The translations under genes and the position numbers were made by a program. Positions 1 through 64,000 of a stretch of 64,000 nucleotides of DNA are shown one piece after another. Position 1 is the stretch's first letter, and each line of letters opens with the position of its first letter. Location of the stretch: positions 1-64,000 of the IMG/VR virus record IMGVR_UViG_3300005842_000010; one strand, given 5' to 3'. The notes below the pieces were generated by a model. That model had not been told where the DNA came from and did not search any database. It was given only the letters and a program-made list of their open reading frames with translations. Origin of the DNA: a virus.

Positions 1-775
1 CCATTCCGCCGTCATCGAACCAGACGAGACCGCCGCGTTTCATGCCGCCAGCCATCGAGGAATACATTGAGGCGGCGCTCAGTATCGATGAATCAATCGT
101 GTCGGCGATATCCGCGAAAGTGTTCTTGTCCTTCTTGAGCCCGTAAAACTTGTTGGCCTGGTCGAGATTGGTAATGCCTGAAAGCTGTCCGATGTTGCGA
201 CCGCTGATTGCCGCTGCCGTGTTATACGGCACGAGCCCGTATGCAGCCAAAGCGTTCGAGAGCGATTCGCGCTGCCCGGTGAGCCCGAGCTGGTTCTGCG
301 TGAGATAGCCTAAGTCGGAACGTTCCTGATTCGCAGTATCGAGCGCTGCCTGGGTGCGGATGGGCAAAGTGGCACCGATTGCAAGTCGGCGATCGTACGA
401 ACTGGTACCACCCTGTTCGCCGAGCCTTGAACGATTCACGTTGGCCAAGGCCTGCTTTACGCCGACATCGGCAGCAGCGTTGACTGCGGCCGCCCGACGG
501 TTACGCAAGTCAGCCAGCTTGTTGGCCATCTCGCCGGTATAAAACTGGCCGATGGCGCCCTTCTCCTGCCCGACATTCTTTTCAAACTCTCCCTGTTGGC
601 CGAGATACTTCGTGATGTAATCGCCAAGCGCGACATCTTCACCGGCCGCATTGCCACGATAATTGGCGAGAGCTTCGTCGATTGCTGATTGAATCCCTTT
701 GTTCTTCGTCTTAGCTACGACATTGACGTCATCGCTCCCAATCGCACGTGCTATTCCGCCGCCTAAGCCTGGCAT
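1..775 (-). CDS. Partial internal-virion or tail protein (3' end outside window)
   Basis: The frame is open from an ATG at 775 to the window edge, about 258 codons, so the C-terminus is missing. The visible part is alanine-, asparagine- and glutamine-rich and helical, and ends in a glycine-rich stretch (MKRGGLVWFDDGGM) of a kind often seen in internal or tail proteins of podovirus-like phages. An AGAAGGAG sequence at the end of the upstream gene could act as RBS, 14 nt from the start. It is the last gene of the visible late operon and probably continues across the circular junction. No enzymatic motif was seen; the virion role is inferred from position. Confidence 0.6.
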   Translation of the reverse strand, partial: MPGLGGGIARAIGSDDVNVVAKTKNKGIQSAIDEALANYRGNAAGEDVALGDYITKYLGQQGEFEKNVGQEKGAIGQFYTGEMANKLADLRNRRAAAVNAAADVGVKQALANVNRSRLGEQGGTSSYDRRLAIGATLPIRTQAALDTANQERSDLGYLTQNQLGLTGQRESLSNALAAYGLVPYNTAAAISGRNIGQLSGITNLDQANKFYGLKKDKNTFADIADTIDSSILSAASMYSSMAGGMKRGGLVWFDDGGM

Positions 776-786
776 ATACGGCTGTC

Positions 787-1221
787 TTACTCCTTCTGGC
801 CGAGGATGCAAGCGATTTCGCCGAGCCACTGTGTTTCAGTGGGTCGTAATCCTCGCTTTGCGTAGTGCTTTCCGATGGTGTTCGCCGGCCAAAGACTCGA
901 AGGGTTAAAGTGTGTGCAACCTCTCTCAAGGCAGGCCTGCGCGAGCGCTTCGAATATCTTCATCTCGCGATGCCGCTCGAAATACCAGAACACCACGTAC
1001 GCCACCTTGGCTGATTTGTTGAATGGGAACGTGAAGAAGAAAGCCGCTGCGCAGGAGTTGTCACCGACCAGGCATGCGCCTTTCTGCATCACGTCCGCAA
1101 TCATCTCGAGGACAGATTCGTGATCCCACGGGATATGAAAGACATCACCGCTCTTGGCGTAGAACCGTCGGAGCATCCGAGCGATGCGCGGGGCATCGGT
1201 TAGGCTGGCATTTCGGAACAT
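787..1221 (-). CDS. GNAT-fold acetyltransferase-like virion-module protein
   Basis: The 144-residue protein has GNAT-like features: an N-terminal DAPRIARMLRRF helix, a central strand pair (ACLVGDN, AAAFFFTFPF), the segment AYVVFWYFERHREMKIFEAL in the place of the acyl-CoA binding turn and helix, and a C-terminal YAKRGLRPTET strand. Related GNAT-like proteins lie among the virion genes of many podoviruses, where their substrate is unknown. It overlaps the preceding gene by 22 nt. The canonical R/Q-x-x-G-x-G/A loop is poorly kept, so catalysis is uncertain. Confidence 0.6.
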   Translation of the reverse strand: MFRNASLTDAPRIARMLRRFYAKSGDVFHIPWDHESVLEMIADVMQKGACLVGDNSCAAAFFFTFPFNKSAKVAYVVFWYFERHREMKIFEALAQACLERGCTHFNPSSLWPANTIGKHYAKRGLRPTETQWLGEIACILGQKE

Positions 1222-1487
1222 TCAAAGATTACCGATCCTTTGTCGTCACAGAGTCGCACTCCGCGCTCAATCGAGATATTCCGTAATTCCCGCATTTGCC
1301 TGTCTGTTGGAGGTTGCCTTCGCTCATAAAATAAATCTGTGTCGGTGATTACACATCGAAGGTAGCCGTCTCGCATCAGGACCTCGCACGCCTCAGACGG
1401 AACATCTATCCCTATCATTGCGACGGCTTCTAGCCAGTGATGCTCTGCGGTAAGCACCATACCGCTTCGACTAATCCAGAATCTCAT
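1200..1487 (-). CDS. Hypothetical protein, 95 aa
   Basis: Not recognised. It has a hydrophobic N-terminal half and a charged C-terminal half (RQMRELRNISIERG, then LCDDKGSVIFECSE) that looks like a helix followed by strands. It starts by 4-nt ATGA overlap with the gene upstream and overlaps the GNAT gene by 22 nt, so it is probably translated as part of the late operon. Confidence 0.55.
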   Translation of the reverse strand: MRFWISRSGMVLTAEHHWLEAVAMIGIDVPSEACEVLMRDGYLRCVITDTDLFYERRQPPTDRQMRELRNISIERGVRLCDDKGSVIFECSEMPA

Positions 1488-1699
1488 GTCAGAGGGCCGG
1501 GCGGAACATCTTTGGCTTGTAACCGCTCGTTGAGAAGCTGCTCAAGAAGTTTTACCCATTCCATCATTTTCTCGTGATAGATCTGGTGCCCTCGTTTGAA
1601 ATCGGAATTGGAGATCAACTCTCCGAGGTTAGGTAGAGGCGGAAGCTTGAGCGTGCCCGGGGCAGATTTACTGACGTAACTGTCGAGAGGGCTAGCCAT
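1484..1699 (-). CDS. Hypothetical protein, 71 aa
   Basis: Small protein with a proline-containing N-terminus (KLPPLPNLGELI) and a helical C-terminal half (MMEWVKLLEQLLNERLQAK). It overlaps both neighbours by a few bases. Function unknown. Confidence 0.5.
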   Translation of the reverse strand: MASPLDSYVSKSAPGTLKLPPLPNLGELISNSDFKRGHQIYHEKMMEWVKLLEQLLNERLQAKDVPPGPLT

Positions 1700-2093
1700 G
1701 GGTTTCTTTTGTTTCTGGATTTCTCCATGCCGCCAGCGCTGATTTGAGTTCCATTAGCAGCCGAACAACCTCATCGGCGGTTTGCTGATTATCGCATTTA
1801 ATATCGATCTCCCAGTCGGCGGTAGGACCAGAGTGGGCACCAAGATAAGATTCGAGTTCGCTTGCGGCTCTGGCGATTGGACTTAAAACGCATACCTTTT
1901 CGTAAAGCTCCTCATTGACCTCTCGCCATGTGAGCGGGCGCATCAACTTGCCATCGTTCGGACACTTTTCGTTGAGCGGCGAGGTATCAGCGGACATTAA
2001 GCCGTCACCGACATACAGCACGTTCTTTTGAAGGACGAGCCCGCAACAGTCACACTTCCACGCTCCCGGCATTTCGGCATCAGGTCGGTTCAT
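1692..2093 (-). CDS. Hypothetical zinc-ribbon-like protein, 133 aa
   Basis: The first 50 residues hold two cysteine groups (CDCCGL and ECPNDG-like CPNDG), a possible metal-binding knuckle. The rest is helical, with conserved-looking DWEIDIKCDNQQTADEVVRLLMEL. It begins directly at the end of the next upstream gene (2094). The function is unknown; it may be an accessory gene carried in the late operon. Confidence 0.55.
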   Translation of the reverse strand: MNRPDAEMPGAWKCDCCGLVLQKNVLYVGDGLMSADTSPLNEKCPNDGKLMRPLTWREVNEELYEKVCVLSPIARAASELESYLGAHSGPTADWEIDIKCDNQQTADEVVRLLMELKSALAAWRNPETKETHG

Positions 2094-2414
2094 TTAACAG
2101 GAGACCAGCCTTCCGTTTGTTAAGAATCCGTGCCACTGGCCGGGCGCATTGATGCTGGGAGTTAGCGTAGGTTTATCCTCATTGCCGTCCCATCCCCAGA
2201 TCCGAGGACCGCCAGGAGAACCTTTTTGAACTTCAATGGCTGACCATCCTCCGCCATTTCCCGGCAACGCTAAATAAATAAAGTGTGTCAGCCTGTTTCG
2301 GTCGCCTTGTGTCTCGGGTGAATCAAAGTCCCAAGCAAAGTCACCCGGCAGGATCTTCACTTCACTTTCGACCGGCACTTTAATTCTGCGGCAATCAACG
2401 CTCTCGGTATTCAT
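2094..2414 (-). CDS. DUF6527-like protein, 106 aa
   Basis: It shows the DUF6527-type end pattern: a tryptophan-containing segment (RIWGWDGNEDKPTLTPSI) followed by WHGFLTNGRLVSC. Proteins of this family are common in phages and have often been misannotated as ammonia monooxygenase; their role is unknown. Here the expected N-terminal cysteine or histidine cluster is largely absent (only VDCRR). Confidence 0.6.
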   Translation of the reverse strand: MNTESVDCRRIKVPVESEVKILPGDFAWDFDSPETQGDRNRLTHFIYLALPGNGGGWSAIEVQKGSPGGPRIWGWDGNEDKPTLTPSINAPGQWHGFLTNGRLVSC

Positions 2415-2420
2415 TTTTAA

Positions 2421-4427
2421 TTAAAACCTTTCCGCTTCCATGGCTTTCACTAACCCCTCAAGCCCGGAGAAGTCAGCATCGCCGCCGGTACCTGAAATCT
2501 TTAGCTCAGCGCACAGCACCCGCCCTTTGCGCATTACTTTCCAGTGCGCGTACTTCGCAGGGATTGTCCCAGTTGCCGCGTGCTGCGCCGGAGTCTTGGC
2601 CGTGAGGCAAGCAATCGGTTTTAGGCTGTGCTGAAACCAGACAATGCAACATTCGTCCGTGTTCGGATCTGCCACCTGGGAAGCGATGCCGACGCGCAAC
2701 CCGATCTCGCTGTCCATCCTGGCCAGGAAATCGATTCGCAATTCGTCGAGCTGCAGTAGCATCTTTTTGGCATAAGCCGGAGCAATCCGGATGATCGAAT
2801 CATACCCGTCCAGAATATAGCTCCCGACGCTGGAGAGGTAGCCGACATCATTTGTCTCACCAACGCCCGTCGGATTCGCGCAACGCTCGCGATAGAACAC
2901 GTCGCCAATCTGCTTCAAACACCAGTCCTCGCTCGAAGCGCCCACCAGCATCGTCGCGCCCTCACACTTCCGGCAAAAATCATCAAGGCTCGTGGTGCCC
3001 AACAACGCGCAAAGCGAATCTGCATCCGCCTCGAGCTGCGTCCAGTCCTCCACCACCACGTCGCCAATCGTTTGCGGAGTGAGCGTGTAGATGCTCTGGG
3101 GCGTAAACGGCGCCGTTGCTGCAAGTGCTGGCGACGGCAGGCCTTCCCGATCGTACGGATATCCAGCAGCGTCCAATTGCTCCACGGTGCAAATATCATT
3201 CTCGACGATGAAATCGCGTATCGTAGGAGCCCGGAAACTGCGATAGTTACAAAAGGCCGTGAACCCGAAATCGATCTTATCAGCTACCCGGTAAGTCATC
3301 TGCGTCCGGAGCGTCCGATCGGGGCAATTGTTGGTCGCGCCTACGCTCGCCGTCGAAATAAGCAGCTCGTTCTTGTGATAGGCCGCAACGTGCACCTGGC
3401 AATTCTCAGTGTCGATGTTGTCCAGAATGATCGGCGTTGAGCGATGCAACCATTCCGCGCGCTCGGGCTGGCCGTAGTACGGGCTGAATATGTGCACGCC
3501 ATCCTCAGCCAGGTAAGCATGCGCGCTCGGCAGGCTCACCAGTGTATTCGGGTATTTGAGCACCGTCGCGCCAGGGTTATCATCACCATCATAGCGCCGC
3601 GCAAAGGCAAAGCTCTGGTCCCCGCCAACTGTCGCCATCTCCCAAATGCCGTGTGTCGTGTAGATAATGAATGAATTGCCCAGCGGACGCCCGGCGAGGA
3701 TCCGCTCGTGCGTATATAGATCCTTCGAACCGGTAATCGAGCCTACGTCGGCCGGATCGAATGCTGTCGGGTTATCGAAATCGCTCCAGATTAGCCGATA
3801 AGCAAACCGTTTCCCGTCCATCTCGACGTCCGCGAAAAATAGACAGTTGCGCCAGGCCCACACCACGCCGGCCCGAGACAGTCCAATTGTTGCCAGATCG
3901 GGAAATGGCTGTATCAATGGTGAGCCGGCCACACTGACATCTTCCAGTCGGTGATACATGGGGCTTTCGAAATCGTTGGTGAACGCAAGAAAGTCGCCCA
4001 CCTGGGCGCAATGAAACCGTGGGGCCGCGGCGCTGGTAGTCTGCTCGCCACCGTAACCGGTACCCAAAATACGCCAGTTGCCAGAGTATTCGTTCAGCTT
4101 GGCAATTGCGCCCTGCTTGGCCGCAATCAGGTTGCGCACCTTGCGCGTGCTCTCAGCCTCGAAGAGCAGTGTAATCGGTTGCCGTATCGACGTGAAGTCC
4201 TCGTCATTGGACAGGCTCAAAAGCTGGTCGTGGAAATCCTCGTTGTTGTAAGACGTGTTCGAAAGCAGCTTCTTCCAGCCGCAGCCTCGCCTCAGCTTGT
4301 TCTGGTCTAAACATTGAAAGTTTTGTCGGAAGCGAAGCGTGCCTGAAGCCATCGCATCAGGATTCGAGCGAACGTCGAGCACTCCCGTGAGCGGACTGAT
4401 GGGAACTCCTGTTAGATCAGGCTTCAA
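2421..4427 (-). CDS. Large virion protein, probable tail nozzle-type beta-propeller
   Basis: The 668-residue protein is strand-rich, with repeated tryptophan/aromatic strand motifs such as GVVWAWRNCLFFADV, FIIYTTHGIWEMATVGG and SAHAYLAEDGVHIFSP. This pattern suits a beta-propeller of the kind in podovirus tail-nozzle proteins. It lies next to the collar-domain gene (4-nt overlap) in the late operon, which supports a tail role. The C-terminal third has cysteine pairs (FCRKCEG, DECC) of unknown purpose. The exact family is not identified. Confidence 0.6.
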   Translation of the reverse strand: MKPDLTGVPISPLTGVLDVRSNPDAMASGTLRFRQNFQCLDQNKLRRGCGWKKLLSNTSYNNEDFHDQLLSLSNDEDFTSIRQPITLLFEAESTRKVRNLIAAKQGAIAKLNEYSGNWRILGTGYGGEQTTSAAAPRFHCAQVGDFLAFTNDFESPMYHRLEDVSVAGSPLIQPFPDLATIGLSRAGVVWAWRNCLFFADVEMDGKRFAYRLIWSDFDNPTAFDPADVGSITGSKDLYTHERILAGRPLGNSFIIYTTHGIWEMATVGGDQSFAFARRYDGDDNPGATVLKYPNTLVSLPSAHAYLAEDGVHIFSPYYGQPERAEWLHRSTPIILDNIDTENCQVHVAAYHKNELLISTASVGATNNCPDRTLRTQMTYRVADKIDFGFTAFCNYRSFRAPTIRDFIVENDICTVEQLDAAGYPYDREGLPSPALAATAPFTPQSIYTLTPQTIGDVVVEDWTQLEADADSLCALLGTTSLDDFCRKCEGATMLVGASSEDWCLKQIGDVFYRERCANPTGVGETNDVGYLSSVGSYILDGYDSIIRIAPAYAKKMLLQLDELRIDFLARMDSEIGLRVGIASQVADPNTDECCIVWFQHSLKPIACLTAKTPAQHAATGTIPAKYAHWKVMRKGRVLCAELKISGTGGDADFSGLEGLVKAMEAERF

Positions 4428-5116
4428 GTTTTGATCAGGTAATGGAGCGAAAGGAAAGGCGGAACGGTATCAACGGTCAATGTTTCACCAGCGTCATATT
4501 CCTGCTTCTCGGTGGCGATGATGTCAGAGGCGGGGGCCGGTGAAATATCTTCGTACGCCTGAACGTCATTAGTTGAACCTTCACCGCTTTCCTCCCTTGT
4601 CTGAGTCGCGCCCTGGATGGTGAGGTCGTTGTTAATAATCAAATACTTTTCATCACCGCCAGGATGATCGAATTGTCCAACAGCGTGCTTGTGATCCAGG
4701 CTCAGGGCGAAGTCCTCAGCACCGCCTGCTGTCGTTAGAGTATTTGTAGCGCTTGCCCCGCGCGCAAACTTGTCGCGTAAGTCAGGCACATTGAATGTCG
4801 TTGAACCGTTGCCGGCGCCGAACGTCTCGCCGATCGCTGAAAACAGATTGGCGTAAGTCGTCCGGCTCACCGCATCGCCATTGCATACCAGCCAGCCCGT
4901 AGGCGGTGACGCGAGACCAGAGAGCATGATGAGGCCGGAAGGCAGAATCTGGTTAACCACCTCGGGAGTAAAGTTTCCGTCATCGTCGAATAAATACGCA
5001 ACCAGATCGGCGACTAACACAGGCAATCGGAGAAGTGTGTTGATGAACTTGTCGCAGAGGGAACTTGTGACGTCGGCGATGAGGTCCTTGAAATCTTGGG
5101 GGACAAAAGGTGCCAT
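4424..5116 (-). CDS. Tail collar domain protein (fibre or collar)
   Basis: It holds a clear phage tail collar domain (PF07484) at about residues 60-115: PSGLIMLSGLASPPTGWLVC, then NGDAVSRTTYANLFSAIGET, then a FNVPDLRDKFARG segment. After this come histidine-containing repeats (DHKHAVGQFDHPGGDE) and a C-terminal VPPFLSLHYLIKT, which is typical of these proteins. The role is a structural part of the tail tip or fibre attachment. It overlaps the following gene by 4 nt. Confidence 0.88.
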   Translation of the reverse strand: MAPFVPQDFKDLIADVTSSLCDKFINTLLRLPVLVADLVAYLFDDDGNFTPEVVNQILPSGLIMLSGLASPPTGWLVCNGDAVSRTTYANLFSAIGETFGAGNGSTTFNVPDLRDKFARGASATNTLTTAGGAEDFALSLDHKHAVGQFDHPGGDEKYLIINNDLTIQGATQTREESGEGSTNDVQAYEDISPAPASDIIATEKQEYDAGETLTVDTVPPFLSLHYLIKT

Positions 5117-5125
5117 GGTTAGTCC

Positions 5126-5332
5126 TTAATAAAGGTTTGAATAATTTTCACGAGCATGCAGATTCCTGTAGTTATCCTCCTGCACAGCCGCCGTGGCAAA
5201 CGCATGCGCCGACTTGGCCAGTGCCGCCGGCGTGATGGTGGCTCGGTTGGCAAGTATGCCAGTTATCGCTGCGGCGACGAACTGATCATACCTCTCTGCT
5301 GGAATCTGAGGGTTGCGAATTGGCTCACTCAT
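5126..5332 (-). CDS. Hypothetical protein, 68 aa
   Basis: Small alanine-rich helical protein (YDQFVAAAITGILANRATIT, then AALAKSAHAFATAAV). It sits just upstream of the collar gene in the same operon and follows a 125-nt gap. Unknown function. Confidence 0.5.
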   Translation of the reverse strand: MSEPIRNPQIPAERYDQFVAAAITGILANRATITPAALAKSAHAFATAAVQEDNYRNLHARENYSNLY

Positions 5333-5457
5333 TGGGGCGTTGTAGCCCCCAAGAGAGTGTTTTGCAACCTAAAGTTAAAAGGGTCGCCAGCGAGCCACCT
5401 GTCAGGTAGCTCAATCGTGCGGATAACAGAGCAGAATCAGATGTAATCCCGATCTAT

Positions 5458-6075
5458 TCACGACTCGCGTGTTTGCGACTGGCAAAAGGTGATAGCCCAC
5501 ACCCACGGGTTACTTTTCCATGAGTGCTTTTTGCCGTTGATTGAATCCCAAAGTTGAGAGTAAGCCATTCGGTAGCTACTTAACTGGCCTTGAGCCGGGA
5601 AATTTACACCTTCAGCCCTGGCATCTTCCTCGCTTATATCCTGCAATCGCTCAACTCGAACCGACTGAATTGCAAGGCTGATTCGGCTCGCCCAGCGCGG
5701 CATGAAGATTGATGGACGCCACTCCTTTTGCTCGAACTCAGTTTCGTTGGCGCGATACTGGACGGCAGCTTTTGATTGCTGATACTCGTATTCACGGCCA
5801 CCGAAAACTCGCCAAGTTTCCTTAACGTAAAGTCGATCACCTTTTTGACCGTACGGACAATTCACACCGAAGCTCGGCATCCACAGCTTTGTTTTATCAC
5901 CCTTGCCAGTTTTTACAGGACCAACCAGATCGAACACTGCGCGGATATTTGAGGTCATGCCTCGGAAATTATAGTGGCTGAAATCTCCTTTAATGGCTCT
6001 ACGTGTTTGAGTCTTTCGACCTCCTAAAATCGCTAGAACCATCGGAGCCGAAAACAGTATCGGTCGCTCTTTCAA
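5458..6075 (-). CDS. ASCH/PUA-domain phage protein
   Basis: It begins with KERPILFSAPMVLAILGGRK, then TQTRR, the typical start of phage ASCH-superfamily proteins. This is followed by GDRLYVKETWRVF and a late VERLQDISEEDARAEG motif. ASCH domains are PUA-like beta-barrels thought to bind RNA or modified nucleotides. The size (205 aa) is typical. It is coupled by a 4-nt overlap with the small cysteine-rich gene upstream. Confidence 0.8.
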   Translation of the reverse strand: MKERPILFSAPMVLAILGGRKTQTRRAIKGDFSHYNFRGMTSNIRAVFDLVGPVKTGKGDKTKLWMPSFGVNCPYGQKGDRLYVKETWRVFGGREYEYQQSKAAVQYRANETEFEQKEWRPSIFMPRWASRISLAIQSVRVERLQDISEEDARAEGVNFPAQGQLSSYRMAYSQLWDSINGKKHSWKSNPWVWAITFCQSQTRES

Positions 6076-6284
6076 ATATCCTCCAATAGTGTTCTGCGAT
6101 CTCCAATATACTGATCGAGGGTCATTGGTTTGCAGAAATCGGGCATAGGTTCACCGCGCAGGCAATCAGCGCAGAGCATGATCCCGTAGCCAACGTAAGT
6201 CTGAGGATGCTTCGGCAGGCTGCATTGGTCGCACAGCCCGATACCAGGGCGGAGCGTACAGAGACTTTTTCTTTCTTTGCTCAC
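6072..6284 (-). CDS. Small zinc-knuckle protein, GTG start
   Basis: The start is set at the GTG at 6284, which overlaps the TGA of the upstream membrane peptide (GTGA); a longer ATG-started frame reaching 6422 would overlap two other genes. The 70-residue product has four cysteines in two pairs (CDQC, CADC), which suits a treble-clef or ribbon. Function unknown. Confidence 0.65.
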   Translation of the reverse strand: MSKERKSLCTLRPGIGLCDQCSLPKHPQTYVGYGIMLCADCLRGEPMPDFCKPMTLDQYIGDRRTLLEDI

Positions 6285-6367
6285 TTCGGTAGTTTGTTGA
6301 GCAGCGCTAAAACGATTCCAAAAGCCAGCGCAACCGAAATAAGGAGTGTGATAGTGGAAGCTTTCAT
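6281..6367 (-). CDS. Single-span membrane peptide, 28 aa
   Basis: The frame reads MKAST, then ITLLISVALAFGIVLALL, then NKLPK: one transmembrane helix with a positive end. Its ATG overlaps the stop of the DHH gene (ATGA) and its TGA overlaps the GTG of the next gene, so both junctions support translation. Role unknown; small membrane peptides of phages often act in lysis or superinfection exclusion. Confidence 0.6.
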   Translation of the reverse strand: MKASTITLLISVALAFGIVLALLNKLPK

Positions 6368-7278
6368 AGCGAAAATGGAAGGGTTCTAACTCTGAAACCG
6401 CAGGCCTGCTTATGTCCGCCACCTCCGTGTTTTACTGCAATCTTTGAAAGGTCAATATCAGGTTTTCCCGGCACGCCATACATCGACACTCGCCAATCCT
6501 TACCAGAGAACGTGAATCCAATTAGCCCATCGTGGTGAGGTTTTATACCGGCCTCAAACAAGTGACTGCGGATGTCTAATTCATGCGAGCAACAAGCGAG
6601 AAAGTTTAGACCCTCAAATTGCATGTCGAATCCCTGAGTCGTGATAACATCCCGATATTCATTTGACCGAGCGAATTCGAGAACTTTTCCGCCTTCCAAT
6701 AATTCAGCAACACAATGTTCGCCAGCAACTCGATCTTCGCCAAGAAGATATTTCCAAGTTATATCGTTTAGTTTTCGACTTCGAAGCCCATGCTGAAAAA
6801 GTTCGGCATCAGGATCTCGCTTGTCCCAAATGTCGTATTCGCCAGCGAGTCTAACAGCAAGTGGTTCGTTTACAGTTCGTTGTTTGTAGTCCTGAATCAT
6901 CGGCAACACACCAGCAGCACGAACCGAGTTGCCAACATTGCCGAACTTGGTATTGCCATCAACAATCTCAAACCATTGCCACGCCAACCGACATGCTGCC
7001 ACTCCATCTATGCGATAACCTGGAAGCGATGAGCCATATTTGTCGATTGCGCTCTTGTGGTGGTCGATCCATATCACATTGGAGTGGCAGCCATCTTCAA
7101 GACAATCTGGAGAAAGGTCGAGAATATAAGTTTGGCCATCCGGTATCGGAAGCTCCTTGTCTCCATAATCCCAACCAATTAGTTCAGCACTGGGTAGGAA
7201 CTTTCGCGCAATCTCTCGGCAAAAGATTCCATCAAAATCTGCGGAATGATAAATGACTGTAAGGTTTGCAACGTTCAT
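6364..7278 (-). CDS. DHH-DHHA1 family phosphoesterase
   Basis: The 304-residue protein has the family's ordered motifs: HSADFDG (residues 11-17), a YILDLSPD strand (about 51-58), the signature IDHHKS (71-76) and a C-terminal GGGGHKQACGF of the DHHA1 domain that binds substrate. Such enzymes use Mn2+ to hydrolyse short RNA, cyclic dinucleotides (GdpP, NrnA type) or pAp. No GGDEF or PAS domain is present, so it is a stand-alone cytosolic enzyme of near NrnA size. It starts at a copy of the repeated promoter/start element and the mRNA is predicted to be leaderless. The substrate cannot be told from sequence. Confidence 0.9.
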   Translation of the reverse strand: MNVANLTVIYHSADFDGIFCREIARKFLPSAELIGWDYGDKELPIPDGQTYILDLSPDCLEDGCHSNVIWIDHHKSAIDKYGSSLPGYRIDGVAACRLAWQWFEIVDGNTKFGNVGNSVRAAGVLPMIQDYKQRTVNEPLAVRLAGEYDIWDKRDPDAELFQHGLRSRKLNDITWKYLLGEDRVAGEHCVAELLEGGKVLEFARSNEYRDVITTQGFDMQFEGLNFLACCSHELDIRSHLFEAGIKPHHDGLIGFTFSGKDWRVSMYGVPGKPDIDLSKIAVKHGGGGHKQACGFRVRTLPFSL

Positions 7279-7316
7279 CGTGATGTGACTGTGGTGCGAC
7301 TGACGAAGATTGTCAA
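7266..7316 (-). promoter_or_regulatory. Promoter/start element, copy 1 (TTGACA to ATGAACGTTGCAA)
   Basis: On the minus strand TTGACA (7316-7311) lies 32 nt before the ATG at 7278, with CACAGT at a 17-nt spacing as a weak -10. The start region ATCACGATGAACGTTGCAA (7284-7266) recurs exactly at 37131-37149 and 45785-45803. The predicted transcript start is within a few bases of the ATG. Confidence 0.6.
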
Positions 7317-8563
7317 GCCCAGTTCAACACCACGTTCCCGGTATCTCCGCCGAAACCGTCAACGCGAATATAATACGTCGTTCCAATAGTGGCAGAAAAC
7401 ACGACCTGGCTTTGTGGCGAGATTGGCCCAGGTCCATCATCGTTTTTCACGATCAATGTAAGCGCGTTAACAGCCACACCGGTATAAACCGATAGCAACG
7501 TGTCAAAGTCGGAGCCGTCTGTATCAAATGTCACACTCCCACTTGCCGGTGCTACCCACTTGTACCAGATCGAAGTATTTCCACCGCCAGCAAAAGGGCC
7601 GAATGGAGGCTGCTCTCCGCTTTCAAGTGAGGCGTACTGATTGCTTCCACTGATAGTGCCGCTCGCTCCCGAGATCAAAATTGCATCTGCAAAGTCATCA
7701 TTCGCCGGACGATCTTCATAATGGAAAGGTGAAGGGATGGCGCTAATCACCGCACAGTCCTCGCCTGCTATCGTTAGATCAGGGGGTATCAATGGCCGAA
7801 TAGTTATTGTGGCGTCGATGCTGGCTGAGCCAAGTGTCGGATCACCTTCACTGATCACTGCAATTCTCAGCGGCCCCTGAGCCACTAACTGAGATGCCAG
7901 CACTGTAACGACGTAGCTTCCAGTTCCACTTACAAAGCGCTCATCTAAAACCGAAACGGGGTTCGTGAACAAAAGAGCCACTCTATTATCATTGCTGGTA
8001 CCCACCACGGAGGCATTGTAATTGACGGTTACTTCAACTGTGTAATCTGGAAACGGATTGCAAAAAGACGTGCTTTGAAAATAAACATAATTCGCGTTAG
8101 GCAGCGGAGGCGCCGGTGAGGTCGAGACAACGCTTGCGGTTAATGTCTGGGTGTCGTTGTCGATGGTGTACGACGATGGCCCCTCTATGGCGTAAAGGCT
8201 CCAAATCAAATCTTCAATCTGAGTCGATCCGGAAGGAGAACAGCACGGCCCCGCAGCAAGATTATGATCTGCAATGTAACGCATCCCGGCGTATTCGGCC
8301 ATATTATCAGCGTCGGCCTGGCTGATCGAAGACGTAAAGACACCAGCGTTCACCTTAACACAGGCAGGAACCCCGAACGTCGGCCCGCCATCACAATATA
8401 GATAAGAGGTAAATTCGTTATTAAGAAACGAATCAGGACCGGAAGAAACGACGAGATTAAACGGAGTTGCGCAGCCCACTGGTGTTCCCACCGTCACACC
8501 AACCTCCGTCGAGCATGACTTTGGGCCAGTAACCGTAAGCGAGACTGATTTCGCGCATATCAT
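7313..8563 (-). CDS. Strand-rich protein with C-terminal PPC domain
   Basis: The last 130 residues match the bacterial pre-peptidase C-terminal (PPC) domain in the verrucomicrobial style: RPANDDFADAILISGASG, then TSIWYKWVAPASGSVTFDTD, then FDTLLSVYTGVAV, then TTYYIRVDGFGGD and a terminal LNWA. The N-terminal region carries the missing last strand of an Ig-like fold (CAKSVSLTV) that continues the upstream gene. The middle is strand-rich and unassigned. It may be a tail adhesin, or a protein taken from the host surface repertoire. It starts by ATGA overlap with the gene upstream. Confidence 0.75.
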   Translation of the reverse strand: MICAKSVSLTVTGPKSCSTEVGVTVGTPVGCATPFNLVVSSGPDSFLNNEFTSYLYCDGGPTFGVPACVKVNAGVFTSSISQADADNMAEYAGMRYIADHNLAAGPCCSPSGSTQIEDLIWSLYAIEGPSSYTIDNDTQTLTASVVSTSPAPPLPNANYVYFQSTSFCNPFPDYTVEVTVNYNASVVGTSNDNRVALLFTNPVSVLDERFVSGTGSYVVTVLASQLVAQGPLRIAVISEGDPTLGSASIDATITIRPLIPPDLTIAGEDCAVISAIPSPFHYEDRPANDDFADAILISGASGTISGSNQYASLESGEQPPFGPFAGGGNTSIWYKWVAPASGSVTFDTDGSDFDTLLSVYTGVAVNALTLIVKNDDGPGPISPQSQVVFSATIGTTYYIRVDGFGGDTGNVVLNWA

Positions 8564-9012
8564 GTCGAGCTGTCAGTCACCGTTACGGTAATGCTGAAGG
8601 TGCCGTTCTCTGTCGGAGTGCCGTGCAGCAAGCCATCGCTATCGAGTGTGAGCCCGTCGGGAAGCGTCCCAGAGCTCAGCGTGAAAGTATATGGCGCGGT
8701 ACCGCCCTCGGCCTCAAATTGGAATTCGTAGGCCACCCCGCTCTGAGCGGCTGGAGGTGTCCCGCTGGTGATATGCGGTACCGCGGCATCGGCCAGTGCT
8801 TGGGCGGCCGCGAGCGCCTGGGCATCAACGTCTGCCTGTGCGGCGATGATTTCGTCCTCAGTCGGATTCTCCAGCTCGATCGTGTGCTCGCCAGCAGCTA
8901 CGCAGCGCTCGAACTCACCATCTTCGTCACATGTCGCCGTAGCGCATTGCCTCACGTTCGCGATGGTTTGAACGCAGGGCAGCTCGTTTATGGTTGGAAG
9001 CAAAAGGCTCAT
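8560..9012 (-). CDS. Protein with He_PIG (putative Ig) domain
   Basis: The C-terminal half (about residues 78-150) is a He_PIG domain: PHITSGTPPAAQSGVAYEF, then GGTAPYTFTLSSGTLPDGLT, then LHGTPTENGTFSITVTVTDS. It stops one strand short, and that strand is encoded in the next frame at the start of the downstream gene. The N-terminal part has several cysteines (CVQT, CATATCDEDG, RCVA) and an alanine-rich helix. It is probably a virion-decorating or adhesion protein. Confidence 0.75.
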   Translation of the reverse strand: MSLLLPTINELPCVQTIANVRQCATATCDEDGEFERCVAAGEHTIELENPTEDEIIAAQADVDAQALAAAQALADAAVPHITSGTPPAAQSGVAYEFQFEAEGGTAPYTFTLSSGTLPDGLTLDSDGLLHGTPTENGTFSITVTVTDSST

Positions 9013-9825
9013 TTAATATCCCAACAATAGCGCATTTAACCCGGTTGAGCACGGATCGCACATGAAAGTTTCGCGCACTTTCAATTTTTCTTCGCACGTC
9101 CACATTAGCTCAGCGAGTGCTTTATCGTAGCCACCGGTGCCCATCGGCAGGCCTGACTTGTAGTAAGCCGCTTTCTCTGGACTGCCATAGTCGCGCTCGT
9201 GCGCAAATTGGGTGTAAAGCTGTACGGCCAGCTTGTAATCCTGTTCCTCGTTCACCAAATCTTCATCAGCCCAGGACGTCTTGATACCGTCCCACTCAAT
9301 CAAGATCAATTCTGTGCTCTGGATATATGGCGCCACATAGATGTTGCCGCGGTGCTTGGCCCATACGCCGGTGAGCGATCTGCAATTGCCATCTGTTGCC
9401 GCCGTTGCCCTGGTGAAGCCTAAAGCGAGCTGGTCCTCGAGCGCTGGCATTTCTCCCACAGCAGCAATAGCCTCACGTCCGACGCATTCCGGTTCGGGCC
9501 ATTCAACTTCGCGATAGGTAATTGCCGAACAATAATCTCGGCCATCCTCATCCTCCACCACTGTCATCAACCGAAGGATTTTACCATTCGGCATCTTGAA
9601 CACCGTCATGCCGCACTTGAAAAAGGTATTACAAAATTTGATGACATCGACGATGTTCGTTTGCTCGCACCTAACCCATTTAGCGATGTCAGCCATTGCC
9701 TCTTGAAAGTGCTGATCGTGAGCGCTCAATACACCGGGCACGACGGCATCTCGAAGATTTTCCGGCTCGGTTTCGCCCCACACCTGCGCGCGCACCTCGT
9801 TTTTAAGTGTCAGGAAGGTTTTCAC
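9013..9825 (-). CDS. Virion-module protein, 270 aa, GTG start
   Basis: The start is placed at GTG 9825, which overlaps the upstream TGA (GTGA); the product then begins MKTFLTLKNEVRAQVWG. A longer frame starting at 9906 would overlap the upstream gene by 85 nt and is less likely. The protein is mixed alpha/beta, with a C-terminal segment rich in Cys, Lys and Glu (WTCEEKLKVRETFMCDPCST). Its length and location between capsid and tail genes suit an adaptor or tail tube A-type protein, but no family was recognised. Confidence 0.6.
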   Translation of the reverse strand: MKTFLTLKNEVRAQVWGETEPENLRDAVVPGVLSAHDQHFQEAMADIAKWVRCEQTNIVDVIKFCNTFFKCGMTVFKMPNGKILRLMTVVEDEDGRDYCSAITYREVEWPEPECVGREAIAAVGEMPALEDQLALGFTRATAATDGNCRSLTGVWAKHRGNIYVAPYIQSTELILIEWDGIKTSWADEDLVNEEQDYKLAVQLYTQFAHERDYGSPEKAAYYKSGLPMGTGGYDKALAELMWTCEEKLKVRETFMCDPCSTGLNALLLGY

Positions 9826-10034
9826 GAGAAGCTTACCGCATTCAGATCGACCATCGGCACGCCAGATGGAGTTGTGAGCCATCCCATTCGGTAGCCGCAA
9901 ACGCACGGAAAGAGCAGAAAATAAACCATGCCGCCGTTATGAACGGCCTCGGCATGCTGGCCGCGCACGACCTCTCCACAATGAAGGCAATTCAGCATGT
10001 GCACCAATGGAATGATGAGAAGCTTCGGGTTCAC
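9822..10034 (-). CDS. Small cysteine-rich protein, 70 aa
   Basis: The product has two cysteine pairs (CLHCG and CVCGY) spaced as in a zinc ribbon, with histidines between. Both ends overlap neighbours by 4 nt (ATGA upstream, GTGA downstream), which strongly supports translation. Function unknown. Confidence 0.65.
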   Translation of the reverse strand: MNPKLLIIPLVHMLNCLHCGEVVRGQHAEAVHNGGMVYFLLFPCVCGYRMGWLTTPSGVPMVDLNAVSFS

Positions 10035-10489
10035 GCAATACTTTTACCTTCAACACCGCGCGCCAGCCGATCCCGCGTTCTTTTTTGAAGCCACATGAGC
10101 GCATCCTCGCAATGGGTCAGCGCCACTGCATTTTCGCGACATCGGTATTGGCCTTCCTGAAATGAGCGAAGCCTATCAATTACGATGGCCAGCAATGATT
10201 CCTGTGATATCCCATTCACTCCAGATTCCAAGACGGGTCCGTTTTGAAATGAAATCAGGGTTGTGCTGCCGACGCTCACGGAACCATCGGGCATCATTGA
10301 TATTTTCGAACCGCTTGGGCCAGAGAGAATCTTCTCAAGTTCATCAATCGTCGGTCTTGGTCCTCGCCGGACTTCTCCCCAAGAAATTTGGTATTGATGA
10401 CAAGCTCCGCCCTGCCCCGGTTCGTCGAGCACGTCAATGTTCAGTGCATCGTTTAGTCCGTTGAGTTTATGATCGGTTAATGTTCTCAT
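10031..10489 (-). CDS. Acb2/Tad1 hairpin-family protein, putative anti-defence sponge
   Basis: Residues 1-32 (DHKLNGLNDALNIDVLDEPG then QGGACHQYQIS) and the C-terminal part (LISFQNGPVLESGVNGIS, then LLAIVIDRLRSFQ, then CRENAVALTHCEDALMWLQK and RTRDRLARGVEG) match, from memory, a large phage family now linked to the Acb2/Tad1 helical hairpin; older records call it ABC transporter ATPase. Known Acb2 binds cyclic di- and trinucleotides of CBASS and known Tad1 binds gcADPR of Thoeris. This copy has an extra insertion of about 40 residues between the two halves. Binding is inferred, not shown. It is coupled to both neighbours in the late operon. Confidence 0.7.
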   Translation of the reverse strand: MRTLTDHKLNGLNDALNIDVLDEPGQGGACHQYQISWGEVRRGPRPTIDELEKILSGPSGSKISMMPDGSVSVGSTTLISFQNGPVLESGVNGISQESLLAIVIDRLRSFQEGQYRCRENAVALTHCEDALMWLQKRTRDRLARGVEGKSIA

Positions 10490-10977
10490 GTCTTTGCTTT
10501 CTTCGGCATCTTGGCACGTTTCACGACCGGCGGTTTGAACTCGGTCGGCGCGGGCGGCGCGGTTGACTGAGCGGGTATCTCCGCGACTGTCGGAGTCGGC
10601 GGCGCGATTGGCTCATTAGGCGGAGGCGGGCTAGCCACCACAGCAGCGACGTCTCTTTGCGGGACGATCCGGGTGTCGGTGTCCGAGCTCATTCCCCCTC
10701 TCGGGTTTAACTGCTCCCGCCAGGGCCGATTTAATTGCTGCCCGCCCAGTGCTTTTTTTTTCTCAACAAAATCCCGGTTGAATTCTTCCTGAGTGATCTC
10801 GGTGATTCCTCCGCGACCCTCGGACATCATCTGTTCAAATTCACCATGGATGAACGGATTCTGAGTCGCGAAATAACCAACGCGATGATCTATTGTGGAA
10901 AAGACGACCTTCGCACCGTTGCTAAGCCAAATAGGAATTTCTGGACTAAACTTTTTGTAGCATTTCCAGTCAGCCAT
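10486..10977 (-). CDS. Hypothetical late protein with proline-rich tail
   Basis: The start is set at ATG 10977, eight bases after the stop of the HNH gene; an upstream ATG at 11031 would overlap that gene. The folded part reads MADWKCYKKFSPEIPIWLS, then GYFATQNPFIHGEFEQMMSE. Similar small proteins, as far as I recall, lie beside capsid genes in soil-phage contigs. The last 60 residues are a Pro/Ala-rich, then Lys-rich tail, probably disordered. Role unknown; minor capsid or head-closure is possible. Confidence 0.55.
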   Translation of the reverse strand: MADWKCYKKFSPEIPIWLSNGAKVVFSTIDHRVGYFATQNPFIHGEFEQMMSEGRGGITEITQEEFNRDFVEKKKALGGQQLNRPWREQLNPRGGMSSDTDTRIVPQRDVAAVVASPPPPNEPIAPPTPTVAEIPAQSTAPPAPTEFKPPVVKRAKMPKKAKT

Positions 10978-10984
10978 TCGCCAT

Positions 10985-11992
10985 TTATGACACAGGCGCG
11001 ACGGTTGGCAATGGGAAAGAGAGGCGGGCACCCTTCTTCAAATTTTGGACGGCCCACAGGGGTTGAAGGTTTTTGTATGAAAAACATTCTCGTTGCTGCG
11101 CCGGATCGCTCAAATCAAAAGAGCTAACAGGGCGCTTATGGTCAGCGTGCCAGCCATAGAAACCATATGTATCCCATGTCATTCCTGGCTGAAATTGAGA
11201 TTCGATGTGGGCGCGCAATTCGGCGGTAGTGCAGCCTATCAGCTCCATGCTCTTTCCACACTTGGTCGCCCCGGACAGTAAACGACCGACCATCGTGCGA
11301 ACGCTGGACAGCAGCCTCCAAAATGGATCTTTGGCTTTCTTGGCGCGGTATTTATTCCACGACGCTCGATCTGCTGCCTGGATTTCTTCCGGCGTGCGCT
11401 TCTTTCTTGGGCGGGCGAGAAGGCGTCGATATCGCTCCCTGTTTAGAATCCTCCACCTAGCACGGCGCTCAGGATCTTGATTGTATCGCTTCCTGCGTTC
11501 TCGGTGCTTTTCACGATAAATTCTGTCGTAGGCAGCACGGGCTTCGACCATTTTACGATACTCAGATCCATCACCAAGCTTCGCCGCAGCTTTTCTAGCT
11601 CGATGCCTTTCCCTTGTCCGAAATCGAAGTGTCTCTCTATGGCGTTCTCGATATCGTTTCTGGGCTGCGTCCGACTGTTGTTTTATTATTTCCGGTGTGC
11701 GAGTTCCCTTTTTCCTCACCTCTTTAACTGTGAAGCCAAGACTTTCTCGGTACGCCTTATATTGACTGTTCTCTTTCGCCCTAACGATCTCTGGATTGTT
11801 AGTGCGCTGATTCTTTCTTCTTGCGCTGATTGCCGCGCGATTTTTGCGATACCACGCCTTTGACCATTCGTTGTGCTTTGCCCTTTGGCCTGCCTCCGAG
11901 TTTTCCGTTTCTTCTGGAGGCGATTTGCTTTGCTCTGCTATTGGACTGTCCTCCAAGCCTACCAAGGGTAACTGCATATTTGTGGATTGCAT
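10985..11992 (-). CDS. Free-standing HNH endonuclease with long basic N-terminal region
   Basis: The C-terminal HNH module has HADHKRPVSSFDLSDPAQQ, then CFSYKNLQPLWAVQNLKKG, a type common in free-standing phage endonucleases. The first 230 residues are repeated Arg/Lys/Glu-rich helices (YRERHRETLRFRTRERHRAR) of the kind that bind DNA. The start is uncertain because the first 190 nt also encode a second plausible reading frame (11799-11999). It lies in the late operon between the capsid and small late genes and is likely a homing element. Confidence 0.75.
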   Translation of the reverse strand: MQSTNMQLPLVGLEDSPIAEQSKSPPEETENSEAGQRAKHNEWSKAWYRKNRAAISARRKNQRTNNPEIVRAKENSQYKAYRESLGFTVKEVRKKGTRTPEIIKQQSDAAQKRYRERHRETLRFRTRERHRARKAAAKLGDGSEYRKMVEARAAYDRIYREKHRERRKRYNQDPERRARWRILNRERYRRLLARPRKKRTPEEIQAADRASWNKYRAKKAKDPFWRLLSSVRTMVGRLLSGATKCGKSMELIGCTTAELRAHIESQFQPGMTWDTYGFYGWHADHKRPVSSFDLSDPAQQRECFSYKNLQPLWAVQNLKKGARLSFPLPTVAPVS

Positions 11993-11999
11993 TATTCAT
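11799..11999 (-). CDS. Alternative 66-aa ORF overlapping the HNH start
   Basis: The frame reads MNNAIHKYAVTLGRLGGQSN, then IASRRNGKLGGRPKG, which has the LGxLGGxxx...ASRxNGKLGGRP pattern found in many small bacterial and phage proteins. It is the first ATG after the promoter at 12005-12033. Either this is the true gene and the HNH protein starts further in, or the HNH insertion overlaps an older gene. Only one of the two starts is certain to be used. Confidence 0.4.
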   Translation of the reverse strand: MNNAIHKYAVTLGRLGGQSNSRAKQIASRRNGKLGGRPKGKAQRMVKGVVSQKSRGNQRKKKESAH

Positions 12000-12004
12000 T
12001 TACA

Positions 12005-12033
12005 CAAATAACCCAAGCGGTAAGGATTGTCAA
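12005..12033 (-). promoter_or_regulatory. Sigma70-like promoter
   Basis: Minus strand TTGACA (12033-12028), 17-nt spacer, TATTTG (12010-12005). The first ATG (11999) is 5 nt past the -10, so the transcript would be leaderless or nearly so. It lies between the capsid terminator and the next late genes, so it can restart transcription after that terminator. Confidence 0.5.
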
Positions 12034-12037
12034 AAGA

Positions 12038-12066
12038 AAAAGGGCCGCTTTTTAGGCGGCCCTTTA
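12038..12066 (-). terminator. Intrinsic terminator after the capsid gene
   Basis: A perfect GGGCCGC/GCGGCCC stem with a 7-nt loop is extended by A/T pairs and followed on the minus strand by TTTTTCTTTT. It lies 17 nt downstream of the capsid stop codon. Confidence 0.85.
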
Positions 12067-12082
12067 TGATTTCTAAAATGAC

Positions 12083-13975
12083 TTAATACAAATTTCCGTA
12101 GGTTGGATTTTCGGTCTTACCAGTTACGATAGGCACAGCCTCATTCAAACCTTCCAGCCACCCACTATCAGATGGGCAGCTTACTATTCCGGTTTGAGTT
12201 TGCGATACCAGTGATATGTCCTTCGTCACATTCGCCATCGTGCAAGCGAACGTAGGATCCAGTCTCGCCAACTCTTCGAGCTGGCCGAGCGTGCGCTGTT
12301 TCCGGTTGCTGGCGATCATGCCGGGATAGATCGAACCGCCACGAGGACCCGGCTTGCCGATATCCAGAGCGAGCAGGAACCGTCCGCTCGACTTGATGCC
12401 TTCGTAATCAGCCGCGCTCACGAGGTCATCAAAGAATTCGTGAGTGACGAGGTTGATCGTGACTCCGGACGGGAATTTCGGCTTGAACGAGCGCCAGCTA
12501 AACCCGAGGGCATTGCTGCCTTCGTCGATGACGATGCGGGCAATGTCGCCGAATTCCTGTCGGACGTAAGCGACGAACGCGCTTTCCATGTTGGCCGCAT
12601 AAACCGAGTCCGTGAACCAATCGATGGAATTGGCCATTTTACCCTGGCTCTTGCGCGAGCGATAGATGCGATAGTTCTCATCCAGCCACTCGTAGAAGTT
12701 GAGCGTGTTGTTTTGGAGGTCGCTCACCTGGCCGCAAGTGCGGAGCTGCTCGTAAACGCCAATCATGTTGGCTCGGTAAGCGACCACTTCGCCGCCAGTG
12801 CCGGGATCAGTGTTGGTTCCGGTAACCGTGAGGATCTGCTCAAGATTCTGCCATAGGGCCAAAGTCTGATTCGCGCTAATCGGTTTGCCGAAGAAGAAGC
12901 TCATCAGCCAACGGCGTTGAAACTCTTCCTCATCCTGGCGATTGCGCTCGGCAAGCGGGAGATCTCCGAACTGTTGGAAATACTTGTTGCTTTCCATCAG
13001 GCGAGCAAACACCTCTTTGTAAGTCGAGCTCACGCAGCGGGTTCGGCGCATGGTTTGCACCCAGTACGGCACGACATGGCGAGGATCGAGCGTCGGCCGG
13101 TTCTGGCACCAGCTTTCAAAGTCGTTCACGTTATTGCCCATGGCGATGAGCAGGCCTGACGTCGGAGCCGAATCAATAGGTGTGCTAGATCCTGAATTTT
13201 CGCTCGTTATTAGCACATCCACGTAGGACAAGTCGGCTGCTACTTCCGAGGCGAGCACCTTCCATACGCCACGGGTCGAGGCACCGTTCCCGGCACGGCC
13301 AAGAAGCAATACCCGGTCACGATCGAGGAACCATTGACGGTTCATGTCGAGGCCGTAGCGAGTTACAACCCGGATCACCCGGTCACCAGCCGCTCCCAGT
13401 GCTTTATCGGCTGCTGTCAGCGGTCCAGTTACCAGTGCGGTATAGGCGCTATTGGCCTGGCCGGCTGTGATAGCCCAATAATCCTTGTTGATGATGCTGT
13501 CCTGGCGCGCTTTGACGAATGGATAAAGCAAGCCCGGCCCCCTGTCGATCTTCTCCATGTGCATCAGCGAACCAACGTCCTTCTGGGAACTCATCACCCA
13601 GTCGTACATACCGTTGATCTTGGTACCACAGGCAGCCATTTCGAATTGGGTCTGGAACCAGGCATCCATGTCACCGAACAGCCCGTCGGGCCGAAACAGC
13701 GATTCAAGCTGGGCAGGTGTCAGGTGCGCTACGCTCGCCCGCGTGATGGTTCCGCACGTATCGTAGTTGTTGGCAACCACGACGTGGCAGGGAGTCTCTT
13801 GGAAGCGCGCGCTCGTGGAGGTGACGCCCATCAGGGCAAATACGAACGCCCCGCCGGCAATGGGTACCGCGTGGCTTAATATGCCCGGCAGCGCAAGCGC
13901 TACGAGGCCGGTGAGAATTAACACGCCCAGAATCAGGACGGTTAGCTTAAACGGGAAGGACCAGGTTTTTTTCAT
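12083..13975 (-). CDS. Major capsid protein candidate with hydrophobic N-terminal region
   Basis: The 630-residue product follows portal and scaffold genes and has its own terminator, as expected for the major capsid gene. No HK97 motif is recognisable by eye, so the call rests on synteny and size. The first 55 residues hold two hydrophobic segments (about 10-30, LTVLILGVLILTGLVALALP, and 36-52), unusual for a capsid protein. Residues about 70-130 (CGTITRASVAHLTPAQLESL, then FRPDGLFGDMDAWF, GMYDWVMSS) are shared with the separate gene at 18289-18681. The RBS GAGAG sits inside a stem-loop at 13978-14024. Confidence 0.65.
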   Translation of the reverse strand: MKKTWSFPFKLTVLILGVLILTGLVALALPGILSHAVPIAGGAFVFALMGVTSTSARFQETPCHVVVANNYDTCGTITRASVAHLTPAQLESLFRPDGLFGDMDAWFQTQFEMAACGTKINGMYDWVMSSQKDVGSLMHMEKIDRGPGLLYPFVKARQDSIINKDYWAITAGQANSAYTALVTGPLTAADKALGAAGDRVIRVVTRYGLDMNRQWFLDRDRVLLLGRAGNGASTRGVWKVLASEVAADLSYVDVLITSENSGSSTPIDSAPTSGLLIAMGNNVNDFESWCQNRPTLDPRHVVPYWVQTMRRTRCVSSTYKEVFARLMESNKYFQQFGDLPLAERNRQDEEEFQRRWLMSFFFGKPISANQTLALWQNLEQILTVTGTNTDPGTGGEVVAYRANMIGVYEQLRTCGQVSDLQNNTLNFYEWLDENYRIYRSRKSQGKMANSIDWFTDSVYAANMESAFVAYVRQEFGDIARIVIDEGSNALGFSWRSFKPKFPSGVTINLVTHEFFDDLVSAADYEGIKSSGRFLLALDIGKPGPRGGSIYPGMIASNRKQRTLGQLEELARLDPTFACTMANVTKDISLVSQTQTGIVSCPSDSGWLEGLNEAVPIVTGKTENPTYGNLY

Positions 13976-13977
13976 GT

Positions 13978-14024
13978 GCTCTCATTCGTGCGCCGGCGGT
14001 AGTGCCGGTTTTCACTATGAGAGC
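13978..14024 (-). promoter_or_regulatory. RNA stem-loop overlapping the capsid ribosome binding site
   Basis: On the mRNA the 8-nt arms GCTCTCAT and ATGAGAGC pair perfectly around an inner CCGGC-ACTACC-GCCGG hairpin. The 3' arm contains the only purine-rich RBS (GAGAG) and ends 2 nt before the capsid ATG at 13975. The structure could limit capsid translation until opened, or be a processing site. Confidence 0.6.
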
Positions 14025-14030
14025 CATTAT

Positions 14031-15560
14031 CTACTTCCAGAGGACGGCCACAGCCCCTTCACCGAAGCTTTTTGCAGGTCCGGCATCAGGTTTTCCACCA
14101 GTCAACATATCAGACCCACTCGAAAGCGATGGTGGGCGCGCCGGTTCCGTTGGCCGGGCTGCTGGTTCTGGCTGTGGCGCTGGCTGCGGTTCAGGCTCTG
14201 GTTGTCGCACATTTGGATCGGCAGCAGGCTTACCATTGCCATTTTTGACGTATTTCTTCTTCGCCAGGGTGTCGCGACGCGCAATTTCGCGCTTTGCCCT
14301 GTCGGTAATATCGCTCTGAATAATCTCTTTCAGATCGCTCGCCTGGAGACAAATGCGCGTAGCTTTGAGATCGTCAAGCTTTTGCTGTTTTTGTGCATCG
14401 GTGCCCGGACCATCATAAATCTGCCGTTTCATCCGCTGCATATCGGCTATCGAGGTGAATTGCTTGCCGTTAATGATCTGTTCCTCGGCTGGGCCGTTGA
14501 GGATTTCGTTCTCAGTGGCGTTTGAATAACGGAGAATCGCGGCATGCGCCCACCGTCTATCGGCATCGTTCGGATCATTGGGATCGTGCCGGTGTGGATT
14601 GATTTGATACCCGTCCAGCTCGTCAACCTTTTCCAGCTCAGTCCTGATGGCTACCAGCTCCGCGGCAGCAGTTTTTAGGATATCGCAGGCGACTGGATCT
14701 GTCTCATCCACCTTGCCGACTGCCTCATTGCTCAGGTCCGGGCGCCCGCCACTGTCACGCAGAAGCTTGCCGAGCGCAGGATCGACGGCATCCACCATCG
14801 TAACAACAGCCTGCTCCACTCGTGATTTGATGACCGGTGCCGCTCGCTCGAATGCCTTCTCTGCCTGCTGCTTCTGAATCATCGGCTGCATCCGCTTTTC
14901 CCACAGTTCCTCGGCGCGCATCTCGACCTTGGCCTCGTCCATCGCCGCTCTATCGATTGCTGGCGCGTTTGCCTCATACCACTTGGTATGCTCGGCGTTG
15001 TCCCAATCGAATGTTTCATCCGGATTCTTTTCAAGCCAGTCATCTTGATAGGCGTAGGCCTTTTTGGAGAAAGCGATAAACTTCTCTGGCATGTCGGCCA
15101 TTTTCGGATCGTTAGCTGCCATGTAGCGCAGGATCTTGAGATCGCGAGCATCATCGGCCGTCAATTCAGGTCCATCCGAAGGCGCAGGCGATGGCGGTGC
15201 CAGTCGATCGGCCACGGCATCAGCCGCAACCCTGGCCGTACGCTGAATAGTGTCCTCGAGGCTTACGCTGACTGGCCTCGGTGCCGGGGCGGGTTCTGGG
15301 GCTGGCGCGGGCGCGGGTCGCGTTGGTGCCGGAGCGGGAGCAGGTTCAACGACAACCGGAGGCTCTGCTGGAGCAATAGCTGCCGGCGGCGCTGCAGGCC
15401 TAACAGCAGGCCGCGTATCTTCTCCCCACAACGCGGAGACAGCGCTTTTGGCCAAATCTTTGAGCTGCTCCGGCGTTGGCGGCGGCTCATTGCTGGGCTC
15501 AGGTGTTGGAATCTGCGGTTTCACCGGTTCCGGTGCCGTCCTGTGAACGATTTCGATCAT
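14031..15560 (-). CDS. Scaffold-like protein, Pro/Ala-rich
   Basis: The 509-residue protein lies between portal and capsid genes, the usual scaffold position. It has long Pro/Ala/Glu-rich ends (residues about 8-95 and 440-495, low complexity), an acidic helical centre (KKAYAYQDDWLEKNPDETF, EMRAEELWEKRMQPMIQKQQ) and a terminal GEGAVAVLWK. No protease motif is evident. It overlaps the small gene upstream by 62 nt. Confidence 0.65.
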   Translation of the reverse strand: MIEIVHRTAPEPVKPQIPTPEPSNEPPPTPEQLKDLAKSAVSALWGEDTRPAVRPAAPPAAIAPAEPPVVVEPAPAPAPTRPAPAPAPEPAPAPRPVSVSLEDTIQRTARVAADAVADRLAPPSPAPSDGPELTADDARDLKILRYMAANDPKMADMPEKFIAFSKKAYAYQDDWLEKNPDETFDWDNAEHTKWYEANAPAIDRAAMDEAKVEMRAEELWEKRMQPMIQKQQAEKAFERAAPVIKSRVEQAVVTMVDAVDPALGKLLRDSGGRPDLSNEAVGKVDETDPVACDILKTAAAELVAIRTELEKVDELDGYQINPHRHDPNDPNDADRRWAHAAILRYSNATENEILNGPAEEQIINGKQFTSIADMQRMKRQIYDGPGTDAQKQQKLDDLKATRICLQASDLKEIIQSDITDRAKREIARRDTLAKKKYVKNGNGKPAADPNVRQPEPEPQPAPQPEPAARPTEPARPPSLSSGSDMLTGGKPDAGPAKSFGEGAVAVLWK

Positions 15561-15855
15561 ATTGTTTTGTTGCGTAAACTGGCTTTAGTTCAGATGCCGT
15601 AAAACTGTACTTCTCACTGTGCTGCGCCATCAACTCGGCGACGTCTTTGTAGAAAATGGCCTTTCTCAAACATTCCCGAGATTCATCGTGCTGCGTCTCA
15701 TCACCCGCCCCCAGGTTGGCAGACTTTGCCAGAGATTCAGCCGCCAGATCAAGCAAGTGCTGGCGGTAAAGCAGGGCCGGGGTTTGGCGCAGCCATTCGC
15801 GGATTTGCCGCTGCTGCTCCACCGCCATTAGTTTCGGCAAGAGCTGTATCATCAA
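15499..15855 (-). CDS. Small helical protein between portal and scaffold
   Basis: The core EQQRQIREWLRQTPALLYRQ, then HLLDLAAESLAKSANLG is helical. It overlaps the portal C-terminus by 107 nt and the scaffold start by 62 nt; a second ATG (MAVEQQ, 15828) would shorten the first overlap. Role unknown, perhaps head assembly. Confidence 0.6.
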   Translation of the reverse strand: MMIQLLPKLMAVEQQRQIREWLRQTPALLYRQHLLDLAAESLAKSANLGAGDETQHDESRECLRKAIFYKDVAELMAQHSEKYSFTASELKPVYATKQYDRNRSQDGTGTGETADSNT

Positions 15856-18286
15856 GTGTTGGTAGATTATTTACTTTGAAAAGGACATCAATCTCTCTCT
15901 GGGTTAGCACCGCCTGGGTTTGCAACGCCTTCGTCGCTTCGAGTAATGGAGTGATTTCCTTTTGCACTTCGCCGTGAACGATCTTCACGACCATCTCGAC
16001 CATAGCCTGCAGCTCTTGCTGCTTCTCGGCCGCCTGCTGTTCCGGGCTGGTATTGGGTGCCACATTCCTAAATTTGAAATCCTTTTCGATGCCGGCCAGC
16101 CGGCAAATGCGGTTCAGCCACTCGAGCGCCTGATCCGGGCCGATGGACTGCATCAGCATCGGCACACTAAGAGATTGCTGCAAAATTAAGGCCATTGCCT
16201 GGGCGGCTTTCGCGTTGTCCTGACGATCGTTGCCGTCGCGCGTGCTGATAAGCGACCAAATCGGCATGGCCGAGAGGTGCTTTTTGTTCACTTTATAGAG
16301 GCGCCACTGGTCCTTGGGAACGATCAATTCCTCCTTTTTATGAGCGAGGAATCCCAAGTCGTTAAGCTGCTGCTGCGTCAGCGGAACGTCGCTCGGCAAG
16401 TGAACCCAGAAATCTTCGTCGCCGTATTGCATCAGCCCGATATAAAGCTGCCGCTTCCAGGCATCGCGGGCGATATCAACCGGCGTGGCGGTAAATTGAA
16501 GCCTCGAGCTGGTGCTCTGTTCGATGTTTCGAACTTCATCCACTCTCAGCTCGTGCGAGGCTGCCTGGGCAATCTCCTGGCTGCTCATCACCAGCACGCG
16601 CTCGAGTATCTCAAGAATCGTCCGGAGCACGTTCGACATTTCGGCCACGTTGCCTCGAGGGAAATTGAAGCTTTGAACCACGTCGGGAATGCCTCGGTTA
16701 CCGACCTGCAGCTTGAGCGCTTTCTTGCTCGAATAGCCGAAGATGTTCAGGAACCGGTAAAACTTTTCGCCGAGGTTCCTGAGCTGATCGATTGTGTCAC
16801 GCGCACCATGCCGCTGGTTCGGGTCACCAGTCATTAGCTGGTCCTCGTCGATAAAAGTCAGGTTGGCCAGATTCTGCTTACACGTCAGAATGATCTGCGT
16901 GAGCATGTTGCTGAAATGATCTTGGAACGGGAGGATCTCCAGGCTGAGGCTTGCATTCTTCGTGCGGCTCTCATCGGCGTCGTAGCCGTAGTAGATGACG
17001 GGATCATACGGTACCGGCGCCGCGTAGAGGATAGTGCATCCATCCCCGGCCACCATGAATCGGAACCACACCGGACAATCATAATCGCCGAGTCCATTCT
17101 CCTTCGGGATCAGCCGCTCCCAATACTCTGTAATCAGCACGCCCTGGTCGTTGTAATCCGTGCCGTAGTACAGGCTGCCGATCGCCTTCTCACGATCAAC
17201 CGACGGACTGCCCACTGAAAGCTCTGCGCCAAGCACCGCCCCCTGTGGCATCTTCCGCACAGGCATGCACGTCAATTGGCACCCGGAATAGACTGAGGTG
17301 AAAAACAACCGGTTATCTGCGATCAAATCCGTGCTGCCTAGCGCTATCCGGTCCTTGTTCCAGTAGTTTCCACTCAAGATCTCGCGATAGCGAGCGATGC
17401 GCCAGTAGCCGGCAAACTCACATCCATAGCCGTAATTGAGCGTGAAGGGCGGGTGCGCCAGGTCGTAGAACATGCGCGATGGATGAGGCAGGTGATAATC
17501 GATACCCTCACGATCAGTCACTTTGATTTCATCATTCAGGTTTGCCGGGGTGCCGTCATCCTTCTTATGCCCGAGCGCCACGTCGATTTCATCGGCATAC
17601 TTGCGCTGATCTTCCCAGTGCCACTCGTGCTTTGGAAATTGCAGGCACATCGAGTAATGCAACATTTTCAGCACAGCCTGCTTCGTCACGTCGAAATAAC
17701 CGTACTGCGTTGAAATCACCTGGACGCGATCGGTAAGCGCCTTGCATTTCAAGTTGAGCACTGTCGTTTGATCAACTGGCTCGTATTTGAAAAAAGGGGT
17801 CAGGCGGCGATCGTTCATTATCTTCGCCCACCGGATCGTGACGTACGATCGTACGAGCGGAACAAACACGTTGAAGAACGTCGGGACATTGAGACACTTT
17901 TTTAGCTGCTGAGTTTTGGGATCCATGACCTCAGTGATCATGTTTGTCAGCCCCCAACTCTGGAACGCTTTGTAAACTGACTCATCATTCGGGTCTTGAT
18001 CGGCCAGTTGCTGCAGGAGGGTTTGCGTCACCTGGCGGAATGGAGTTTCCCAAGCGGTATCGAGCGCATGATAAACCCGGTAGTCAGCGAAATTGCGCTG
18101 CATGCCCTCTTGAATGCGGGAGCGTATTCGATTGATCAGTCTGCCGCGTCGGGCCGCGAGAGCTAGCGGGATATCTTGATTATTGACATCGCCTTCCGGA
18201 ACGGCGAGCGGATCGATGCCAAGCCACTTCTCTAAGTTTTCTGGCGTGAGGCCATACTTCTTTAAGCAATTTAAGTCGGCTGACAT
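15749..18286 (-). CDS. Portal protein (podovirus-type, 845 aa)
   Basis: Large size, a helical N-terminal region (RGRLINRIRSRIQEGMQRNF), a central wing and crown portion with YxLPHPSRMFYDLAHPP and YYGTDYNDQGVLITEYWERL, and a C-terminal stem region with an AQAMALILQQSLSVPMLMQS helix before a disordered Ala/Pro-rich tail. It precedes the scaffold and capsid genes and lies near the terminase gene. It forms the dodecameric DNA gate of the head. The family match is by overall pattern; no single signature motif exists. Confidence 0.8.
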   Translation of the reverse strand: MSADLNCLKKYGLTPENLEKWLGIDPLAVPEGDVNNQDIPLALAARRGRLINRIRSRIQEGMQRNFADYRVYHALDTAWETPFRQVTQTLLQQLADQDPNDESVYKAFQSWGLTNMITEVMDPKTQQLKKCLNVPTFFNVFVPLVRSYVTIRWAKIMNDRRLTPFFKYEPVDQTTVLNLKCKALTDRVQVISTQYGYFDVTKQAVLKMLHYSMCLQFPKHEWHWEDQRKYADEIDVALGHKKDDGTPANLNDEIKVTDREGIDYHLPHPSRMFYDLAHPPFTLNYGYGCEFAGYWRIARYREILSGNYWNKDRIALGSTDLIADNRLFFTSVYSGCQLTCMPVRKMPQGAVLGAELSVGSPSVDREKAIGSLYYGTDYNDQGVLITEYWERLIPKENGLGDYDCPVWFRFMVAGDGCTILYAAPVPYDPVIYYGYDADESRTKNASLSLEILPFQDHFSNMLTQIILTCKQNLANLTFIDEDQLMTGDPNQRHGARDTIDQLRNLGEKFYRFLNIFGYSSKKALKLQVGNRGIPDVVQSFNFPRGNVAEMSNVLRTILEILERVLVMSSQEIAQAASHELRVDEVRNIEQSTSSRLQFTATPVDIARDAWKRQLYIGLMQYGDEDFWVHLPSDVPLTQQQLNDLGFLAHKKEELIVPKDQWRLYKVNKKHLSAMPIWSLISTRDGNDRQDNAKAAQAMALILQQSLSVPMLMQSIGPDQALEWLNRICRLAGIEKDFKFRNVAPNTSPEQQAAEKQQELQAMVEMVVKIVHGEVQKEITPLLEATKALQTQAVLTQREIDVLFKVNNLPTLDDTALAETNGGGAAAANPRMAAPNPGPALPPALA

Positions 18287-18288
18287 AG

Positions 18289-18681
18289 CTATATGGCGCG
18301 CTCAAGGAGTGAGTGATCAACCATGTCCCCGATACGTTCACCGAGTTCGATGATTGGACGCTCTATCTTAGGAATGAGCCTATTGTTCGACTCCATTACC
18401 CAATCATACATGCCGCGCGTTTTCCCCTCGAGTGCTCTCATATCAAACGACGCGTGGAAAAAGGCATCCATGTCATCAAACAGTCCGCTGGGTCTAAATA
18501 GCATCTCGAGCTGCGCTGGAGTTAGCTGCGCAATTGACGCTTGAGTGATACTTCCGCAATCTGGCGTAAATCCAGGCGGAGTTATTACCTTCCAAACTAT
18601 TGGCTCAAACTTTGGAATGAAGATAAGCGGAGCTATCGCAAGGCTTAACTTCGTGAAAAATGAACGACGGCTCTGCATCAC
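18289..18681 (-). CDS. Paralogue of the capsid N-terminal region with Tat-like signal
   Basis: Residues about 38-105 (CGSITQASIAQLTPAQLEML, then FRPSGLFDDMDAFFHASFDM, then TRGMYDWVMESN) are clearly homologous to residues 70-135 of the capsid candidate, about half identical. The N-terminus has QSRRSFFTK, then LSLAIAPLIFIPKF, a twin-arginine-like hydrophobic leader. It sits 2 nt upstream of the portal gene. It may be a minor head protein or an assembly regulator, or a remnant of a gene duplication. Confidence 0.65.
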   Translation of the reverse strand: MMQSRRSFFTKLSLAIAPLIFIPKFEPIVWKVITPPGFTPDCGSITQASIAQLTPAQLEMLFRPSGLFDDMDAFFHASFDMRALEGKTRGMYDWVMESNNRLIPKIERPIIELGERIGDMVDHSLLERAI

Positions 18682-18971
18682 TTGCCCATCTCGCGACGTT
18701 GCTTGATCAGCTCGGCGGGAGTCCTGGCCTTTTTCTTCGGAGTGGGCTTCGGAGTCTCTTCACCTTCATCGCCGCCAGCCGCGTCCAGGCTCATCACATG
18801 AAACCGATGCTCAAGCGGAGGCGTTTGCGTGTCGCGCACCAAGCCGCCCATCGCCATCTTTTCATCGTCGGTGTCCTTTACCCGCTTCAGCTTGGCGCGC
18901 ACGTAATCGCCGCCTTTCGCAACCACTGGATGATGCGCCGGAAGCCTAACCTCGCAAATCGGGTCTGACAT
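18678..18971 (-). CDS. Hypothetical first gene of the late operon, 97 aa
   Basis: The start is set at ATG 18971, 7 nt after the -10 box, rather than an upstream ATG at 19019 that would include the promoter. The N-terminal half (ICEVRLPAHHPVVAKGGDYV) is strand-like and the C-terminal half is Lys/Pro-rich. Function unknown. It ends in an ATGA overlap. Confidence 0.6.
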   Translation of the reverse strand: MSDPICEVRLPAHHPVVAKGGDYVRAKLKRVKDTDDEKMAMGGLVRDTQTPPLEHRFHVMSLDAAGGDEGEETPKPTPKKKARTPAELIKQRREMGK

Positions 18972-18978
18972 ATAGCCC

Positions 18979-19007
18979 CTTATGCGCCTTGCGTGCGGCA
19001 CTGTCAA
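18979..19007 (-). promoter_or_regulatory. Late-operon promoter
   Basis: Minus strand TTGACA (19007-19002), 17-nt spacer, CATAAG (18984-18979; four of six to TATAAT). The ATG at 18971 is 7 nt further on, so the mRNA is predicted to be leaderless. The divergent gene starts at 19023, so the two control regions overlap. Confidence 0.6.
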
Positions 19008-19022
19008 CGGTAATCTCAATAC

Positions 19023-19313
19023 ATGAACATAACCAAAGTATTAGGAGATCGCGTACTCATCGAACCTCTACCCGTCGAACAGGTCAGCGCCGGCGGAATA
19101 GAACTGCCTCAATCCGTCCGTGGAAAACAGTCTGTCGGCATCGTGCGGATGGTTGGCGAAGGCACTGGCGACCCATCCATGCGTGCGCTCATGGCCGAAA
19201 TTGCAATCGGGCAGACTGTCAGGACAAATATCAATATGGGGAGCGTCGAGGTTACATTTAATGGCGCAGAGTGCCGGATTCACTCGGTTCGAGACGTTGA
19301 AATGATTCTGTGA
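19023..19313 (+). CDS. groES: GroES-like co-chaperonin
   Basis: The 96-residue protein has the co-chaperonin layout: KVLGDRVLIEPLPVEQVSAG, then GIELPQSVRGKQSVGIVRMV, then GEGTGD, with QTVRTN and a terminal VRDVEMIL. The mobile-loop region (about 20-33) is shorter than in bacterial GroES. Phage co-chaperonins such as T4 Gp31 replace host GroES to fold the large capsid protein inside GroEL. Its place next to the terminase gene and opposite the capsid operon suits that role. Confidence 0.88.
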   Translation: MNITKVLGDRVLIEPLPVEQVSAGGIELPQSVRGKQSVGIVRMVGEGTGDPSMRALMAEIAIGQTVRTNINMGSVEVTFNGAECRIHSVRDVEMIL

Positions 19314-19322
19314 GTTGACATC

Positions 19323-20903
19323 ATGCAAGATATTCACGGCAATTGGATACCCGACTCGACTCCAAAGCAACTGGAGGTATTCAACGACAGATCCCATGTG
19401 CTTCTGGTCTCAGGGCCGCGGGCGACAGGCAAAACACGAGGCTGTTTGAATAAAATCGTTAGGCATTTGTGGGAAACGGATAGGGCTCGCTGCATTATGT
19501 TCGCCCGCACTAAGACGCTTGCGAAAGATGCCGGAACTTGGAGCGTGCTTCATCAAAACACGCTCCCCGAATGGATAAATGCAAACATCGGCCTACGCTA
19601 TACCAGCTTCAACAATGGCATTCCTGGCGCAAAGGTTGATGGCACGACCAGAAGCCCCTACTTCAAAATAAGAAATCGGCACGGAAACGATTCTGAAATG
19701 TTTTTATTCAGCTTGGACAACGACGACGATGCTGAGACAAAAATGAAGAACCTCGAAGCCTCGATGTTTTATTTTAGTGAGCTGGATAATTTTGGCGACC
19801 GTCGGGTTTTAGTTGTCCCGCTGGCTGCCTTGCGTATTGGCACATTCGAAGAGCAGCAATGGATCGCCGATTGCAATCCGAGCGAAGAGGGCGAGCAAAG
19901 CTGGATCTACCAGATTTTTTTGAAGGAAAGATTGATGACGTTTGAGGATTTCAGCGCTCATCAAAAGCGATCCGATCTTCCGCCAATGACTGAGCAAGAG
20001 TTTAAGGATTTCTATGGCAATATGAACGTCATAGAGATGTTTCCGCAGGACAATTTATTCGCTGATCAGCGCCTTCTTTCAAATATAAAACTTTCTTGTG
20101 GCGCCGACGCCGGCCTCTACGCGCGCCACGTCGAGGGCAAGTGGGTATGGGGCGGCGGCGATGCCTCACGCCATTTCCGCAGCTACTTCAAATCTCATCA
20201 CATCATCGGCAAAGCTGATGGCCCAGAGGAAGACTGGGAAACGGCCGGGCTGACGGATGGCTGCTACGAGCTGGTCACCGGCTGGGACTTGGGCGAGGTG
20301 AACCATTCATTTCACATCATCGAAAAGACATTCCCGCGCACGCCGCTGTCCTTGGCCATGAAGATGAACATTCCATATTTCACGATCATCGACGAGCTGG
20401 TTCTGATAGGAAAAGAGGTTTCGCATGAAGAATTCGCGATGGCAGGCATGGAGATGATCGAAAAATTAGAGGAACTCTACGGAAAAACTTTCAACCTCGA
20501 AGGGATAGCCTGGTCCGATCAGAGCGCCATCACGAATTACAGCTCCATCGCGGATACCTTCCCTTATCAGCTCGTGGCGGCCGCGACCGGTGATCGCATC
20601 GTCCTCCGCGGCGTTCCGAAGGCGCACCATTCAGTGTTCGAGCGCGTGCGCCTGGTGAAGCAGCTTCTTAGTCAAAACCGGCTGGCCGTGTCGGCGCACT
20701 GCGAGCATACCCTGGCGATGTTCCGTGATTTGAAGAAGGGGAAGGACAAAATCAATTTCATCGAGCGCGACAAAAACAAGCACAAGCATCCGTTTGATTC
20801 AATGTCGTACGCGCTGCTGATGGAATGCGCTGAAGAGATCCAGGCCAACGCCTCGACTCCGAACACCGTCAAGCGATCGCTTGGGCTCGTGCAGGTGGGG
20901 TGA
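19323..20903 (+). CDS. terL: Terminase large subunit
   Basis: The 526-residue packaging motor has a Walker A-type loop (SGPRATGKTRG, residues 30-40), a Walker B (MFYFSELDNF, about 148-157) with the catalytic Glu, and a C-terminal RNase H-like nuclease with GWDLGEVNHSFHII, then a later DQSAITNY and a terminal HPFDSMSYALLME. It starts 9 nt after the co-chaperonin stop. No small subunit was recognised; the HTH gene that follows on the other strand is one candidate. Confidence 0.93.
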   Translation: MQDIHGNWIPDSTPKQLEVFNDRSHVLLVSGPRATGKTRGCLNKIVRHLWETDRARCIMFARTKTLAKDAGTWSVLHQNTLPEWINANIGLRYTSFNNGIPGAKVDGTTRSPYFKIRNRHGNDSEMFLFSLDNDDDAETKMKNLEASMFYFSELDNFGDRRVLVVPLAALRIGTFEEQQWIADCNPSEEGEQSWIYQIFLKERLMTFEDFSAHQKRSDLPPMTEQEFKDFYGNMNVIEMFPQDNLFADQRLLSNIKLSCGADAGLYARHVEGKWVWGGGDASRHFRSYFKSHHIIGKADGPEEDWETAGLTDGCYELVTGWDLGEVNHSFHIIEKTFPRTPLSLAMKMNIPYFTIIDELVLIGKEVSHEEFAMAGMEMIEKLEELYGKTFNLEGIAWSDQSAITNYSSIADTFPYQLVAAATGDRIVLRGVPKAHHSVFERVRLVKQLLSQNRLAVSAHCEHTLAMFRDLKKGKDKINFIERDKNKHKHPFDSMSYALLMECAEEIQANASTPNTVKRSLGLVQVG

Positions 20904-21225
20904 TGCCGGCCATCAGCTTCGCCAGCATCTTGCGCTGCGCGACGGTAGCCCGGTCGAGGTAAGAAAGATTTCGATGGCGCAGAAACCGGAGATGCTTCTT
21001 TGGCTGCAGGAGGTTCACACCACAGGCATGGCTGAAAGCTTCGATATCGGATAGCCTCAGCAACGACCAGCTCGCCATGTGGGAGATTTGAACTACCCGA
21101 ACCCGTGAGAGCCCGCTCCTTTCACAAATCTCCTCTTCCGTCATCAACCGTAACCCATTACTCGAACGGGCCAGCAATCGGCAAAGCCTTGGAGGGATTC
21201 GATCAAATCTGGCCGTGTACGTCAT
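20869..21225 (-). CDS. Helix-turn-helix protein, possible small terminase
   Basis: Residues about 29-75 form an HTH: MTEEEICERSGLSRVRVVQI, then SHMASWSLLRLSDIEAFSHA. The C-terminal part is basic (KKHLRFLRHRNLSY). It overlaps the 3' end of the terminase gene by 35 nt in convergent orientation. DNA-binding small terminase or regulator are both possible. Confidence 0.6.
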   Translation of the reverse strand: MTYTARFDRIPPRLCRLLARSSNGLRLMTEEEICERSGLSRVRVVQISHMASWSLLRLSDIEAFSHACGVNLLQPKKHLRFLRHRNLSYLDRATVAQRKMLAKLMAGITPPARAQAIA

Positions 21226-22130
21226 AGTGGCGTAATTACCGTGTTCGTTATGGCAATCCGATGCTGTGACATGGTGTAAAATCCATAAGCCTTGGTTGGG
21301 TCCAGCTCGATCTTCATGGTGTACACCCCGTCACTCAGGCCGGTGATATCAAACCACATACAGGGTTGAACATTGTACGCATCTCCCCATCCGGGCATGA
21401 GGTTGGGAGAATTGCAAGATCCGGGTTGTGGATCGGTGTTCCATCCCAGGTCCAGAACCTTACCAAAGTTGATAACACACCACCCCATCTTTCGGCTTGT
21501 GACTTGGGCGGTATCCCCGATCAAAGTGAACTTGCTGAAGTTCGTCAGGTGAAAGTGATGATGGCATGGATCGTAAAAGTAGTAAGGCCCGCTCGGGCCA
21601 TACCAGTAATTGGCATTGTTCGGATTCCATACCGTCACCGGGAAGCGCAACAGCTTGCGCGGGCCAGGTTCAGCGCACCCCTCGGCCACAGCACAATCAT
21701 TGGTACCGAACGTCAAAGTTTCAATCCACGCCGCTGCCCAATAAACGTGAGTAGCGGCAACCCCAAACCGATCATCATCCAGAATCGTGATCGTGTTAGT
21801 CGGTGGCTGTTCAATGCGATAGAAACAGTTGGGTTGAGTGATCGGGAATGACAAGAATGTATTGGTGACAGGACTGACCAGAACCGTCCACGGCCCTGTG
21901 CTGTTCGTGCTGCACCAAACTGTGTATGCGCTTGAGTTTGTCCCTGGACTCCAACTCAGGGTTATCGTGCCATTCGAGGCTGCGATGTTCGTGATCGAAA
22001 AGGTTGGGAGTGGAACGAAAGTGAGCCGCGCCGAAACCTTCATCGGCCTGCCAAGGCTCTCCACTTGCTCCTGGTGTTTGGGAGATCTGATGACTAGGCC
22101 CAGGACAGCCAGGGCCAGCAGTGTTCTCAC
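21222..22130 (-). CDS. Exported protein with Fn3-like and lysyl oxidase domains
   Basis: Residues 1-16 (MRTLLALAVLGLVIRS) are a likely signal peptide. Residues about 43-105 are an Fn3-like domain (TNIAASNGTITLSWSPGT). Residues about 150-297 match the lysyl oxidase fold: YYFYDPCHHHFHLTNFSKF with the copper-binding His cluster (His190-192, His194), then SRKMGWCVINF, then NLMPGWGDAYNVQPCMWFDI and DGVYTMKIELDP. Lysyl oxidases turn lysine side chains into aldehydes that cross-link proteins. In a phage this could stabilise virions or alter the host surface. The quinone cofactor residues cannot be confirmed by eye. Confidence 0.8.
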   Translation of the reverse strand: MRTLLALAVLGLVIRSPKHQEQVESLGRPMKVSARLTFVPLPTFSITNIAASNGTITLSWSPGTNSSAYTVWCSTNSTGPWTVLVSPVTNTFLSFPITQPNCFYRIEQPPTNTITILDDDRFGVAATHVYWAAAWIETLTFGTNDCAVAEGCAEPGPRKLLRFPVTVWNPNNANYWYGPSGPYYFYDPCHHHFHLTNFSKFTLIGDTAQVTSRKMGWCVINFGKVLDLGWNTDPQPGSCNSPNLMPGWGDAYNVQPCMWFDITGLSDGVYTMKIELDPTKAYGFYTMSQHRIAITNTVITPL

Positions 22131-22131
22131 G

Positions 22132-23757
22132 CTACTTATTAACCTTCATTATAAACGCATCGCTGTTTCCGTATGACGTGAGTGGAATGGTTCCGAACAT
22201 GACAGGTGTTGGCTGTTGGTTCGGAGTGTGGCTTGGGCTAAAGAACCCACAAACGACTGGATTTCCACTCAGATCACTGACCAATCCTTTGGCACTATCA
22301 ACGCCCGTTCCCCCAACCTCAAGCGGCCAACCGTCCTGCAACACAAGCGAGTTGTTGTATTTGGCGACAAAAGCGTCGTATTGATTTTCTGGTGTTACAG
22401 GCATTGACCTTCCACTAAAGTCGTAAACACCACTGCTGCCCAAATAACAGGTCATATAAACCTCGTTTTGAGATCCAAACATTACCGCCGTAGGGCCACA
22501 CGCATTTACTGGATTCATGTAAGTCGCGGCCATGTAATGTCCGTCAATGGCGGAGTACTTGGCAAGGAACCCGCTTGCGTCGGATGCAGTGCCATTTACA
22601 GTTCCACCACCCAAATCAGTCCTTATTGAAAAATATCCCGCAACCGCAATCGTGCTGTATTGAGGATCAATGCCAATACAAAGCCCAACAGTTCCCTTAA
22701 GGGGGTAGCCGTGTGGAAACGACCACGAGGATGCACCATACGATCCGTCAGGTGCGATTTTGGCCACATACATCCACTGCTGCTGGCCTCCCGACGTGTG
22801 TATAGCTGTCGATTCATCGCCAAGCTGCAAATAGCCAGTAAAATCGCCAGCGAGATAAATATTGTCCACAGAATCGAGAACAATATATACATTCGGTGGT
22901 CCACCTCCAGATTGGTACATTCTCGACCACAAATGATTGCCGTCATGCGAATATGAGGCCAGCACTATTGATGGTCCTTGGTAAGCATTAGTAACGGGGC
23001 TTCCGGGATGGCCTGGAGTTCCAAAATTTAATGTGGGAGGAAGAGGACCAGGCGCGAATCTTCCACCAACGATAACATTTCCGGCGCTGTTTATTTTAAT
23101 CGTGGTAAAGGCATCGTTTGTTCCTGTTGGAATACCGAAACTATAGGACCAACGATGTACCCCAGTTGAGGTATAGCTTGCGATCCATGCATGGCCACCA
23201 GGAAGATCACCCCCACCAAGATTTGCAGTTCCAGAAACTAGCCCGCAGAGATATATATTCCCACTGGAATCCACCGCTATTGCGATGGGCTGTAGGTCTC
23301 CCGACGATCCGCCGTAACTTACGGACCATACATGATTCCCCTCGTTGTCGTACTTCACGATAAAAATAGCAGACCTTCCTGTCGGCGATGTAAGGCCGGC
23401 TGCCGAAACCCCCGGCGTTCCAAAATTAGCCGTTCCCTTGAAATAGCCAGCCATGATAAATGAGCCGTCAGGGTTTCTGGCTATACAGGCTGCTGCATCA
23501 TTTAACGAACCCCCGCCCTTTCGCGCCCACGCCACGCTTCCCGACGGCTGATTCACCGGGCTCACCGGTCCAGCGATCGTTGACGGGATCTCTTGAGCGG
23601 TAAGTGTAATTCCTCTTACGCGATAATAAGCGCCGTTCGGAATTGGGTTTGCGAAAACGTGGGCTGGCGATGAGAGATGCGCGCTACTGCGTGATAACGG
23701 GGAAAAATTATTGTTCAACGATTCTTCAGCAACGTAATAGTCAATGTTGTCGCTCAT
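22132..23757 (-). CDS. SBBP-repeat beta-propeller protein
   Basis: The start is set at ATG 23757 (MSDNIDYYVAEES), after the upstream stop at 23774. Across 540 residues the SBBP-like unit recurs: GSFIMAGYFKGTANFG, GNIYLCGLVSGTANLGGG, DNIYLAGDFTGYLQLG, STIAVAGYFSIRTDLGGG and GNPVVCGFFSP, with intervening NHVWSVSYGGSSGD-like strands. This gives a surface propeller. It adjoins the Tat-leader Fn3 gene. Likely a secreted or virion adhesin. Confidence 0.75.
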   Translation of the reverse strand: MSDNIDYYVAEESLNNNFSPLSRSSAHLSSPAHVFANPIPNGAYYRVRGITLTAQEIPSTIAGPVSPVNQPSGSVAWARKGGGSLNDAAACIARNPDGSFIMAGYFKGTANFGTPGVSAAGLTSPTGRSAIFIVKYDNEGNHVWSVSYGGSSGDLQPIAIAVDSSGNIYLCGLVSGTANLGGGDLPGGHAWIASYTSTGVHRWSYSFGIPTGTNDAFTTIKINSAGNVIVGGRFAPGPLPPTLNFGTPGHPGSPVTNAYQGPSIVLASYSHDGNHLWSRMYQSGGGPPNVYIVLDSVDNIYLAGDFTGYLQLGDESTAIHTSGGQQQWMYVAKIAPDGSYGASSWSFPHGYPLKGTVGLCIGIDPQYSTIAVAGYFSIRTDLGGGTVNGTASDASGFLAKYSAIDGHYMAATYMNPVNACGPTAVMFGSQNEVYMTCYLGSSGVYDFSGRSMPVTPENQYDAFVAKYNNSLVLQDGWPLEVGGTGVDSAKGLVSDLSGNPVVCGFFSPSHTPNQQPTPVMFGTIPLTSYGNSDAFIMKVNK

Positions 23758-23773
23758 AAAAATGGATTTAATC

Positions 23774-24232
23774 CTAAAACTCTGGTGGTGTCCATGAAAG
23801 ATGAACTCCATCGGCTTGTACATCTGCCGTCAGCGGCATTGGCACCTGATCGTGGATACGAAAGTAGGCATCGTCGCCAAGCGCAGGCACCGAAATCGAT
23901 CTGGCCATCGTCGAATTGCCGATCGCCTGCCACGGCGAACTCAGTGAATCCTTGCGCTCAACGACAAATGGGCCTGTGCCACCCTGCCAGGTAATCGTAA
24001 TAATCCCACCAGCGACAGAAACCGATGCGACTGAAGCAGCTGGAGGCGCAGATGGGGCCGCGGCCAGTCTTTGCTTAGGTTGCACGACCTCTACAGAGAT
24101 TCGAACCTTCCTTAAACTGTCAACGAACTCGGTGTCCTTCGGGCTTCGAAGCGTCCGTCTCCATCCAGGGGGCATTGGCACAGCGGCCGCGACTGCGACA
24201 GACGAGGACAGAAATTTGCGTCGATTAAACAT
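23774..24232 (-). CDS. Tat-leader protein with Fn3-like domain, 152 aa
   Basis: The start FNRRKFLSSSVAVAAAVP is a textbook twin-arginine signal. The rest includes an Ala/Pro linker and an Fn3-like unit (GGIITITWQGGTGPFVVERK). It ends DVQADGVHLSWTPPEF, close to the end of the gene at 34212 (DGVHLSWV). Tat export would carry a folded protein to the periplasm. Confidence 0.65.
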   Translation of the reverse strand: MFNRRKFLSSSVAVAAAVPMPPGWRRTLRSPKDTEFVDSLRKVRISVEVVQPKQRLAAAPSAPPAASVASVSVAGGIITITWQGGTGPFVVERKDSLSSPWQAIGNSTMARSISVPALGDDAYFRIHDQVPMPLTADVQADGVHLSWTPPEF

Positions 24233-24399
24233 CAGAGTCCGCCCTTGCGCGCGCGGAAGCGTTTGACGCGGGATTTTCCCCAGGCTTCAAGAATATTAAG
24301 TGCTCGATTATCTGGATGCGTGATTAGCATGCGCTGAAGTTTTCGCATCCACACCTGCCGCTCCTCGCTCGCGCCTTTGTGTTCGGATTTCTTTGGCAT
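24232..24399 (-). CDS. Small basic protein, 55 aa
   Basis: The frame MPKKSEHKGASEERQVWMRK, then LQRMLITHPDNRALNILEAW is helical and basic. Its TGA overlaps the ATG of the next gene by one base, and its ATG is one base after the stop upstream. Function unknown. Confidence 0.55.
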   Translation of the reverse strand: MPKKSEHKGASEERQVWMRKLQRMLITHPDNRALNILEAWGKSRVKRFRARKGGL

Positions 24400-24400
24400 T

Positions 24401-24562
24401 TTAGTTGAATGGGTTGTGATGCCAAAATCCCAGGATGCCGATCAGGATTAAGATGACGAGGCGTGAGCCAGTTCCGGTCCACGCCCATTTTGGATCGTTG
24501 GGAACGAAACAGCCGAGCCCGCAGAGTAGAAGCAATATCCACCAAAAAACTTCGATTACCAT
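24401..24562 (-). CDS. Small two-span membrane protein, 53 aa
   Basis: Two hydrophobic helices, VFWWILLLLCGLGCFV and RLVILILIGILGFWHH, flank a short polar loop (PNDPKWAWTGTGS). It lies beside the papain-like peptidase and other membrane genes, so a holin-like role is possible. Confidence 0.55.
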   Translation of the reverse strand: MVIEVFWWILLLLCGLGCFVPNDPKWAWTGTGSRLVILILIGILGFWHHNPFN

Positions 24563-24587
24563 AATTTTCCTTTTTTTGTTGACCGAG

Positions 24588-25355
24588 TTAATTTTCCACC
24601 CGTGTAATTATCCATCTGTCATCTGCCAGCCCGGGATTAGCGGCATAGTCGAACGGAATATAAAAAAAGCCCCCAAACGGTCCCCACGCCGCGCCGTATG
24701 AATTCTTGATCTTGAACAGCCGTTTAATTCGGTCGTAACCAACACACTTCACGGCATGACCTCCAATCGGTGAACGCTCCGAGTCATCCGGCAACCGGAG
24801 TATTCCAGTGCTCTCCATCTCGGGAGTTTCAAAGAACCCAAAAACACTGAATCCAAAGACAAACGGACGTTTAACCAGAGCAAGGCATTGCATCATCTCT
24901 GTCTCGCTCGGAGCAATGCGCCGGTACTCTAGGGCCTGGTTTTTCTCCGCAGTCAGGTAAGTATCGAACGGAGGCTGCTCTGTGAACTTGGAAATGTCGT
25001 AGGGCCAATCAATCTCAGGGCACACCCCTTGTTTCACAACTGACCTGATCGTATCGCGCAGCGAAGCCCCGGAGTCGTAGTCAACTGTTCCCTCAATATC
25101 TCGCGTGTTGTAGTACAGGAACAATCTTGACGGGGTGATGAAACTTAAGCCCTGGGCCTTGCGCTCGAAATCAAAAGCGGATGCCACGGAATTGGCTGTG
25201 CAACTGCCAAGTTGGCCTTGGTTGTAAACTGGAGGGCATTGCGCAGACAGGTCAACCACGTCCGGCAACACGGCATGAGGCATCGAGAAAACCCTATCTT
25301 GGATCTGGGGCAAATCCCTGACCCACCCGTAGCGTTTTATCTGTCGATGCTTCAT
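24588..25355 (-). CDS. Papain-like (C1A) cysteine peptidase
   Basis: The catalytic centre is visible: QGQLGSCTANSVASAFDFE with Gln46 and Cys52, a late GGHAVKCVGYDR with the catalytic His, and IKNSYGAAWGPFGGFFYIP with the Asn. There is no signal peptide. The 255-residue length suits a bacterial or viral C1A enzyme with no propeptide. It is surrounded by small membrane genes and lipoproteins, so it may act in host lysis as an endolysin substitute, or in virion maturation. No canonical endolysin was seen in the window. Confidence 0.85.
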   Translation of the reverse strand: MKHRQIKRYGWVRDLPQIQDRVFSMPHAVLPDVVDLSAQCPPVYNQGQLGSCTANSVASAFDFERKAQGLSFITPSRLFLYYNTRDIEGTVDYDSGASLRDTIRSVVKQGVCPEIDWPYDISKFTEQPPFDTYLTAEKNQALEYRRIAPSETEMMQCLALVKRPFVFGFSVFGFFETPEMESTGILRLPDDSERSPIGGHAVKCVGYDRIKRLFKIKNSYGAAWGPFGGFFYIPFDYAANPGLADDRWIITRVEN

Positions 25356-25356
25356 T

Positions 25357-25470
25357 TCATTCCCAACTCGCTAAAGCCATGCTGACCATCAGGCCAGTAA
25401 CAAATGCCACCGTACCCCAGAACAGGACTGCTGCGATCCTGAAAGCTGTGTCTATGAATTCATCTTTCAT
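25357..25470 (-). CDS. Single-span membrane peptide, 37 aa
   Basis: MKDEFIDTAFRIAAVLFWGT, then VAFVTGLMVSMALASWE. Its ATG overlaps the stop of the lipoprotein gene upstream (ATGA) and its stop lies just before the peptidase ATG. Possible lysis accessory. Confidence 0.6.
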   Translation of the reverse strand: MKDEFIDTAFRIAAVLFWGTVAFVTGLMVSMALASWE

Positions 25471-25733
25471 TTGGGAATTGGAGGCAGAGTAGTTGTCGAA
25501 TCAGCAGCAGATTTTAGCCCTTCATACTCTACACTGCTGATAACCACGTTTCCATCCTCATTGATATACGGCGTCTGGTGCCTCGTGAAAGCCACGGCAT
25601 GATTGGATGGTTGCGTGATGCGCTTGGCCACGGTCACGGTTGGCGGGGTTGACTTGAATGGCTGGAAAGCAATCTGGATCTGGCAACCGCATAGCAGGAG
25701 TGGAATTAACAGCCAGAGAAGTCGAAGGTTCAT
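25467..25733 (-). CDS. Small lipoprotein, 88 aa, outer-spanin-like
   Basis: A lipoprotein signal is visible (NLRLLWLLIPLLLCGC, lipobox LCGC, Cys about 15-17). The mature part is short and proline/threonine-rich. Size and location in a lysis-like cluster resemble an outer-membrane spanin subunit, but no partner is proven. Confidence 0.6.
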   Translation of the reverse strand: MNLRLLWLLIPLLLCGCQIQIAFQPFKSTPPTVTVAKRITQPSNHAVAFTRHQTPYINEDGNVVISSVEYEGLKSAADSTTTLPPIPK

Positions 25734-26377
25734 CTCGGACCCTTTAATTTCATCACGCCCTGGAGTTTAATAGTCGCAGCCGTCTTTTCATTCCCCGCCT
25801 GAGTCGTGATTTCCTGCAAAGCACCGACTATTGTTCCTGCGCGATAGTACTCACCAATCTGTGTCATGCCCTGAGAAAGCGGATAATCTGCCGAACTGAG
25901 TGTGATCATGTTCTCCTGAATCTGAACCAGCTTAGTTTTCCGGTTCGCATCCATGGTCGCTATCAAGGCGGTAGTGGACTGTTGAAGGAAGAAGTTTTTA
26001 TCAACCGAAACCCTGCCTCCGGCCACGCCAGCCGAGATTGCCGCCAGGATTGATTTGGCGGCCTCGCCAGAAATCAATGTTCCCGCCCCGCCCAGTCCTA
26101 TAAGAGCCAAGTCCGTGATGGTGTCAAATGTTGCCCTACCTTGATACAGGCCGTTGATAAACTGATCGTAATTCAGATCAGTCAGGAATATCAGATCGTT
26201 CAAAACTTGATTGCGTTGAACTTCCGGCACCGGATCGTTCGGTATGCCACCGGGCTTGGCGTATTTTGCGATTAGGTTTGCTGCCAATGAATTTTCAAAG
26301 GCGACCTTCTTTGGTGATCCTTTAGGGACACCGGCGCAACCGCAAAGCACCACAAGAATTATCGGTAAAAGTTTCAT
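25730..26377 (-). CDS. Lipoprotein, 215 aa
   Basis: MKLLPIILVVLCGCAG is a lipoprotein signal. The mature region is mostly helical, with a glycine/alanine-rich central segment (DLALIGLGGAGTLISGEAAK, then AAISAGVAGGRVSVD) that could insert in a membrane. The 4-nt overlap with the next gene suggests joint translation. Function unknown. Confidence 0.6.
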   Translation of the reverse strand: MKLLPIILVVLCGCAGVPKGSPKKVAFENSLAANLIAKYAKPGGIPNDPVPEVQRNQVLNDLIFLTDLNYDQFINGLYQGRATFDTITDLALIGLGGAGTLISGEAAKSILAAISAGVAGGRVSVDKNFFLQQSTTALIATMDANRKTKLVQIQENMITLSSADYPLSQGMTQIGEYYRAGTIVGALQEITTQAGNEKTAATIKLQGVMKLKGPR

Positions 26378-26547
26378 GGTCCTATGAAATTCCTAATCTC
26401 GTTCGCCATAAACCACATTCCAGCGCGGTAGTGGACCTGAGCGCAGCCAGGATACGCTTTGTCCCACTCGTGCGCAGATCTGTCAGCCAGCTCCGCCTCT
26501 TTAGAGATATATTCCCTGAGCGCTTCAAATTTTTCCTCCGCTGTCAT
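26374..26547 (-). CDS. Small acidic helical protein, 57 aa
   Basis: TAEEKFEALREYISKEAELA, then DRSAHEWDKAYPGCAQVHYR. ATG at 26547 directly abuts the stop of the upstream gene and TGA overlaps the next ATG. Unknown role. Confidence 0.55.
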   Translation of the reverse strand: MTAEEKFEALREYISKEAELADRSAHEWDKAYPGCAQVHYRAGMWFMANEIRNFIGP

Positions 26548-27087
26548 TTAACGCAAATGCGGCGGCAGAGGCTTGGCCGCTTTTAACAAAGCGGGATTCC
26601 CTGGCGGCAAACCTGCCTGCATCCCATTGCATAAATCCTTTCCATAGAGCCGGATCTCAGTGTCATTCGTGCTGAGGCCGGAAACCACCACGTTGAGCAG
26701 CGAGAGGCTTCCATTGATAATCAGTCGAGCTGTAACGTTTGTTACATTTGCCGCCTCAAGCGCTTTGACGATTTCAGAAGGCGTAACGTTTGTTCCGTTT
26801 GCCACTGCGCATACCACCGGAACGGCAGCGCGGACATGCGGTGTGGCTTCGGGATGAGTCTCAAGGCCAATCTGCTCGCCGAGCGTGACAGCGGCAGTAA
26901 ACGCCGCATGGCTCATTGCTGGGTTACCAGCACAACCCACGAACATCAGGCACACGCCGGCCAGGACTGCCGCGAGCGCTACAGTCAGCAGGCACAGCTT
27001 TTTCTGACGTTCAGCTTTTTCGGTTTCGAGCATCAGTTCATATCGGGTTCGGAGTTTGATGATGTTATTCATAAGCAGGGGTATCAT
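26548..27087 (-). CDS. Membrane-anchored or lipoprotein-like protein, 179 aa
   Basis: A charged N-terminal helix (about 1-30) is followed by a hydrophobic span with a lipobox-like end (CLLTVALAAVLAGVCLMFVG then CAGNP). The rest is Ala/Val/Asn-rich. The layout (cytosolic helix, one span, periplasmic domain) would suit an inner-membrane spanin. ATGA overlap upstream. Confidence 0.5.
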   Translation of the reverse strand: MIPLLMNNIIKLRTRYELMLETEKAERQKKLCLLTVALAAVLAGVCLMFVGCAGNPAMSHAAFTAAVTLGEQIGLETHPEATPHVRAAVPVVCAVANGTNVTPSEIVKALEAANVTNVTARLIINGSLSLLNVVVSGLSTNDTEIRLYGKDLCNGMQAGLPPGNPALLKAAKPLPPHLR

Positions 27088-27290
27088 TTTGCCTCACCCT
27101 GCGCCTCTGGCTGGCGCGAGTCAACAGCTAATCGTAACCCGGACGAAACGAAGATATCCACCTCCCGGGCTGGCCGAACACAAATCCAGTTGCAACCTTC
27201 CACTCCGGCACCGACATAATGCTCCATCAACTCGGGTATTGTCCGGCCACAGTGCGGACAGAGTATCGCCTTACTCTTTTGAGCCATCAA
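27084..27290 (-). CDS. Zinc-ribbon-like small protein, 68 aa
   Basis: One CPHCG knuckle near the N-terminus and a later CNWIC pair could bind one zinc ion. It overlaps the holin-like gene by 20 nt. Unknown function. Confidence 0.5.
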   Translation of the reverse strand: MMAQKSKAILCPHCGRTIPELMEHYVGAGVEGCNWICVRPAREVDIFVSSGLRLAVDSRQPEAQGEAK

Positions 27291-27540
27291 ATTCCTTCTG
27301 AGCCTTTTTCAAAGCCAGATCATCTCCTGTTTGAGCGAGGGGAACGTTTCCGGCACCAGCAGCAGCCAAACCATAGGTCACTGCCACCCCTTCGATGATA
27401 TGGATCGTGGCGCGGATCTGCTGGGAATAAATCTGAAACCACACCTCGAATATCTCCAGGCCCGTTTTACAAAACAGATAAGTCAACGCTGCATATCTGG
27501 TGTGTTTATTGGCCCATAATGCGGCAAAGACGTTCTTCAT
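27271..27540 (-). CDS. Holin-like membrane protein, 89 aa
   Basis: Two moderately hydrophobic helices (YAALTYLFCKTGLEIFEVWF and HIIEGVAVTYGLAAAGAG) with a charged C-terminus suit a small class II holin. It is coupled by 4 nt to the coiled-coil membrane protein upstream. The assignment rests on topology and place. Confidence 0.5.
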   Translation of the reverse strand: MKNVFAALWANKHTRYAALTYLFCKTGLEIFEVWFQIYSQQIRATIHIIEGVAVTYGLAAAGAGNVPLAQTGDDLALKKAQKEFDGSKE

Positions 27541-27869
27541 TTTTTAATAAAGAAAAAGAGTAGCCCGATACCTACGCTGGCCGCAATAGCCCAGAGCACG
27601 ATGGTGATGCTGCTTTTCCCTCCTCCGGCAGCAATTGCGTCTCGGACAGTATCGCGCCATTCATTGGCTCCGACCTTGTATTCTTTCAAAGCTTGTTCAG
27701 TTTTCTCGCTGGCCTTTTCAGCAGACGCAAACGCGGCCTTGATAGCTTCTTTGTTTGCCGCGTTACGCTCATCCATGAGCTTCTCGAAAGCCAAACGAAG
27801 CTCCCGCTCAGCCTTGATTCGCTCAGCTATGACTTCGATTTTATGGCAGTTGGTTTCATCGTTGCTCAC
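27537..27869 (-). CDS. Coiled-coil protein with C-terminal membrane span
   Basis: Residues about 10-80 are a helical coiled coil (ERNAANKEAIKAAFASAEKA, then SEKTEQALKEYK) and the last 25 are hydrophobic (SITIVLWAIAASVGIGLLFF). It resembles a group of phage proteins found beside holins, of hemolysin XhlA-like layout. It is the first gene of this lysis-like cluster. Confidence 0.6.
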   Translation of the reverse strand: MSNDETNCHKIEVIAERIKAERELRLAFEKLMDERNAANKEAIKAAFASAEKASEKTEQALKEYKVGANEWRDTVRDAIAAGGGKSSITIVLWAIAASVGIGLLFFFIKK

Positions 27870-27924
27870 AAATACAAAACTACTTCGCCATCACCGGAAG
27901 TGCGAGAATGAAAAAATTTCCACA

Positions 27925-28650
27925 TTAGAAAGGCTTGAAACAGGCAGTCGGAGTGCCGATAGTAAACGTAATCGTGGCATATTCCCCGTTCTGCAAAAGC
28001 ACCGTGTTCTGTCCGATGGTGGAAAAAATAGTTCCTCCGTTTATGCCGACTGTGCCCGTCACAGAAATTCCATCAACATACACGACGCAATTAACCCCAA
28101 GCGTATTTGTCCAGTTTACCGGGCTTGCTCCGATAGTTATTGAAGTGCAGGCGACAAGATTGGAACGATAAGAAGCAAGGCCGTTAGTGGACGTGACAGC
28201 ACCTTTGAAAATAGCGTTCGTGCTGAAAAGCCAAGTTCCAGTGGTTGATCTTGAGTAGTAAGTTTCCATTGCACTGGCGACAGACGGATCGTTATTATTC
28301 CCATAACCAACCGTTGTCGATTGAGCCAGATACATCAATGCCTGAGCTAGAGAAAGCACGTAAGATGACCCTACTTGGAATGTTGGCCTGCTTCCAGTGT
28401 AAAGAATCCCATCTGTGGCGGATGCGGTAAATCCATAGCTGGGTGAGTTAAAAGCTCCGCTTCCTAGCTTGATTGTGGTGTTTGTGAATATTGGGGTATA
28501 TCCGTTTGTCACCACCCCCACTGGAAGGTTGGCCAGTCCGATGGAGCCTACGGTATCAGTCCCGCCAATCACTTGCCTGATTCCGTCTGCGGCATAGACG
28601 CCGAGAACGATGAGGCAACCAAGGGCGAGGATTAGAAGGGATTTGATCAT
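27925..28650 (-). CDS. Exported strand-rich protein, 241 aa
   Basis: A signal peptide (MIKSLLILALGCLIVLGVYA) is followed by ADGIRQVIGGTDTVGSI, a segment shared with the next gene upstream. The rest is Thr/Ser/Gly-rich beta structure with a VNCVVYVDGISVTGTVGING stretch. It may be a surface or virion fibre protein. Confidence 0.6.
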   Translation of the reverse strand: MIKSLLILALGCLIVLGVYAADGIRQVIGGTDTVGSIGLANLPVGVVTNGYTPIFTNTTIKLGSGAFNSPSYGFTASATDGILYTGSRPTFQVGSSYVLSLAQALMYLAQSTTVGYGNNNDPSVASAMETYYSRSTTGTWLFSTNAIFKGAVTSTNGLASYRSNLVACTSITIGASPVNWTNTLGVNCVVYVDGISVTGTVGINGGTIFSTIGQNTVLLQNGEYATITFTIGTPTACFKPF

Positions 28651-29072
28651 GGGAAAACCAGTATTTCAACGGGTGCGTTAATCAAAAGGTCATTCCCAAG
28701 GCCATCTCCATCAAAACTAATTTGCACAGTAAGAACATCTGAGCTAGTGCGCTGAATTGTTGCCTTGGCGAAGTTGTTTGCCGGACCACTATATTGAATC
28801 GTGGCCCATGTTTTGTTGGTCGTAAAAGCTCCCGTTAATGTAGCTGTATAATTTCCAGGGGCGCCGTACCCCCAAACAATAGCTCCAATTCCGTTAGCCA
28901 TAACTGTCGCTACTGGAGCCGCTGTTCCGGTTTGTGTTAGGGTTGCGCGATAAGATTTTACAACCGTATCGGTCCCGCCCACGACTTGGCGCACGCCATC
29001 AACTGCGTTCAACCCCAATCCAATTAGCGAACTGACACAGACTATTGCGATTAAGGTGATGAAGTTTTTCAT
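28647..29072 (-). CDS. Exported strand-rich protein sharing an N-terminal module, 141 aa
   Basis: The start is set at ATG 29072 (KNFITLIAIVCVSSLIGLG), not 29096. After the signal peptide comes AVDGVRQVVGGTDTVVKS, nearly the same as in the following gene, then beta-rich sequence (GAIVWGYGAPGNYTATLTG). It looks like duplication of an export-plus-anchor module. Confidence 0.6.
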   Translation of the reverse strand: MKNFITLIAIVCVSSLIGLGLNAVDGVRQVVGGTDTVVKSYRATLTQTGTAAPVATVMANGIGAIVWGYGAPGNYTATLTGAFTTNKTWATIQYSGPANNFAKATIQRTSSDVLTVQISFDGDGLGNDLLINAPVEILVFP

Positions 29073-29182
29073 AATGGCATTGTAACGTGACCCCATTCCT
29101 GATAAAGAATAGACGGCGAACGGACGGTTCTGGCCGTCTCGATCGCCTGAACACGGTCAACCTTGAAAAGAAAGGTCGAACA

Positions 29183-29710
29183 ATGTCTGAACAGATAATC
29201 GCAGAAGTGGAGGAATGGCGTCCAGTAAAAGGTTTTGAGGGATATTTCGTTAGCAACCTCGGAAGGATTAAAAGCTCTCCAAGAAGAACTCACAGGAAAG
29301 AAATTATACTCAAGGCATCTGGTAAAAGATATTTGCACGTCAGCCTGTACCGGAATGGTGTCGCCATTAATTGTGATGTCTACTTGGTTGTTCTTAAAGC
29401 ATTTCTTGAAAAGGACGACCCAGAAAGAGATTGGGGGAACCACAAGGATGGAAACAAAAAGAATAACAGATTGGAAAATCTTGAATGGAGCACTCCATCT
29501 GAAAATACCAACCATGCTCATCATGTGCTTGGCTATAAGCGGTGCGGAGAGCAATGCGCTTATTCGACATTTACAACGGCGCAAATAATTGAAATGAGGA
29601 AGGATTTCCGGGCTGGAGTAAGCACTGGAGAAATAGCCAAGAGGCTTGGAAGGAACAGGACTACTATATACGCTATTTGCTATAGAAAGAATTGGAAACA
29701 TATTCATTAA
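29183..29710 (+). CDS. NUMOD4-HNH homing endonuclease, antisense in the operon
   Basis: The start is chosen at ATG 29183 after an AAGAAAGG RBS. Residues about 10-40 are NUMOD4-like (EEWRPVKGFEGYFVSNLGRI), then HNH (HKDGNKKNNRLENLEWSTPS, then ENTNHAHH), then an HTH tail (TGEIAKRLGRNRTTIYAIC). It lies on the plus strand between two minus-strand genes with almost no spare sequence, a recent-looking insertion of a free-standing homing endonuclease. Confidence 0.88.
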   Translation: MSEQIIAEVEEWRPVKGFEGYFVSNLGRIKSSPRRTHRKEIILKASGKRYLHVSLYRNGVAINCDVYLVVLKAFLEKDDPERDWGNHKDGNKKNNRLENLEWSTPSENTNHAHHVLGYKRCGEQCAYSTFTTAQIIEMRKDFRAGVSTGEIAKRLGRNRTTIYAICYRKNWKHIH

Positions 29711-32700
29711 GGCCATGTAACCACGCAGACGCTATCGGAATCTAATTCCAACCGCAGCCCAATAAGCCGAGATGTTGTAGCTTGTATTGCTGAGGTGACA
29801 GAAGTTAGTTGAACCGAAACTGTCGTGCTGCTTACTGAGGTACTCCATGAGTTCACCACCGTTGCTGTAGTTCCCGGAATAGTAGAAATTAGTGATGCCT
29901 GAGAATTTGTCGCGGTCACTGTCCCGGACAGGTTTTTTGCGCTGATGGATATATCTTCTCGGCACGAGGTCAGATCGCTCCCGCTCTTAATTTCAGTTGT
30001 TGCTGATAGTTTTGCTCCAAAACAAGTAAGTGAAGTTGGCAACGTTATTGATACAACCGTCGTCGCAGAATTTGTAGTGAAAGTTTTAACCCCGCCTTGA
30101 ACAATCTGTCGATTCACCACATTCCCAGTTCCATTGTCAGTTGAGAGAGCGATCTGATTCGTTGCGACCTGTAAGCTCGGCTGAACATTCCAGCCTACAT
30201 TAAATGAGTTGGCTGTGTTGTTTGTGAATAATTTTCCATAGGCAAAACTGAAACCACCAGCCGCTTCATTTCTGATACTTTCTCCGAAAGTAACCGCACA
30301 CTGTCCTGTTGCGGTTAGCCAGCCGAAAACATTGGAAGAAACGCCGTGAACAAATGCCCCGTTTCCATGTGCCCAAATGGTGCCTATTCCGTTAGCATAG
30401 CCCGAAGCCGATCCACCTTTCTGAACATTTTGACCGGCAACAAGGTCACCAACTTTAATAACAGAATTGCTTTCTGCCTGTCCCCACGCTGTCGTTCCGT
30501 TTCCATAGGTGATAATCATACCATTGGTGCCGCCTATGTATCCCCTAGCCATAGACCCAGGCCCGTATGACTCAATAAGCCCACCATTCTCTGCATCTCC
30601 GTACGCCATGGTTCCAATATCGTGCGCAATGATTACACCGCCATTAGCCACACCAAATGCCAAGGTTCCACTTGCGTTAGCGGTTATATTGGCAGATCCG
30701 TTCAAAACCGCCTGACCAAATCCGAACGAACCAAATCCAGATGATAGAATACTGCCGCCATTAGAGGCACGGCCTGCCGCTATCGCCCCTTGGAGTGATG
30801 AGGTAATGGTCCCGCCAGTTATGGCGTCACCAAAAGCAAATGTTCCAGGTTGAGATGCCAGAATTGTGCTGCCTGAGGCATTGGCATGGCCCCACGCCAT
30901 CGCGCCTAACTCTGATGTTTTTATGGTTCCTGCCGCCTGAGCCTGCCCTCCAGCCAGCGATCCTTCACCGTCAGCGTAAATCAAACTGCTCGCACCAGAT
31001 GCAGATCCGAGTGCGAAAGAACCGACAGCATCCGCTAACATTATCGCGGTGGCATTAGTCTGACCCGCAACAAAGGTTCCAACTGCGCCAGCCGAGAATT
31101 TAGCCACCTCTTTTGTTGCTGGGTTGCTGTACATGATACCGCCCTCTGGAACATTTGTTACCCAGAAATTATTGGCAGTGGAAGAAACGCTACTCACATA
31201 GTTGCTTAACCCACCACCATTGGCCGGGCTAAATCTAATCACAGTACTGCTCGCGGCAGGCACCGACACCGTGAACGAATTGGTGTATGAGCCAAGCAGC
31301 GCATTGGTCCAAACTTCAGTCACCACCGCTGGATAATTACTGGCGAAATTAAGTTGGCCCCAGTTGACCGTGAGATTTGTTGCCGCGCTCGGATCTTCAT
31401 TACTGAAGAACACCGCAACATCACCGCCAATCAATGGTCGATAACAAATCTGGTTTGTCGGGCCAAAGTTGATAACTTTGAACCCGCTGTTGGCCCCGCG
31501 CAACTGATCCTGCCAAACTGAGATTTGACCAGCGTTCGTGACGGTTAGTCGAAATGAGGTGTTGGTGAGCACCCCGCCGCTCGCGCTACGTATCCATTCA
31601 TCACCACCAGTGATGGCCATGACACTCAGCAGATCCTTGCAGTCAGCATAGTTCCATGAACCGTCATATAGAAGATTATCGGTTTGAGGTATCCAATGAA
31701 TTGTGCCCGCTTCCCAATTAGTGAGAGAATGGATGGATGATCGAAGTGCTCCGATGGCCAGTCTCAAGACTCCTGAACTTCCTGGTTCGTTTACGACCAC
31801 CCCAGACTCCAGGGCCACACCGTTTGCCTCTCTCTGAAATGACACTGGGAATGGAGGGTAAAACCAAAGATAATTCAGGATCAGTCCATGGGTCCGGTTT
31901 GTGTAGTAGTGAAACCAATCCGAACTCGCCGATACTCCGGGATACGCTAGTGACCCAGGCCATGTCGCAGATCCTCCATATCCGCGCATTAGCTGTTGGG
32001 CAGAACCAGGTGTGCCGGCAAAGGCCGTTGTCGTGTCCTGAAATGTAACCCCACCAACACCCCACTGGTAAAACGTGGTGATGTCCAAATGCTTCGAGCT
32101 TGGCGTAACCATAGGCTGCATCAGACCACCTCCAGGGATTCCGTTCGGGCCATTGGGATACATCCAAAATGTTGCGCCGGTGAACGCATCCACATCAAAC
32201 TCAGTGTTGTTCGTCTGAACCGGGCGAGTGTCTCCGTAGAGCGTTAACCAACCCTCGAAATAATTTGTGCCAAGATAGTAGAATAAATTGGTTCGGCTCA
32301 CCGTCTGCATCGGCCATGAATTGGTATTCCAGGCGAGCACACCGTTGGCATCACGGTGGTTGGTTAGGAAGTAATTCTCGATACCGAATGCCCGGATGAA
32401 ATCGTAGTTTGTCAATGTGCCGTAGCCATACGCAAAGAAGTTGCTGATGGCCACCCGCATAGTGGCCTCGCTGGTCACACCGTTCACCCCGGACGCTATA
32501 ATGAAAGCCGGGTTTCGCTGGTTCGAGTTAATGTCATTCCCGGGAAGGTCTTTCATGCCCGAGGCAGATCCACCGTTCAAATCGTTATACCACGAAAAGC
32601 TATAACCATCCTCCGTCTTGCTCATGTTACTGTACGTGCGGCCTATCGGCTCGCGTCCTGCGTCATAGTTATTCCATCCGAGCGTGAGCAAGTAGCCTTC

Positions 32701-33186
32701 ATGATTATGAAAAAATAGACCCATGGTGGACGGCCAACTATACCGCGCCCCAATCCCAGCAAATGCTGATACGTCCGGGTATGGAGAGGAAAGACCTTCA
32801 CCGAATCCGAGCTTATCTCCACCGCCTTGATCGATTAACAGTTTTGAGTTGATGAGAACCTCGCCGGGATACTTGTTGCTGATCGATGAGGCGGCCGCCT
32901 GATTCGTTTTCCAAAAATCATTTGTTGAGCTGACTTGGAAAATTATGTTACTGAGCCCGGTCCCATTCGTGTTGATAGAGAGAGAAAGGCCATTGCTCAA
33001 AAAAGAGTTCGTGTCGAACTGGCTGAATGCTGGGAATTTATTTGTTTTAACGCCAACAAAAAATGGCGACGGGAAATTCGTACTGAAGTCAGTTGTTAAA
33101 AGCGACCTGTAATCAACAAACCCAGCTCCGAGGCATCCAGTGGCCGAAAGGAGTGAAATAATAATCAGTTTTAGCTTGTTGCTCAT
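29707..33186 (-). CDS. Giant spike: GH27-like domain plus YadA-like head repeats
   Basis: The 1159-residue protein has a signal-like N-terminus (MSNKLKLIIISLLSATGCLG). Residues about 150-650 look like a GH27 alpha-galactosidase: a barrel region with WPMQTVSRTNLFYYLGTNYF, FYQWGVGGVTFQDTT (possible Asp nucleophile), and a beta-sandwich end (SVWQDQLRGANSGF, GGDVAVFFSNED, LLGSYTNSFTVSVPA). Residues about 690-970 are some ten repeats of a G-S-x-A-x-G-x-A unit (AVGSFALGSASG, ELGAMAWGHANASG, QPGTFAFGDAITGG) as in YadA-type beta-rolls. The C-terminus is beta-rich. It is a likely trimeric tailspike or adhesin that binds or cuts host glycans. Confidence 0.65.
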   Translation of the reverse strand: MSNKLKLIIISLLSATGCLGAGFVDYRSLLTTDFSTNFPSPFFVGVKTNKFPAFSQFDTNSFLSNGLSLSINTNGTGLSNIIFQVSSTNDFWKTNQAAASSISNKYPGEVLINSKLLIDQGGGDKLGFGEGLSSPYPDVSAFAGIGARYSWPSTMGLFFHNHEGYLLTLGWNNYDAGREPIGRTYSNMSKTEDGYSFSWYNDLNGGSASGMKDLPGNDINSNQRNPAFIIASGVNGVTSEATMRVAISNFFAYGYGTLTNYDFIRAFGIENYFLTNHRDANGVLAWNTNSWPMQTVSRTNLFYYLGTNYFEGWLTLYGDTRPVQTNNTEFDVDAFTGATFWMYPNGPNGIPGGGLMQPMVTPSSKHLDITTFYQWGVGGVTFQDTTTAFAGTPGSAQQLMRGYGGSATWPGSLAYPGVSASSDWFHYYTNRTHGLILNYLWFYPPFPVSFQREANGVALESGVVVNEPGSSGVLRLAIGALRSSIHSLTNWEAGTIHWIPQTDNLLYDGSWNYADCKDLLSVMAITGGDEWIRSASGGVLTNTSFRLTVTNAGQISVWQDQLRGANSGFKVINFGPTNQICYRPLIGGDVAVFFSNEDPSAATNLTVNWGQLNFASNYPAVVTEVWTNALLGSYTNSFTVSVPAASSTVIRFSPANGGGLSNYVSSVSSTANNFWVTNVPEGGIMYSNPATKEVAKFSAGAVGTFVAGQTNATAIMLADAVGSFALGSASGASSLIYADGEGSLAGGQAQAAGTIKTSELGAMAWGHANASGSTILASQPGTFAFGDAITGGTITSSLQGAIAAGRASNGGSILSSGFGSFGFGQAVLNGSANITANASGTLAFGVANGGVIIAHDIGTMAYGDAENGGLIESYGPGSMARGYIGGTNGMIITYGNGTTAWGQAESNSVIKVGDLVAGQNVQKGGSASGYANGIGTIWAHGNGAFVHGVSSNVFGWLTATGQCAVTFGESIRNEAAGGFSFAYGKLFTNNTANSFNVGWNVQPSLQVATNQIALSTDNGTGNVVNRQIVQGGVKTFTTNSATTVVSITLPTSLTCFGAKLSATTEIKSGSDLTSCREDISISAKNLSGTVTATNSQASLISTIPGTTATVVNSWSTSVSSTTVSVQLTSVTSAIQATTSRLIGLRLELDSDSVCVVTWP

Positions 33187-33210
33187 ACGGTTTATTGGAT
33201 AGATAAGAAG

Positions 33211-33242
33211 GCTCCCGCGTCACCTGCGAAGCGACGGGGAGC
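33211..33242 (-). terminator. Stem-loop before the spike gene, possible terminator or attenuator
   Basis: Minus strand GCTCCC-CGTC, 11-nt loop, GACG-CG-GGGAGC, followed by CTTCTTATC. It lies 24 nt before the spike ATG. The short U-run makes full termination uncertain. Confidence 0.4.
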
Positions 33243-33263
33243 AAAGACACAATCAAACATTAC

Positions 33264-33776
33264 TTGATTATGGCAAGACCACACATTGCACAAGACCCCA
33301 CGCTTCCTCAAGGATTTTCCATCACGTTTAGAGAACGATTTTGGTCCAAGGTGACCATAGGTGATGGGTGTTGGATTTGGACTGGAAGGCCGATGACGAA
33401 CGGGTACGGATCCATCGAAATCGGTGGAAGAGGATACCGAAAGGAAACGTCGCACAGAGCCTCTTGGATCTTGCATCATGGCCAAATCCCCGACGGGCTT
33501 TGGGTTCTTCACAATTGTGATGTTCGGCTTTGTGTAAGACCAGATCACCTTTTTCTCGGAACTCAAACCGATAATAATAAGGATGCCGCGAACAAGGGGC
33601 GAGTAGCTCAAGGTGTAGGCCATTACGCGCACAAACTTACAGAAGATGACGTGAAGGACGTACGAAATCGGCATATTCCTTACGTTGTAACATGCCGCAT
33701 GCTTGCTGCCGAAAAAGGCGTAACGCCAGCCGCTATAAGCGCCATAATAATTCGAAGAAATTGGAAGCGATGTTAG
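33264..33776 (+). CDS. HNH endonuclease, antisense in the operon
   Basis: Clear HNH pattern: CWIWTGRPMTNGYG, HRASWILHHGQIPDGLWVLH, then NCDVRLCVRPDHLFLGTQTD and NNKDAANKGR, with a C-terminal HTH (RMLAAEKGVTPAAISAII). A second ATG at 33270 is also possible. It reads against the surrounding minus-strand operon and its end overlaps the neighbouring gene by 4 nt. Confidence 0.88.
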   Translation: MIMARPHIAQDPTLPQGFSITFRERFWSKVTIGDGCWIWTGRPMTNGYGSIEIGGRGYRKETSHRASWILHHGQIPDGLWVLHNCDVRLCVRPDHLFLGTQTDNNKDAANKGRVAQGVGHYAHKLTEDDVKDVRNRHIPYVVTCRMLAAEKGVTPAAISAIIIRRNWKRC

Positions 33777-34120
33777 GTCCATACACCTTCACTCCAGATC
33801 CAAGTTTCGAATGGTGCATCAAGATCCATCGCGATCGCCACGCTGGCAGTCGGAGTAAATGGCGGTGCGCCCTGTGCGTAATGTCCGGAAAAGACCTGCG
33901 TGCTACCTCCGCCACCAAAAACTGTCCACGTTCCGTTTTGGAACTGGTAGCCTATTTCAGTGAGTGAATCGATGTAAACATCTCCCTCGCCCGCATCCGT
34001 GCTTGTCGGCACACCTTCACCAAAAGTCACACAGCCGCAACGCGGCACGACGTATTTCGGACCTTGCGCAGGTGGCACATACGGATCTGCCACAATCCCC
34101 CAAGTACCAAGCTCGTTCAT
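33773..34120 (-). CDS. Small beta-rich fibre-module protein, 115 aa
   Basis: Strand-rich with CGCVTFGEGVPTSTDAGEGD then VYIDSLTEIGYQFQNGTW, and a Trp-rich end (FETWIWSEGVWT). The GEGDVYIDS segment resembles the GDGDLAxD segments of the two genes upstream, so this may be a related receptor-binding or chaperone-like unit. Confidence 0.55.
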   Translation of the reverse strand: MNELGTWGIVADPYVPPAQGPKYVVPRCGCVTFGEGVPTSTDAGEGDVYIDSLTEIGYQFQNGTWTVFGGGGSTQVFSGHYAQGAPPFTPTASVAIAMDLDAPFETWIWSEGVWT

Positions 34121-34211
34121 AGTGAGCGCACTTTGCGCCCATCAGTCGGCATTGCAAGCTTTTTCCTACCGGCGGGAGGATGGGAATTTTGGAAACACTG
34201 CCGGTGGTGTA

Positions 34212-34997
34212 CTACACCCAGGAAAGATGCACACCGTCAACCTGGCTCGATGCTGTCAGCACGTACGGCTTTTTGACTGTCACTACGTTCCAATCGACTT
34301 CCCATTTTTTGCTATCCAAATTCGAATGAAACAGAATGATCAACCGATAATTGAAGATATGATCTGGGGCGTCAGTGTCAGTGTATGTGGCCAATAACGA
34401 CGGGGCGACTAAAGGATAATGCGTTGGATAAAGACCTAGCCCTTGCAGAACAACAGGAGCCGGTGTTTGATTTAGGAGCGTCGTCCAGGCTGCATCTGGT
34501 GCCATAGTGGAATATGCCACCTCGGACGGAAAACCATCAGCAGGCCCATCACCGGTTGCGGACTGCGGCGTAGCCCTTGTTGTGGTCGATCTTTGAAGGA
34601 TGACTTGATCAATTATTATATGACTTGGAGGACTTCCCGTGGGCTCTCCGTACCCTGGCATCAGATTCAACTGCGGCCACGTCCAGGTGAGAACAGTTGG
34701 GCCATAATCTGGAGGACCGGGGTTTGTGGCGCTCAATAAGTAGCCACGCGAACTCAGAATCCCGCCGAAAAATATAGGATCTTGCTCCGCGATATCCACA
34801 TCATCACCACTGCTGGGAATAAACAACCGCTGAAACCCTTGCCTTTTGAACGCCCATCCCGCAGCACTTTTAGCGTAAAGTTTTCCTGTCGTTGGATCGG
34901 TCGCCAAATCTCCATCACGCCCAACTCTGAGATCCGGAATGCCGCGCGTGCCGAAAACGCTTCGAATGCCGCCAGCAGGGGATGGAGGAAAATTCAT
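34212..34997 (-). CDS. Tail or fibre-module protein with GDLATDPxTGKLY motif
   Basis: Residues about 25-52 (GRDGDLATDPTTGKLYAKSA) match the short segment often seen at the start of phage fibre or host-specificity proteins. The middle is beta-rich and the end reads TASSQVDGVHLSWV, as in the Tat-leader protein at 23774. It overlaps the 59-residue gene upstream by 4 nt. Likely part of the tail fibre complex. Confidence 0.6.
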   Translation of the reverse strand: MNFPPSPAGGIRSVFGTRGIPDLRVGRDGDLATDPTTGKLYAKSAAGWAFKRQGFQRLFIPSSGDDVDIAEQDPIFFGGILSSRGYLLSATNPGPPDYGPTVLTWTWPQLNLMPGYGEPTGSPPSHIIIDQVILQRSTTTRATPQSATGDGPADGFPSEVAYSTMAPDAAWTTLLNQTPAPVVLQGLGLYPTHYPLVAPSLLATYTDTDAPDHIFNYRLIILFHSNLDSKKWEVDWNVVTVKKPYVLTASSQVDGVHLSWV

Positions 34998-35173
34998 ACT
35001 TCAGTGCCAGTGCCCAGGAACAACCAGCCATCCACAGATTTGATGTAGAGCGAGCCCTCGTCTGGGTCCACGGCCAGATCACCATCAGCGCCAACATTCT
35101 GCGGGGGTTGACCAACGGTGCCAAGAACGGCGTTAACTCCGTATCTTGGATCAGGAGGATAATTGACGTTCAT
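34994..35173 (-). CDS. Small protein with GDLAVDP motif, 59 aa
   Basis: The frame MNVNYPPDPRYGVNAVLG ends with GADGDLAVDPDEGSLYIKSV and DGWLFLGTG, the same module as in the following gene. ATG at 35173 and an ATGA-type overlap at its end support it. Probably a fibre-assembly or duplicated attachment module. Confidence 0.65.
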   Translation of the reverse strand: MNVNYPPDPRYGVNAVLGTVGQPPQNVGADGDLAVDPDEGSLYIKSVDGWLFLGTGTEV

Positions 35174-35181
35174 TTTCGCAA

Positions 35182-35715
35182 CTATGCTCCGTTCGTCTTA
35201 CTTGGCAACTCTTTTTTTGCTTCGTGGACGTGCACTTGTTGGGCAGCTATCACTGTCCCGGTGCCAAATCCCTGATTCAGTGGCCGATCAACCTCATCGG
35301 GTCGGCCAGTCGGAGCGGCCGCCTTTTCCAGCTCGAGCGCCAGATGTTGCGTGTTTGTCATCGTTTGGGTAAGCCCACTAATTTCGTGAGCCAGCCCGCG
35401 GATCATCGAAACCCGAGCCTTGGCGCCCCTGGCCTGCTCTTTTGCCAGCCGATCGATCAGAATTCGAATCGTGTCCTCGAGGCGCTCTTGTGAAATCAAC
35501 ACCCGGCCGCGCTGTGTCCGGAGGATGCCGAGCCCGCGAGCGTAAATCCCGAGCTGCGCAAGACTCCTCACCTGATCCTGGCGCAAGTTTGAAACACCTG
35601 TCAGATTGCGCAGGATTCCGACTGCAGCCTCGTCGTCTAAAATGCGCTCATCTATCCCGACGTCCATTATCGGCATCGGCTCGTCCATTTTTTGAAGCTT
35701 ATTGTCCATCGCCAT
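35182..35715 (-). CDS. Hypothetical helical protein, 177 aa
   Basis: Helical throughout (QVRSLAQLGIYARGLGILRT, then LEDTIRILIDRLAKEQARGA, then LTQTMTNTQHLALELEKA). Such a coil-rich protein near fibre genes could be structural. It overlaps the gene upstream by 17 nt. No family recognised. Confidence 0.55.
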   Translation of the reverse strand: MAMDNKLQKMDEPMPIMDVGIDERILDDEAAVGILRNLTGVSNLRQDQVRSLAQLGIYARGLGILRTQRGRVLISQERLEDTIRILIDRLAKEQARGAKARVSMIRGLAHEISGLTQTMTNTQHLALELEKAAAPTGRPDEVDRPLNQGFGTGTVIAAQQVHVHEAKKELPSKTNGA

Positions 35716-36070
35716 TTATTTCTTTTGACCATCCGCCCAAGTCGCGCTCACGAAGCCAGCAGGTCGCGTATTTGTCTCGAGCGAGTTCGTCCATTTGGCA
35801 AAAACAGCCGGCCTCTGGCATTTCGCGATCAAGCGGACTTCCGCATGTCCTCAAGCCCCATCGTCGGAAAAAGATAGGACAGTCCTCGCAGGTTAGCAAT
35901 CGCCGCTGGTAAACCGAATCGCTCACTTCCTCGCTGGGTGGAAAAAACCACGTATGGATTGCCCAGGACCCTTTGCGCCACGTCTTGAGAGAAAATACAT
36001 TGCTGCCCAGCGCGCCAACCACAATCGCCGCAGCATGCCTAAGTTTGTGCTGGAATGAACGCTTCACCAT
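35699..36070 (-). CDS. Cysteine-rich protein, 123 aa
   Basis: The C-terminal half has CEDCPIFFRRWGLRTCGSPL and AGCFCQMD, then ATCW, a zinc-binding pattern seen in many phage hypothetical proteins. The N-terminal part is basic and hydrophobic (HAAAIVVGALGSNVF). Unknown role. Confidence 0.6.
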   Translation of the reverse strand: MVKRSFQHKLRHAAAIVVGALGSNVFSLKTWRKGSWAIHTWFFPPSEEVSDSVYQRRLLTCEDCPIFFRRWGLRTCGSPLDREMPEAGCFCQMDELARDKYATCWLRERDLGGWSKEINGDGQ

Positions 36071-37070
36071 TTGGACTCGTTCCTGCTTGGTTAAATTTTC
36101 CGGTTACTGGATCTCTAAGAATGAACCGCCTGGCCTTTTGCAACGCTTCCGGCCATCGCCTACGTCGCTTCATCGCCCGCATTTTGTAGGCCTTCACAAT
36201 CTGTATTCTGCCAAGCGCTTGCTTCTTCTCGAGCTGCTTTTGCCGTTCCGCCTGGGGTATCTTTGGCTGAGGCGGTACCAGTTTCGACCTTACAAATCTC
36301 CCTTTTACCTTCTCGGGAGGCATCCGAAGTTTTGAATAGATCATGTAATCCCGATGAAGTCGTCTTGACGCTTCCCTTACTCGCTTTATCCAGGCGCGGT
36401 ACCGTAGCGCATAGCCATGGTCGCCGAGCATCTCTATCCGATCAGCCTCGGCACGCCGCGCAATACGTGTCCAAGTCGGGCAAATCTCCAACTCGATCCC
36501 GCGCATGCACGCCGTTCCGTCCCATGCCAGGAGTTTGAAAGCGCTGTACTTGTGCAGCAATTTCATCTCCCTGGATACTTCGTGCCAATTACGCCGGAAC
36601 GGGCTCGGGTGCAGCTTGAAGAAATACAAATCGATCGGCGTCTCTTTGTTGATGAGGTGCCAAAGGAAAGCGTTGCAGAACTGATTCAGCCAGTATTCGA
36701 GCTCTGCCTCACTCCGCCCCACCCCGTTGAGATACATCAGGCTCAGAAACTCATTTCTCTCGGCTCGGCTCTTTCGCTTAATCCCTATTTTGATCCGGCG
36801 CCGGCGCTCCCACACGAATTGATCCTCAGGCTCTGCTGTGATGTCTTTCACGCGCTGGCCGATGCGTCGGAGTTGGCCGAAGGAAATCTTCAGCCCGTCG
36901 TTTGCAATCTTTGGAAGTGTCCCCAGACGGCTACTGAGCGCCGCCTGTTGAAACGGTGTCAGCGCCATCGCACGCCAGATATGCGCGATTGCTCCGTGCT
37001 TCTCTACCCAGAACGGGATCGCCCAGGTCACCGGAGAGGTTCCGGTCACTGTCCACAATTCCTTTTCCAT
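36039..37070 (-). CDS. Large basic protein of unknown function, 343 aa
   Basis: It is rich in Arg, Lys and aromatic residues (ERRRRIKIGIKRKSRAERNE, then FFKLHPSPFRRNWHEVSREM), all-helical, with a basic C-terminal region. It is the first gene of the minus-strand operon that diverges from the early region at about 37.1 kb. It may bind DNA or RNA. No motif recognised. Confidence 0.55.
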   Translation of the reverse strand: MEKELWTVTGTSPVTWAIPFWVEKHGAIAHIWRAMALTPFQQAALSSRLGTLPKIANDGLKISFGQLRRIGQRVKDITAEPEDQFVWERRRRIKIGIKRKSRAERNEFLSLMYLNGVGRSEAELEYWLNQFCNAFLWHLINKETPIDLYFFKLHPSPFRRNWHEVSREMKLLHKYSAFKLLAWDGTACMRGIELEICPTWTRIARRAEADRIEMLGDHGYALRYRAWIKRVREASRRLHRDYMIYSKLRMPPEKVKGRFVRSKLVPPQPKIPQAERQKQLEKKQALGRIQIVKAYKMRAMKRRRRWPEALQKARRFILRDPVTGKFNQAGTSPNGEAFIPAQT

Positions 37071-37099
37071 CTATTTTGAGATTATCACGCGAAAAATCT

Positions 37100-37149
37100 T
37101 TGACAACCTCGGGCTTTGTAGCACAATGCAATCACGATGAACGTTGCAA
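37100..37149 (+). promoter_or_regulatory. Promoter/start element, copy 2 (early rightward promoter)
   Basis: TTGACA (37100-37105), then CACAAT (37122-37127) at 16-nt spacing, then ATCACGATGAACGTTGCAA at 37131-37149. The ATG at 37137 opens only a seven-codon frame (MNVATQE), so the conserved bases act as DNA or RNA signal rather than protein. The first true gene starts at 37176. Confidence 0.65.
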
Positions 37150-37175
37150 CGCAGGAATAATTCCACTTCCCACTT

Positions 37176-37967
37176 ATGAAAGACAAACCGCAAGACGCAG
37201 AAATTGTACACGAACACGCCGTAGCTCGAATTGACTCCGACAAACCCGTCCTCAGCGTAGCTGGCATGATGCAGGCAGTCATAGACAAAGGAATAAGTGC
37301 TGAAAATGTCGGGGTGATGGAGAAGTTAGTTGGACTCTTCGAGCGCATGGAGGCCAAGAAATCAGAGCAGCTCTTTAACGAGGCCTTCGTTTCACTTCAA
37401 AAGGAGATGCCTCGGATCCAAGCCAAACAGGCTGTCCCGAACAACGACGGCACGACGCGATACGTCTTTGCACCTTATGAATCGATTATGGAACAGGTTC
37501 AGCCGTTTCTCGTGAAGCACGGATTCACTGTTTCGTTCTCCACTCGTTTCGACGGGCCGCGCATTGTCAAAATCTGCACCCTGCGGCACTCGGCGGGCCA
37601 TTCCGTCTCAAACGAATTTGCGGCCAGGATTGGCGCGGGCCCGCCCAAGGCCAGTGAGGCTCAGGCAGACGGAGCGGCCGGGACCTATGCCAAGCGCTTT
37701 GCGCTGTGCGATGCTCTCAATATCGTCGTCGAAGCAGATAGTGATGCCAGGGCGGAAGGAGGCCCGGTCTCTAATTCGCTGGCCGTGGCGTTGCGTAAGC
37801 GCGTTCTCCAAACTGGAAGCGATGAAAAAGCCTTTTTGCGTTATGCCAAATCCCCAGTGTCCGACAACGCAACCGAGGCTGAAATCGTAGCCGCTTACCA
37901 GAACATACCAAGCGGAATGTATGACGCTCTTGATCAGAATCTACAAAGAAAGGAAAAAGTGAAGTGA
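37176..37967 (+). CDS. ERF-family single-strand annealing protein
   Basis: ERF features: FNEAFVSLQKEMPRIQAKQ, YVFAPYESIMEQVQPFLVKH, then ICTLRHSAGHSVSNEF, and AAGTYAKRFALCDALNIVVE, then DSDAR. ERF proteins bind single-stranded DNA and anneal complementary strands in phage recombination. It is followed by a nuclease (YqaJ) and an SbcC-like ATPase, a usual recombination module. Confidence 0.88.
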   Translation: MKDKPQDAEIVHEHAVARIDSDKPVLSVAGMMQAVIDKGISAENVGVMEKLVGLFERMEAKKSEQLFNEAFVSLQKEMPRIQAKQAVPNNDGTTRYVFAPYESIMEQVQPFLVKHGFTVSFSTRFDGPRIVKICTLRHSAGHSVSNEFAARIGAGPPKASEAQADGAAGTYAKRFALCDALNIVVEADSDARAEGGPVSNSLAVALRKRVLQTGSDEKAFLRYAKSPVSDNATEAEIVAAYQNIPSGMYDALDQNLQRKEKVK

Positions 37968-38416
37968 ATTGTGCAATTTCAAAGTGGTCCCCGGTTCACG
38001 TTCGGCTTTCGTCAAAAACCACCAAAAGCCCGAATGGATGCTGGATTTGGGGCGGTAAAACAAATCCAAACGGCTACGGAATAATGCAAATCAATAAGAC
38101 CCAAGTTGGGGTTCATGTTGTGGCGTTCGAATTGGCAAATGGAAAGCTAGGGCCGGGCAAAATTGTCTGCCACTCGTGCGACGTTAGGAACTGCGTCAAT
38201 CCAGATCATTTATTTTCTGGAACGCACGCAGATAACATGGCCGATATGGTGCGCAAGAACAGGACAGCACCTCCAGGAAAGAAGCTTTGCCCATCATCGG
38301 CCATGGAGATACGCAGGTCAAATCTTTCTGCCAAGCAAATATCAAAATTATTCAACATCACAACTCAACACGCACTGCAAGTAAAGAAAGGAATAGCATG
38401 GGCCGCAATTGTTTGA
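37964..38416 (+). CDS. HNH endonuclease, GTG start
   Basis: GTG at 37964 overlaps the upstream TGA (GTGA). Pattern: GCWIWGGKTNPNGYGIMQIN, then IVCHSCDVRNCVNPDHLFSG and THADNMADMVRKN, with a short C-terminal HTH-like end. The operon overlaps at both ends show a neat fit into the recombination cluster. Confidence 0.87.
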   Translation: MNCAISKWSPVHVRLSSKTTKSPNGCWIWGGKTNPNGYGIMQINKTQVGVHVVAFELANGKLGPGKIVCHSCDVRNCVNPDHLFSGTHADNMADMVRKNRTAPPGKKLCPSSAMEIRRSNLSAKQISKLFNITTQHALQVKKGIAWAAIV

Positions 38417-39003
38417 TCTACGACATCGAAATCATCAAGGCAGTGCCAGATCGCAAGTTTCCAAGGGAAGATGGCATCGAATACTGCTCGGGCTGGGAAG
38501 ATCACGCCAACATGGGAATCTCAGTAATCGGCTGCTACGATTACTCCGACGGGCGATATCGCGTTTTTTGCAAGGACAACTTCGTAGATTTCGTGCTGCT
38601 ATGTCACGACAAACAGCTTGTGTCATTCAATGGAATCGGATTCGACAATCGCGTGCTCAAGGCGTGCGGCGTAACGGATTTGATGGAAGGCACCAAGGAT
38701 GAGAAGCATTACGACATTCTGCGCGAGTTGTGGGTAGCTGACGGGCTCGGGCCTGATTTTGTTTACCCATCACACATCGGATTCGGATTGGATGCCGTTG
38801 GATCGGCCAACTTCGGACAACGCAAGACCGGACATGGCGCGCTCGCTCCGGTGGATTGGCAGCGTGGTAAAATCGGTTCAGTAATCGACTACTGCCTGAA
38901 TGACATCGCGATGACCAAGCGCTGCTTTGACCGAATCAGAGCCGCCGGCGGATTGCGCGATCCTCGCGACCCATCACGATTCATTCAAATGCGAACGCCA
39001 TGA
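38398..39003 (+). CDS. DnaQ/RNase H-like 3'-5' exonuclease
   Basis: The start is set at ATG 38398 (MGRNCLIYDIEI), 19 nt inside the HNH gene end. Exonuclease motifs: IYDIEI (Exo I), VSFNGIGFDNRVLKACG (Exo II), VIDYCLNDIAMTKRC (Exo III, YxxxD). It resembles stand-alone PolB-type exonuclease domains of phage replication or recombination modules. Length 201 aa. Confidence 0.8.
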   Translation: MGRNCLIYDIEIIKAVPDRKFPREDGIEYCSGWEDHANMGISVIGCYDYSDGRYRVFCKDNFVDFVLLCHDKQLVSFNGIGFDNRVLKACGVTDLMEGTKDEKHYDILRELWVADGLGPDFVYPSHIGFGLDAVGSANFGQRKTGHGALAPVDWQRGKIGSVIDYCLNDIAMTKRCFDRIRAAGGLRDPRDPSRFIQMRTP

Positions 39004-39695
39004 AACGATTCGACTGCGTACAAGGCTCGGCAGAATGGTTGAGCCTCAGATCGTGTATTCCCACCGCCTCAGAGTTCGATAACATCATCAGTCCAACTTT
39101 CGAGATCAGGAAAGGGCAAACCCCGGCAACTTATCTTTCACAAAAGCTGGCCGAAATCTGGCTTGGTGGCCCACTGCTCTCGTTCGGCGCATGGGCCACC
39201 GATCAGGGCACCATACTGCAGGACGAGGCGATACCATGGTTTGAATTCGAGTATGGATGCAAGGTTGATCGCGTCGGGTTCATTACAAACGATGCCGGAA
39301 CTGTTGGCTGCTCACCTGACGGACTGCTAGACGCCGAGACCGGGCTCGAAATTAAATGTTTACAGCCCGTGCATCATGTTTCCGTTCTCTTGAACGGCGA
39401 ACTCCCAAAAGACTTCTCGGCCCAGGTTCACGGGAGCATGTACGTCACCGGTTTTCCGAAATGGAAACTCTGCTGTTACCGGCGCCGATTTCCTCCGTTG
39501 ATTATCACTGTCCATCGCGATGAGGAGATCATTTCCAAAATCGATGAGGCTGTGGTGCTGTTCCTCGACAAGCTAAAGCGCAGTATGGATTACCTGATCG
39601 AACTGAACGGCGGAGAGCCTCCGCGTAAACCCGAGCAATCTCCGGGCAAAGTCAAATTCTCCTGGGAGAGCGATCCTGATGACGTCCCCCATTAA
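39000..39695 (+). CDS. YqaJ-type viral recombinase exonuclease
   Basis: FDCVQGSAEWLSLRSCIPTA, then SEFDNIIS, then GTVGCSPDGLLDAETGLEIK with the D-x(n)-ExK metal site, and SAQVHGSMYVTG. It is a 5'-3' alkaline exonuclease of the lambda-Exo/PD-(D/E)XK type and pairs with the ERF annealing protein. Starts by ATGA overlap. Confidence 0.88.
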   Translation: MKRFDCVQGSAEWLSLRSCIPTASEFDNIISPTFEIRKGQTPATYLSQKLAEIWLGGPLLSFGAWATDQGTILQDEAIPWFEFEYGCKVDRVGFITNDAGTVGCSPDGLLDAETGLEIKCLQPVHHVSVLLNGELPKDFSAQVHGSMYVTGFPKWKLCCYRRRFPPLIITVHRDEEIISKIDEAVVLFLDKLKRSMDYLIELNGGEPPRKPEQSPGKVKFSWESDPDDVPH

Positions 39696-39737
39696 ATCCC
39701 AAAACTAAAACTAAACGCACACAAATAACTAAAACGT

Positions 39738-40022
39738 ATGATCGAAAAGACACACGCCTTTCGTGTAGGCGATTTAACCTTCGGCACTCTAATTGAGGCC
39801 CAGGAGCACGAAATCACTTGCATCATCTCGGCTGTTCCTGGTTGGAACGACAAAGAGCAGCAGAAGCAGGTCGCGTCGGTAATCGTCGCGGCAAGCGTAA
39901 AAATCGTGGACGTTCTAAAAACTGGTCCACGCAGTCATGTGCGTGCTCGCAAGATAAACGGCGGAACTCGCAAGGCCCGAGCGCCTAAACCAGTTGTCGA
40001 ATCTGGAAAGGTGGCGGCATGA
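39738..40022 (+). CDS. Hypothetical protein, 94 aa
   Basis: Helical centre (EQQKQVASVIVAASVKIVDV) and a basic C-terminal tail (RKINGGTRKARAPKP). It overlaps the SbcC-like gene by 4 nt and may be an accessory of the recombination module. Not recognised. Confidence 0.55.
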   Translation: MIEKTHAFRVGDLTFGTLIEAQEHEITCIISAVPGWNDKEQQKQVASVIVAASVKIVDVLKTGPRSHVRARKINGGTRKARAPKPVVESGKVAA

Positions 40023-41377
40023 AGATCCTCTCGCTTTCCTCGGAAAATATAAAACGTTTAAGTTGTATCGAGTTAACCCTCGGCGACAAAGGCAATCTCG
40101 TCATCGTCTCCGGAAACAACGAACAAGGAAAATCGTCGCTTTTAGATTCGATTGAGATGACTTTGCATGGTGGCGCGAGCATCCCGCCCAAACCCGTTCG
40201 TCGGGGCCAAGACAAGGCAACAGTCGAAATGACTCTCGGCAACATCGGTTTGCCTGAGTTGACGGTTAAGCGCGTCATCACGGCGACCGGCGGCGGCTCT
40301 TTGGTCGTCACGAACAAGGACGGCACGCGCATGAGCTCGCCCCAGTCGGTTCTTGATGCGCTCGTCGGCAAGCTTAGCTTCGATCCGCTCGCATTCGCGA
40401 AGATGAAGCCGGCGGAGCGTTCGGAAACCATCCGCCAACTGCTCGGGTTGAATTTCACCCAACAAGACAAAGATCACGAAGCACTGTTCAACCAGCGCAC
40501 TGAGGTAAATCGTCGCGTGAAGGCGAAACAGGCGATGCTGGCTTCCAATCCGCGCCACCAGGGCGTTCCGAAAGAGGAACAATCCACGGCTGTAATCCTG
40601 GCAGAGCAGGAGAAGGCGACAAAAGTGAATAATGCCAACGATCAGGTTCGTAGGCGCGTTTCTGAGTTGAAAATCGCATCCCAACATCATGCGAACATGG
40701 CAAAGGACCATAAGTCCGCCATTGAACAGACAGCCGTTGAGATTGCACGACTCAAGGAAAAGCTAAATCGCCAGAATGAGGCATTCGATATGTGCGTGAC
40801 AAATGCCGAGAAGGAACTTGAGGCTTCGAAAACCGCGCAGGCTGAGGCTGACGCCTTAATCGACATTGACACCTCAGTTTTTCGCACGCTCATCAATGAG
40901 GCTGAGGCTACCAATTCCAAGATCCGAAAAAACAAGGAGATCGACAAAATCGAGTCCGAATTCAAAGAGGCTTCGAAAGAGGCGGACTCTCTCACGCGCA
41001 AGCTGGATGCAATCGATCGTTTCAAACGTGATGCCATCGCGGCCGCCAATTTCCCCGTGCCAGGCATGGGCCTCGGCTATGCTGGCGAGGTGTTGATCGA
41101 CGGGCTTCCGTTCGAGCAGGCCTCCACGAAGGGCCAGCTCATGGCCTCGCTCGCGATGGGTGCCGCGCTCAATCCGAAGCTGCGCGTGATGCTTGTCCGG
41201 AGCGGGAACGATCTGGACGATAAGGCTCTCGTCGTCCTGGCTGACTGGGCCAAGGACAAAGATTATCAAATCTGGTTGGAAAAAATTCATGGCGGAGGTA
41301 AGGCTGCGATTATCATAGAAGACGGGCACGCAGTTGAGCCTGTTATCGAACAAACGCCAGAGTTAATCCCGCAGTAA
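40019..41377 (+). CDS. SbcC/RecF-type ATPase
   Basis: Walker A GNNEQGKSSLLDSIEM (residues 32-47), a long coiled coil (about 150-340), and a C-terminal ATPase half with STKGQLMASLAMGAALNPK, then RVMLVRSGNDLDDKALVVLA in the Walker B place. Walker B has Ser-Gly-Asn where Asp-Glu is usual, as in other short phage SMC-like proteins. It probably works with the exonuclease genes upstream. Confidence 0.85.
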   Translation: MKILSLSSENIKRLSCIELTLGDKGNLVIVSGNNEQGKSSLLDSIEMTLHGGASIPPKPVRRGQDKATVEMTLGNIGLPELTVKRVITATGGGSLVVTNKDGTRMSSPQSVLDALVGKLSFDPLAFAKMKPAERSETIRQLLGLNFTQQDKDHEALFNQRTEVNRRVKAKQAMLASNPRHQGVPKEEQSTAVILAEQEKATKVNNANDQVRRRVSELKIASQHHANMAKDHKSAIEQTAVEIARLKEKLNRQNEAFDMCVTNAEKELEASKTAQAEADALIDIDTSVFRTLINEAEATNSKIRKNKEIDKIESEFKEASKEADSLTRKLDAIDRFKRDAIAAANFPVPGMGLGYAGEVLIDGLPFEQASTKGQLMASLAMGAALNPKLRVMLVRSGNDLDDKALVVLADWAKDKDYQIWLEKIHGGGKAAIIIEDGHAVEPVIEQTPELIPQ

Positions 41378-41401
41378 ACCCAAAACGAAAAGGAATCAAA
41401 A

Positions 41402-41680
41402 ATGGCAAAAATCCCATGGAACAAAGTCAAAGAACTCGCACTCGAACTCTCAGGCAACCTCTGGGACGATCAGGAAAAGGAAATTCGACGCATCGTTGAA
41501 GCTGCTCCGGCTGACGAAAAGCAAATCGTCGTCTCTTTCGCCCACACCATTGACTGCAATGGCGACTCCCCAACGATTAAGACCAAAGTATCGTTTTCTG
41601 AGAAATTCAGCGAGACCGCGACAGGTTCAGTTGACGATCCCGCGCAAATGACTCTCGAAGAGGCTGGAAAGAAAGCCTGA
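41402..41680 (+). CDS. Hypothetical protein, 92 aa
   Basis: Begins AKIPWNKVKELALELSGNLW, with a beta-rich middle (VVSFAHTIDCNGDSPTIKTK). Preceded by a purine-rich RBS (AAAAGGAATC). It lies between the ATPase and the nucleotidyltransferase. Unknown role; conserved-looking small phage protein. Confidence 0.55.
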   Translation: MAKIPWNKVKELALELSGNLWDDQEKEIRRIVEAAPADEKQIVVSFAHTIDCNGDSPTIKTKVSFSEKFSETATGSVDDPAQMTLEEAGKKA

Positions 41681-41682
41681 TT

Positions 41683-42249
41683 TTGAGCGACAAACCGAAG
41701 TTTCCGCGAGACCAGGCCATGAGCGTAGCAAATGCGCTCGTGGCCTTGCTCCGTCCGTACGTCACTCAGATCGAGATTGCTGGAAGCCTGCGCCGCGGCA
41801 AGCCAGAAGTCTCAGACATCGAGATCCTTTTTGTGCCGGCCACACAAACCTCGCCCGACGGACTTTTCGACACACTCACCGTTGATCTGGCCGACGCCTA
41901 CATCGAATCGCTCTATAAAAGCGGCTTGATCGGCAAGCGGTTCAATTCCGCCGGCTACATCGCCGCCTGGGGACCTAAGAACAAGCTCGGAATCCATATT
42001 CCGAGCGGCATCCCAGTAGATTTCTTCGCGACAACAGCCGACAACTGGGCCGTCAGCCTCGTGATTCGCACCGGTTCACTCGAGACGAATCTCAAACTTA
42101 CTACCGGCGCACACAAGATGGGCCGCAGCCTTCACGCGTACGGTTCGGGCGTATCAATTCATGCGACGGGTGAGCAAATTAAATGCAACAGTGAGGAAGA
42201 TGTATTTCGGTGTTGCAATGTTCCATATTTACCACCAGAATTACGCTAA
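41683..42249 (+). CDS. Pol-beta-type nucleotidyltransferase (DNA polymerase X-like)
   Basis: The nucleotidyltransferase signature IEIAGSLRRGKPEVSDIEIL (residues 31-50) gives GSLRR and the metal site D-x-E. A later IPVDFFATTADNWAVSLVIR supplies the third acid. The start is TTG 41683 or ATG 41719. Such small phage enzymes may add or fill nucleotides in repair. Length 188 aa, far below cellular PolX, so only the palm-like domain is present. Confidence 0.8.
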   Translation: MSDKPKFPRDQAMSVANALVALLRPYVTQIEIAGSLRRGKPEVSDIEILFVPATQTSPDGLFDTLTVDLADAYIESLYKSGLIGKRFNSAGYIAAWGPKNKLGIHIPSGIPVDFFATTADNWAVSLVIRTGSLETNLKLTTGAHKMGRSLHAYGSGVSIHATGEQIKCNSEEDVFRCCNVPYLPPELR

Positions 42250-42893
42250 TGAAGCCCGTTAAATCAAGGTATGGCATGATGCTGGTTCTTCGCATTTTTA
42301 CTGTTAATGGGGAGAGGTGGTGCGCCTGTTGCTGTGATTGCGGAACCGAGAAAAGCGTAAGGTTGAGTGACCTTCGAACGCAAAGAATAGTTTCCTGTGG
42401 GTGTTATGGTAGGAAAAGGAGACATGAAAGAACTCGAACTCATGGGTATGCCGGATCTGGAAAATCCCGAACAACCGAATATCGCAGTTGGGCGATGATG
42501 AAGTCGAGGTGTTCAAACAAAAAGCTCAATACATGGAAGCACTACGGTGGACGTGGAATAAAGGTTTGTGATCGATGGATGAGATTTGAAAACTTCATCT
42601 CAGATATGGGGCCAAAACCCAGCCAGAAACATTGTATCGAAAGAAAGAATAACGACGGCGATTACACTCCAGACAATTGCCGGTGGGCTACAATGTTGGA
42701 ACAGTCACATAACACACGCCGCACACTTACTATCGATCACTGTGGCAGGACAATGACTGTCGCTGAATGGGCCAGGGAAACTGGAATCACAGTCCGAACT
42801 TTATATGACCGATATCACAAGGGGCTCCCATTATTCTCGAAATTAAACCTTTGCACCACCAGGTCACCAAGGAATATCCAAATTTGCAAATAG
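42249..42893 (+). CDS. Homing endonuclease-like protein with HTH
   Basis: The start is placed at ATG 42249 (TAATG overlap with the stop upstream). It has a C-x-x-C pair region (CACCCDCGTEKSVRLSDL, SCGCYG), then RTTEYRSWAMMKSRCSNKK, HYGGRGIKVCDRWMRFENF, and HCIERKNNDGDYTPDNCRWA, then an HTH (WARETGITVRTLYDRYHKG). This is the small phage HNH-like family with a DMGPKP..IERKNNDG..YTPDNCRWA core. Confidence 0.8.
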   Translation: MKPVKSRYGMMLVLRIFTVNGERWCACCCDCGTEKSVRLSDLRTQRIVSCGCYGRKRRHERTRTHGYAGSGKSRTTEYRSWAMMKSRCSNKKLNTWKHYGGRGIKVCDRWMRFENFISDMGPKPSQKHCIERKNNDGDYTPDNCRWATMLEQSHNTRRTLTIDHCGRTMTVAEWARETGITVRTLYDRYHKGLPLFSKLNLCTTRSPRNIQICK

Positions 42894-42906
42894 TTTGAAA
42901 TAACCT

Positions 42907-42934
42907 TTGACGCCTCTCGCAGTCGTGGTAAAAC
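42907..42934 (+). promoter_or_regulatory. Probable promoter of the replication genes
   Basis: TTGACG (42907-42912), 16-nt spacer, TAAAAC (42929-42934). A small hairpin TAGCGG-9 nt-CCGCTA follows at 42939-42959. It sits in the 180-nt gap before the initiator gene. Confidence 0.5.
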
Positions 42935-42964
42935 ACCCTAGCGGATTGAAACACCGCTAAAACT

Positions 42965-43108
42965 ATGTCACACTCTTTTGGCCTGCCGCTGAACGTGCGC
43001 GAATGCGTAGCGGCCTGGTTCTCCACCTGGCTTTGTTTCAGCGGGAGGCGGCGGGCCTTTTCTCTTCCCAACAATGAGCATCCGGATAATGTCGCAGGTA
43101 TGGTCTGA
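42965..43108 (+). CDS. Possible small ORF, 47 aa
   Basis: ATG at 42965 gives MSHSFGLPLNVRECVAAWFS, then TWLCFSGRRRAFSLPNNEHP. It overlaps the initiator start by 35 nt. It could be a leader peptide or chance. Confidence 0.25.
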   Translation: MSHSFGLPLNVRECVAAWFSTWLCFSGRRRAFSLPNNEHPDNVAGMV

Positions 43109-43766
43109 CTCAACAATTACCAAACAAGGTGAGCTGTTGGTAATGCTCGCTATAGCAGACTTCGCAAACGATCAAGGTGAGGCTTGGCCATCTGTTTCAA
43201 AACTGGCCGAAAAATCACGGTTAAGCGAGCGTGGAGTCCAATACATTCTATCTAAACTAAAGTCGTCCAGGCATTTATCTATTGAAGTAGGAGGTTCAGG
43301 ACCGAAAGATTCTAGCTTATATCGGGTAAGGGTGAAAGATTTGCACCCTAATCTCACTAAGGGTGAAAACTGTGACACGCTAAGGGTGCAATCTGAGGCG
43401 GTTAAGGGTGCAAACGGCGACAAAAAAGGGTGCAAAAGCTTTGCACCCGATCCGTCAGTACCCGTACAAGAGATCCGTCATAAAGATCCACCACTGGATT
43501 TGTCCGTGGAATTTCCTCCTGGATTTCCAAAGTCTGATAAAGAAGCACAGGCTTCGGCGTGTACTATCGGATGCCCTGCTGATTTTGTTTCGGCAACGTG
43601 GAACCATGCAGCGGGAAGGGGTGGTAGGGATAGTAAAGACGTTCCGATCAGGTCATGGAGACACCATCTTCAAGCGGCCTGGCAATTTCAGCGCGGGAGG
43701 GACGGTGCGGGAAAAACTCCAGAAAAAAACCAACTTCAGGAAAGAATTGAGGTTAAAAGCCTATGA
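43074..43766 (+). CDS. Replication initiator (O-like, HTH_36)
   Basis: Residues about 17-65 form a winged helix of the HTH_36 type: TKQGELLVMLAIADFANDQG, then EAWPSVSKLAEKSRLSERGV, then QYILSKLK. The middle is encoded by an iteron array, as in lambda O where the origin lies in the initiator gene. The C-terminal part ends SWRHHLQAAWQFQRGR, typical of phage replication proteins that contact the loader. A second ATG at 43089 is possible. The helicase loader gene follows by 4-nt overlap. Confidence 0.82.
   Translation: MSIRIMSQVWSDSTITKQGELLVMLAIADFANDQGEAWPSVSKLAEKSRLSERGVQYILSKLKSSRHLSIEVGGSGPKDSSLYRVRVKDLHPNLTKGENCDTLRVQSEAVKGANGDKKGCKSFAPDPSVPVQEIRHKDPPLDLSVEFPPGFPKSDKEAQASACTIGCPADFVSATWNHAAGRGGRDSKDVPIRSWRHHLQAAWQFQRGRDGAGKTPEKNQLQERIEVKSL
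43327..43448 (+). repeat. Iteron array, putative replication origin
   Basis: Seven copies of TAAGGGTGMAA: direct at 43327, 43358, 43381, 43403 and 43425, and inverted at 43341-43351 and 43440-43448. Three successive spacings are 23, 22 and 22 nt, two helical turns. The last direct and inverted copies form a perfect palindrome with 9-nt arms (GGGTGCAAA-AGC-TTTGCACCC). The array lies inside the initiator gene. Confidence 0.85.
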
Positions 43767-44401
43767 CGGAAGAGTTTCAAGAGCGAGAATTCAAAATTAA
43801 GACCATTTCAAACGAAGAGTATGATCGCAGGGAGGCTGAGAGAAAAGCAATAGACGATAAGTTTGAAATTGACGAAATCCGAAGGAAATGGAACTGCCCA
43901 CTGAGACAGGTTTCTTGTAAGCCGATAGCATCAGGAGAATGGGGAGAAAAGCTTGAAGTTCTAAAATCAAAGCTTGGGACTGGAATGATCGTTGCGCTTA
44001 CCGGCGGAAGAGGCAATGGAAAGACACAGCTCGGAGTAGAGATTATGAAGATAGTCTCAGCCTCCTTAGAGAAGTGTTATTTTTTCACCGCTACCGAGTT
44101 CTTCATGCTGATAAAATCGACCTATAAGAATGATGCAACTAGAAATGAGGCTCAGATATTGAGCGATCTTCGAAAATTCAAACTGCTGGTGATTGATGAA
44201 ATCGGGAAAAGATCAGAAAGCCAGTGGGAAAATAACCTTCTATTTGAATTGATAAATAAACGGTACGGCGACATGACGGACACTCTCATAATCGACAACC
44301 GGCAAAAAACTGACTTCATTGCGACTATTGGGCCGTCTCTCGCGAGCAGAATTAGCGAGACTGGAGGTATCATTGAATGCGGATGGGCATCTTTTCGATG
44401 A
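43763..44401 (+). CDS. DnaC-like helicase loader (AAA+)
   Basis: Walker A GGRGNGKTQ (residues 81-89), Walker B KLLVIDEIGKRSE (about 137-149), and sensor/arginine finger region SLASRISETGGIIECG, the normal DnaC/IstB layout. It would load the host replicative helicase at the origin recognised by the initiator; no helicase gene is present in the window. Confidence 0.88.
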   Translation: MTEEFQEREFKIKTISNEEYDRREAERKAIDDKFEIDEIRRKWNCPLRQVSCKPIASGEWGEKLEVLKSKLGTGMIVALTGGRGNGKTQLGVEIMKIVSASLEKCYFFTATEFFMLIKSTYKNDATRNEAQILSDLRKFKLLVIDEIGKRSESQWENNLLFELINKRYGDMTDTLIIDNRQKTDFIATIGPSLASRISETGGIIECGWASFR

Positions 44402-44653
44402 ACGCTCCACTATTCGAATCCAGGCCCAGGTTCAAAGGGTGTCCGCCTATTTGCCTTAAAGAAAACCTGGCCGTCGTTCGAAACCGAGGCTGCGGCTCAT
44501 CGCTGGCGTACCGCTCCGAAAGATGGGAACCCGCTATACGAGCCTAATTCGATTACTAAAATGTGGCGGTGTGAAACTTGCCGGTGCTGGCACTTTTTAA
44601 CTAAGCCTCGACCTCCTGCTGGCGCGACATCTGGAAGTTCAAGAACCCGATAA
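44398..44653 (+). pseudogene. Small cysteine-pair gene split by a frameshift
   Basis: ATG 44398 (ATGA overlap) opens MNAPLFESRPRFKG in one frame, which stops at 44547. The next frame, without a start, encodes LFALKKTWPSFETEAAAHRW, RTAPKDGNPLYEPNSITKM and WRCETCRCWHF up to 44653, and looks like real protein. Removing one base in TTCAAAGGGTGT (about 44433-44439) joins both into one protein of about 84 residues. It may be a sequencing error, a mutation or recoding. Confidence 0.5.
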
Positions 44654-44657
44654 CTGT

Positions 44658-45032
44658 ATGAAGATAATTGGCCTTACACTCACTCCAAACCTTCAGTCCA
44701 TTGAGGCTGCTTTTGGAGATTTATTTCATTCAATTCTTTGGTTCAGAACAGCCGACCGGGAAGCGACTGGGGTTGACGATGGTTATGTCTGTGAAGTGCT
44801 GTCAAAACAAAACCCTGACATGGTGCTGGCTTTTGGAAGAATAGTTTTTGATGTCGTTTCAAGGCACGGCGTGATGACGATGCAGGGGCCATCACTAACC
44901 GCGCTTAACGCTGACGAGTTATTGAGAGGGTTCGCTGATAATGTCAGGTCTGCAATCAATCGCGGGATTCCAAAAGAAGAATTAAGGGTGATGGGATACG
45001 GACCCGTCGGACAAATGGAGATGGAACCATGA
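44658..45032 (+). CDS. Hypothetical protein, 124 aa
   Basis: Alpha/beta pattern (MKIIGLTLTPNLQSIEAAFG, then PDMVLAFGRIVFDVVS, then ALNADELLRGFADNVRSAIN). The PDMVLAFG strand and turn recall a uracil-glycosylase-like fold, but the catalytic motifs are missing. Overlaps the next gene by ATGA. Confidence 0.55.
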   Translation: MKIIGLTLTPNLQSIEAAFGDLFHSILWFRTADREATGVDDGYVCEVLSKQNPDMVLAFGRIVFDVVSRHGVMTMQGPSLTALNADELLRGFADNVRSAINRGIPKEELRVMGYGPVGQMEMEP

Positions 45033-45187
45033 AAGAGATTCTCTTCAAGGAATGGATGACCGCGCAAGCTAAACACTTCGGAATTTCATGGCATGGAGCC
45101 TATTGCAAGTGGAGAAAAGGCCAAATAAAAAGCCCGCCGATGAGAAAAGTAAACAGCCGAGTTATTTGGGTTAAAGTAGAAAACTAA
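45029..45187 (+). CDS. Small protein, 52 aa
   Basis: MKEILFKEWMTAQAKHFGIS, then WHGAYCKWRKGQIKSPPMRK. ATGA overlap at the start; ends next to a hairpin shared with the convergent gene. The helix and basic strand could be DNA-binding. Unknown. Confidence 0.6.
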   Translation: MKEILFKEWMTAQAKHFGISWHGAYCKWRKGQIKSPPMRKVNSRVIWVKVEN

Positions 45188-45188
45188 A

Positions 45189-45218
45189 AACGCCCGCCCT
45201 CTTTCGAGAGCGGGCGTT
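45189..45218 (-). terminator. Intrinsic terminator of the convergent minus-strand gene
   Basis: A 13-nt stem (AACGCCCGCCCTC with GAGAGCGGGCGTT, one mismatch), followed on the minus strand by TTTTTAGTTTTC. It is placed 15 nt after the stop of the Ig-like gene. Confidence 0.8.
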
Positions 45219-45232
45219 GAGGGGAGAGTTAA

Positions 45233-45736
45233 TTAAACCGTGGGCTTGTTCGTCGGAGTGCCGACGGTGATGCCGAGGTTCTTCGCGTTCTCGCCGGCAA
45301 CAGTCAGCTCGATCGTTTCCTGCAAGTCCTCGACGCCTTCGCCGAGATCCGCGTCCGCGTCCACAAGGAACACAGTTACGCCAGGTTCGTCAGAGGAGAT
45401 CAGATCGGCGGACAGCCCGTCTGCGGCTGGAACGACCGTTGAAGTTCCACTGATAACGCTCCACACGGGAACGCCGTCGAGTTTGGCAGGTTTGCCTGAG
45501 TCTGTTTTTGGAGTGAGGGTCACATTGACCTGTTGTGCGTTTGTAATTTTTGCTGCTACCATGGTATTTACTTTCTTTTTTTGGATTACGAGGCCGAATG
45601 CTACGTCGAAATGGCCTCTTGGTTTACTGCATTCTGGCTTTAGCTCGCCTATAGACCGAGCCACAGCCAAAAGTCCTTCTCGGATCGCGCAGGCGATCTC
45701 GTCGTGCTGATGCGGCTTGCTCATGGGCATCAACAT
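45233..45736 (-). CDS. Ig-like domain protein on the opposite strand
   Basis: The C-terminal 109 residues, from MVAAKITNAQQVNVTLTPKT, then KLDGVPVWSVISGTSTVVPA, ADGLSADLISSDEPGVTVFL and a final GITVGTPT, form a BIG/Ig-like domain found in many phage contigs. An internal ATG at 45562 is preceded by AAAGAAAG and may be the real start; the N-terminal 58 residues (HDEIACAIREGLLAVARSIG) would then be a leader region. It has its own terminator. Possibly a capsid decoration or secreted protein. Confidence 0.65.
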   Translation of the reverse strand: MLMPMSKPHQHDEIACAIREGLLAVARSIGELKPECSKPRGHFDVAFGLVIQKKKVNTMVAAKITNAQQVNVTLTPKTDSGKPAKLDGVPVWSVISGTSTVVPAADGLSADLISSDEPGVTVFLVDADADLGEGVEDLQETIELTVAGENAKNLGITVGTPTNKPTV

Positions 45737-45751
45737 TACACCCGATCACCC

Positions 45752-45803
45752 TTGACAGCTATCAATTATTCAATTACAGGTTTCATCACGATGAACGTTG
45801 CAA
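45752..45803 (+). promoter_or_regulatory. Promoter/start element, copy 3
   Basis: TTGACA (45752-45757), a weak -10 TACAGG at 17-nt spacing, then ATCACGATGAACGTTGCAA (45785-45803) with the ATG at 45791. Same layout as at 7.3 and 37.1 kb. Confidence 0.6.
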
Positions 45804-46084
45804 CTGGTATGACACGTCAAAGGGCCACGGAACTACTTCCAGTAATTCAAGCTTTTGCTAGAGGAGAATCTGTTCAGGTGTCGATTTCATTCCCACCATC
45901 CGATTGGGAAGATTACGACGGAAATTGCGCAGATTTTCAAAATGAAAATTGGATTTGGAGGATCAAGCCAAAGCCTCGCGAGTGGTGGATAGATGAACAA
46001 GGCGTGGCTAGGCACTATAAAGAAGACGCCATCCGCAATAGTGGAAAGTTTAGACCGATCCATGTGGTGGAAGTGTTCGATTGA
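45791..46084 (+). CDS. Hypothetical protein, 97 aa, predicted leaderless
   Basis: The start is placed at ATG 45791 in the repeated element instead of 45704, which lies upstream of the promoter. It reads NVATGMTRQRATELLPVIQA, then a Trp-rich end (ENWIWRIKPKPREWWIDEQG). Small phage proteins with this RATELLPVIQAFARGE start are common; function unknown. Confidence 0.65.
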   Translation: MNVATGMTRQRATELLPVIQAFARGESVQVSISFPPSDWEDYDGNCADFQNENWIWRIKPKPREWWIDEQGVARHYKEDAIRNSGKFRPIHVVEVFD

Positions 46085-46623
46085 TAAAAAGCAAAATGAC
46101 ACAAGAACTGTTAGCTAAGAATATAATTTTGTTGCTCAAAGGCATTTGTTGGCATAACGACGCTCGATCCACCTGGGATCCGTTCGACGGCCGGCTGCGC
46201 ATTACGTTCTCACCTCACCCAGGCGATCTCCGATTTCTCATGGGCGAGGGCGGGCGCTGCATCAAAGGCCTGCAGCACGTCGCCGCAGAGATTGGCCGGC
46301 GCAATGACTACTCAGTCAGCATCAGTCTTATGCAAGCGTATCAAGGCAATGCCGAGAAGGAAGATCGCCGGTTCGAACAGAACGTCACTTTCGATCACGA
46401 CGAGATCGTCCGAATCGCCAGTGGTTTGCTGGCCTCAGCGCTGGGGCGCCAGGTTGATTTGAAAGTGATTCGGAAAAACGATAGGCTCGATCTCAAGACT
46501 GAGGTTTTGACCGTTCAAGAGGACCGCGTAATCACCGCGCTCAATGAACCGCTTTACGCCTACGGTTTTCGCCAAGGCTGCATCATCAAGCTTTCAACAC
46601 TCAACTCCACAGTCGTAGTATGA
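46081..46623 (+). CDS. KH-domain-like RNA-binding protein, 180 aa
   Basis: The KH core GxxG is visible: LRFLMGEGGRCIKGLQHVAA, then EIGRRNDYSVSISLM, as in KhpA-type proteins. N-terminal helix and C-terminal strands are extra. The start is TTG 46081 or ATG 46096. Single KH proteins in bacteria bind small RNAs; a phage copy could bind the phage or host transcripts. Confidence 0.6.
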   Translation: MIKSKMTQELLAKNIILLLKGICWHNDARSTWDPFDGRLRITFSPHPGDLRFLMGEGGRCIKGLQHVAAEIGRRNDYSVSISLMQAYQGNAEKEDRRFEQNVTFDHDEIVRIASGLLASALGRQVDLKVIRKNDRLDLKTEVLTVQEDRVITALNEPLYAYGFRQGCIIKLSTLNSTVVV

Positions 46624-46946
46624 GCGAAGAAAAACGAATCCGTCCAGTGATAATCCTTCCAGAAAACATGATGAGCAAAAAGGATATTGCTCAACTTCGA
46701 AGGAACATGCTTTGCGTTGTCGAGTGCAAAGACCCTTCCATGGTGCGTTTTTGCGAGCCGCCGCCGAATGGGTATTCGGAGCAGGAGAAGGCCGCGATCC
46801 AGTTGTGTAGGCACGTTATGACTCAACATTCCGACGTGAGCTGGACAAAGCGGCAACTTGCTGAACGGTTGGCTGATTTCTTCATTAGCGGATCGCCGCT
46901 TCAAGCACCGGCGCGGGTGCCATCCGTTCCAACGACAAAGAAATGA
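46620..46946 (+). CDS. Hypothetical protein, 108 aa
   Basis: Helical C-terminal half (WTKRQLAERLADFFISGSPL) and a Pro-rich end. ATGA overlaps on both sides. Not recognised. Confidence 0.55.
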   Translation: MSEEKRIRPVIILPENMMSKKDIAQLRRNMLCVVECKDPSMVRFCEPPPNGYSEQEKAAIQLCRHVMTQHSDVSWTKRQLAERLADFFISGSPLQAPARVPSVPTTKK

Positions 46947-47347
46947 CCGAGGATGAACTCTCCATCTCCATGCGGGCAAATGGAATGCTTCCAGACGGAA
47001 AAGGAGGCTGGTTCAAACCAAAACGAAAACAAACCTCGACCGGAACTGATATTCAGCGCGGAAGTGGATGGAAGGTTGCCGAGCTGGAACGAGCTATTAG
47101 GCATGGAACACTGGTCGCGGCATCAGCTAAAAAAGGCGCTCCAAGAAACGTTCTTGTCCGGGTTACGTCAGTCCGGAGGTTCCTGCTCGATGACGATAAT
47201 CTTTGCGAAAAGTTCCATGTCGATTGCTGCCGATACGCTGCAATCATTCATGGAGACAGCCCGGCTACGACGCGAATTGAAGTTGCTCAAGTTAAAGCTG
47301 GGCCTGACAAAAGAGAGTACGTCAAAATCGAAATCTACCAGTTATAA
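46943..47347 (+). CDS. RusA-like resolvase, C-terminal part in this frame
   Basis: Frame starting at ATG 46943 (ATGA overlap). The last 65 residues carry a RusA-like core: VTSVRRFLLDDDNLCEKFHV, then DCCRYAAIIHGDSPATTRIE and VAQVKAG, with the acidic DDDN cluster. The first 30 residues (SISMRANGMLPDGKGGWFKP) also look real, but residues 35-68 do not; the expected N-terminal RusA part is in the overlapping +1 frame. RusA cuts Holliday junctions. Confidence 0.7.
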   Translation: MTEDELSISMRANGMLPDGKGGWFKPKRKQTSTGTDIQRGSGWKVAELERAIRHGTLVAASAKKGAPRNVLVRVTSVRRFLLDDDNLCEKFHVDCCRYAAIIHGDSPATTRIEVAQVKAGPDKREYVKIEIYQL

Positions 47348-47375
47348 AGCGCCACCAGGCGATCCGCCTTTCTAA
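46953..47375 (+). CDS. Overlapping frame with RusA-like N-terminal part
   Basis: Residues about 30-68 in this frame (PELIFSAEVDGRLPSWNELL, then GMEHWSRHQLKKALQ) match the start of the same RusA-like family. After residue 68 the sequence becomes Ser/Lys-rich and unlike a fold. A -1 shift at the A-AAA-AAG heptamer (47129-47135) would join it to the resolvase core in the other frame. Confidence 0.5.
   Translation: MNSPSPCGQMECFQTEKEAGSNQNENKPRPELIFSAEVDGRLPSWNELLGMEHWSRHQLKKALQETFLSGLRQSGGSCSMTIIFAKSSMSIAADTLQSFMETARLRRELKLLKLKLGLTKESTSKSKSTSYKAPPGDPPF
47129..47135 (+). other. Slippery heptamer A-AAA-AAG
   Basis: In the frame of the 46953 ORF the codons read CTA AAA AAG, so A-AAA-AAG is in the exact phase used by dnaX-type -1 frameshifting. 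A small hairpin AAGAA-ACG-TTCTT follows within 6 nt, and TCCGG...CCGGA further on. Confidence 0.5.
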
Positions 47376-47376
47376 A

Positions 47377-47610
47377 ATGACTATCTCAGACGAAGAACAA
47401 AAATCCATTGAGCAAAACGTTTCTAAGCTGATGGAACACTACGATTCGGTTAGGATCTTTGTCACACGACACGACGGTGAGAAGGACACAACCGAATCTT
47501 TTCACACCGGCGGCGGAAACTTTTACGCGCAGCTTGGGCAGGTTCGTGAATGGCTCGTTGTTCAAGATAGGCTCGCTCAAAGGCATGCCGACGAAGAGGA
47601 GGAAGATTAA
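47377..47610 (+). CDS. Hypothetical protein, 77 aa
   Basis: ISDEEQKSIEQNVSKLMEHY, then VRIFVTRHDGEKDTTESFHT and an acidic end. Strand-helix fold seen in small phage proteins. Unknown. Confidence 0.55.
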   Translation: MTISDEEQKSIEQNVSKLMEHYDSVRIFVTRHDGEKDTTESFHTGGGNFYAQLGQVREWLVVQDRLAQRHADEEEED

Positions 47611-47611
47611 A

Positions 47612-48130
47612 ATGGAATTCTACAGAAGCCAGATGGCTGAACCGAAGGGGCCGCGTGTGTCCAGTGGTAAGGACTCCCGACAGACGTACGAAACTCCAAA
47701 AGATTTCCTCGATGCCGTCGTTCGAGACTGGTGCCACGGCGAGGCGTTCTCCTGGGACCTGGCCGCGAGCGCGGAAAACTCCAAAGCGCCGCAGTTCATT
47801 AGTTCCGGACAGAACTCTCTACTTTATAACTGGAGATCGTTAAACGGTTTACTTTGGCTCAACTGTCCATTCAACTTCATCACCCCCTGGGCCAAGAAGT
47901 GCGCTGAGGAATCAGCTTACGGCGCGCGTATCGCGATGCTCGTGCCTGCCTCAGTCGATGCCAACTGGTGGGCGCAGTATGTGCACAAGAAGGCGGCTGT
48001 GCGCTTCGTTTCGCCGCGGATCTCGTTCGACGGTGTAGCGCCGTATCCGAAAGCGATTTCACTGCTGTTGTACGGCGATTGGATGATTCCCAATTTCGAA
48101 TGGTACGAGCCGTGGAGGTGGAAAAAGTGA
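47612..48130 (+). CDS. Phage DNA N6-adenine methyltransferase (Dam type, PF05869)
   Basis: The start is set at ATG 47612. Pattern: SRQTYETPKDFLDAVVRDW, then FSWDLAASAENSKAPQFIS, then LLWLNCPFNFITPWAKKCAE and ARIAMLVPASVDANWWAQYV. The methyltransferase motif IV reads NCPF where NPPY or NPPF is usual. It may protect phage DNA from host restriction. The length of 172 aa is normal. Confidence 0.82.
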   Translation: MEFYRSQMAEPKGPRVSSGKDSRQTYETPKDFLDAVVRDWCHGEAFSWDLAASAENSKAPQFISSGQNSLLYNWRSLNGLLWLNCPFNFITPWAKKCAEESAYGARIAMLVPASVDANWWAQYVHKKAAVRFVSPRISFDGVAPYPKAISLLLYGDWMIPNFEWYEPWRWKK

Positions 48131-48393
48131 ATATGGGAATTAAGCTGTCAATTAAACATAGGGCATGGGACATACTCAAATCTCGCGGTGAAATGAGAGG
48201 TTCGGATCTGGGCTGGGAATTGTGGGGAGAAACCACAGATTGCGCCAATCGTGGAACGGGCTCTCACAGACACAATAAATTCTGCCGTGCAGCCGGTAAA
48301 ATTTTGAGGCACCTGGAAAAACAAGGTCGAGTTATTAGTGTTCCAAGAAAAAGGCACACAGTGTGGAGAGCGGTTGGAAATAATCCGCCATGA
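48127..48393 (+). CDS. Winged-helix-like small protein, GTG start, 88 aa
   Basis: GTG 48127 overlaps the TGA upstream (GTGA). Helices then wing: IKHRAWDILKSRGEMRGSDL, then CRAAGKILRHLEKQGRVISV and PRKRHTVW, which suits a small DNA-binding regulator. Confidence 0.55.
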   Translation: MNMGIKLSIKHRAWDILKSRGEMRGSDLGWELWGETTDCANRGTGSHRHNKFCRAAGKILRHLEKQGRVISVPRKRHTVWRAVGNNPP

Positions 48394-48587
48394 GCGCCGC
48401 CGGCAAACTTCACAATTGCGAGTGCGGCAAACCGCGCACGTACTCGTACGCCTTCGATGCGTTCTACTGCGAGGCTTGCGATCAGTTCTTGGACAAAGTG
48501 TGTGAAAATAGAATCTGCATCTTCTGCAAGGGCAGGAAAGAAAAGCCCAGCCAAAACAATTTGTGCAAGGCGAAAGGACAGAGGTGA
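48390..48587 (+). CDS. Zinc-ribbon protein, 65 aa
   Basis: Four cysteine pairs (CECG, CEAC, CENRICIFC) suggest two zinc sites. ATGA overlap upstream and GTGA downstream. Unknown role. Confidence 0.6.
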   Translation: MSAAGKLHNCECGKPRTYSYAFDAFYCEACDQFLDKVCENRICIFCKGRKEKPSQNNLCKAKGQR

Positions 48588-48775
48588 AACTGGATCACAT
48601 CGAGATTACTAACTGGTTCGAACCCGGCCACGAGTACTGGAAATCCGTGCAGGCCAAGCCATCCGAGCCGCTCATCCAGGCGACTATCTCAATGACTCTC
48701 TCTTGGAACGAATACCACGAGCTTATCAAGCGGGACGAAGAGAAGATTAAGTTCGTCGAGAAATTGCCGGAATGA
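48584..48775 (+). CDS. Hypothetical protein, GTG start, 63 aa
   Basis: GTG 48584 overlaps the stop of the zinc ribbon; the frame reads KLDHIEITNWFEPGHEYWKS, then TISMTLSWNEYHELIK, a strand-helix fold. Function unknown. Confidence 0.55.
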   Translation: MKLDHIEITNWFEPGHEYWKSVQAKPSEPLIQATISMTLSWNEYHELIKRDEEKIKFVEKLPE

Positions 48776-48785
48776 ACCTCGCCTT

Positions 48786-48977
48786 ATGGGACCGCAGCAC
48801 GAATCTGATTACGCTCCCGGATGGTACAAGAGCCGGAACAAGTTTCGGCGTAAAAGCCCGAACCGGTTTCACTGGCAATGGTCGCGCTTCAGTCGCAGGA
48901 CGCACGATCACCTCGTTCATTGCCTGGAGTTGTCGCGCAGGTGCCCGTCGAGGCCGGGGCGAGGAAAGGTTGCATGA
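48786..48977 (+). CDS. Small basic aromatic protein, 63 aa
   Basis: The frame is Arg/Trp/His-rich: ESDYAPGWYKSRNKFRRKSP, then NRFHWQWSRFSRRTHDHLVH. The overlapping ORF at 48772 is low-quality and rejected. It ends in an ATGA overlap with the next gene. Confidence 0.5.
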   Translation: MGPQHESDYAPGWYKSRNKFRRKSPNRFHWQWSRFSRRTHDHLVHCLELSRRCPSRPGRGKVA

Positions 48978-49165
48978 CCTGTTACGCAGTCCAATACGAA
49001 GACGGAATCTGGCGCGGCAAGGTTGTCGATAACGACGGAACCGCACTGGCAGTAATCGGTTCTCAGGACGGATCTTTGAACCGGGACGATGCTGACAGGG
49101 CGGCAAGAGAAGTAGCTGGTAGCCTTCGTTTCAATCTGGATTCGTTCGTTAGGAAGTTCTCCTGA
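48974..49165 (+). CDS. Hypothetical protein, 63 aa
   Basis: MTCYAVQYEDGIWRGKVVDN, then DGTALAVIGSQDGSLNRDDA. Small alpha/beta protein; start set by the ATGA overlap. Last gene of the early operon before a terminator-like hairpin. Confidence 0.6.
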   Translation: MTCYAVQYEDGIWRGKVVDNDGTALAVIGSQDGSLNRDDADRAAREVAGSLRFNLDSFVRKFS

Positions 49166-49238
49166 TAAAAATAATCTATTGACAGGATCGGGGGAGATGT
49201 GCGAAAAGTGCGCAATGATGTTATCGACCATCAGTGAA

Positions 49239-49300
49239 TCGCCCGTTCTGGGCGGGGGAGCCCGACTCCCGTCGATACCGTCCAGAACAGGCGATTTTGA
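49239..49300 (+). terminator. Long hairpin with U-rich end, early-operon terminator
   Basis: A 13-nt stem (TCGCCCGTTCTGG at 49239-49251 with CCAGAACAGGCGA at 49282-49294, one G-T pair) encloses an inner GGGAG-CCCGA-CTCCC hairpin and is followed by TTTTGATTT. It ends 3 nt before the tRNA. Confidence 0.6.
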
Positions 49301-49302
49301 TT

Positions 49303-49374
49303 TGCGGAGTAGAGCATCGGTAGCTCGCTTGGCTCATAACCATGAGGTAGCAGGTTCGATTCCTGCCTCCGCTA
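49303..49374 (+). tRNA. tRNA-Met (CAT), initiator-like
   Basis: 72-nt cloverleaf: acceptor TGCGGAG/CTCCGCT, D-arm GAGC-ATCGGTA-GCTC, anticodon arm CTTGG-CTCATAA-CCATG with anticodon CAT, and T-arm GCAGG-TTCGATT-CCTGC. The 1-72 pair is a T-T mismatch, a feature of initiator tRNAs, but the GGG/CCC anticodon-stem signature is only partly kept (TGG/CCA, and one T-T mismatch). CCA is not encoded. Confidence 0.85.
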
Positions 49375-49708
49375 TCCCTTTCTTCGGGTCGAAGCCTAAC
49401 GGTTATCTTGAACGTACTCCGTCGGGCACTCTCTTATCCGAAGATTTCTGCTCTCCCGCAGTGGTCGATGCACCACGGAGCCCGAGTGATATCCCGGGAA
49501 CACCAGAACGATCGTTTAGCCGATCGGAGAGCACCAATTTTTATGAGACCTCCGGGTCTGGATCACTGCAAATCCTGGGGTTAGCGGCCTGTCACCGCGC
49601 CGTCGGGAGGACACAGCCAGATGCCAACCACCGTACGGGGGAAGACCGGGACGACAGCCCGGTGAGGTCTCGCCCTTTTCAAGAAATTCCCATAACTGAG
49701 CCGAGGCT
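49375..49708 (+). other. Non-coding, structured stretch after the tRNA
   Basis: No convincing coding frame. Several hairpins can be drawn: GTGGT-CGATGC-ACCAC, CGATCG-TTTAGC-CGATCG, AGACC-TCCG-GGTCT and CCGGG-ACGACAG-CCCGG. GAGACC and GGTCTC could pair at long range. It may be part of a large structured RNA or intron. A long plus-strand frame through this region also crosses the tRNA and is not a gene. Confidence 0.35.
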
Positions 49709-50101
49709 ATGCAGACGAACTACTTCAAAATCTGGCGTTCAAGAAACATCGACGATGCCGCAAGAGAGAGACACGCCAGAAAAGCGTGGGCCTACAGGCA
49801 ACGAGTTAGGGCTGAGGTTATTGCGTCAATGGGTGGAAAGTGTGTCAAATGTGGATTTTCAGACCCAAGGGCGCTTCAAATCGATCACATCCATGGCGGA
49901 GGCTCCCAGGAAGAACAGGGCGGAAGCCGTTATGCTTTATTTGCCAGGCTGTCAAAACATCCAGATCCTATTAAGTTTCAATTGCTTTGCGCGAATTGTA
50001 ACACCATTAAGCGAGAAGAAAACGGAGAACAGACAAAGTGCAGAAAATACCAGGCACCAGACATTGCGCCAATGTGGGAGCCAGCCGTGTTTGATTTTTA
50101 A
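49709..50101 (+). CDS. HNH endonuclease in the RNA island
   Basis: Classical HNH with Cys ligands: CVKCGFSDPRALQIDHIHGG, then FQLLCANCNTIKREENG. A basic N-terminal helix precedes it. It is flanked on both sides by structured non-coding sequence, as for intron or intergenic homing endonucleases. Confidence 0.88.
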   Translation: MQTNYFKIWRSRNIDDAARERHARKAWAYRQRVRAEVIASMGGKCVKCGFSDPRALQIDHIHGGGSQEEQGGSRYALFARLSKHPDPIKFQLLCANCNTIKREENGEQTKCRKYQAPDIAPMWEPAVFDF

Positions 50102-50419
50102 TGGCACCGACAGGGATATTGCCAGCGACACTTTCGGTCGCGCGCTGATTCTCGCGCGGCCCAGGCGAAGCTCACCGACAGATATGGCCTGCCGGGTCTT
50201 CGCCTTCAATTTACGGCTGCAACAACGTGACTCGGAGCGCGTTAGCCCTGCTGGTGGTTCACCGTTTCCACTCAACCGCGCCGCCGTAAACTGTTCTATG
50301 CTGATGGCGCTAAAGCGGGCATCCGATTTCAACGCAAGCGTATCCGCAAGGATTAGGGGCAGTTGCTACCCACGGGTGAAGCCTCCTTTGATAAATGCAA
50401 CCGCTTGCGCCAATTTTCC
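50102..50419 (+). other. Non-coding, structured spacer between two HNH genes
   Basis: No frame with protein-like character. Hairpins GCGAC-ACTTTC-GGTCGC and CGCGC-TGATTCT-CGCGCG near 50128-50158 resemble RNA elements. Function unknown. Confidence 0.3.
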
Positions 50420-50788
50420 ATGAACCAGCAAAAACAGTTCAAAGTGCTTAGTCAAAAGCTTTTAGAACTGGGATTTGCGTCATACAAAGAATATCTTCTT
50501 TCACCTCACTGGTCCGCACTCAGAAGGCGATTTTTCAATAAACACCGATCGCCGCCCTGTTCCGGCTGTTGGAAAACGACCGTTCCGCTTCAACTCCATC
50601 ACAGAAATTACAACCGAATCGGCCGGGAAAGGTTGTCAGACCTTGTTGCGCTCTGCGGTAATTGCCATCGTAAAACTCACGATTTTTGCCGCGCCAACAC
50701 TCAATATGATTTTCATTCAGCCCATCGCCAATCACGACGCTGGGCGGGTTCTTTGACAGCAGGACAAATCAGCAAGGGCGCTACTTAG
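50420..50788 (+). CDS. HNH endonuclease, second in the island
   Basis: The start is set at ATG 50420. ERLSDLVALCGNCHRKTHDF and PCSGCWKTTVPLQLHHRNYN give the HNH zinc form. N-terminal helix LSQKLLELGFASYKEYLLSP, then HWSALRRRFF. Likely another mobile homing gene. Confidence 0.82.
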   Translation: MNQQKQFKVLSQKLLELGFASYKEYLLSPHWSALRRRFFNKHRSPPCSGCWKTTVPLQLHHRNYNRIGRERLSDLVALCGNCHRKTHDFCRANTQYDFHSAHRQSRRWAGSLTAGQISKGAT

Positions 50789-51714
50789 AAGGTAGTGCCA
50801 GCAGCAGCCACGGCACCCCGGAGCGGGGCGTGGCCTGAGTCTAAAACCTCACGTTTGGGAGGAATGCCCGCTGCCCTCTGTGCCAGTGACGTTCTGGGAA
50901 CTATGCCTCAATCTGACCAGCCGTCCCGCCGGCAAGCTTACAAGCCCATCGGCGACAAGCGCACAGCCAAAAGACCTGTAAGCACAGTGAAGATTGCCCC
51001 GAAAGGTGCACCGTTCCATGGTTGCTTGCGACGGAACCATTCACTGCCACGGCGACCTAACCAGCCGCACATCCTGCCCGCAAAGCTGTCATCGATCATC
51101 AAACAGTCTGACGACACCGGGGACGACAATCCCGGGAATGTCTTGGAAACAATCAGGCTGAAAACCCATCAAGGGCCACTACAAACCTTGATTGGGATGC
51201 TTCATGTCCACACTCAATGTTCCACGTGGAACTTTCACCCTCAAAGGCGCCAGCAAAAGAGGTTCTCGAAAAACACCCTCAAATCCCGGCAAAAAATTTC
51301 TGGCGGCCTATCACATTTTCAGCCACGTCCAGAGCATCATCTGAAAAACTTTGAGTCCAGCAGAAGCGTATACGACACCCGCGCCGACCCATACCCCCGT
51401 ACACCGGCATGACGGCGGGCCGGCAGCGTCCAAAAGGGCCGAACCCGAGGTCGGAACCAGGTGATTCTCGAAAACTGGCCTTGCAAACGACTGCAAATCA
51501 GGCTTGTTTCACTATCTGGGAAGGAGAGTACGCTATTTTTCGATACCTAAGCGTTTCACTTAGGATTAGGCATGTTGAAACCGATTACAAACGGCATTCA
51601 CGTTTTCTTGCTCGGTTCACCATACTTGGCACGTTTCTTGAATTGTCTGGGGTGAATGCGGGAGGTTGGCGTCCGTACTTTCCGGGCGCGGCGGTCGTCC
51701 CCGAAAGCCAAAGG
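50789..51714 (+). other. Gene-poor segment with hairpins and parS-like site
   Basis: No frame looks like a protein. It holds a strong hairpin GCCACG-GCA-CCCCG-GAG-CGGGG-CGTGGC (50807-50834), CCGGGGA-CGACAA-TCCCGG (about 51119-51137), CCTAAG-CGTTTCA-CTTAGG (51546-51564), and the palindrome at 51218-51233. It may belong to a large structured RNA or a control region. Confidence 0.35.
51218..51233. promoter_or_regulatory. parS-like palindrome TGTTCCACGTGGAACT
   Basis: The 14-nt core GTTCCACGTGGAAC is a perfect palindrome and matches the bacterial chromosomal parS consensus (TGTTNCACGTGAAACA) in all but the outer bases, equal to the form used in pseudomonads. No ParB gene is visible here. Confidence 0.6.
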
Positions 51715-51743
51715 TTGACAGTCAGGCGGTGACGCTGTATACT
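51715..51743 (+). promoter_or_regulatory. Strong sigma70 promoter with no gene downstream
   Basis: TTGACA (51715-51720), 17-nt spacer, TATACT (51738-51743), the best promoter match in the window. No plus-strand protein gene follows for over 1.5 kb; only a hairpin region lies ahead. Confidence 0.75.
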
Positions 51744-51749
51744 GGCGCC

Positions 51750-51811
51750 TCATAGATTCAGGTGTGTTTAGGGCAGTGCGAGCCGGGTGGATTTCCCATC
51801 CGGCTCGCTGC
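51750..51811 (+). ncRNA. Candidate small RNA with long 3' hairpin
   Basis: The predicted transcript from the promoter above would start near 51750 and form a stem GCAG(TG)CGAGCCGGGTGG with CCATCCGGCTCGCTGC (51773-51811). A weak U-run follows (CTTTG). Length about 60 nt. Hypothetical. Confidence 0.4.
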
Positions 51812-51932
51812 TTTGCGGGGTGGCGGCGGCGAGCGTCGGACTCAACGTCCCGTCTATGCGCTCGGCTGATTCCGATGCGTCCTGGGGCATTCTAGCGCGG
51901 TGGTTTGTTCTCGAAATTGGCATTTGGGCATG

Positions 51933-51959
51933 AAAAGGCCCCGATTGGCTGTCTCGGGG
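51933..51959 (-). terminator. Terminator of the small minus-strand operon
   Basis: Minus strand CCCCGA-GACAGCCAA-TCGGGG followed by CCTTTTCATG. It lies 19 nt after the stop of the last small gene of the operon. Confidence 0.75.
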
Positions 51960-51977
51960 TTGTTTTGAGGGGTTGTT

Positions 51978-52136
51978 CTAACGCCCGCAACAAGGGCAGG
52001 GACGCTTTGGTTTTGGTGGTTCCATAAATCCGTTTTTGTCGGGGCAGTCCCGAGATCCAATGACGGTGGCTCCCATTGCTCGACATTCCTCAAACAACGT
52101 TTCGCAGATTGGCGCAGTCAGTCCCTTTGCGTTCAT
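51978..52136 (-). CDS. Small protein with C-terminal CPCCGR, 52 aa
   Basis: ATG 52136 follows the stop of the previous small gene by 5 nt. MNAKGLTAPICETLFEECRA, then GSRDCPDKNGFMEPPKPKRP and CPCCGR, a cysteine-rich protein with a ribbon-like end. Unknown. Confidence 0.5.
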   Translation of the reverse strand: MNAKGLTAPICETLFEECRAMGATVIGSRDCPDKNGFMEPPKPKRPCPCCGR

Positions 52137-52141
52137 TCCAG

Positions 52142-52249
52142 TTATTGCGTCAATGAGGTCCTGGGCTTCGTTGGTATATCCAAACGCTCCGCCCGCGCCA
52201 AGGTGATTGTCCCGAGCGCGAGCCCGAGCCAGATGGTGAGCAGGTTCAT
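52142..52249 (-). CDS. Small membrane or secreted peptide, 35 aa
   Basis: MNLLTIWLGLALGTITLARA starts by ATGA overlap with the gene upstream. A signal peptide or single span is followed by a short polar tail. Unknown role. Confidence 0.45.
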   Translation of the reverse strand: MNLLTIWLGLALGTITLARAERLDIPTKPRTSLTQ

Positions 52250-52638
52250 GGCTTCACAAGCGTTGCAGTCACCTCGTAGTTGCCCTCGATGTGCACCAGG
52301 CGATAACCCTGGGAGAGTTTGCCGGCGAGGTAAGGCGCCAAGTTGTTCGTGCCCGTGAGCTGGTAAGGGCTCGGCAGGGCAGGGTTCTCGTAACCGTCGA
52401 TGAGGCGCGACTGATCCACGTTCTGGATCTCGTACCCGCCCCAGTTGTAGGTATTGGGGAGTGGTGTGCCGTCATCGCTGGTATATTTCCACGTCCAATA
52501 GAACGGGACGGCGTGCACAATGATGACATCGACTGCGCCAGGCGGTGGCGGTTGAGGTTTGTGCTGTTCGGGCTGGTTTACGGCCGCCACTGCGACGAGT
52601 GACGCCACTGCTAAGGTTAGGATTACATGCGTTTTCAT
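52246..52638 (-). CDS. Exported protein, 130 aa
   Basis: Signal peptide KTHVILTLAVASLVAVAAV, a Pro-rich linker (KPQPPPPGAVDV) and a beta-rich domain with YWTWKYTSDDGTPLPNTYNW, then GYRLVHIEGNYEVTATLV. Probably periplasmic or secreted, and possibly expressed in lysogeny from its own minus-strand promoter. Confidence 0.6.
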   Translation of the reverse strand: MKTHVILTLAVASLVAVAAVNQPEQHKPQPPPPGAVDVIIVHAVPFYWTWKYTSDDGTPLPNTYNWGGYEIQNVDQSRLIDGYENPALPSPYQLTGTNNLAPYLAGKLSQGYRLVHIEGNYEVTATLVKP

Positions 52639-52643
52639 AGGAT

Positions 52644-52847
52644 TTACTTAGTTTTTATGGGTGTTTGATTGCAAGCGGCCTCGAATGACCCCTTGCCTTT
52701 GAGATAGTTTGCCTCGGCGCGCGCCTGCCGCTCTTCGCGGCCGTATTCGTCACGCAGCGCAATGTAAATTTCCGACCAGCTAACGCGCTTGGCCGCTTTC
52801 TTGGCGTCCTCGAGGTTGCCGTTGATGTAGTTTTCGATGCAGTTCAT
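52644..52847 (-). CDS. Hypothetical helical protein, 67 aa
   Basis: NLEDAKKAAKRVSWSEIYIA, then LRDEYGREERQARAEANYLK. ATGA overlap upstream. Unknown. Confidence 0.55.
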   Translation of the reverse strand: MNCIENYINGNLEDAKKAAKRVSWSEIYIALRDEYGREERQARAEANYLKGKGSFEAACNQTPIKTK

Positions 52848-53065
52848 AGTGCCTGTTCCTCCTCTTCGTAAGAGGTCGTTTCCTCGCGGTAGTGCATCAT
52901 GCCCCGCTCTGTCTCGATCTCAATCTTCTGCCCGTGCCTATCGCACCAGTGAGCCAGATACAACCGTCCAGGCACAGCGATGATCGCTTCGGCCTCTGCG
53001 CCATCAATGCACTCCATCGTGGCAGCATTGCGGATGGTTAATGTGTGAAACGTTTCGTATCCCAT
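52844..53065 (-). CDS. Hypothetical protein, about 73 aa
   Basis: The start is probably ATG 53065 (MGYETFHTLTIRN); an upstream ATG at 53080 adds five residues. Strand-rich, with DGAEAEAIIAVPGRLYLAHW and an acidic C-terminus. First gene of the small minus-strand operon. Confidence 0.5.
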   Translation of the reverse strand: MGYETFHTLTIRNAATMECIDGAEAEAIIAVPGRLYLAHWCDRHGQKIEIETERGMMHYREETTSYEEEEQAL

Positions 53066-53193
53066 AAGTGTTTTCCTCAAAGCCGCCGCCCCGCGCGGTG
53101 ATGCTCACAAGCTGAGGTAGCGAGTGAATTTCGCGCGAGAACGGCGGCCAAACCGTTGGTGTTTATTGTATGTCGCATCACTGACATGCGAGC

Positions 53194-53221
53194 AATTTAG
53201 CAGAGTGGAAAGCTCTGTCAA
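53194..53221 (-). promoter_or_regulatory. Promoter of the small minus-strand operon
   Basis: Minus strand TTGACA (53221-53216), 16-nt spacer, TAAATT (53199-53194). Unlike the others it leaves a leader of about 110-120 nt before the first ATG. Confidence 0.55.
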
Positions 53222-53291
53222 TTACTTTCTGCAAAATAATTCACATAATTTACTTGCATTCCTTTTTGGCGTGTGAGATTGTGCGGGCGCA

Positions 53292-53510
53292 ATGCCAATT
53301 ACCAAAACAAAGAATCTCACAAGTGCGGAGCTGGCAAAGATGGTTGCGGCCCTCAAGCCAGGCGGTTCATTTACCGTCACGAATAAAACCGAGCGCGGAG
53401 TTGCAAGCGCCATTGCAAAGAATCTCCGAAACGTTGGCGCGATAGATTATATCGTGGCCAGTCGGGAGAATGAGGCGGGAGAATTTGTCTTTTTTATTGT
53501 TCCGTCATGA
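53292..53510 (+). CDS. Hypothetical protein, 72 aa
   Basis: TSAELAKMVAALKPGGSFTV, then TERGVASAIAKNLRNVGAID. A weak TTGCAT/GATTGT promoter (53254-53282) ends 9 nt before the ATG. Strand-helix fold. Unknown. Confidence 0.55.
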   Translation: MPITKTKNLTSAELAKMVAALKPGGSFTVTNKTERGVASAIAKNLRNVGAIDYIVASRENEAGEFVFFIVPS

Positions 53511-53884
53511 TCATCGTTTATCCAGAAACCAAGGCGGAAATGGTCCGATGCAATGCTCTTGTGTCTCAGGCTGTGAAAAATGGGGTGCTCGTACGCCCAA
53601 AGAAATGCACAGCTTGTAATAAAGGACGAAGAAAGATTTTTGGCCACCACCGAGATTATTACAAACCGCTTGAAGTGGTGTGGATTTGTGCAAAGTGCCA
53701 CTGCAAGGAGCACAGAGAAAGTAACCACACCCCGTTCATAACGATTTATCCCGAGAATTGGCGCAAACTCAAAAGGTTTGCGCGACTAGACCCGCTCAAA
53801 CGCAGCATCGATGAGTTAGTAAACCTCATTATTGCCAACTGGGACGGGAGTTTATTCAGCAACAAACCCCAGGCGAAAGCCTGA
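53507..53884 (+). CDS. HNH-like zinc protein, 125 aa
   Basis: CTACNKGRRKIFGHHRDYYK, then PLEVVWICAKCHCKEH: the zinc-bound histidine region of small phage HNH-like proteins that carry GHHxDYxxP...WxCxxCHxxxH. The C-terminal part is helical. Nuclease activity is uncertain. Confidence 0.6.
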   Translation: MIIVYPETKAEMVRCNALVSQAVKNGVLVRPKKCTACNKGRRKIFGHHRDYYKPLEVVWICAKCHCKEHRESNHTPFITIYPENWRKLKRFARLDPLKRSIDELVNLIIANWDGSLFSNKPQAKA

Positions 53885-53905
53885 TCAACCAAAACGGATC
53901 GTACG

Positions 53906-54517
53906 ATGCAAACACAAGACCCTATCAACTTAGAAATTCTGCGAGTCAGAATGGACGCCTTCAACGCAGTCACCGGCCCGAGAGTCGGTGACTTTCTGGA
54001 ACTACCGCGGCCAGATCCGCGGTGCCCGACACATACGCGCCTTACTCACGACTGGGGCGATACGCTTCAAACCGGCGGGTGCGGTGGCTCGTATTATCTC
54101 CAAGGCCGCTGCTTGAGTTACTCCGGCGGGCTGGACCCTGGACTTTCGGTTGTCGATCTGGTTCCGACACCAGAATTGAAAACGGGGAGCGTCTGGTTCT
54201 TCGATAGGGATATTTCCGGCGCTGGGCGTGGCGTTTATTTCAACGTGCCCATGCGCGTTTTCAAACCACGCCCGGGCGCTAATCTCGACGGCGTTGAGGA
54301 AGTGAAGTGTCCTTTCTGGGTTTCATTTCTGGATGAGGAACGGCACAAGCATACGTGCGGCTACTGGTTCACCATCACAAAGAACGCGATGGCTCATACC
54401 GCTTTTCGATTACGCTCCGAACTGGACGAATGGCTGAAACGTGAAAAGCTGCACCTGCAACGCGACCTTGTTACTCCCGGCAGTGCTCGGCTTGACTGGG
54501 GGTGCGCATGCCAATAA
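53906..54517 (+). CDS. Hypothetical protein, 203 aa
   Basis: HTRLTHDWGDTLQTGGCGGS, then YYLQGRCLSYSGGLDPGLSV, then SGAGRGVYFNVPMRVFKP. Similar Trp/Gly-rich proteins lie in many soil-phage contigs, function unknown. Probably beta-rich and cytosolic. Preceded by a purine-rich RBS. Confidence 0.55.
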   Translation: MQTQDPINLEILRVRMDAFNAVTGPRVGDFLELPRPDPRCPTHTRLTHDWGDTLQTGGCGGSYYLQGRCLSYSGGLDPGLSVVDLVPTPELKTGSVWFFDRDISGAGRGVYFNVPMRVFKPRPGANLDGVEEVKCPFWVSFLDEERHKHTCGYWFTITKNAMAHTAFRLRSELDEWLKREKLHLQRDLVTPGSARLDWGCACQ

Positions 54518-54840
54518 CTAATCAGACCACTTGGGATGGATGGGTTGCAAACAATACCGATCCCTACGGGAAATGTTGTATTGATGTCGCAAGAGAAGTG
54601 ATGCGACTGCTTGACGAGCGGAGTGAGTTCGATCCAGACAGCTTAATCACGGAAGCCGATCGTAAGATTGATTGCGGTGGAATAACTGGCTTTATGGCTG
54701 GCTGTGTCGCGCAGATGGTGACGAAATGCCATTCAAGGGGCGAAGAGTTCCGTGAAAAATGGAATAAGTCCTACTGTAGCGATTCCAAAACTGGCGTGGT
54801 CAATCCTGCAATCATCACCATCGGAGTTAAACAACCATGA
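54508..54840 (+). CDS. Hypothetical protein, 110 aa
   Basis: The start is ATG 54508 (overlapping the upstream stop). DVAREVMRLLDERSEFDPDS, then DCGGITGFMAGCVAQMVTKC. Similar to small phage proteins with a GITGFMAG core. Unknown. Confidence 0.55.
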   Translation: MPITNQTTWDGWVANNTDPYGKCCIDVAREVMRLLDERSEFDPDSLITEADRKIDCGGITGFMAGCVAQMVTKCHSRGEEFREKWNKSYCSDSKTGVVNPAIITIGVKQP

Positions 54841-55034
54841 ACGCTACCCAAACCGAGATCCACGCCAGCAATGAAGCGCTGGTTGCGGTTCAAACGATTC
54901 GACGCACGTTGATCGTACGCGATGTCGTCCGAGAGAGACAGGAAACCCAGGCACGCGGCATTCGTTGCGCGCTGCATCTGATTAAGTTTAACCGCGTCAC
55001 TGAGGCTGTGCGCGTGCTGGAGAGCATAGGATGA
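54837..55034 (+). CDS. Hypothetical protein, 65 aa
   Basis: Helical: NEALVAVQTIRRTLIVRDVV, then RERQETQARGIRCALHLIKF. ATGA overlaps on both sides. Unknown. Confidence 0.5.
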   Translation: MNATQTEIHASNEALVAVQTIRRTLIVRDVVRERQETQARGIRCALHLIKFNRVTEAVRVLESIG

Positions 55035-55228
55035 AAGTATTCGCCTCCACCATCCAGCGGGCGCTACACGAGGCTATAAAAACGGCTGCGTATTACGATC
55101 CAAAGATTGAGTCGCCTTGCTCACAATCCAAGCCAGTAATAAAAATGCGCCTCAAGTCAAATGTGAGCGTTGGCCGTGCCCTTATTCGCCTGATTCCATT
55201 GGTTAGAAGCGATTACAAAAATAAATGA
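55031..55228 (+). CDS. Hypothetical protein, 65 aa
   Basis: KVFASTIQRALHEAIKTAAY, then basic strands (VIKMRLKSNVSVGRALIRLI). ATGA overlap at the start and end. Unknown. Confidence 0.5.
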   Translation: MKVFASTIQRALHEAIKTAAYYDPKIESPCSQSKPVIKMRLKSNVSVGRALIRLIPLVRSDYKNK

Positions 55229-55293
55229 AGAAAGTTTGCGAAAGTGAAAGCGGTTCGCTGGATACAAGCGGTGTTCTTATACAACCCCTATGA
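55225..55293 (+). CDS. Tiny ORF, 22 aa
   Basis: MKKVCESESGSLDTSGVLIQ, then PL, with 4-nt overlap to the genes on both sides. It may only serve to couple translation of the glycosyltransferase gene. Confidence 0.4.
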   Translation: MKKVCESESGSLDTSGVLIQPL

Positions 55294-56105
55294 TTTTACC
55301 TGCTTCGTTCGCTTATTTACCGCCGCATGGCCAATTTTGCAGCGATGCCTTTTGGCAGAATCTCAGAGACAATCCGCCACGTCACAAAATGATTTTGTAT
55401 TCCGATGACGACTGGGGGAAGGACGTCATTCGCATAAAGTCACCGGAGTTTCTAAAGGGCGCCACGTTCGACGATGGCCCGCACAGGGGTAAACCTAACC
55501 CCTTTGCAATTCACAATGCCTTGTTCCTCGCTGGGCTCAAGATGTGCAAGGAGCACGGAGCTACGCATGCTTGCTACGTCGAACAGGATTGCCGGGTAGG
55601 GCGACCAGGCTGGGATGATGTGATCTTCGATGAGTATTTCAACCTGGGGCGACCGTGCATAGTCGCCGGCACTTGCTCAGTTTACAATCCGGCCAGCCCT
55701 GGCATCGACGGGCTACGCCGATTCTACAAGCACTTCAGCACACCACCGAAGCACGGTATTCCTACTGCGGCATTCGGCTGGCTCGGAGCCTCAACGCTCG
55801 GACCGAGCTGCATCGTGCCCAATGGCGCGCTGGCTGTTTATGACATGGCCTGGATTACGGGCATGTTCGATGTCGAAAGACAGGCGGACATGGCCACACA
55901 GAATACGGCTTACGACCTCGCTATCGGGACCAAGATCTGGGATTTGTTTTCCGAAGACGCGTACGATGTTATCGGCAGCCTCGGCTCGATCTACTCCGGC
56001 TACGCAAACATCGTGACGAGCGAAGAGGTCCGCCGCGAGCTACTGACTAGCGGCAAGGTGGTGGCCTACCATCAGGAAAAGACAAACTATATCCCAAAGC
56101 CATGA
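55290..56105 (+). CDS. Glycosyltransferase-like protein 1, 271 aa
   Basis: HKMILYSDDDWGKDVIRIKS, then CKEHGATHACYVEQDCRVGR, where the strand and following acidic residues suggest a GT-A metal site (EQD). No signal peptide. First of three related-looking enzymes; it precedes the integrase. Likely sugar transfer to a host or virion glycan. Confidence 0.6.
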   Translation: MILPASFAYLPPHGQFCSDAFWQNLRDNPPRHKMILYSDDDWGKDVIRIKSPEFLKGATFDDGPHRGKPNPFAIHNALFLAGLKMCKEHGATHACYVEQDCRVGRPGWDDVIFDEYFNLGRPCIVAGTCSVYNPASPGIDGLRRFYKHFSTPPKHGIPTAAFGWLGASTLGPSCIVPNGALAVYDMAWITGMFDVERQADMATQNTAYDLAIGTKIWDLFSEDAYDVIGSLGSIYSGYANIVTSEEVRRELLTSGKVVAYHQEKTNYIPKP

Positions 56106-56308
56106 ACGTCGATCATTTACAACTTTGGAAAAGCGAAACCGGCATAACGTTTCGCGCCTACATTGCTGTCAAAGCGATGGCTGGATTACTTGCAAACCCG
56201 CATTGTCCGCGCGTTGACGGTGATCGTAGCGCAATCAACGGTCCTGTTGTTGCCGAGATCTCCGTGAAGCTCGCGGATCAACTCATTGCCGAACTTGAAA
56301 AGCAATGA
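56102..56308 (+). CDS. Hypothetical protein, 68 aa
   Basis: FRAYIAVKAMAGLLANPHCP, then VAEISVKLADQLIAELEKQ. Common short phage protein type with an AxKAMxGLLAxP segment. Unknown. Confidence 0.55.
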   Translation: MNVDHLQLWKSETGITFRAYIAVKAMAGLLANPHCPRVDGDRSAINGPVVAEISVKLADQLIAELEKQ

Positions 56309-56637
56309 ACGACCAAGAGTTAAACTACCAAACAGAGCGGGCCTCGAAGTATCGCGAATTGTCCAAGGTGCGTAATGAGATTTACGCAGCCATAAAAACC
56401 ATAACCGCCGAGGACAAAACCGGACCATGCGGCCAAGGTCCCTTCACAGGAAACGCCAGCGAGTCAAGACAGGTCGCATACATGCGGATAGGATTCTCCT
56501 GTACGCGCGGAGGTGCCGATCCAGTCGAAATATACATTGCGGATCTTCACATTGAGGCATGGGATCTTGGGCGTGCGCTGGAAAGCATGTTGAGAGCTGC
56601 CCTTGTTCCGGTTAACGAGGCGATTGAGAAGCTATGA
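56305..56637 (+). CDS. Hypothetical protein, 110 aa
   Basis: Helix-strand-helix: RASKYRELSKVRNEIYAAIK, then SRQVAYMRIGFSCTRGGADP and EAWDLGRALESMLRAALV. ATGA overlaps upstream and downstream. Unknown. Confidence 0.55.
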   Translation: MNDQELNYQTERASKYRELSKVRNEIYAAIKTITAEDKTGPCGQGPFTGNASESRQVAYMRIGFSCTRGGADPVEIYIADLHIEAWDLGRALESMLRAALVPVNEAIEKL

Positions 56638-57533
56638 AAGCCAAGGACGCATTCGCCCAGTTCCTAAAAGTGCGGCAATCGATCTGCACGCAAACCACCC
56701 TCGACATCTATCGGTGGATGCTGGTTGATTTTTTCAAGCACATTGACCCAAAGACGCTCGTGACCGAGATCGATCAGGGAATGATCGCTGGCTGGATTCA
56801 GAAGCTCCGCGAGGACGGTATCAATCCGAACACCATTCGCAAAAAGCTGGGCATCCTGGGTGTATTCTTTGGCTGGTGCCGTAACAGTGACCTGCTCGAC
56901 GTGCAGAGCGATCCGCTTGTGGGCGTGCCAGTTGTCCGAAAGGCGGACACTCAGAAAGTGCCGTTCACCTGGGAACAGTTCCAGGCTGTGCTCACGTTCG
57001 CAAAAGCCAACCGCACGCGCCGTAGCTATGATTGGGAACACATTTGCACGCTCGCCTGGCATACCGGACTGCGATTGTCCGATTGCTGCTGCCTCCAATG
57101 GTCGCAAGTTGACTTTATCAGTGACGTGATAATGGCCCGTCCCAAAAAGCTCGAATTCAAACGGCAAGAGCTGGTGATCCCGATGCACCCAGATCTGCGA
57201 GCCCACTTATTGACGAGGTATAGCGCACGCACAAACGAGGAATGGGTTACGCCCGAGTTGAGGATTGTTTACTTGTCCCGTGCGTACAACATAAAGAAAG
57301 CCTTTCGGGCACTCTGCGATAAGCTGGGGTATCGGCAGTACAGCATGCACTCATTTCGCCACGGGTTCATAACTCGCCTACTTAATGCGGGAGCGAGCGC
57401 AGAAGTGGTTAGGCAAATGACAGGCCAGTCTTTGGCAACATTGTCCACCTATGCCCACATTTCAGTTGATGCTAAAAGAGCAGCTCTTGAAATGGCCGAT
57501 CAGCCATCACAATCCAAACGTATCACCGCATGA
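56634..57533 (+). CDS. int: Tyrosine recombinase (integrase)
   Basis: The 299-residue protein has an N-terminal SAM-like arm domain (residues 1-100, DAFAQFLKVRQ...) and a catalytic domain with the full set: Arg147 (HTGLRLSD), Lys171-172 (ARPKKLEFKRQEL), His239 and Arg242 (HSFRHGF), His/Trp-position region, and Tyr273 (STYAHI). It suggests integration or circularisation. No attachment site was seen nearby. Confidence 0.9.
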   Translation: MKAKDAFAQFLKVRQSICTQTTLDIYRWMLVDFFKHIDPKTLVTEIDQGMIAGWIQKLREDGINPNTIRKKLGILGVFFGWCRNSDLLDVQSDPLVGVPVVRKADTQKVPFTWEQFQAVLTFAKANRTRRSYDWEHICTLAWHTGLRLSDCCCLQWSQVDFISDVIMARPKKLEFKRQELVIPMHPDLRAHLLTRYSARTNEEWVTPELRIVYLSRAYNIKKAFRALCDKLGYRQYSMHSFRHGFITRLLNAGASAEVVRQMTGQSLATLSTYAHISVDAKRAALEMADQPSQSKRITA

Positions 57534-58243
57534 AAAGTGATGGTTTAACCAATCGCGTGAGATCTTATCGGAAGCATAGAGTAAGAATTCTTTACGAATT
57601 GGCCCAAAAAAGAAAAGCGAATCTCGAAAAAGCTCGCATGCGAGATCGGGCCTACTATCAGAAGCACAAGGCGAAAGACAATGCTGCCTGCGCTCGTTAT
57701 TTAGAAAAACATAGGGAAGAAATCAACGCCAGGAAGCGACGCCATTATAAAGCGAATAGGGATCGTATTTTGGCCGAACATGCCGCGAAGTGGCGCAAAG
57801 ATATTGAAGCGTCACGAAAAAAGGCTCGCGAACAAAATCAGAAGCATAAGATTAAAAACAATGCGAGAGGGCGCGAGAAATACCGGAACAATCGGGAATA
57901 TCACATTGGGCGTGTTAAGGCGTATTTTCAAAACCATCCCGAGGTAGCGCAAGCATTAAGGGCGAAGAGGCGCGCAAGAAAGATTGGCTCTGTAATAAAC
58001 CCGGATGCTGTATTGCAGTACGAGAAATCGATCAGAGCAAAAAAATCAGCCGTTTGCTACTGGTGTAAGGGGCGATTTCCGATCTCCGAGATTCACATTG
58101 ATCATATTGTTGCCTTAGCCCTTGGAGGCCCGCACGCCCTATCAAATTTGTGCGTTAGTTGTGAGACGTGCAATTTGAAGAAAAACGCAAAACCGCTAAG
58201 CACATGGGCGCCGTTACTTTCAGAGCCCACATTGCCACTTTAA
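57530..58243 (+). CDS. HNH endonuclease with long basic coiled region
   Basis: About 150 residues of Lys/Arg/Glu repeats (KARMRDRAYYQKHKAKDNAA, then RRHYKANRDRILAEH), followed by HNH: CYWCKGRFPISEIHIDHIVA, then LALGGPHALSNLCVSCETCN. The layout is like the HNH gene at 11 kb. ATGA overlap with the integrase. A homing endonuclease. Confidence 0.85.
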   Translation: MKSDGLTNRVRSYRKHRVRILYELAQKRKANLEKARMRDRAYYQKHKAKDNAACARYLEKHREEINARKRRHYKANRDRILAEHAAKWRKDIEASRKKAREQNQKHKIKNNARGREKYRNNREYHIGRVKAYFQNHPEVAQALRAKRRARKIGSVINPDAVLQYEKSIRAKKSAVCYWCKGRFPISEIHIDHIVALALGGPHALSNLCVSCETCNLKKNAKPLSTWAPLLSEPTLPL

Positions 58244-58248
58244 TTTTT

Positions 58249-58917
58249 ATGCCCACGATATACGGCTACCATGCCGACGTTCCCGATCTGGTTCGAATGG
58301 ACGAGTTAAAGTTAGTAACCCTCTTTCGTCATCGATGGGAGGACGCTGGCTGGACTCCTTTTATTCTCAATGAATGGATCGCTATGAAGCATCCATATTT
58401 TGAAGAATACAATCGGGCGATATCAGCGCTGCCTTCAGTTAATCCAGACGGTTACGAAAGGGCCTGTTGGATGCGCCACCTAGCCCTCGCCCAGGTTGGC
58501 GGAGGATACATGGCCGATACCGATCTTATCCATTACCCTGTAAAGGAAGAAATCACACTCGCCGAAATGGAAGCGCCTCGCTTACAAATGTTCGACTTGC
58601 ATACGCCATCACTGATCTACGCCAGCAAAGAGGTTGCCGAGAAGCTTTGCCGCGAGTTCGCTAGTGGAAAATGGGGCAAGCGTGATATCGGCGGCCGTGA
58701 GCATTATTCCGACATGTACGCCCTGGAGGATCTGGGCGCTATCGAGAATGATGGCACCATGGCTGATCCAGAGCGCTACTTGATCGAACATCACGATCTT
58801 GTGCGCAACTACGGCACCGAGGGATGGGAAACGGCGCCGTTCGTGCACTACTCGAAAGATGCGATGGCGCGAGCCGACAAGCTGCCCAAGTGGAGGCACA
58901 TTCCGAAGCTGAGATAA
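58249..58917 (+). CDS. Glycosyltransferase-like protein 2 (DxD), 222 aa
   Basis: The start is set at ATG 58249. WMRHLALAQVGGGYMADTDL carries the GT-A DxD site as in GT32-like enzymes, and a PTIYGYHADVPDLVRMDELK start with WEDAGWTPFILNE suits the nucleotide-binding side. The substrate is unknown. Confidence 0.7.
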   Translation: MPTIYGYHADVPDLVRMDELKLVTLFRHRWEDAGWTPFILNEWIAMKHPYFEEYNRAISALPSVNPDGYERACWMRHLALAQVGGGYMADTDLIHYPVKEEITLAEMEAPRLQMFDLHTPSLIYASKEVAEKLCREFASGKWGKRDIGGREHYSDMYALEDLGAIENDGTMADPERYLIEHHDLVRNYGTEGWETAPFVHYSKDAMARADKLPKWRHIPKLR

Positions 58918-58975
58918 CAATGCGCTAATTATTCCCCATATAGCCGCATGGGAGCGCAGAGATGGCGGCCAGTAT

Positions 58976-59185
58976 ATGCGAAAGAAAAATCATGCACCGT
59001 CAGTCAGAATCACAATCACGGTCCCGACGCAAGTTCGAGATTATCTCGGACAACTCGTCAGCATCGGGCTTCATGGCTCAACCGTGGCCGATGTTGCCGC
59101 GCAACTCATCTTCGAGCAGCTTCGTGTTGATCTAAAACATCGCCGCGTGAAACTGATTGAACAATCCGCACCGAGAGAGGAATGA
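58976..59185 (+). CDS. Ribbon-helix-helix-like protein, 69 aa
   Basis: VRITITVPTQVRDYLGQLVS, then IGLHGSTVADVAAQLIFEQL: one strand and two helices in Arc/CopG order. Likely DNA-binding regulator of the accessory operon. Confidence 0.6.
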   Translation: MRKKNHAPSVRITITVPTQVRDYLGQLVSIGLHGSTVADVAAQLIFEQLRVDLKHRRVKLIEQSAPREE

Positions 59186-59496
59186 GCACTCCAATCGAAA
59201 TGCTTTCCCATGACGGTCGCAAGATCCCGATCTCGCACTGTCCAACCTGCAAATATCCAATGGACTGCGGAACGTCCACAAACGGGCCGGAAACTAAACG
59301 TCCTGGTCCTGGTGACTTCTCGCTTTGCCTGAGATGTGGCGAGGTTCTTATTTACGATGCTGAAATGCGGCTTGTCATTCCTACGGTTCAAAACCTGCTT
59401 GATCTCGGAGAATCGAATCGCACATGGCTGGAGTACGTTCAGTTGAAAATTAGGAGAGAGAGGCCGCTCGCAGGCAAACCGGAACCGATTGAATGA
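59182..59496 (+). CDS. Zinc-ribbon protein, 104 aa
   Basis: Two cysteine pairs, CPTCKYPMDCG and CLRCGEVL, about 27 residues apart. ATGA overlaps. Unknown function; common in phages. Confidence 0.6.
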   Translation: MSTPIEMLSHDGRKIPISHCPTCKYPMDCGTSTNGPETKRPGPGDFSLCLRCGEVLIYDAEMRLVIPTVQNLLDLGESNRTWLEYVQLKIRRERPLAGKPEPIE

Positions 59497-60272
59497 AAAC
59501 CCTCATGCTCGTAATTACGCACCCGGAGGCACAGGCGACCTTGCTCCAAAACGCCGCGACGTGGGCCGTGGCAAATTGCGACGTTTACGGTGTAGAGCAC
59601 GAGGACCGCCCGCCGATGCAGTGGCCGGCGGAAACAAAGAGCGTGCTGCGTATCGGAACAGGGCTCGCACGCGCGTACGGTCCGGGCAATCCGCTTCTCA
59701 CAAGATTCCTAAAAGTGTTCAAGTGGTGCGCCAGTAATGCGGAGGCGCTCGACTACAACGTTTTTTGTATTTCTGAGGCTGATGTTATTTTTGTTCGCCC
59801 AGTGCCAGAATGGCCGATGCTTCCACTTGGAACGCGGGCAGGCGGTAAGAGTGAAGGGTTTCTTGGAAGCAGTTACTTTCATCCGCCATGGCTAATTTCA
59901 TGGGAAGATATGTGCGCCATCGTTCGATACAGCGAGCGATTACTGAGTGTCGGCTTGGATGAGCGCGGGTTTCCAGATCGGTTCATTGGACTGCTTTCAG
60001 ATTTGTATCCAGACGTTGGGTTTCAGGACTCTGGCAACTACTCCCAGAACACGCTCGATCAGCCGCACTACATGGCCGAAGCGATTGCGGCAGTGAAGCG
60101 ACCTACAACATGGGCTTGTCATGGTTGCAAAACAAAATCTCAATACGATGCGTTGATTGAAGCTTTGGCACCGATGACTTTAACAACAACCGGAAAGTGC
60201 AAGGCATGCGGAACGACTATCAGCCCGCATGTTGAGTTTTGCCTTAACTGCACGGGAGAAAACGAGCGATGA
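59493..60272 (+). CDS. Glycosyltransferase-like protein 3 with zinc ribbon, 259 aa
   Basis: GT-A-like: LMLVITHPEAQATLLQNAAT, then YNVFCISEADVIFVRPVP, an acidic D-x-D-like metal region. The last 40 residues form a zinc ribbon (CKACGTTISPHVEFCLNC), unusual for a glycosyltransferase. Coupled upstream and downstream by ATGA. Confidence 0.55.
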   Translation: MKTLMLVITHPEAQATLLQNAATWAVANCDVYGVEHEDRPPMQWPAETKSVLRIGTGLARAYGPGNPLLTRFLKVFKWCASNAEALDYNVFCISEADVIFVRPVPEWPMLPLGTRAGGKSEGFLGSSYFHPPWLISWEDMCAIVRYSERLLSVGLDERGFPDRFIGLLSDLYPDVGFQDSGNYSQNTLDQPHYMAEAIAAVKRPTTWACHGCKTKSQYDALIEALAPMTLTTTGKCKACGTTISPHVEFCLNCTGENER

Positions 60273-60479
60273 TTATTTGGGTAATATACAATCGTCCAGA
60301 AGATTTTCCGGATCACTTTGTCGTGCGACGGCAAGAATGCGAAGGAGGAAAAACCTCTTACGGAATGGCTCACACGTTTAATACCCTGGCGGATGCCCGC
60401 GCTCATGTACCCCCCTGGTTATTTTTGCGTTGCCCGCTCTCCCGAAGATGTTCCGTGCATTGTAGAAACGTGGATATGA
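60269..60479 (+). pseudogene. Small protein gene split at a C6 run
   Basis: Frame 0 starts MIIWVIYNRPEDFPDHFVVR; after the C6 run at 60410-60415 the +1 frame gives GYFCVARSPEDVPCIVETWI and a TGA that overlaps the next ATG. Five Cs instead of six would give one intact protein of about 69 residues of a family common in phages. Without the shift the frame fuses into the next gene. Confidence 0.65.
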
Positions 60480-61345
60480 AGAAATTGCTAGTGAGTTACT
60501 CAAATTGCCAAGGTTCTGGAATTTGTCATTTTCTCAAGCGAACACCCCTCGCCGACGAGTTCGAGTGGACTCATTGGAACAATTACCAACTGATCCTGCT
60601 CGAACAGGATCGCGCCGCGTGCTTCGAGTCGCTTAAGGCTGCGGACGTAGTTTTGTTTCAGCCCACCAGCGATCTCCACTGCATCGACGGGTTCACAATT
60701 CCTGACTCAGACACACTGTTTGCGAGTTTGCTGCGACCGAACGCGATCAAGATCAGCTATTGCTACCAATTCAATCATGGCTTCTTCCCCATCGTTCGCC
60801 TCGGCCCCGGCTTCGATGGTTGGGTGACGAGCGAGCAGGTTCGTCAGCTCGTGAAACATAATCATCCATGGATCAACTTTGAAACCGATCGCCCAACGTT
60901 CAGCCTGCTGCATCCTCAAAACGTTTCCTTCGACTGCGCTCGCCGCTTTTGTGAAAATTTAGCTGAGCAGTCTCGCCGTGAGCAATCAGTTGATATTCGT
61001 ATGACCGATTTCATCCTGGCTAATTTCCAGACACGGCGGCTTTTCCTCACGCAGAATCATCCTTCGAGTGTGATGTTCGCTGAATTGGCGCGGCGAATTA
61101 TATCCTATCTAGTCGAACCATTTGGTCTTTGGGGCATGGTGCGGCCTTACGAAAAGGACAGCCCGTCGATAGAGGAACGCATCGCGCCAATTCAGTGGAC
61201 CGACATCAACGAGTCCAACCTCCCCGGCATGCTGCCCGTTCACCCTGCTGTGGTTAGGGAATTGAATCTCAAATACCCAGCGGACACCGATTGCAGCGTC
61301 TATCGCACGTGGCTCGAACAAATGATCTCGGAGGCGGCGCAATGA
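60476..61345 (+). CDS. WcbI-like polysaccharide acetyltransferase
   Basis: Start ATG 60476 in ATGA overlap. KLLVSYSNCQGSGICHFLKR has the N-C-Q-G catalytic start of WcbI proteins (capsule acetyltransferase family PF18588). Later HNHPWINFETDRPTFSLLHP, then QNHPSSVMFAELARRIISYL. It probably modifies a capsular or cell-surface glycan with the neighbouring glycosyltransferases. Confidence 0.7.
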   Translation: MKKLLVSYSNCQGSGICHFLKRTPLADEFEWTHWNNYQLILLEQDRAACFESLKAADVVLFQPTSDLHCIDGFTIPDSDTLFASLLRPNAIKISYCYQFNHGFFPIVRLGPGFDGWVTSEQVRQLVKHNHPWINFETDRPTFSLLHPQNVSFDCARRFCENLAEQSRREQSVDIRMTDFILANFQTRRLFLTQNHPSSVMFAELARRIISYLVEPFGLWGMVRPYEKDSPSIEERIAPIQWTDINESNLPGMLPVHPAVVRELNLKYPADTDCSVYRTWLEQMISEAAQ

Positions 61346-61578
61346 CTGTGCGTTTTTGGAAGAAGGGCTCGCGAAAGGACGTGAAAGACCGAATGCTTTG
61401 CAAGCGTGAATTAAACTTCATCCCGTCAAATGGTGACCAGGTGTTTATTGATACTGATAACTTCAAAGGAACAACTCTAGTTGCCCATCGCACCTTTTCG
61501 TTTCGAGAGATTCCATTCAGCACATCGTCTGCTGCACAAAATCACGATACCGTGGACATTTACCTTTCACTTGTATGA
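61342..61578 (+). CDS. Hypothetical protein, 78 aa
   Basis: Start set at ATG 61342 in ATGA overlap. Beta-rich: NFIPSNGDQVFIDTDNFKGT, then LVAHRTFSFREIPFST. Unknown. Confidence 0.55.
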   Translation: MTVRFWKKGSRKDVKDRMLCKRELNFIPSNGDQVFIDTDNFKGTTLVAHRTFSFREIPFSTSSAAQNHDTVDIYLSLV

Positions 61579-62015
61579 GCGAGATCCATCACCAGGGCGG
61601 AGCGCCCGAGCCTGAGTCAGTCAAAGCTCTCTCACGGAAGCTTGCCGCTCTCAACAATGGCGACCTGTCAGATCCTGAGAAAGTGCTCAAGATCTACGGC
61701 GATTTCCGCTGGAATCTGAAAAAGGCTTCGATGATCGGCGATGTTACCTATCGCGACATCGACGTGATGCTCGACGCCGTGATCAAGCGGATCGAGAAGC
61801 AGATCAAAAACGAAACGGTCCGGGCGGCCGCGCTTCTGAAATTCACCCAGGCGAAAACCAAGCTGTCTGAGTTCATGGAGGATGAGGATATGCGTGCGAC
61901 AATATGTCACATCCATGAATTACCTTTTTTCCTTTGTCCGTGCCCCAAAGACCCATTACCGGAGAAGCCCGGGCCCTCGCCGGACCCTGGGGACTCGGGC
62001 AGCGCCAAGCCTTAA
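61575..62015 (+). CDS. Hypothetical helical protein with Pro-rich tail
   Basis: Helical core (LMLDAVIKRIEKQIKNET-like DVMLDAVIKRIEKQIKNE, then AAALLKFTQAKTKLSEFMED), then a Cys/Pro-rich end (CPCPKDPLPEKPGPSPDPGD). It overlaps the convergent virion gene by 60 nt in a GC-rich segment. Possible small terminase by size and coil, but unproven. Confidence 0.5.
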   Translation: MSEIHHQGGAPEPESVKALSRKLAALNNGDLSDPEKVLKIYGDFRWNLKKASMIGDVTYRDIDVMLDAVIKRIEKQIKNETVRAAALLKFTQAKTKLSEFMEDEDMRATICHIHELPFFLCPCPKDPLPEKPGPSPDPGDSGSAKP

Positions 62016-64000
62016 CCCGCGCCCTACACGCAACGTCGGTCCCCGACGGCCAGTTCCCACCCGCGGACGCCTCGGCGCCAGGGTTCGGCGACCTGAAAGC
62101 GCTTGGCTGCGCGGGGAAAACGTTCTAGGACGAGTTGACCCACCATATCCACCCACCCCAGCCGATCCGGCTTGCGTAGCGCCCTGGCGCGCCTCACCGC
62201 TGGCGGCTGTGGCGCGAGACGGAGTATCCACTCCGATATCTGACAAAGCCTGCTTATTAGCCCGTTTGTAGGCTGACTGAGCCTCTTTGGCTGTGGCTTC
62301 CGGACCAAGATCGGCTAATTCCTGCTTGAGATATTGCCCACGAGCCACTGTGTAGCTCTGCAACTCCTTATCAGTCATCGGCCTAAACTTGCCGTCGATG
62401 GCATAGCCACGGTTAGGATCGATGGAAGGCGGGCGCCAGCCGTTGGCGAAGAGCGCCTGGTAAGCCGCCGCGCCTTCCCGGGCCTTATCGTTAATCGGCA
62501 CGAGGTTATTGCCGCCGGTAAGGATTTCCGTCACTCGCTGAACGGCGTTACCGCTACCGACCGGATCGCCAAGGAAGTTGACCTGAGCCGACCCGCTGGA
62601 CTTGAGCGGCATGAAATAGTCCCAAACCGAGGCTGTTCGGGTATCCAGCACCACACCGTTTGCCATCCTTAGAACCTCCTGTATTCCAGGCTGGTACGGA
62701 GACAGCGCGCTGGCTATTGATGAAATGGACTTCTCTACATGAAATGTACCCTGCTCCGAGAACGCGCTAAGCAATCCGGAGATAGTTCTGCCGCTGGTTA
62801 ATGCCCGCCAAGCTGCACTCATGGCCGCGGCAAGATAATCACCAGTGCTTCGCTCACGTATCTTTCCGGGTTCAATCCCAAGCTTTTCAGCCTCGGCATT
62901 CAGCTTGTCCTGGGCCTTCTTCTCATTGGCGCCGAGGTCGTGAATTGCCGCGCCAGCGCTCAGCCCTGGCGCAAACATGGCCGCCCAACCGACATTCAGG
63001 CTCAATCGGATATGTTTGCCGTCTCCGGTAGGGATATCCACCTGCCCAGGCTTCCAGCCCATACGGTCCCACAGTTGCCGTTCTTCTTTGTCCTTCGGCC
63101 AAGCTAGGCGAACGATAATGAATCCGGCGGCAACCAATAGATACATTGCAATTTGCCCAAGTATTCCAATGCCAGCCTCGACTTTGCGCTGTTTGCGCTG
63201 CTCGGGATACTTGTAGAACGGGGATCCTCCCTTAGCTATGCCATCTTCACCAAGCTCTCGCTCGTCAACACCGAACCAGCCGGGCTTGAATCCGAGCCCA
63301 ACCCAAGTCAGCTTGCGATTGAGCATGATCCCGATGGCGTTGCCAAATCGCGTCATGGCCGTTATGCCGATACCGATCGGCAACCCAGCTATACCTGCAC
63401 CTGAAATGTTGCGCCCCAACTTTGAGACATCGCGCATAATGCTTGCTGCTGTGCCACCAACCCCGCCCTCTTCGCGCTCATTCCAGGCGTTCGTTTCGAG
63501 CATGAACATGTTGCGATTCCGGTAATCGTCAGCATCCATCCCAATCGTTCTCATGCGCTCGTATGCTTTGGCCTCCGCAATCCTCCAGGCGGCATGACTA
63601 ACGGCCCGCTTGGTCGTTTCCTTGCCAGCCCCTTCAAGGAATAGCTTCGCCATCTCTGTCGCCAATACCGCTTCGAGCTTCGGGTCTCCAACGACGAAAT
63701 CCGCCTTTGCTTCCGCCTCTAACTCAGTCATTCCATTGGCGCGCATTGCACGCACGACCTGTTGATGCATCTCTTGATGAACCAGCGGCACGCCCTGAAA
63801 CTGATCGAGTGATTGGGCAATCACGTAGCCAATCTTGTGAAATGTCGCAAACTTGAGCAGAAAGGCTTTTGCGTGCTCACCCTTGGCGTCGAGTTCATCC
63901 GCCCGCTGCATCATTTTGTCATAGATGCTTACCCGTTGCATGATCGCAGCGACGTTCCGGCCCTGATTGGCGCCGGTAACCACCGCGCCAGCGGCACTCA
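61956..64000 (-). CDS. Giant internal virion/ejection protein, C-terminal part
   Basis: The frame is open to the right edge, so the N-terminus is missing; over 680 codons are visible. It is helical with AFLLKFATFHKIGYVIAQSL, a large hydrophobic segment (GILGQIAMYLLVAAGFIIVR) followed by WPKDKEERQLWDRMGWKPGQ, and RALTSGRTISGLLSAFSEQG, then SPYQPGIQEVLRMANGVVLD. This is typical of large internal/ejection proteins of podovirus-like phages. The last 60 residues are Arg/Pro/Gly-rich and read through the convergent gene overlap. It belongs to the same late operon as the left edge. Confidence 0.7.
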   Translation of the reverse strand, partial: SAAGAVVTGANQGRNVAAIMQRVSIYDKMMQRADELDAKGEHAKAFLLKFATFHKIGYVIAQSLDQFQGVPLVHQEMHQQVVRAMRANGMTELEAEAKADFVVGDPKLEAVLATEMAKLFLEGAGKETTKRAVSHAAWRIAEAKAYERMRTIGMDADDYRNRNMFMLETNAWNEREEGGVGGTAASIMRDVSKLGRNISGAGIAGLPIGIGITAMTRFGNAIGIMLNRKLTWVGLGFKPGWFGVDERELGEDGIAKGGSPFYKYPEQRKQRKVEAGIGILGQIAMYLLVAAGFIIVRLAWPKDKEERQLWDRMGWKPGQVDIPTGDGKHIRLSLNVGWAAMFAPGLSAGAAIHDLGANEKKAQDKLNAEAEKLGIEPGKIRERSTGDYLAAAMSAAWRALTSGRTISGLLSAFSEQGTFHVEKSISSIASALSPYQPGIQEVLRMANGVVLDTRTASVWDYFMPLKSSGSAQVNFLGDPVGSGNAVQRVTEILTGGNNLVPINDKAREGAAAYQALFANGWRPPSIDPNRGYAIDGKFRPMTDKELQSYTVARGQYLKQELADLGPEATAKEAQSAYKRANKQALSDIGVDTPSRATAASGEARQGATQAGSAGVGGYGGSTRPRTFSPRSQALSGRRTLAPRRPRVGTGRRGPTLRVGRGLRLGAARVPRVRRGPGLLR

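Follow-up and report, generated by a model that had tools for sequence, protein, structure and literature searches.

An iteron array inside an HTH_36 initiator gene as a probable phage replication origin

The window analyzed here, a 64,000-base stretch of viral DNA (bases 1 to 64000 of a 79,434-base virus record), carries seven copies of a GGGTGMAA repeat inside the gene of a replication initiator. We interpret this array, with a probability of about 0.88, as a theta-type phage replication origin located in the part of the initiator gene that encodes a disordered linker, a reading in which the binding, melting, and loading steps and the origin activity are inferred. It builds on the repeats, a constraint acting on them at the DNA level, their presence across the initiator family, a covariation between recognition helix and iteron in relatives, and the position and strand of a second repeat element, all of which were computed. 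Such origins have so far been worked out in few models (lambda, Stx phages, and SPP1), and the array design proved legible from sequence across many phage families whose initiator is unlike that of lambda, so that origins should become predictable in prophages and metagenomic phages.

The genes concerned are the following.

43074 to 43766, plus strand: initiator gene, 230 aa (HTH_36; PHROG 1032, 391, 270, and 8540, replication initiation; AlphaFold model)
43224 to 43265, plus strand: codons of the predicted recognition helix, about residues 51 to 64 (SERGVQYILSKLKS), placed by alignment and model; candidate iteron reader
43763 to 44401, plus strand: DnaC-like helicase loader gene, 212 aa, overlapping the initiator stop

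The initiator has an N-terminal HTH_36 domain (PF13730; E value of 2.6e-9, 37.2 bits against a curated cutoff of 25) and matches phrog_1032, "replication initiation protein" (E value of 2.6e-16), as well as phrog 391, "replication initiation O-like." The next gene product matches phrog_50, DnaC-like helicase loader (E value of 3.5e-31), and IstB_IS21 (E value of 1.7e-11). Domain, PHROG match, and adjoining helicase loader together place the protein in the HTH_36 phage replication-initiation family, and the initial annotation was thus right to call it an O-like initiator next to a DnaC-like loader. The lambda O models PF04492 and TIGR01610 gave no match to the initiator at an E value of 0.1 in Pfam and NCBIfam, whereas lambda O itself, used as a control, matched them at 5.7e-36 and 5.4e-39. 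The loader is likewise DnaC-like and not of the lambda P type (PF06992). In the AlphaFold model, a winged helix is confidently predicted at the N terminus (aa 1 to 86, pLDDT mostly above 90) and the C-terminal part is small and helical; the linker encoded by the repeats (about aa 87 to 155) is modeled with low confidence, which is consistent with disorder. Comparison of folds returned only generic winged-helix matches for residues 2 to 90 (Z up to 9.7), uninformative as to function. No match was obtained for the initiator in a PDB sequence search or for the array region in a megablast search against phages, and a search with P0001 as the sole query protein gave one relative, where we did not see the motif.

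Several neighbors of the initiator gene deserve mention. An HNH endonuclease gene (42210 to 42893) lies directly upstream and overlaps the preceding gene; it possibly encodes a homing endonuclease inserted beside the origin. The stretch from 41683 to 42249 encodes a small protein that matches the thumb and palm of DNA polymerase beta but no PHROG. For a phage replication module, such a pol-beta-like nucleotidyltransferase is unusual. Further upstream is an SbcC/Rad50-like ATPase gene (40019 to 41377; phrog_1499, function unknown, E value of 1.2e-82), near which lies a YqaJ exonuclease gene (39000 to 39695).

We then examined the array itself, which had been described as seven copies, five direct and two inverted, of TAAGGGTGMAA. 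The GGGTGMAA core indeed occurs seven times in the initiator gene, between 43327 and 43448.

43327 to 43337, plus strand: iteron 1, TAAGGGTGAAA, codon phase 1
43341 to 43351, minus strand: iteron 2, inverted, TTAGGGTGCAA, one mismatch; pairs with iteron 1 (GGGTGAAA-GA-TTTGCACCC)
43358 to 43368, plus strand: iteron 3, TAAGGGTGAAA, codon phase 2
43381 to 43391, plus strand: iteron 4, TAAGGGTGCAA, codon phase 1, step of 23 nt
43403 to 43413, plus strand: iteron 5, TAAGGGTGCAA, codon phase 2, step of 22 nt
43425 to 43435, plus strand: iteron 6, AAAGGGTGCAA, one mismatch to the 11-mer, codon phase 0, step of 22 nt
43441 to 43448, minus strand: iteron 7, inverted core GGGTGCAA, 8-bp core only (three mismatches in the full 11-mer register)
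43428 to 43448, strandless: terminal palindrome GGGTGCAAA-AGC-TTTGCACCC, made by iterons 6 and 7

The full 11-mer is exact in four direct copies, while the fifth direct copy and both inverted copies carry mismatches. The proposed steps of 22 to 23 nt apply to the last four direct copies (23, 22, and 22 nt), the first step being 31 nt, and the perfect palindrome with 9-nt arms is present at the array end (43428 to 43448). Every exact copy of the motif in the 64-kb window sits inside the array; when up to two mismatches are allowed, the window as a whole contains no more matches than chance would give (24 versus 24.9 expected). Read on the minus strand (43448 to 43428), the palindrome followed by T6 scores as an intrinsic terminator; the scan gave such scores no more often than chance, and this one is probably incidental.

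Synonymous-codon shuffles of the initiator gene retained a mean of 0.48 cores, and none of 5,000 reached the 7 observed. Since the direct copies occupy all three codon phases (1, 2, 1, 2, and 0), the constraint acts on DNA and not on protein. With at least three direct repeats, steps of about two helical turns, and DNA-level constraint, the array resembles the intragenic iteron origins of the lambda type in its layout. We considered that a Lys/Gly-rich linker might be the primary feature and the DNA pattern its by-product, as the linker is KGAN-KGCK-like and many relatives have repeated KGA/KGC units. The earlier description of the coding sequence as Lys/Gly-rich because of the repeats is only partly apt: the seven copies read RVK, LHP, KGE, LRV, KGA, KGC, and FAP, which arise from different frames. 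Copies in three frames and on both strands, in numbers far above those left by protein-preserving shuffles and in a linker of low predicted structural confidence, argue against a protein-level repeat; the frame and shuffle tests rule it out as the explanation of the array, and the probability we leave to it is negligible.

The initial annotation had staked its proposal on conservation of the repeats in homologues, and they are kept at the DNA level in Bordetella phage vB_BbrS_PHB09 and in 22 open reading frames (ORFs) of the window's clade. The protein O gene of PHB09 (MN103401) shows the array architecture of the window, with a AAAGGGTGCAA array at 21- to 22-nt steps in the linker, a terminal inverted copy, and GAACCATCA repeats after the array like the second element of the window (see below); its host group is different, and the aligned portions of the two proteins are 33% identical. 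The 22 initiator ORFs, from a sample of the clade drawn independently of the motif, contain 4 to 8 cores each, versus 0.2 to 0.8 expected; six more ORFs of this sample, without copies, are probably wrong-frame or neighboring ORFs. When viral contigs were scanned for sets of three GGGTGMAA cores spaced by 20 to 24 nt, at least 120 stretches were found, where we estimate that chance would give about 0.1 (assuming ∼6e10 bases and even base use). Among the matches listed, most fall in replication-initiation genes: 43 of the 51 ORFs tested contain HTH_36 and 42 match phrog_270. As in the window, many arrays of its dialect close with an inverted copy 11 to 14 nt past the last direct core; over arrays of every kind, 25 of the 58 non-redundant ones do so. 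Two relatives, L178 and L135, have unusually long arrays of 10 to 11 copies with alternating orientation. Arrays resembling GGGTGCAA also occur in more distant HTH initiator genes with a GGAKYAQGCKICT linker (L034, L105, and L075; TAGGGGTGCAAA arrays), so the word may extend past the main family.

To look beyond the clade, we used a family sample from viral contigs and bacterial genomes that had been drawn by the HTH peptide alone, without use of the motif; closer subsets of a 26-row HTH alignment served for finding related loci. Among 71 non-redundant complete initiator genes, one per family, 61 have linker words repeated above the synonymous null (p ≤ 0.01) and 10 do not. The top word has at least three copies in 62 families, and for 55 of these, more than one frame is used by the copies. 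The iteron words vary by clade, forming "dialects" such as CTGCGGGGG, GCTTCGGGG, TGCCGGGG, GTTCAGGG, and GGGTGAAC, among others. DnaA boxes (TTATNCACA) were found in the linkers of 4 of 165 genes and are thus no shared feature. Judged by sequence, the intragenic iteron layout recurs across a large phage group separate from lambda.

The window had been said to have the layout of lambda with a different sequence and different proteins, and comparison with lambda (NC_001416) bore this out. Ori-lambda has four iterons in the middle of gene O (39034 to 39118) at steps of 20, 24, and 23 nt, about two turns as in the window, and in both cases the loader gene overlaps the initiator stop. By contrast, the iteron sequences differ, lambda O and its loader P belong to PF04492/TIGR01610 and PF06992 where the window has HTH_36 and DnaC-like proteins, and a 78% A+T tract (A-rich) stands in lambda where the HTH_36 family has GAACCRTCA repeats, which lambda lacks. 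Stx phages (P27 and 933W) also have intragenic iterons, and protein-neutral changes to these abolished plasmid transformation (PMC7466680); they differ in their lambda-type O protein and their number of iterons, six. In Bacillus phage SPP1, gp38 binds direct repeats inside its own gene (oriL), and gp39 is the loader; as described, its initiator, its repeats, and its A+T-rich unwinding element set it apart from the window (PMC6316719). Lambda-type intragenic origins are therefore already known, and repeats have been noted before in a relative, Pseudomonas phage MD8, in a passing mention in the searched text of PMC8508860 that the O-like gene holds repeats and that lambda-like replication is proposed. 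The O-like gene of MD8/TC7 shares the initiator family of the window. TC7, which was found among our protein matches, has CCCCCGCAG iterons, a dialect different from that of the window, followed by GAACC repeats. The iteron word itself appeared in one phage paper, where it is an att site.

We also asked whether the repeats could be an operator through which the HTH protein represses or times its own operon, with the origin elsewhere. Winged-helix domains are mostly those of transcription factors, and the iterons of many plasmids also serve autoregulation. However, the array lies about 250 nt into the gene and not at a promoter (a promoter scan there gave chance scores), its layout and adjoining loader are those of the characterized intragenic origins of lambda, Stx phages, and SPP1, and its conservation goes with replication-initiation families. 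We therefore regard the operator as unlikely and an origin as the better reading of the array.

When words in 165 families were compared with synonymous shuffles, the strongest excess was seen for those of a second element, GAACCRTCA, and not for those of any iteron. This element, absent from the initial annotation, occurs in 2 to 4 copies, mostly at 10- to 12-nt steps. Its copies stand only on the coding strand, immediately 3′ of the array, and do so irrespective of the dialect of the iterons. ACCGTCA is present in 67 genes versus 14.1 expected. In 110 motif-independent families, we counted 63 GAACCRTCA pairs at 9 to 13 nt, versus 4.7 expected, and 44 of the 63 were cross-frame, versus 2.5 expected and a maximum of 7 in 100 shuffle sets; opposite-strand pairs were found in no gene of the 165 families. 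Relative to the array, 89 copies lie after it, 8 inside, and 1 before, with an onset typically 13 to 25 nt past the last iteron word. When we scanned for three copies of GAACCRTCA, 55 of 94 non-redundant ORFs matched the HTH model directly, after very different iterons; several of the other ORFs seem to come from such initiator genes, truncated or read in a wrong frame, and the rest are mostly simple repeats. The element recurs in the linkers of many relatives (for example, L129, L131, L209, L003, and L186), and the conserved peptide EPSRTIKEPS arises because this DNA repeat is read in shifting frames. In the window, the second element is degenerate:

43449 to 43457, plus strand: copy 1, GATCCGTCA, codon phase 0 (family consensus, GAACCRTCA)
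43472 to 43480, plus strand: copy 2, GATCCGTCA, codon phase 2
43485 to 43493, plus strand: copy 3, GATCCACCA, codon phase 0, step of 13 nt

Taken alone, these copies are moderately significant, as 36 of 5,000 shuffles reach them. The A+T content right after the array is about 47 to 53%; GATCCGTCA-type repeats are found there instead of an A+T-rich unwinding region. The element stays constant while the iterons vary, so its reader is probably conserved, for example a protein of the host or some invariant component of the replication machinery. GAACCRTCA may thus be an undescribed, family-wide origin element, strand specific, spaced by one turn, placed one to two turns past the last iteron and recognized by a conserved reader, a proposal to which we give about even odds. 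Candidate readers under this proposal would be a host protein, the loader, or the initiator contacting the melted strand (compare the DnaA-trio at oriC). If functional, the element would be a common unwinding or loading signal and would explain the otherwise puzzling EPSRTIKEPS string. We found no GAACC words and no description of GAACCRTCA in the literature searched, mostly outside subscription journals.

We propose that the winged-helix N terminus of the initiator would bind the GGGTGMAA iterons and that the inverted pair at the array end, with its close spacing, probably accommodates a dimer or serves to nucleate the complex. Once assembled, this complex would strain or melt the DNA just downstream of the array, where the GAACCRTCA-type repeats, at one-turn steps, may mark the place or the strand that is opened or loaded, and the DnaC-like product of the next gene would then load host DnaB. 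Alternatively, the array could be a negative element that binds the initiator for titration or copy control, with unwinding at a separate origin. In iteron plasmids, additional iteron arrays serve in handcuffing, and SPP1 has two origins, one of them inside gene 38 (PMC6316719). Against this, the 64-kb window shows no second array, and the second element and the loader gene lie directly downstream of the array; we judge a negative role very unlikely and retain the array as the probable origin. The GC skew, proposed earlier as a check, gave a mixed answer: at fourfold sites of plus-strand genes it changes sign at the array, from −0.20 to +0.06, a weak local agreement with an origin there, but the cumulative minimum falls at the end of the record, away from the array.

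We then compared the recognition helices with the iterons of relatives carrying the TKCNGGG class of iterons, a class to which the window dialect (AAGGGTGCAA) does not belong. Helices of the form S/T-E/D-R-x-x-Gln accompany iterons of the type TKC-G-GGG, and where Arg takes the place of this Gln, the iterons are of the type TKC-C-GGG or TKC-A-GGG. The pattern was spotted by eye in the discovery set, in which TKC-G-GGG accompanied Gln in 22 of 23 cases and Arg in 0 of 6 (p = 1.5e-5). The holdout, consisting of loci fetched afterwards from clades picked for holding both residues and non-redundant at 70% identity, gave 8 of 8 and 0 of 6 (p = 3.3e-4). There was one Gln exception, L202. On a tree of short domains, poorly resolved and built without the Gln/Arg column, the helix residue switches six times. 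Supported branches carry three independent pairs, in which the base of the iteron follows in 2.8 of 3 on average; independent switches are few, and a sign test with three cannot reach 0.05. The simplest case is a sister pair, L129 (TERGAQKI, TTCGGGG) and L209 (TERGARKI, TTCCGGG). This covariation in relatives supports the view that the initiator reads the repeats in its own gene. No description of helix-iteron covariation was found in the literature searched, mostly outside subscription journals, and the Gln/Arg switch offers a concrete and cheap handle on DNA recognition by HTH_36 phage initiators. If the proposed role of GAACCRTCA is true, this element and the Gln/Arg iteron code would make up a modular, readable origin grammar for many phages and prophages.

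Among the bacterial genomes, L209 is also the relative whose HTH matches best, and it comes from a Verrucomicrobiota record (a Verrucomicrobiales metagenome-assembled genome; compare L225 and L232), which hints at the host phylum of the window phage.

Follow-up and report, generated by a model that had tools for sequence, protein, structure and literature searches.

Overlapping same-strand genes in viruses of bacteria and archaea that may divide the fold of a RusA-type resolvase between two proteins

Results

Two mutually overlapping genes at the resolvase locus

The window analysed here, a stretch of 64,000 nucleotides from a 79,434-base virus record (IMG/VR IMGVR_UViG_3300005842_000010), carries two long plus-strand open reading frames that overlap each other almost completely: gene A (46943..47347), encoding 134 residues (LLDDDNLCEKFHVDCC), and gene B (46953..47375), encoding 140 residues (LPSWNELLGMEHWSRHQLKK). 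Gene A lies in the -1 frame relative to B, and B correspondingly in the +1 frame relative to A. The N-terminal RusA-like part (LPSWNELLGMEHW) is read in frame B, and the catalytic core, with the sequence LLDDDN, in frame A. A RusA-like enzyme divided over two frames had been proposed in a sequence-only reading of this DNA; the proposal is confirmed by the presence of both open reading frames and by relatives with the same layout, and the further suggestion that the resolvase frame also possesses a natural N-terminus is borne out by gene A. The A AAA AAG heptamer that the same reading placed at 47129..47135 of the plus strand is indeed in the phase used for -1 frameshifting (CTA AAA AAG in frame B), although a census of relatives and RNA folding indicate that it is not conserved as a slip site.

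All features of the pair lie on the plus strand. Gene A consists of an N-terminal motif of the GY..GGW.KP type (MTEDELSISMRANGMLPDGKGGWFKPK; 46943..47023, from comparison of relatives), followed by a passive linker and then by the catalytic core of RusA (beta2-alpha2-beta3-beta4), as delineated from the open reading frame, relatives, PHROG matches and an AF2 model; the catalytic DDDN motif, located by the A alignment, occupies 47189..47200. Gene B, delineated from its open reading frame, AF2 model and selection, begins with a putative RusA beta1-alpha1 unit and continues into a long C-terminal helix. The segment corresponding to beta1 (ELIFSAEVDGRLPSWN) and helix alpha1 comprises B residues 31-77 (47043..47183; AF2 and alignments), and part of the DNA for alpha1 doubles as the coding sequence of strand beta2, A residues 70-78 (47150..47176; AF2 and silent sites). 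Further downstream lie two B codons that A-silent sites mark out, +16 (L96) and +19 (F99; Y in most relatives), at 47238..47249. Past the A stop, B continues through 47348..47375 and ends in ...GDPPF*. Comparison of B C-termini reveals that those extending past the A stop carry a PF tip (GDPPF*, KVPF*, PLPF*, PPPF*; 47361-47375 in the window), with a ..PF* end also on B of L008, L012 and L022; this tip is reminiscent of the C-terminal tip of SSB.

The neighbouring genes are consistent with a phage DNA-metabolism region, and include a DnaC/IstB-like ATPase gene (43763-44401; 1.7e-11) and a Dam-type methyltransferase gene (47459-48130; 7.4e-18). An open reading frame close to the split RusA (49709-50101) has a weak match to Endonuclease VII (PF02945; 1.3e-4, just below the cut-off) together with an HNH match, making it a second candidate junction-processing nuclease.

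Conservation of the two-frame layout

Searching with A alone recovered a single relative with the same two-frame layout (L001), searching with the two parts joined recovered 41 loci, and a 20-row alignment recovered 80 loci, about half of them new; three further loci were found in Verrucomicrobiota genomes, two of which are named isolates. In this first clade, all of the about 87 distinct contigs have the N-terminal part in B and the core in A. With archaeal virus vir555 and one Verrucomicrobiota genome as entry points, a second and very divergent clade was reached, yielding 26 further viral loci; here too the genes are in two frames with the same register (28/28 loci). An outlying locus from a distant Verrucomicrobiota genome (L100) is likewise two-frame, with a shorter B. 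Overall, the same layout and register occur in all of the about 116 distinct related loci found; among these are metagenomic viruses, an archaeal virus and prophages of cultured Verrucomicrobium such as isolates BvORR034 and BvORR106. A and B are found together in every locus, and each clade has a constant spacing between the PSWN/TWN motif and the catalytic Asp. As judged from these sequences, the layout greatly exceeds what chance would give and is a real, old and conserved overlapping gene pair.

Relatives with the whole gene in one frame would, according to the sequence-only reading, speak against this arrangement. Such proteins exist only as distant, ordinary RusA proteins (Mx8 p24, BcepIL02 gp18, RHph_N2 and A118 gp63), and no single-frame member was present inside the family among the loci found. 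A tblastn search of a phage collection with the window A or B returned no match. In vir555 (BK063671.1, 12539-12837; locus L098), the only annotated frame is B, listed as a hypothetical protein, and no gene is called in the catalytic frame.

Openness and selection of both frames

The openness of each frame was evaluated by permuting codons among synonyms within each gene, with regions held fixed. For frame B downstream of the crossing, 53.8 stops were expected and none was seen (19.2 to 0 in clade 1, and 34.6 to 0 in clade 2), while the third frame, as a control, had stops close to expectation (105.3 expected versus 107 seen in clade 1, and 86.1 versus 98 in clade 2). For frame A upstream, with B codons permuted, 13.8 stops were expected and 0 seen in clade 1, compared to 11.5 expected and 4 seen in clade 2. 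The latter reflect a frame-A stop upstream of beta2 in 4/27 clade-2 loci, and in two of these (L145 and L156) an A ATG lies just ahead of beta2, behind the stop.

Selection on the B protein is visible at silent sites of A. The clades are well diverged, with median identities at A third positions of 0.46 and 0.39, and yet A-silent sites are nearly fixed where they form the second base of particular B codons. In clade 1, the fixed B residues at the crossing are F, L, S, A/G and L, with L and Y further on; in clade 2, they are D, I, H and V, followed by Y..(I)RP. Binomial per-site p-values, which ignore phylogeny, reach 1e-13 for F at B codon -13, 3e-19 for L at -12 and 2e-17 for L at -9 in clade 1, and 2e-10 for L at +16 and 2e-9 for Y at +19, past the catalytic motif; for clade 2, the Y, I, R and P give 2e-15, 6e-7, 2e-15 and 6e-12 (loci of <80% identity). 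Upon thinning to <70% identity the main sites survive, namely the strongest junction sites and those of Y..MIRP, and the clade-1 sites +16 and +19 drop out. The fixation of A-silent sites by B residues indicates unshifted translation of B beyond both the start of beta2 and the catalytic motif. We conclude that both frames very probably encode real, separately selected proteins, and A would be translated from its own starts. The clade-2 B motif Y(L/Y).MIRP..S (L141, L142, L147, L152, L162 and others), kept through A-silent sites, overlaps the segment of A that contains the later Asp pair and lies at the position of the clade-1 B codons +16 and +19.

Gene A resembles the catalytic half of RusA

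Among 34 aligned A proteins, D83, D85 and D105 are invariant, corresponding to the catalytic D.DN and a later conserved Asp. Relatives have A cores that match RusA families in PHROG (phrog_34 at 8.8e-6 for L083 and 1.2e-8 for vir555); the window A alone gave no significant match to a RusA family, and in a Pfam search neither A nor the joined B-A sequence reached PF05866. The AF2 model of A comprises an N-terminal helix, a poorly ordered linker and a beta-alpha-beta-beta unit. When this model was compared with 900 chains using VIA-align, the first rank was taken by residues 52-117 of E. coli RusA (1q8r), in a modest alignment (Z 5.1 over 63 residues) that scored little above unrelated folds (Z 4.5), and Foldseek with the same model found no significant match. 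The structural alignment, in covering 52-117, leaves the RusA beta1-alpha1 absent from A. Judging by sequence, the A core is that of a RusA-type resolvase.

The N-termini of A proteins appear as interchangeable short motifs (RRLFPNAS..FI.AN, GY....GGW.KP and LP....Q...QL), with varied versions at L002, L045, L059, L067, L014, L100 and other loci. A YPNAS motif also heads another open reading frame in L077, L079, L080 and L081.

Gene B appears to hold the N-terminal half

B starts with ATG in 40/40 compared clade-1 loci, and a clear Shine-Dalgarno sequence precedes it in few. Its AF2 model consists of an extended segment, a helix at residues 53-77 and a long helix at 86-127. Several pairs of clade-2 B N-terminal parts and one-frame RusA N-termini (Rhizobium phage RHph_N2 and Listeria phage A118) align with z 4-7, and no signal was obtained against the remainder of the RHph_N2 and A118 proteins. 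Elsewhere the resemblance is fainter: Smith-Waterman comparison with the N-terminus of E. coli RusA gives z of about 1-2, and the best one-frame RusA match in a profile search with the B N-terminal part (L136; E = 0.053) is at a suggestive level. This part alone had no significant or consistent match in PHROG, and Foldseek with the B model found nothing significant. The alignments suggest that the N-terminal part of B corresponds to RusA beta1-alpha1, an assignment that is supported, albeit less strongly than that of the A core.

Discussion

A putative two-chain resolvase and its alternatives

The combined observations are accommodated by a model in which a single RusA-type Holliday-junction resolvase is divided into two polypeptides by mutually overlapping genes on the same strand. 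B would contribute strand beta1 and helix alpha1, the N-terminal half of the fold, together with its long C-terminal helix, and A would contribute the catalytic half (beta2, alpha2, beta3 and beta4, including D.DN and the later Asp residues), in most cases preceded by a short N-terminal motif and linker. Each would be translated from its own start, and the two chains, made from the same message, would assemble into an active resolvase in which B completes the A sheet. Strand beta1 and helix alpha1 belong to the core of the RusA fold; what A lacks is exactly this unit, which is the part that B appears to hold. We consider it likely that A and B together constitute a single two-chain resolvase of the RusA type; the model predicts that each is translated independently in cells, that the chains assemble and that they cut junctions. 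The alternation along the DNA of A motif, B beta1-alpha1 and A core, in which the flexible part of each protein overlies the structured part of the other, would also have the look of a long-settled overlap.

Alternatively, A alone could be a trimmed RusA-like nuclease, with B an unrelated overprinted protein outside the fold, such as a regulator or inhibitor. Selection on B extends to its C-terminal helix and the Y..MIRP motif, which are absent from ordinary RusA, and the N-terminal part alone is without a significant family match, as might be expected of an unrelated protein. However, such a protein would not account for an A that is devoid of RusA beta1-alpha1 while the N-terminal part of B aligns to that very segment in RHph_N2 and A118, at z 4-7 for several pairs and with no signal in the rest of the one-frame proteins, nor for the constant association of B with A. 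We regard an unrelated B as unlikely.

A programmed -1 frameshift from B into A, one of the two explanations offered in the sequence-only reading, would generate a full RusA, leaving unshifted B and A as by-products. The register is indeed -1, codon-position dominance changes from B to A at the crossing, and A AAA AAG is in phase in the window and six relatives (L001, L009, L032, L033, L086 and L155). Nevertheless, the in-phase heptamer is missing from most loci, occurring in 6/40 non-redundant loci of clade 1 and 1/27 of clade 2, and its position shifts among codons -20 to -23. The hairpins previously described after the heptamer find no support: folding of the 80 nt that follow it is no more stable than that of shuffled sequences (z = 0.13), and no hairpin excess was found in four relatives (z -1.68, 1.09, -0.25 and 1.89). 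Moreover, protein-level selection on B covers codons -13 to -9 and reaches as far as +27, beyond the crossing. The joined chain would fall 9-22 residues short of one-frame RusA; between the conserved Asn and the catalytic Asp, the spacing is 43-56 in one-frame RusA and would be 34 if the frames were joined, a value consistent with two chains and a doubly used segment. In the AF2 models, B helix 53-77 (47109-47183) covers the DNA of A strand 70-78 (47150-47176); since alpha1 and beta2 thus share bases, one shifted chain cannot contain both. Joined B-A sequences match RusA in PHROG for 15/20 members (best 2e-4), mostly through the core, and an hhalign comparison between the joined profile and an alignment of seven one-frame RusA proteins was not significant. 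A frameshifted enzyme as the main product is improbable, and some shifting could occur as a side product. The remaining proposal, that one base was misread in sequencing (A6 for A7) or that the gene is decayed, draws on the homopolymer run at the crossing in the window and is refuted by relatives: the layout is kept in more than 100 independent loci, most of them lacking that run and some of them drafts of the cultured isolates L043 and L044, so an undercall is rejected from the layout of all about 116 loci, and selection on both frames speaks against decay. We assign this reading a negligible probability.

Implications

Long same-strand overlaps in which both frames are measurably selected over deep divergence are unusual in dsDNA phages, and the proteins of such overlaps are usually unrelated (cf. 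PMC6195259). In the present pair, each frame appears to provide one of two complementary halves of a single fold, which, if true, would make it a striking example of protein splitting through overlap. On balance, we lean towards a single fold split between overlapping genes, an ancient two-chain RusA across bacterial and archaeal viruses that annotation has largely missed. It may explain why RusA-type resolvases seem missing or broken in some phage annotations, as in vir555, where B alone is annotated, and the locus could provide a natural test bed for the evolution of overlaps if the two frames constitute one enzyme. The layout is also a warning against calling frameshifts from a heptamer alone. 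In the PRFect article (PMC10885494), RusA/RuvC is listed within the false positives among genes 'known to contain a frameshift', and the sole matching reference found there concerns work on ruvC. The open literature searched contained no description of a resolvase encoded in this way.

Comparison with known systems

The closest comparison is with the RusA resolvases themselves (E. coli RusA, PDB 1q8r; phrog_34 and phrog_1682; PF05866). A has their D.DN...D core, its beta2-alpha2-beta3-beta4 aligns modestly with RusA 52-117, the N-terminal part of B weakly resembles beta1-alpha1, the parts follow the same order along the DNA, and DnaC/IstB-like ATPase and Dam methyltransferase genes are among the neighbours. 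RusA is one chain, whereas the present system comprises two polypeptides read from overlapping frames; in addition, B carries an additional long helix, motifs have been added at the N-terminus of many A proteins, and the sequences fall below Pfam detection.

In gene arrangement, the pair recalls the Rz/Rz1 spanins (embedded in lambda and overlapped in P2; PMC6139136), in which partners in one function are encoded by overlapping same-strand genes; the partnership of A and B is deduced from their complementary halves of one fold. Two-component spanins occur in embedded, overlapped and separated versions, and unimolecular versions are also known (PMC6139136). In contrast to spanins, which are two membrane-anchored lysis proteins, the overlap described here would divide the fold of one soluble enzyme, with a single stretch of bases specifying an alpha-helix in one chain and a strand of the catalytic sheet in the other. 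With genes expressed by programmed -1 frameshifting (dnaX and IS3-type A AAA AAG), the pair shares the register and, in the window, the heptamer; it differs from them in that the slip site is not conserved, no stimulator was found, and the unshifted product is selected throughout.
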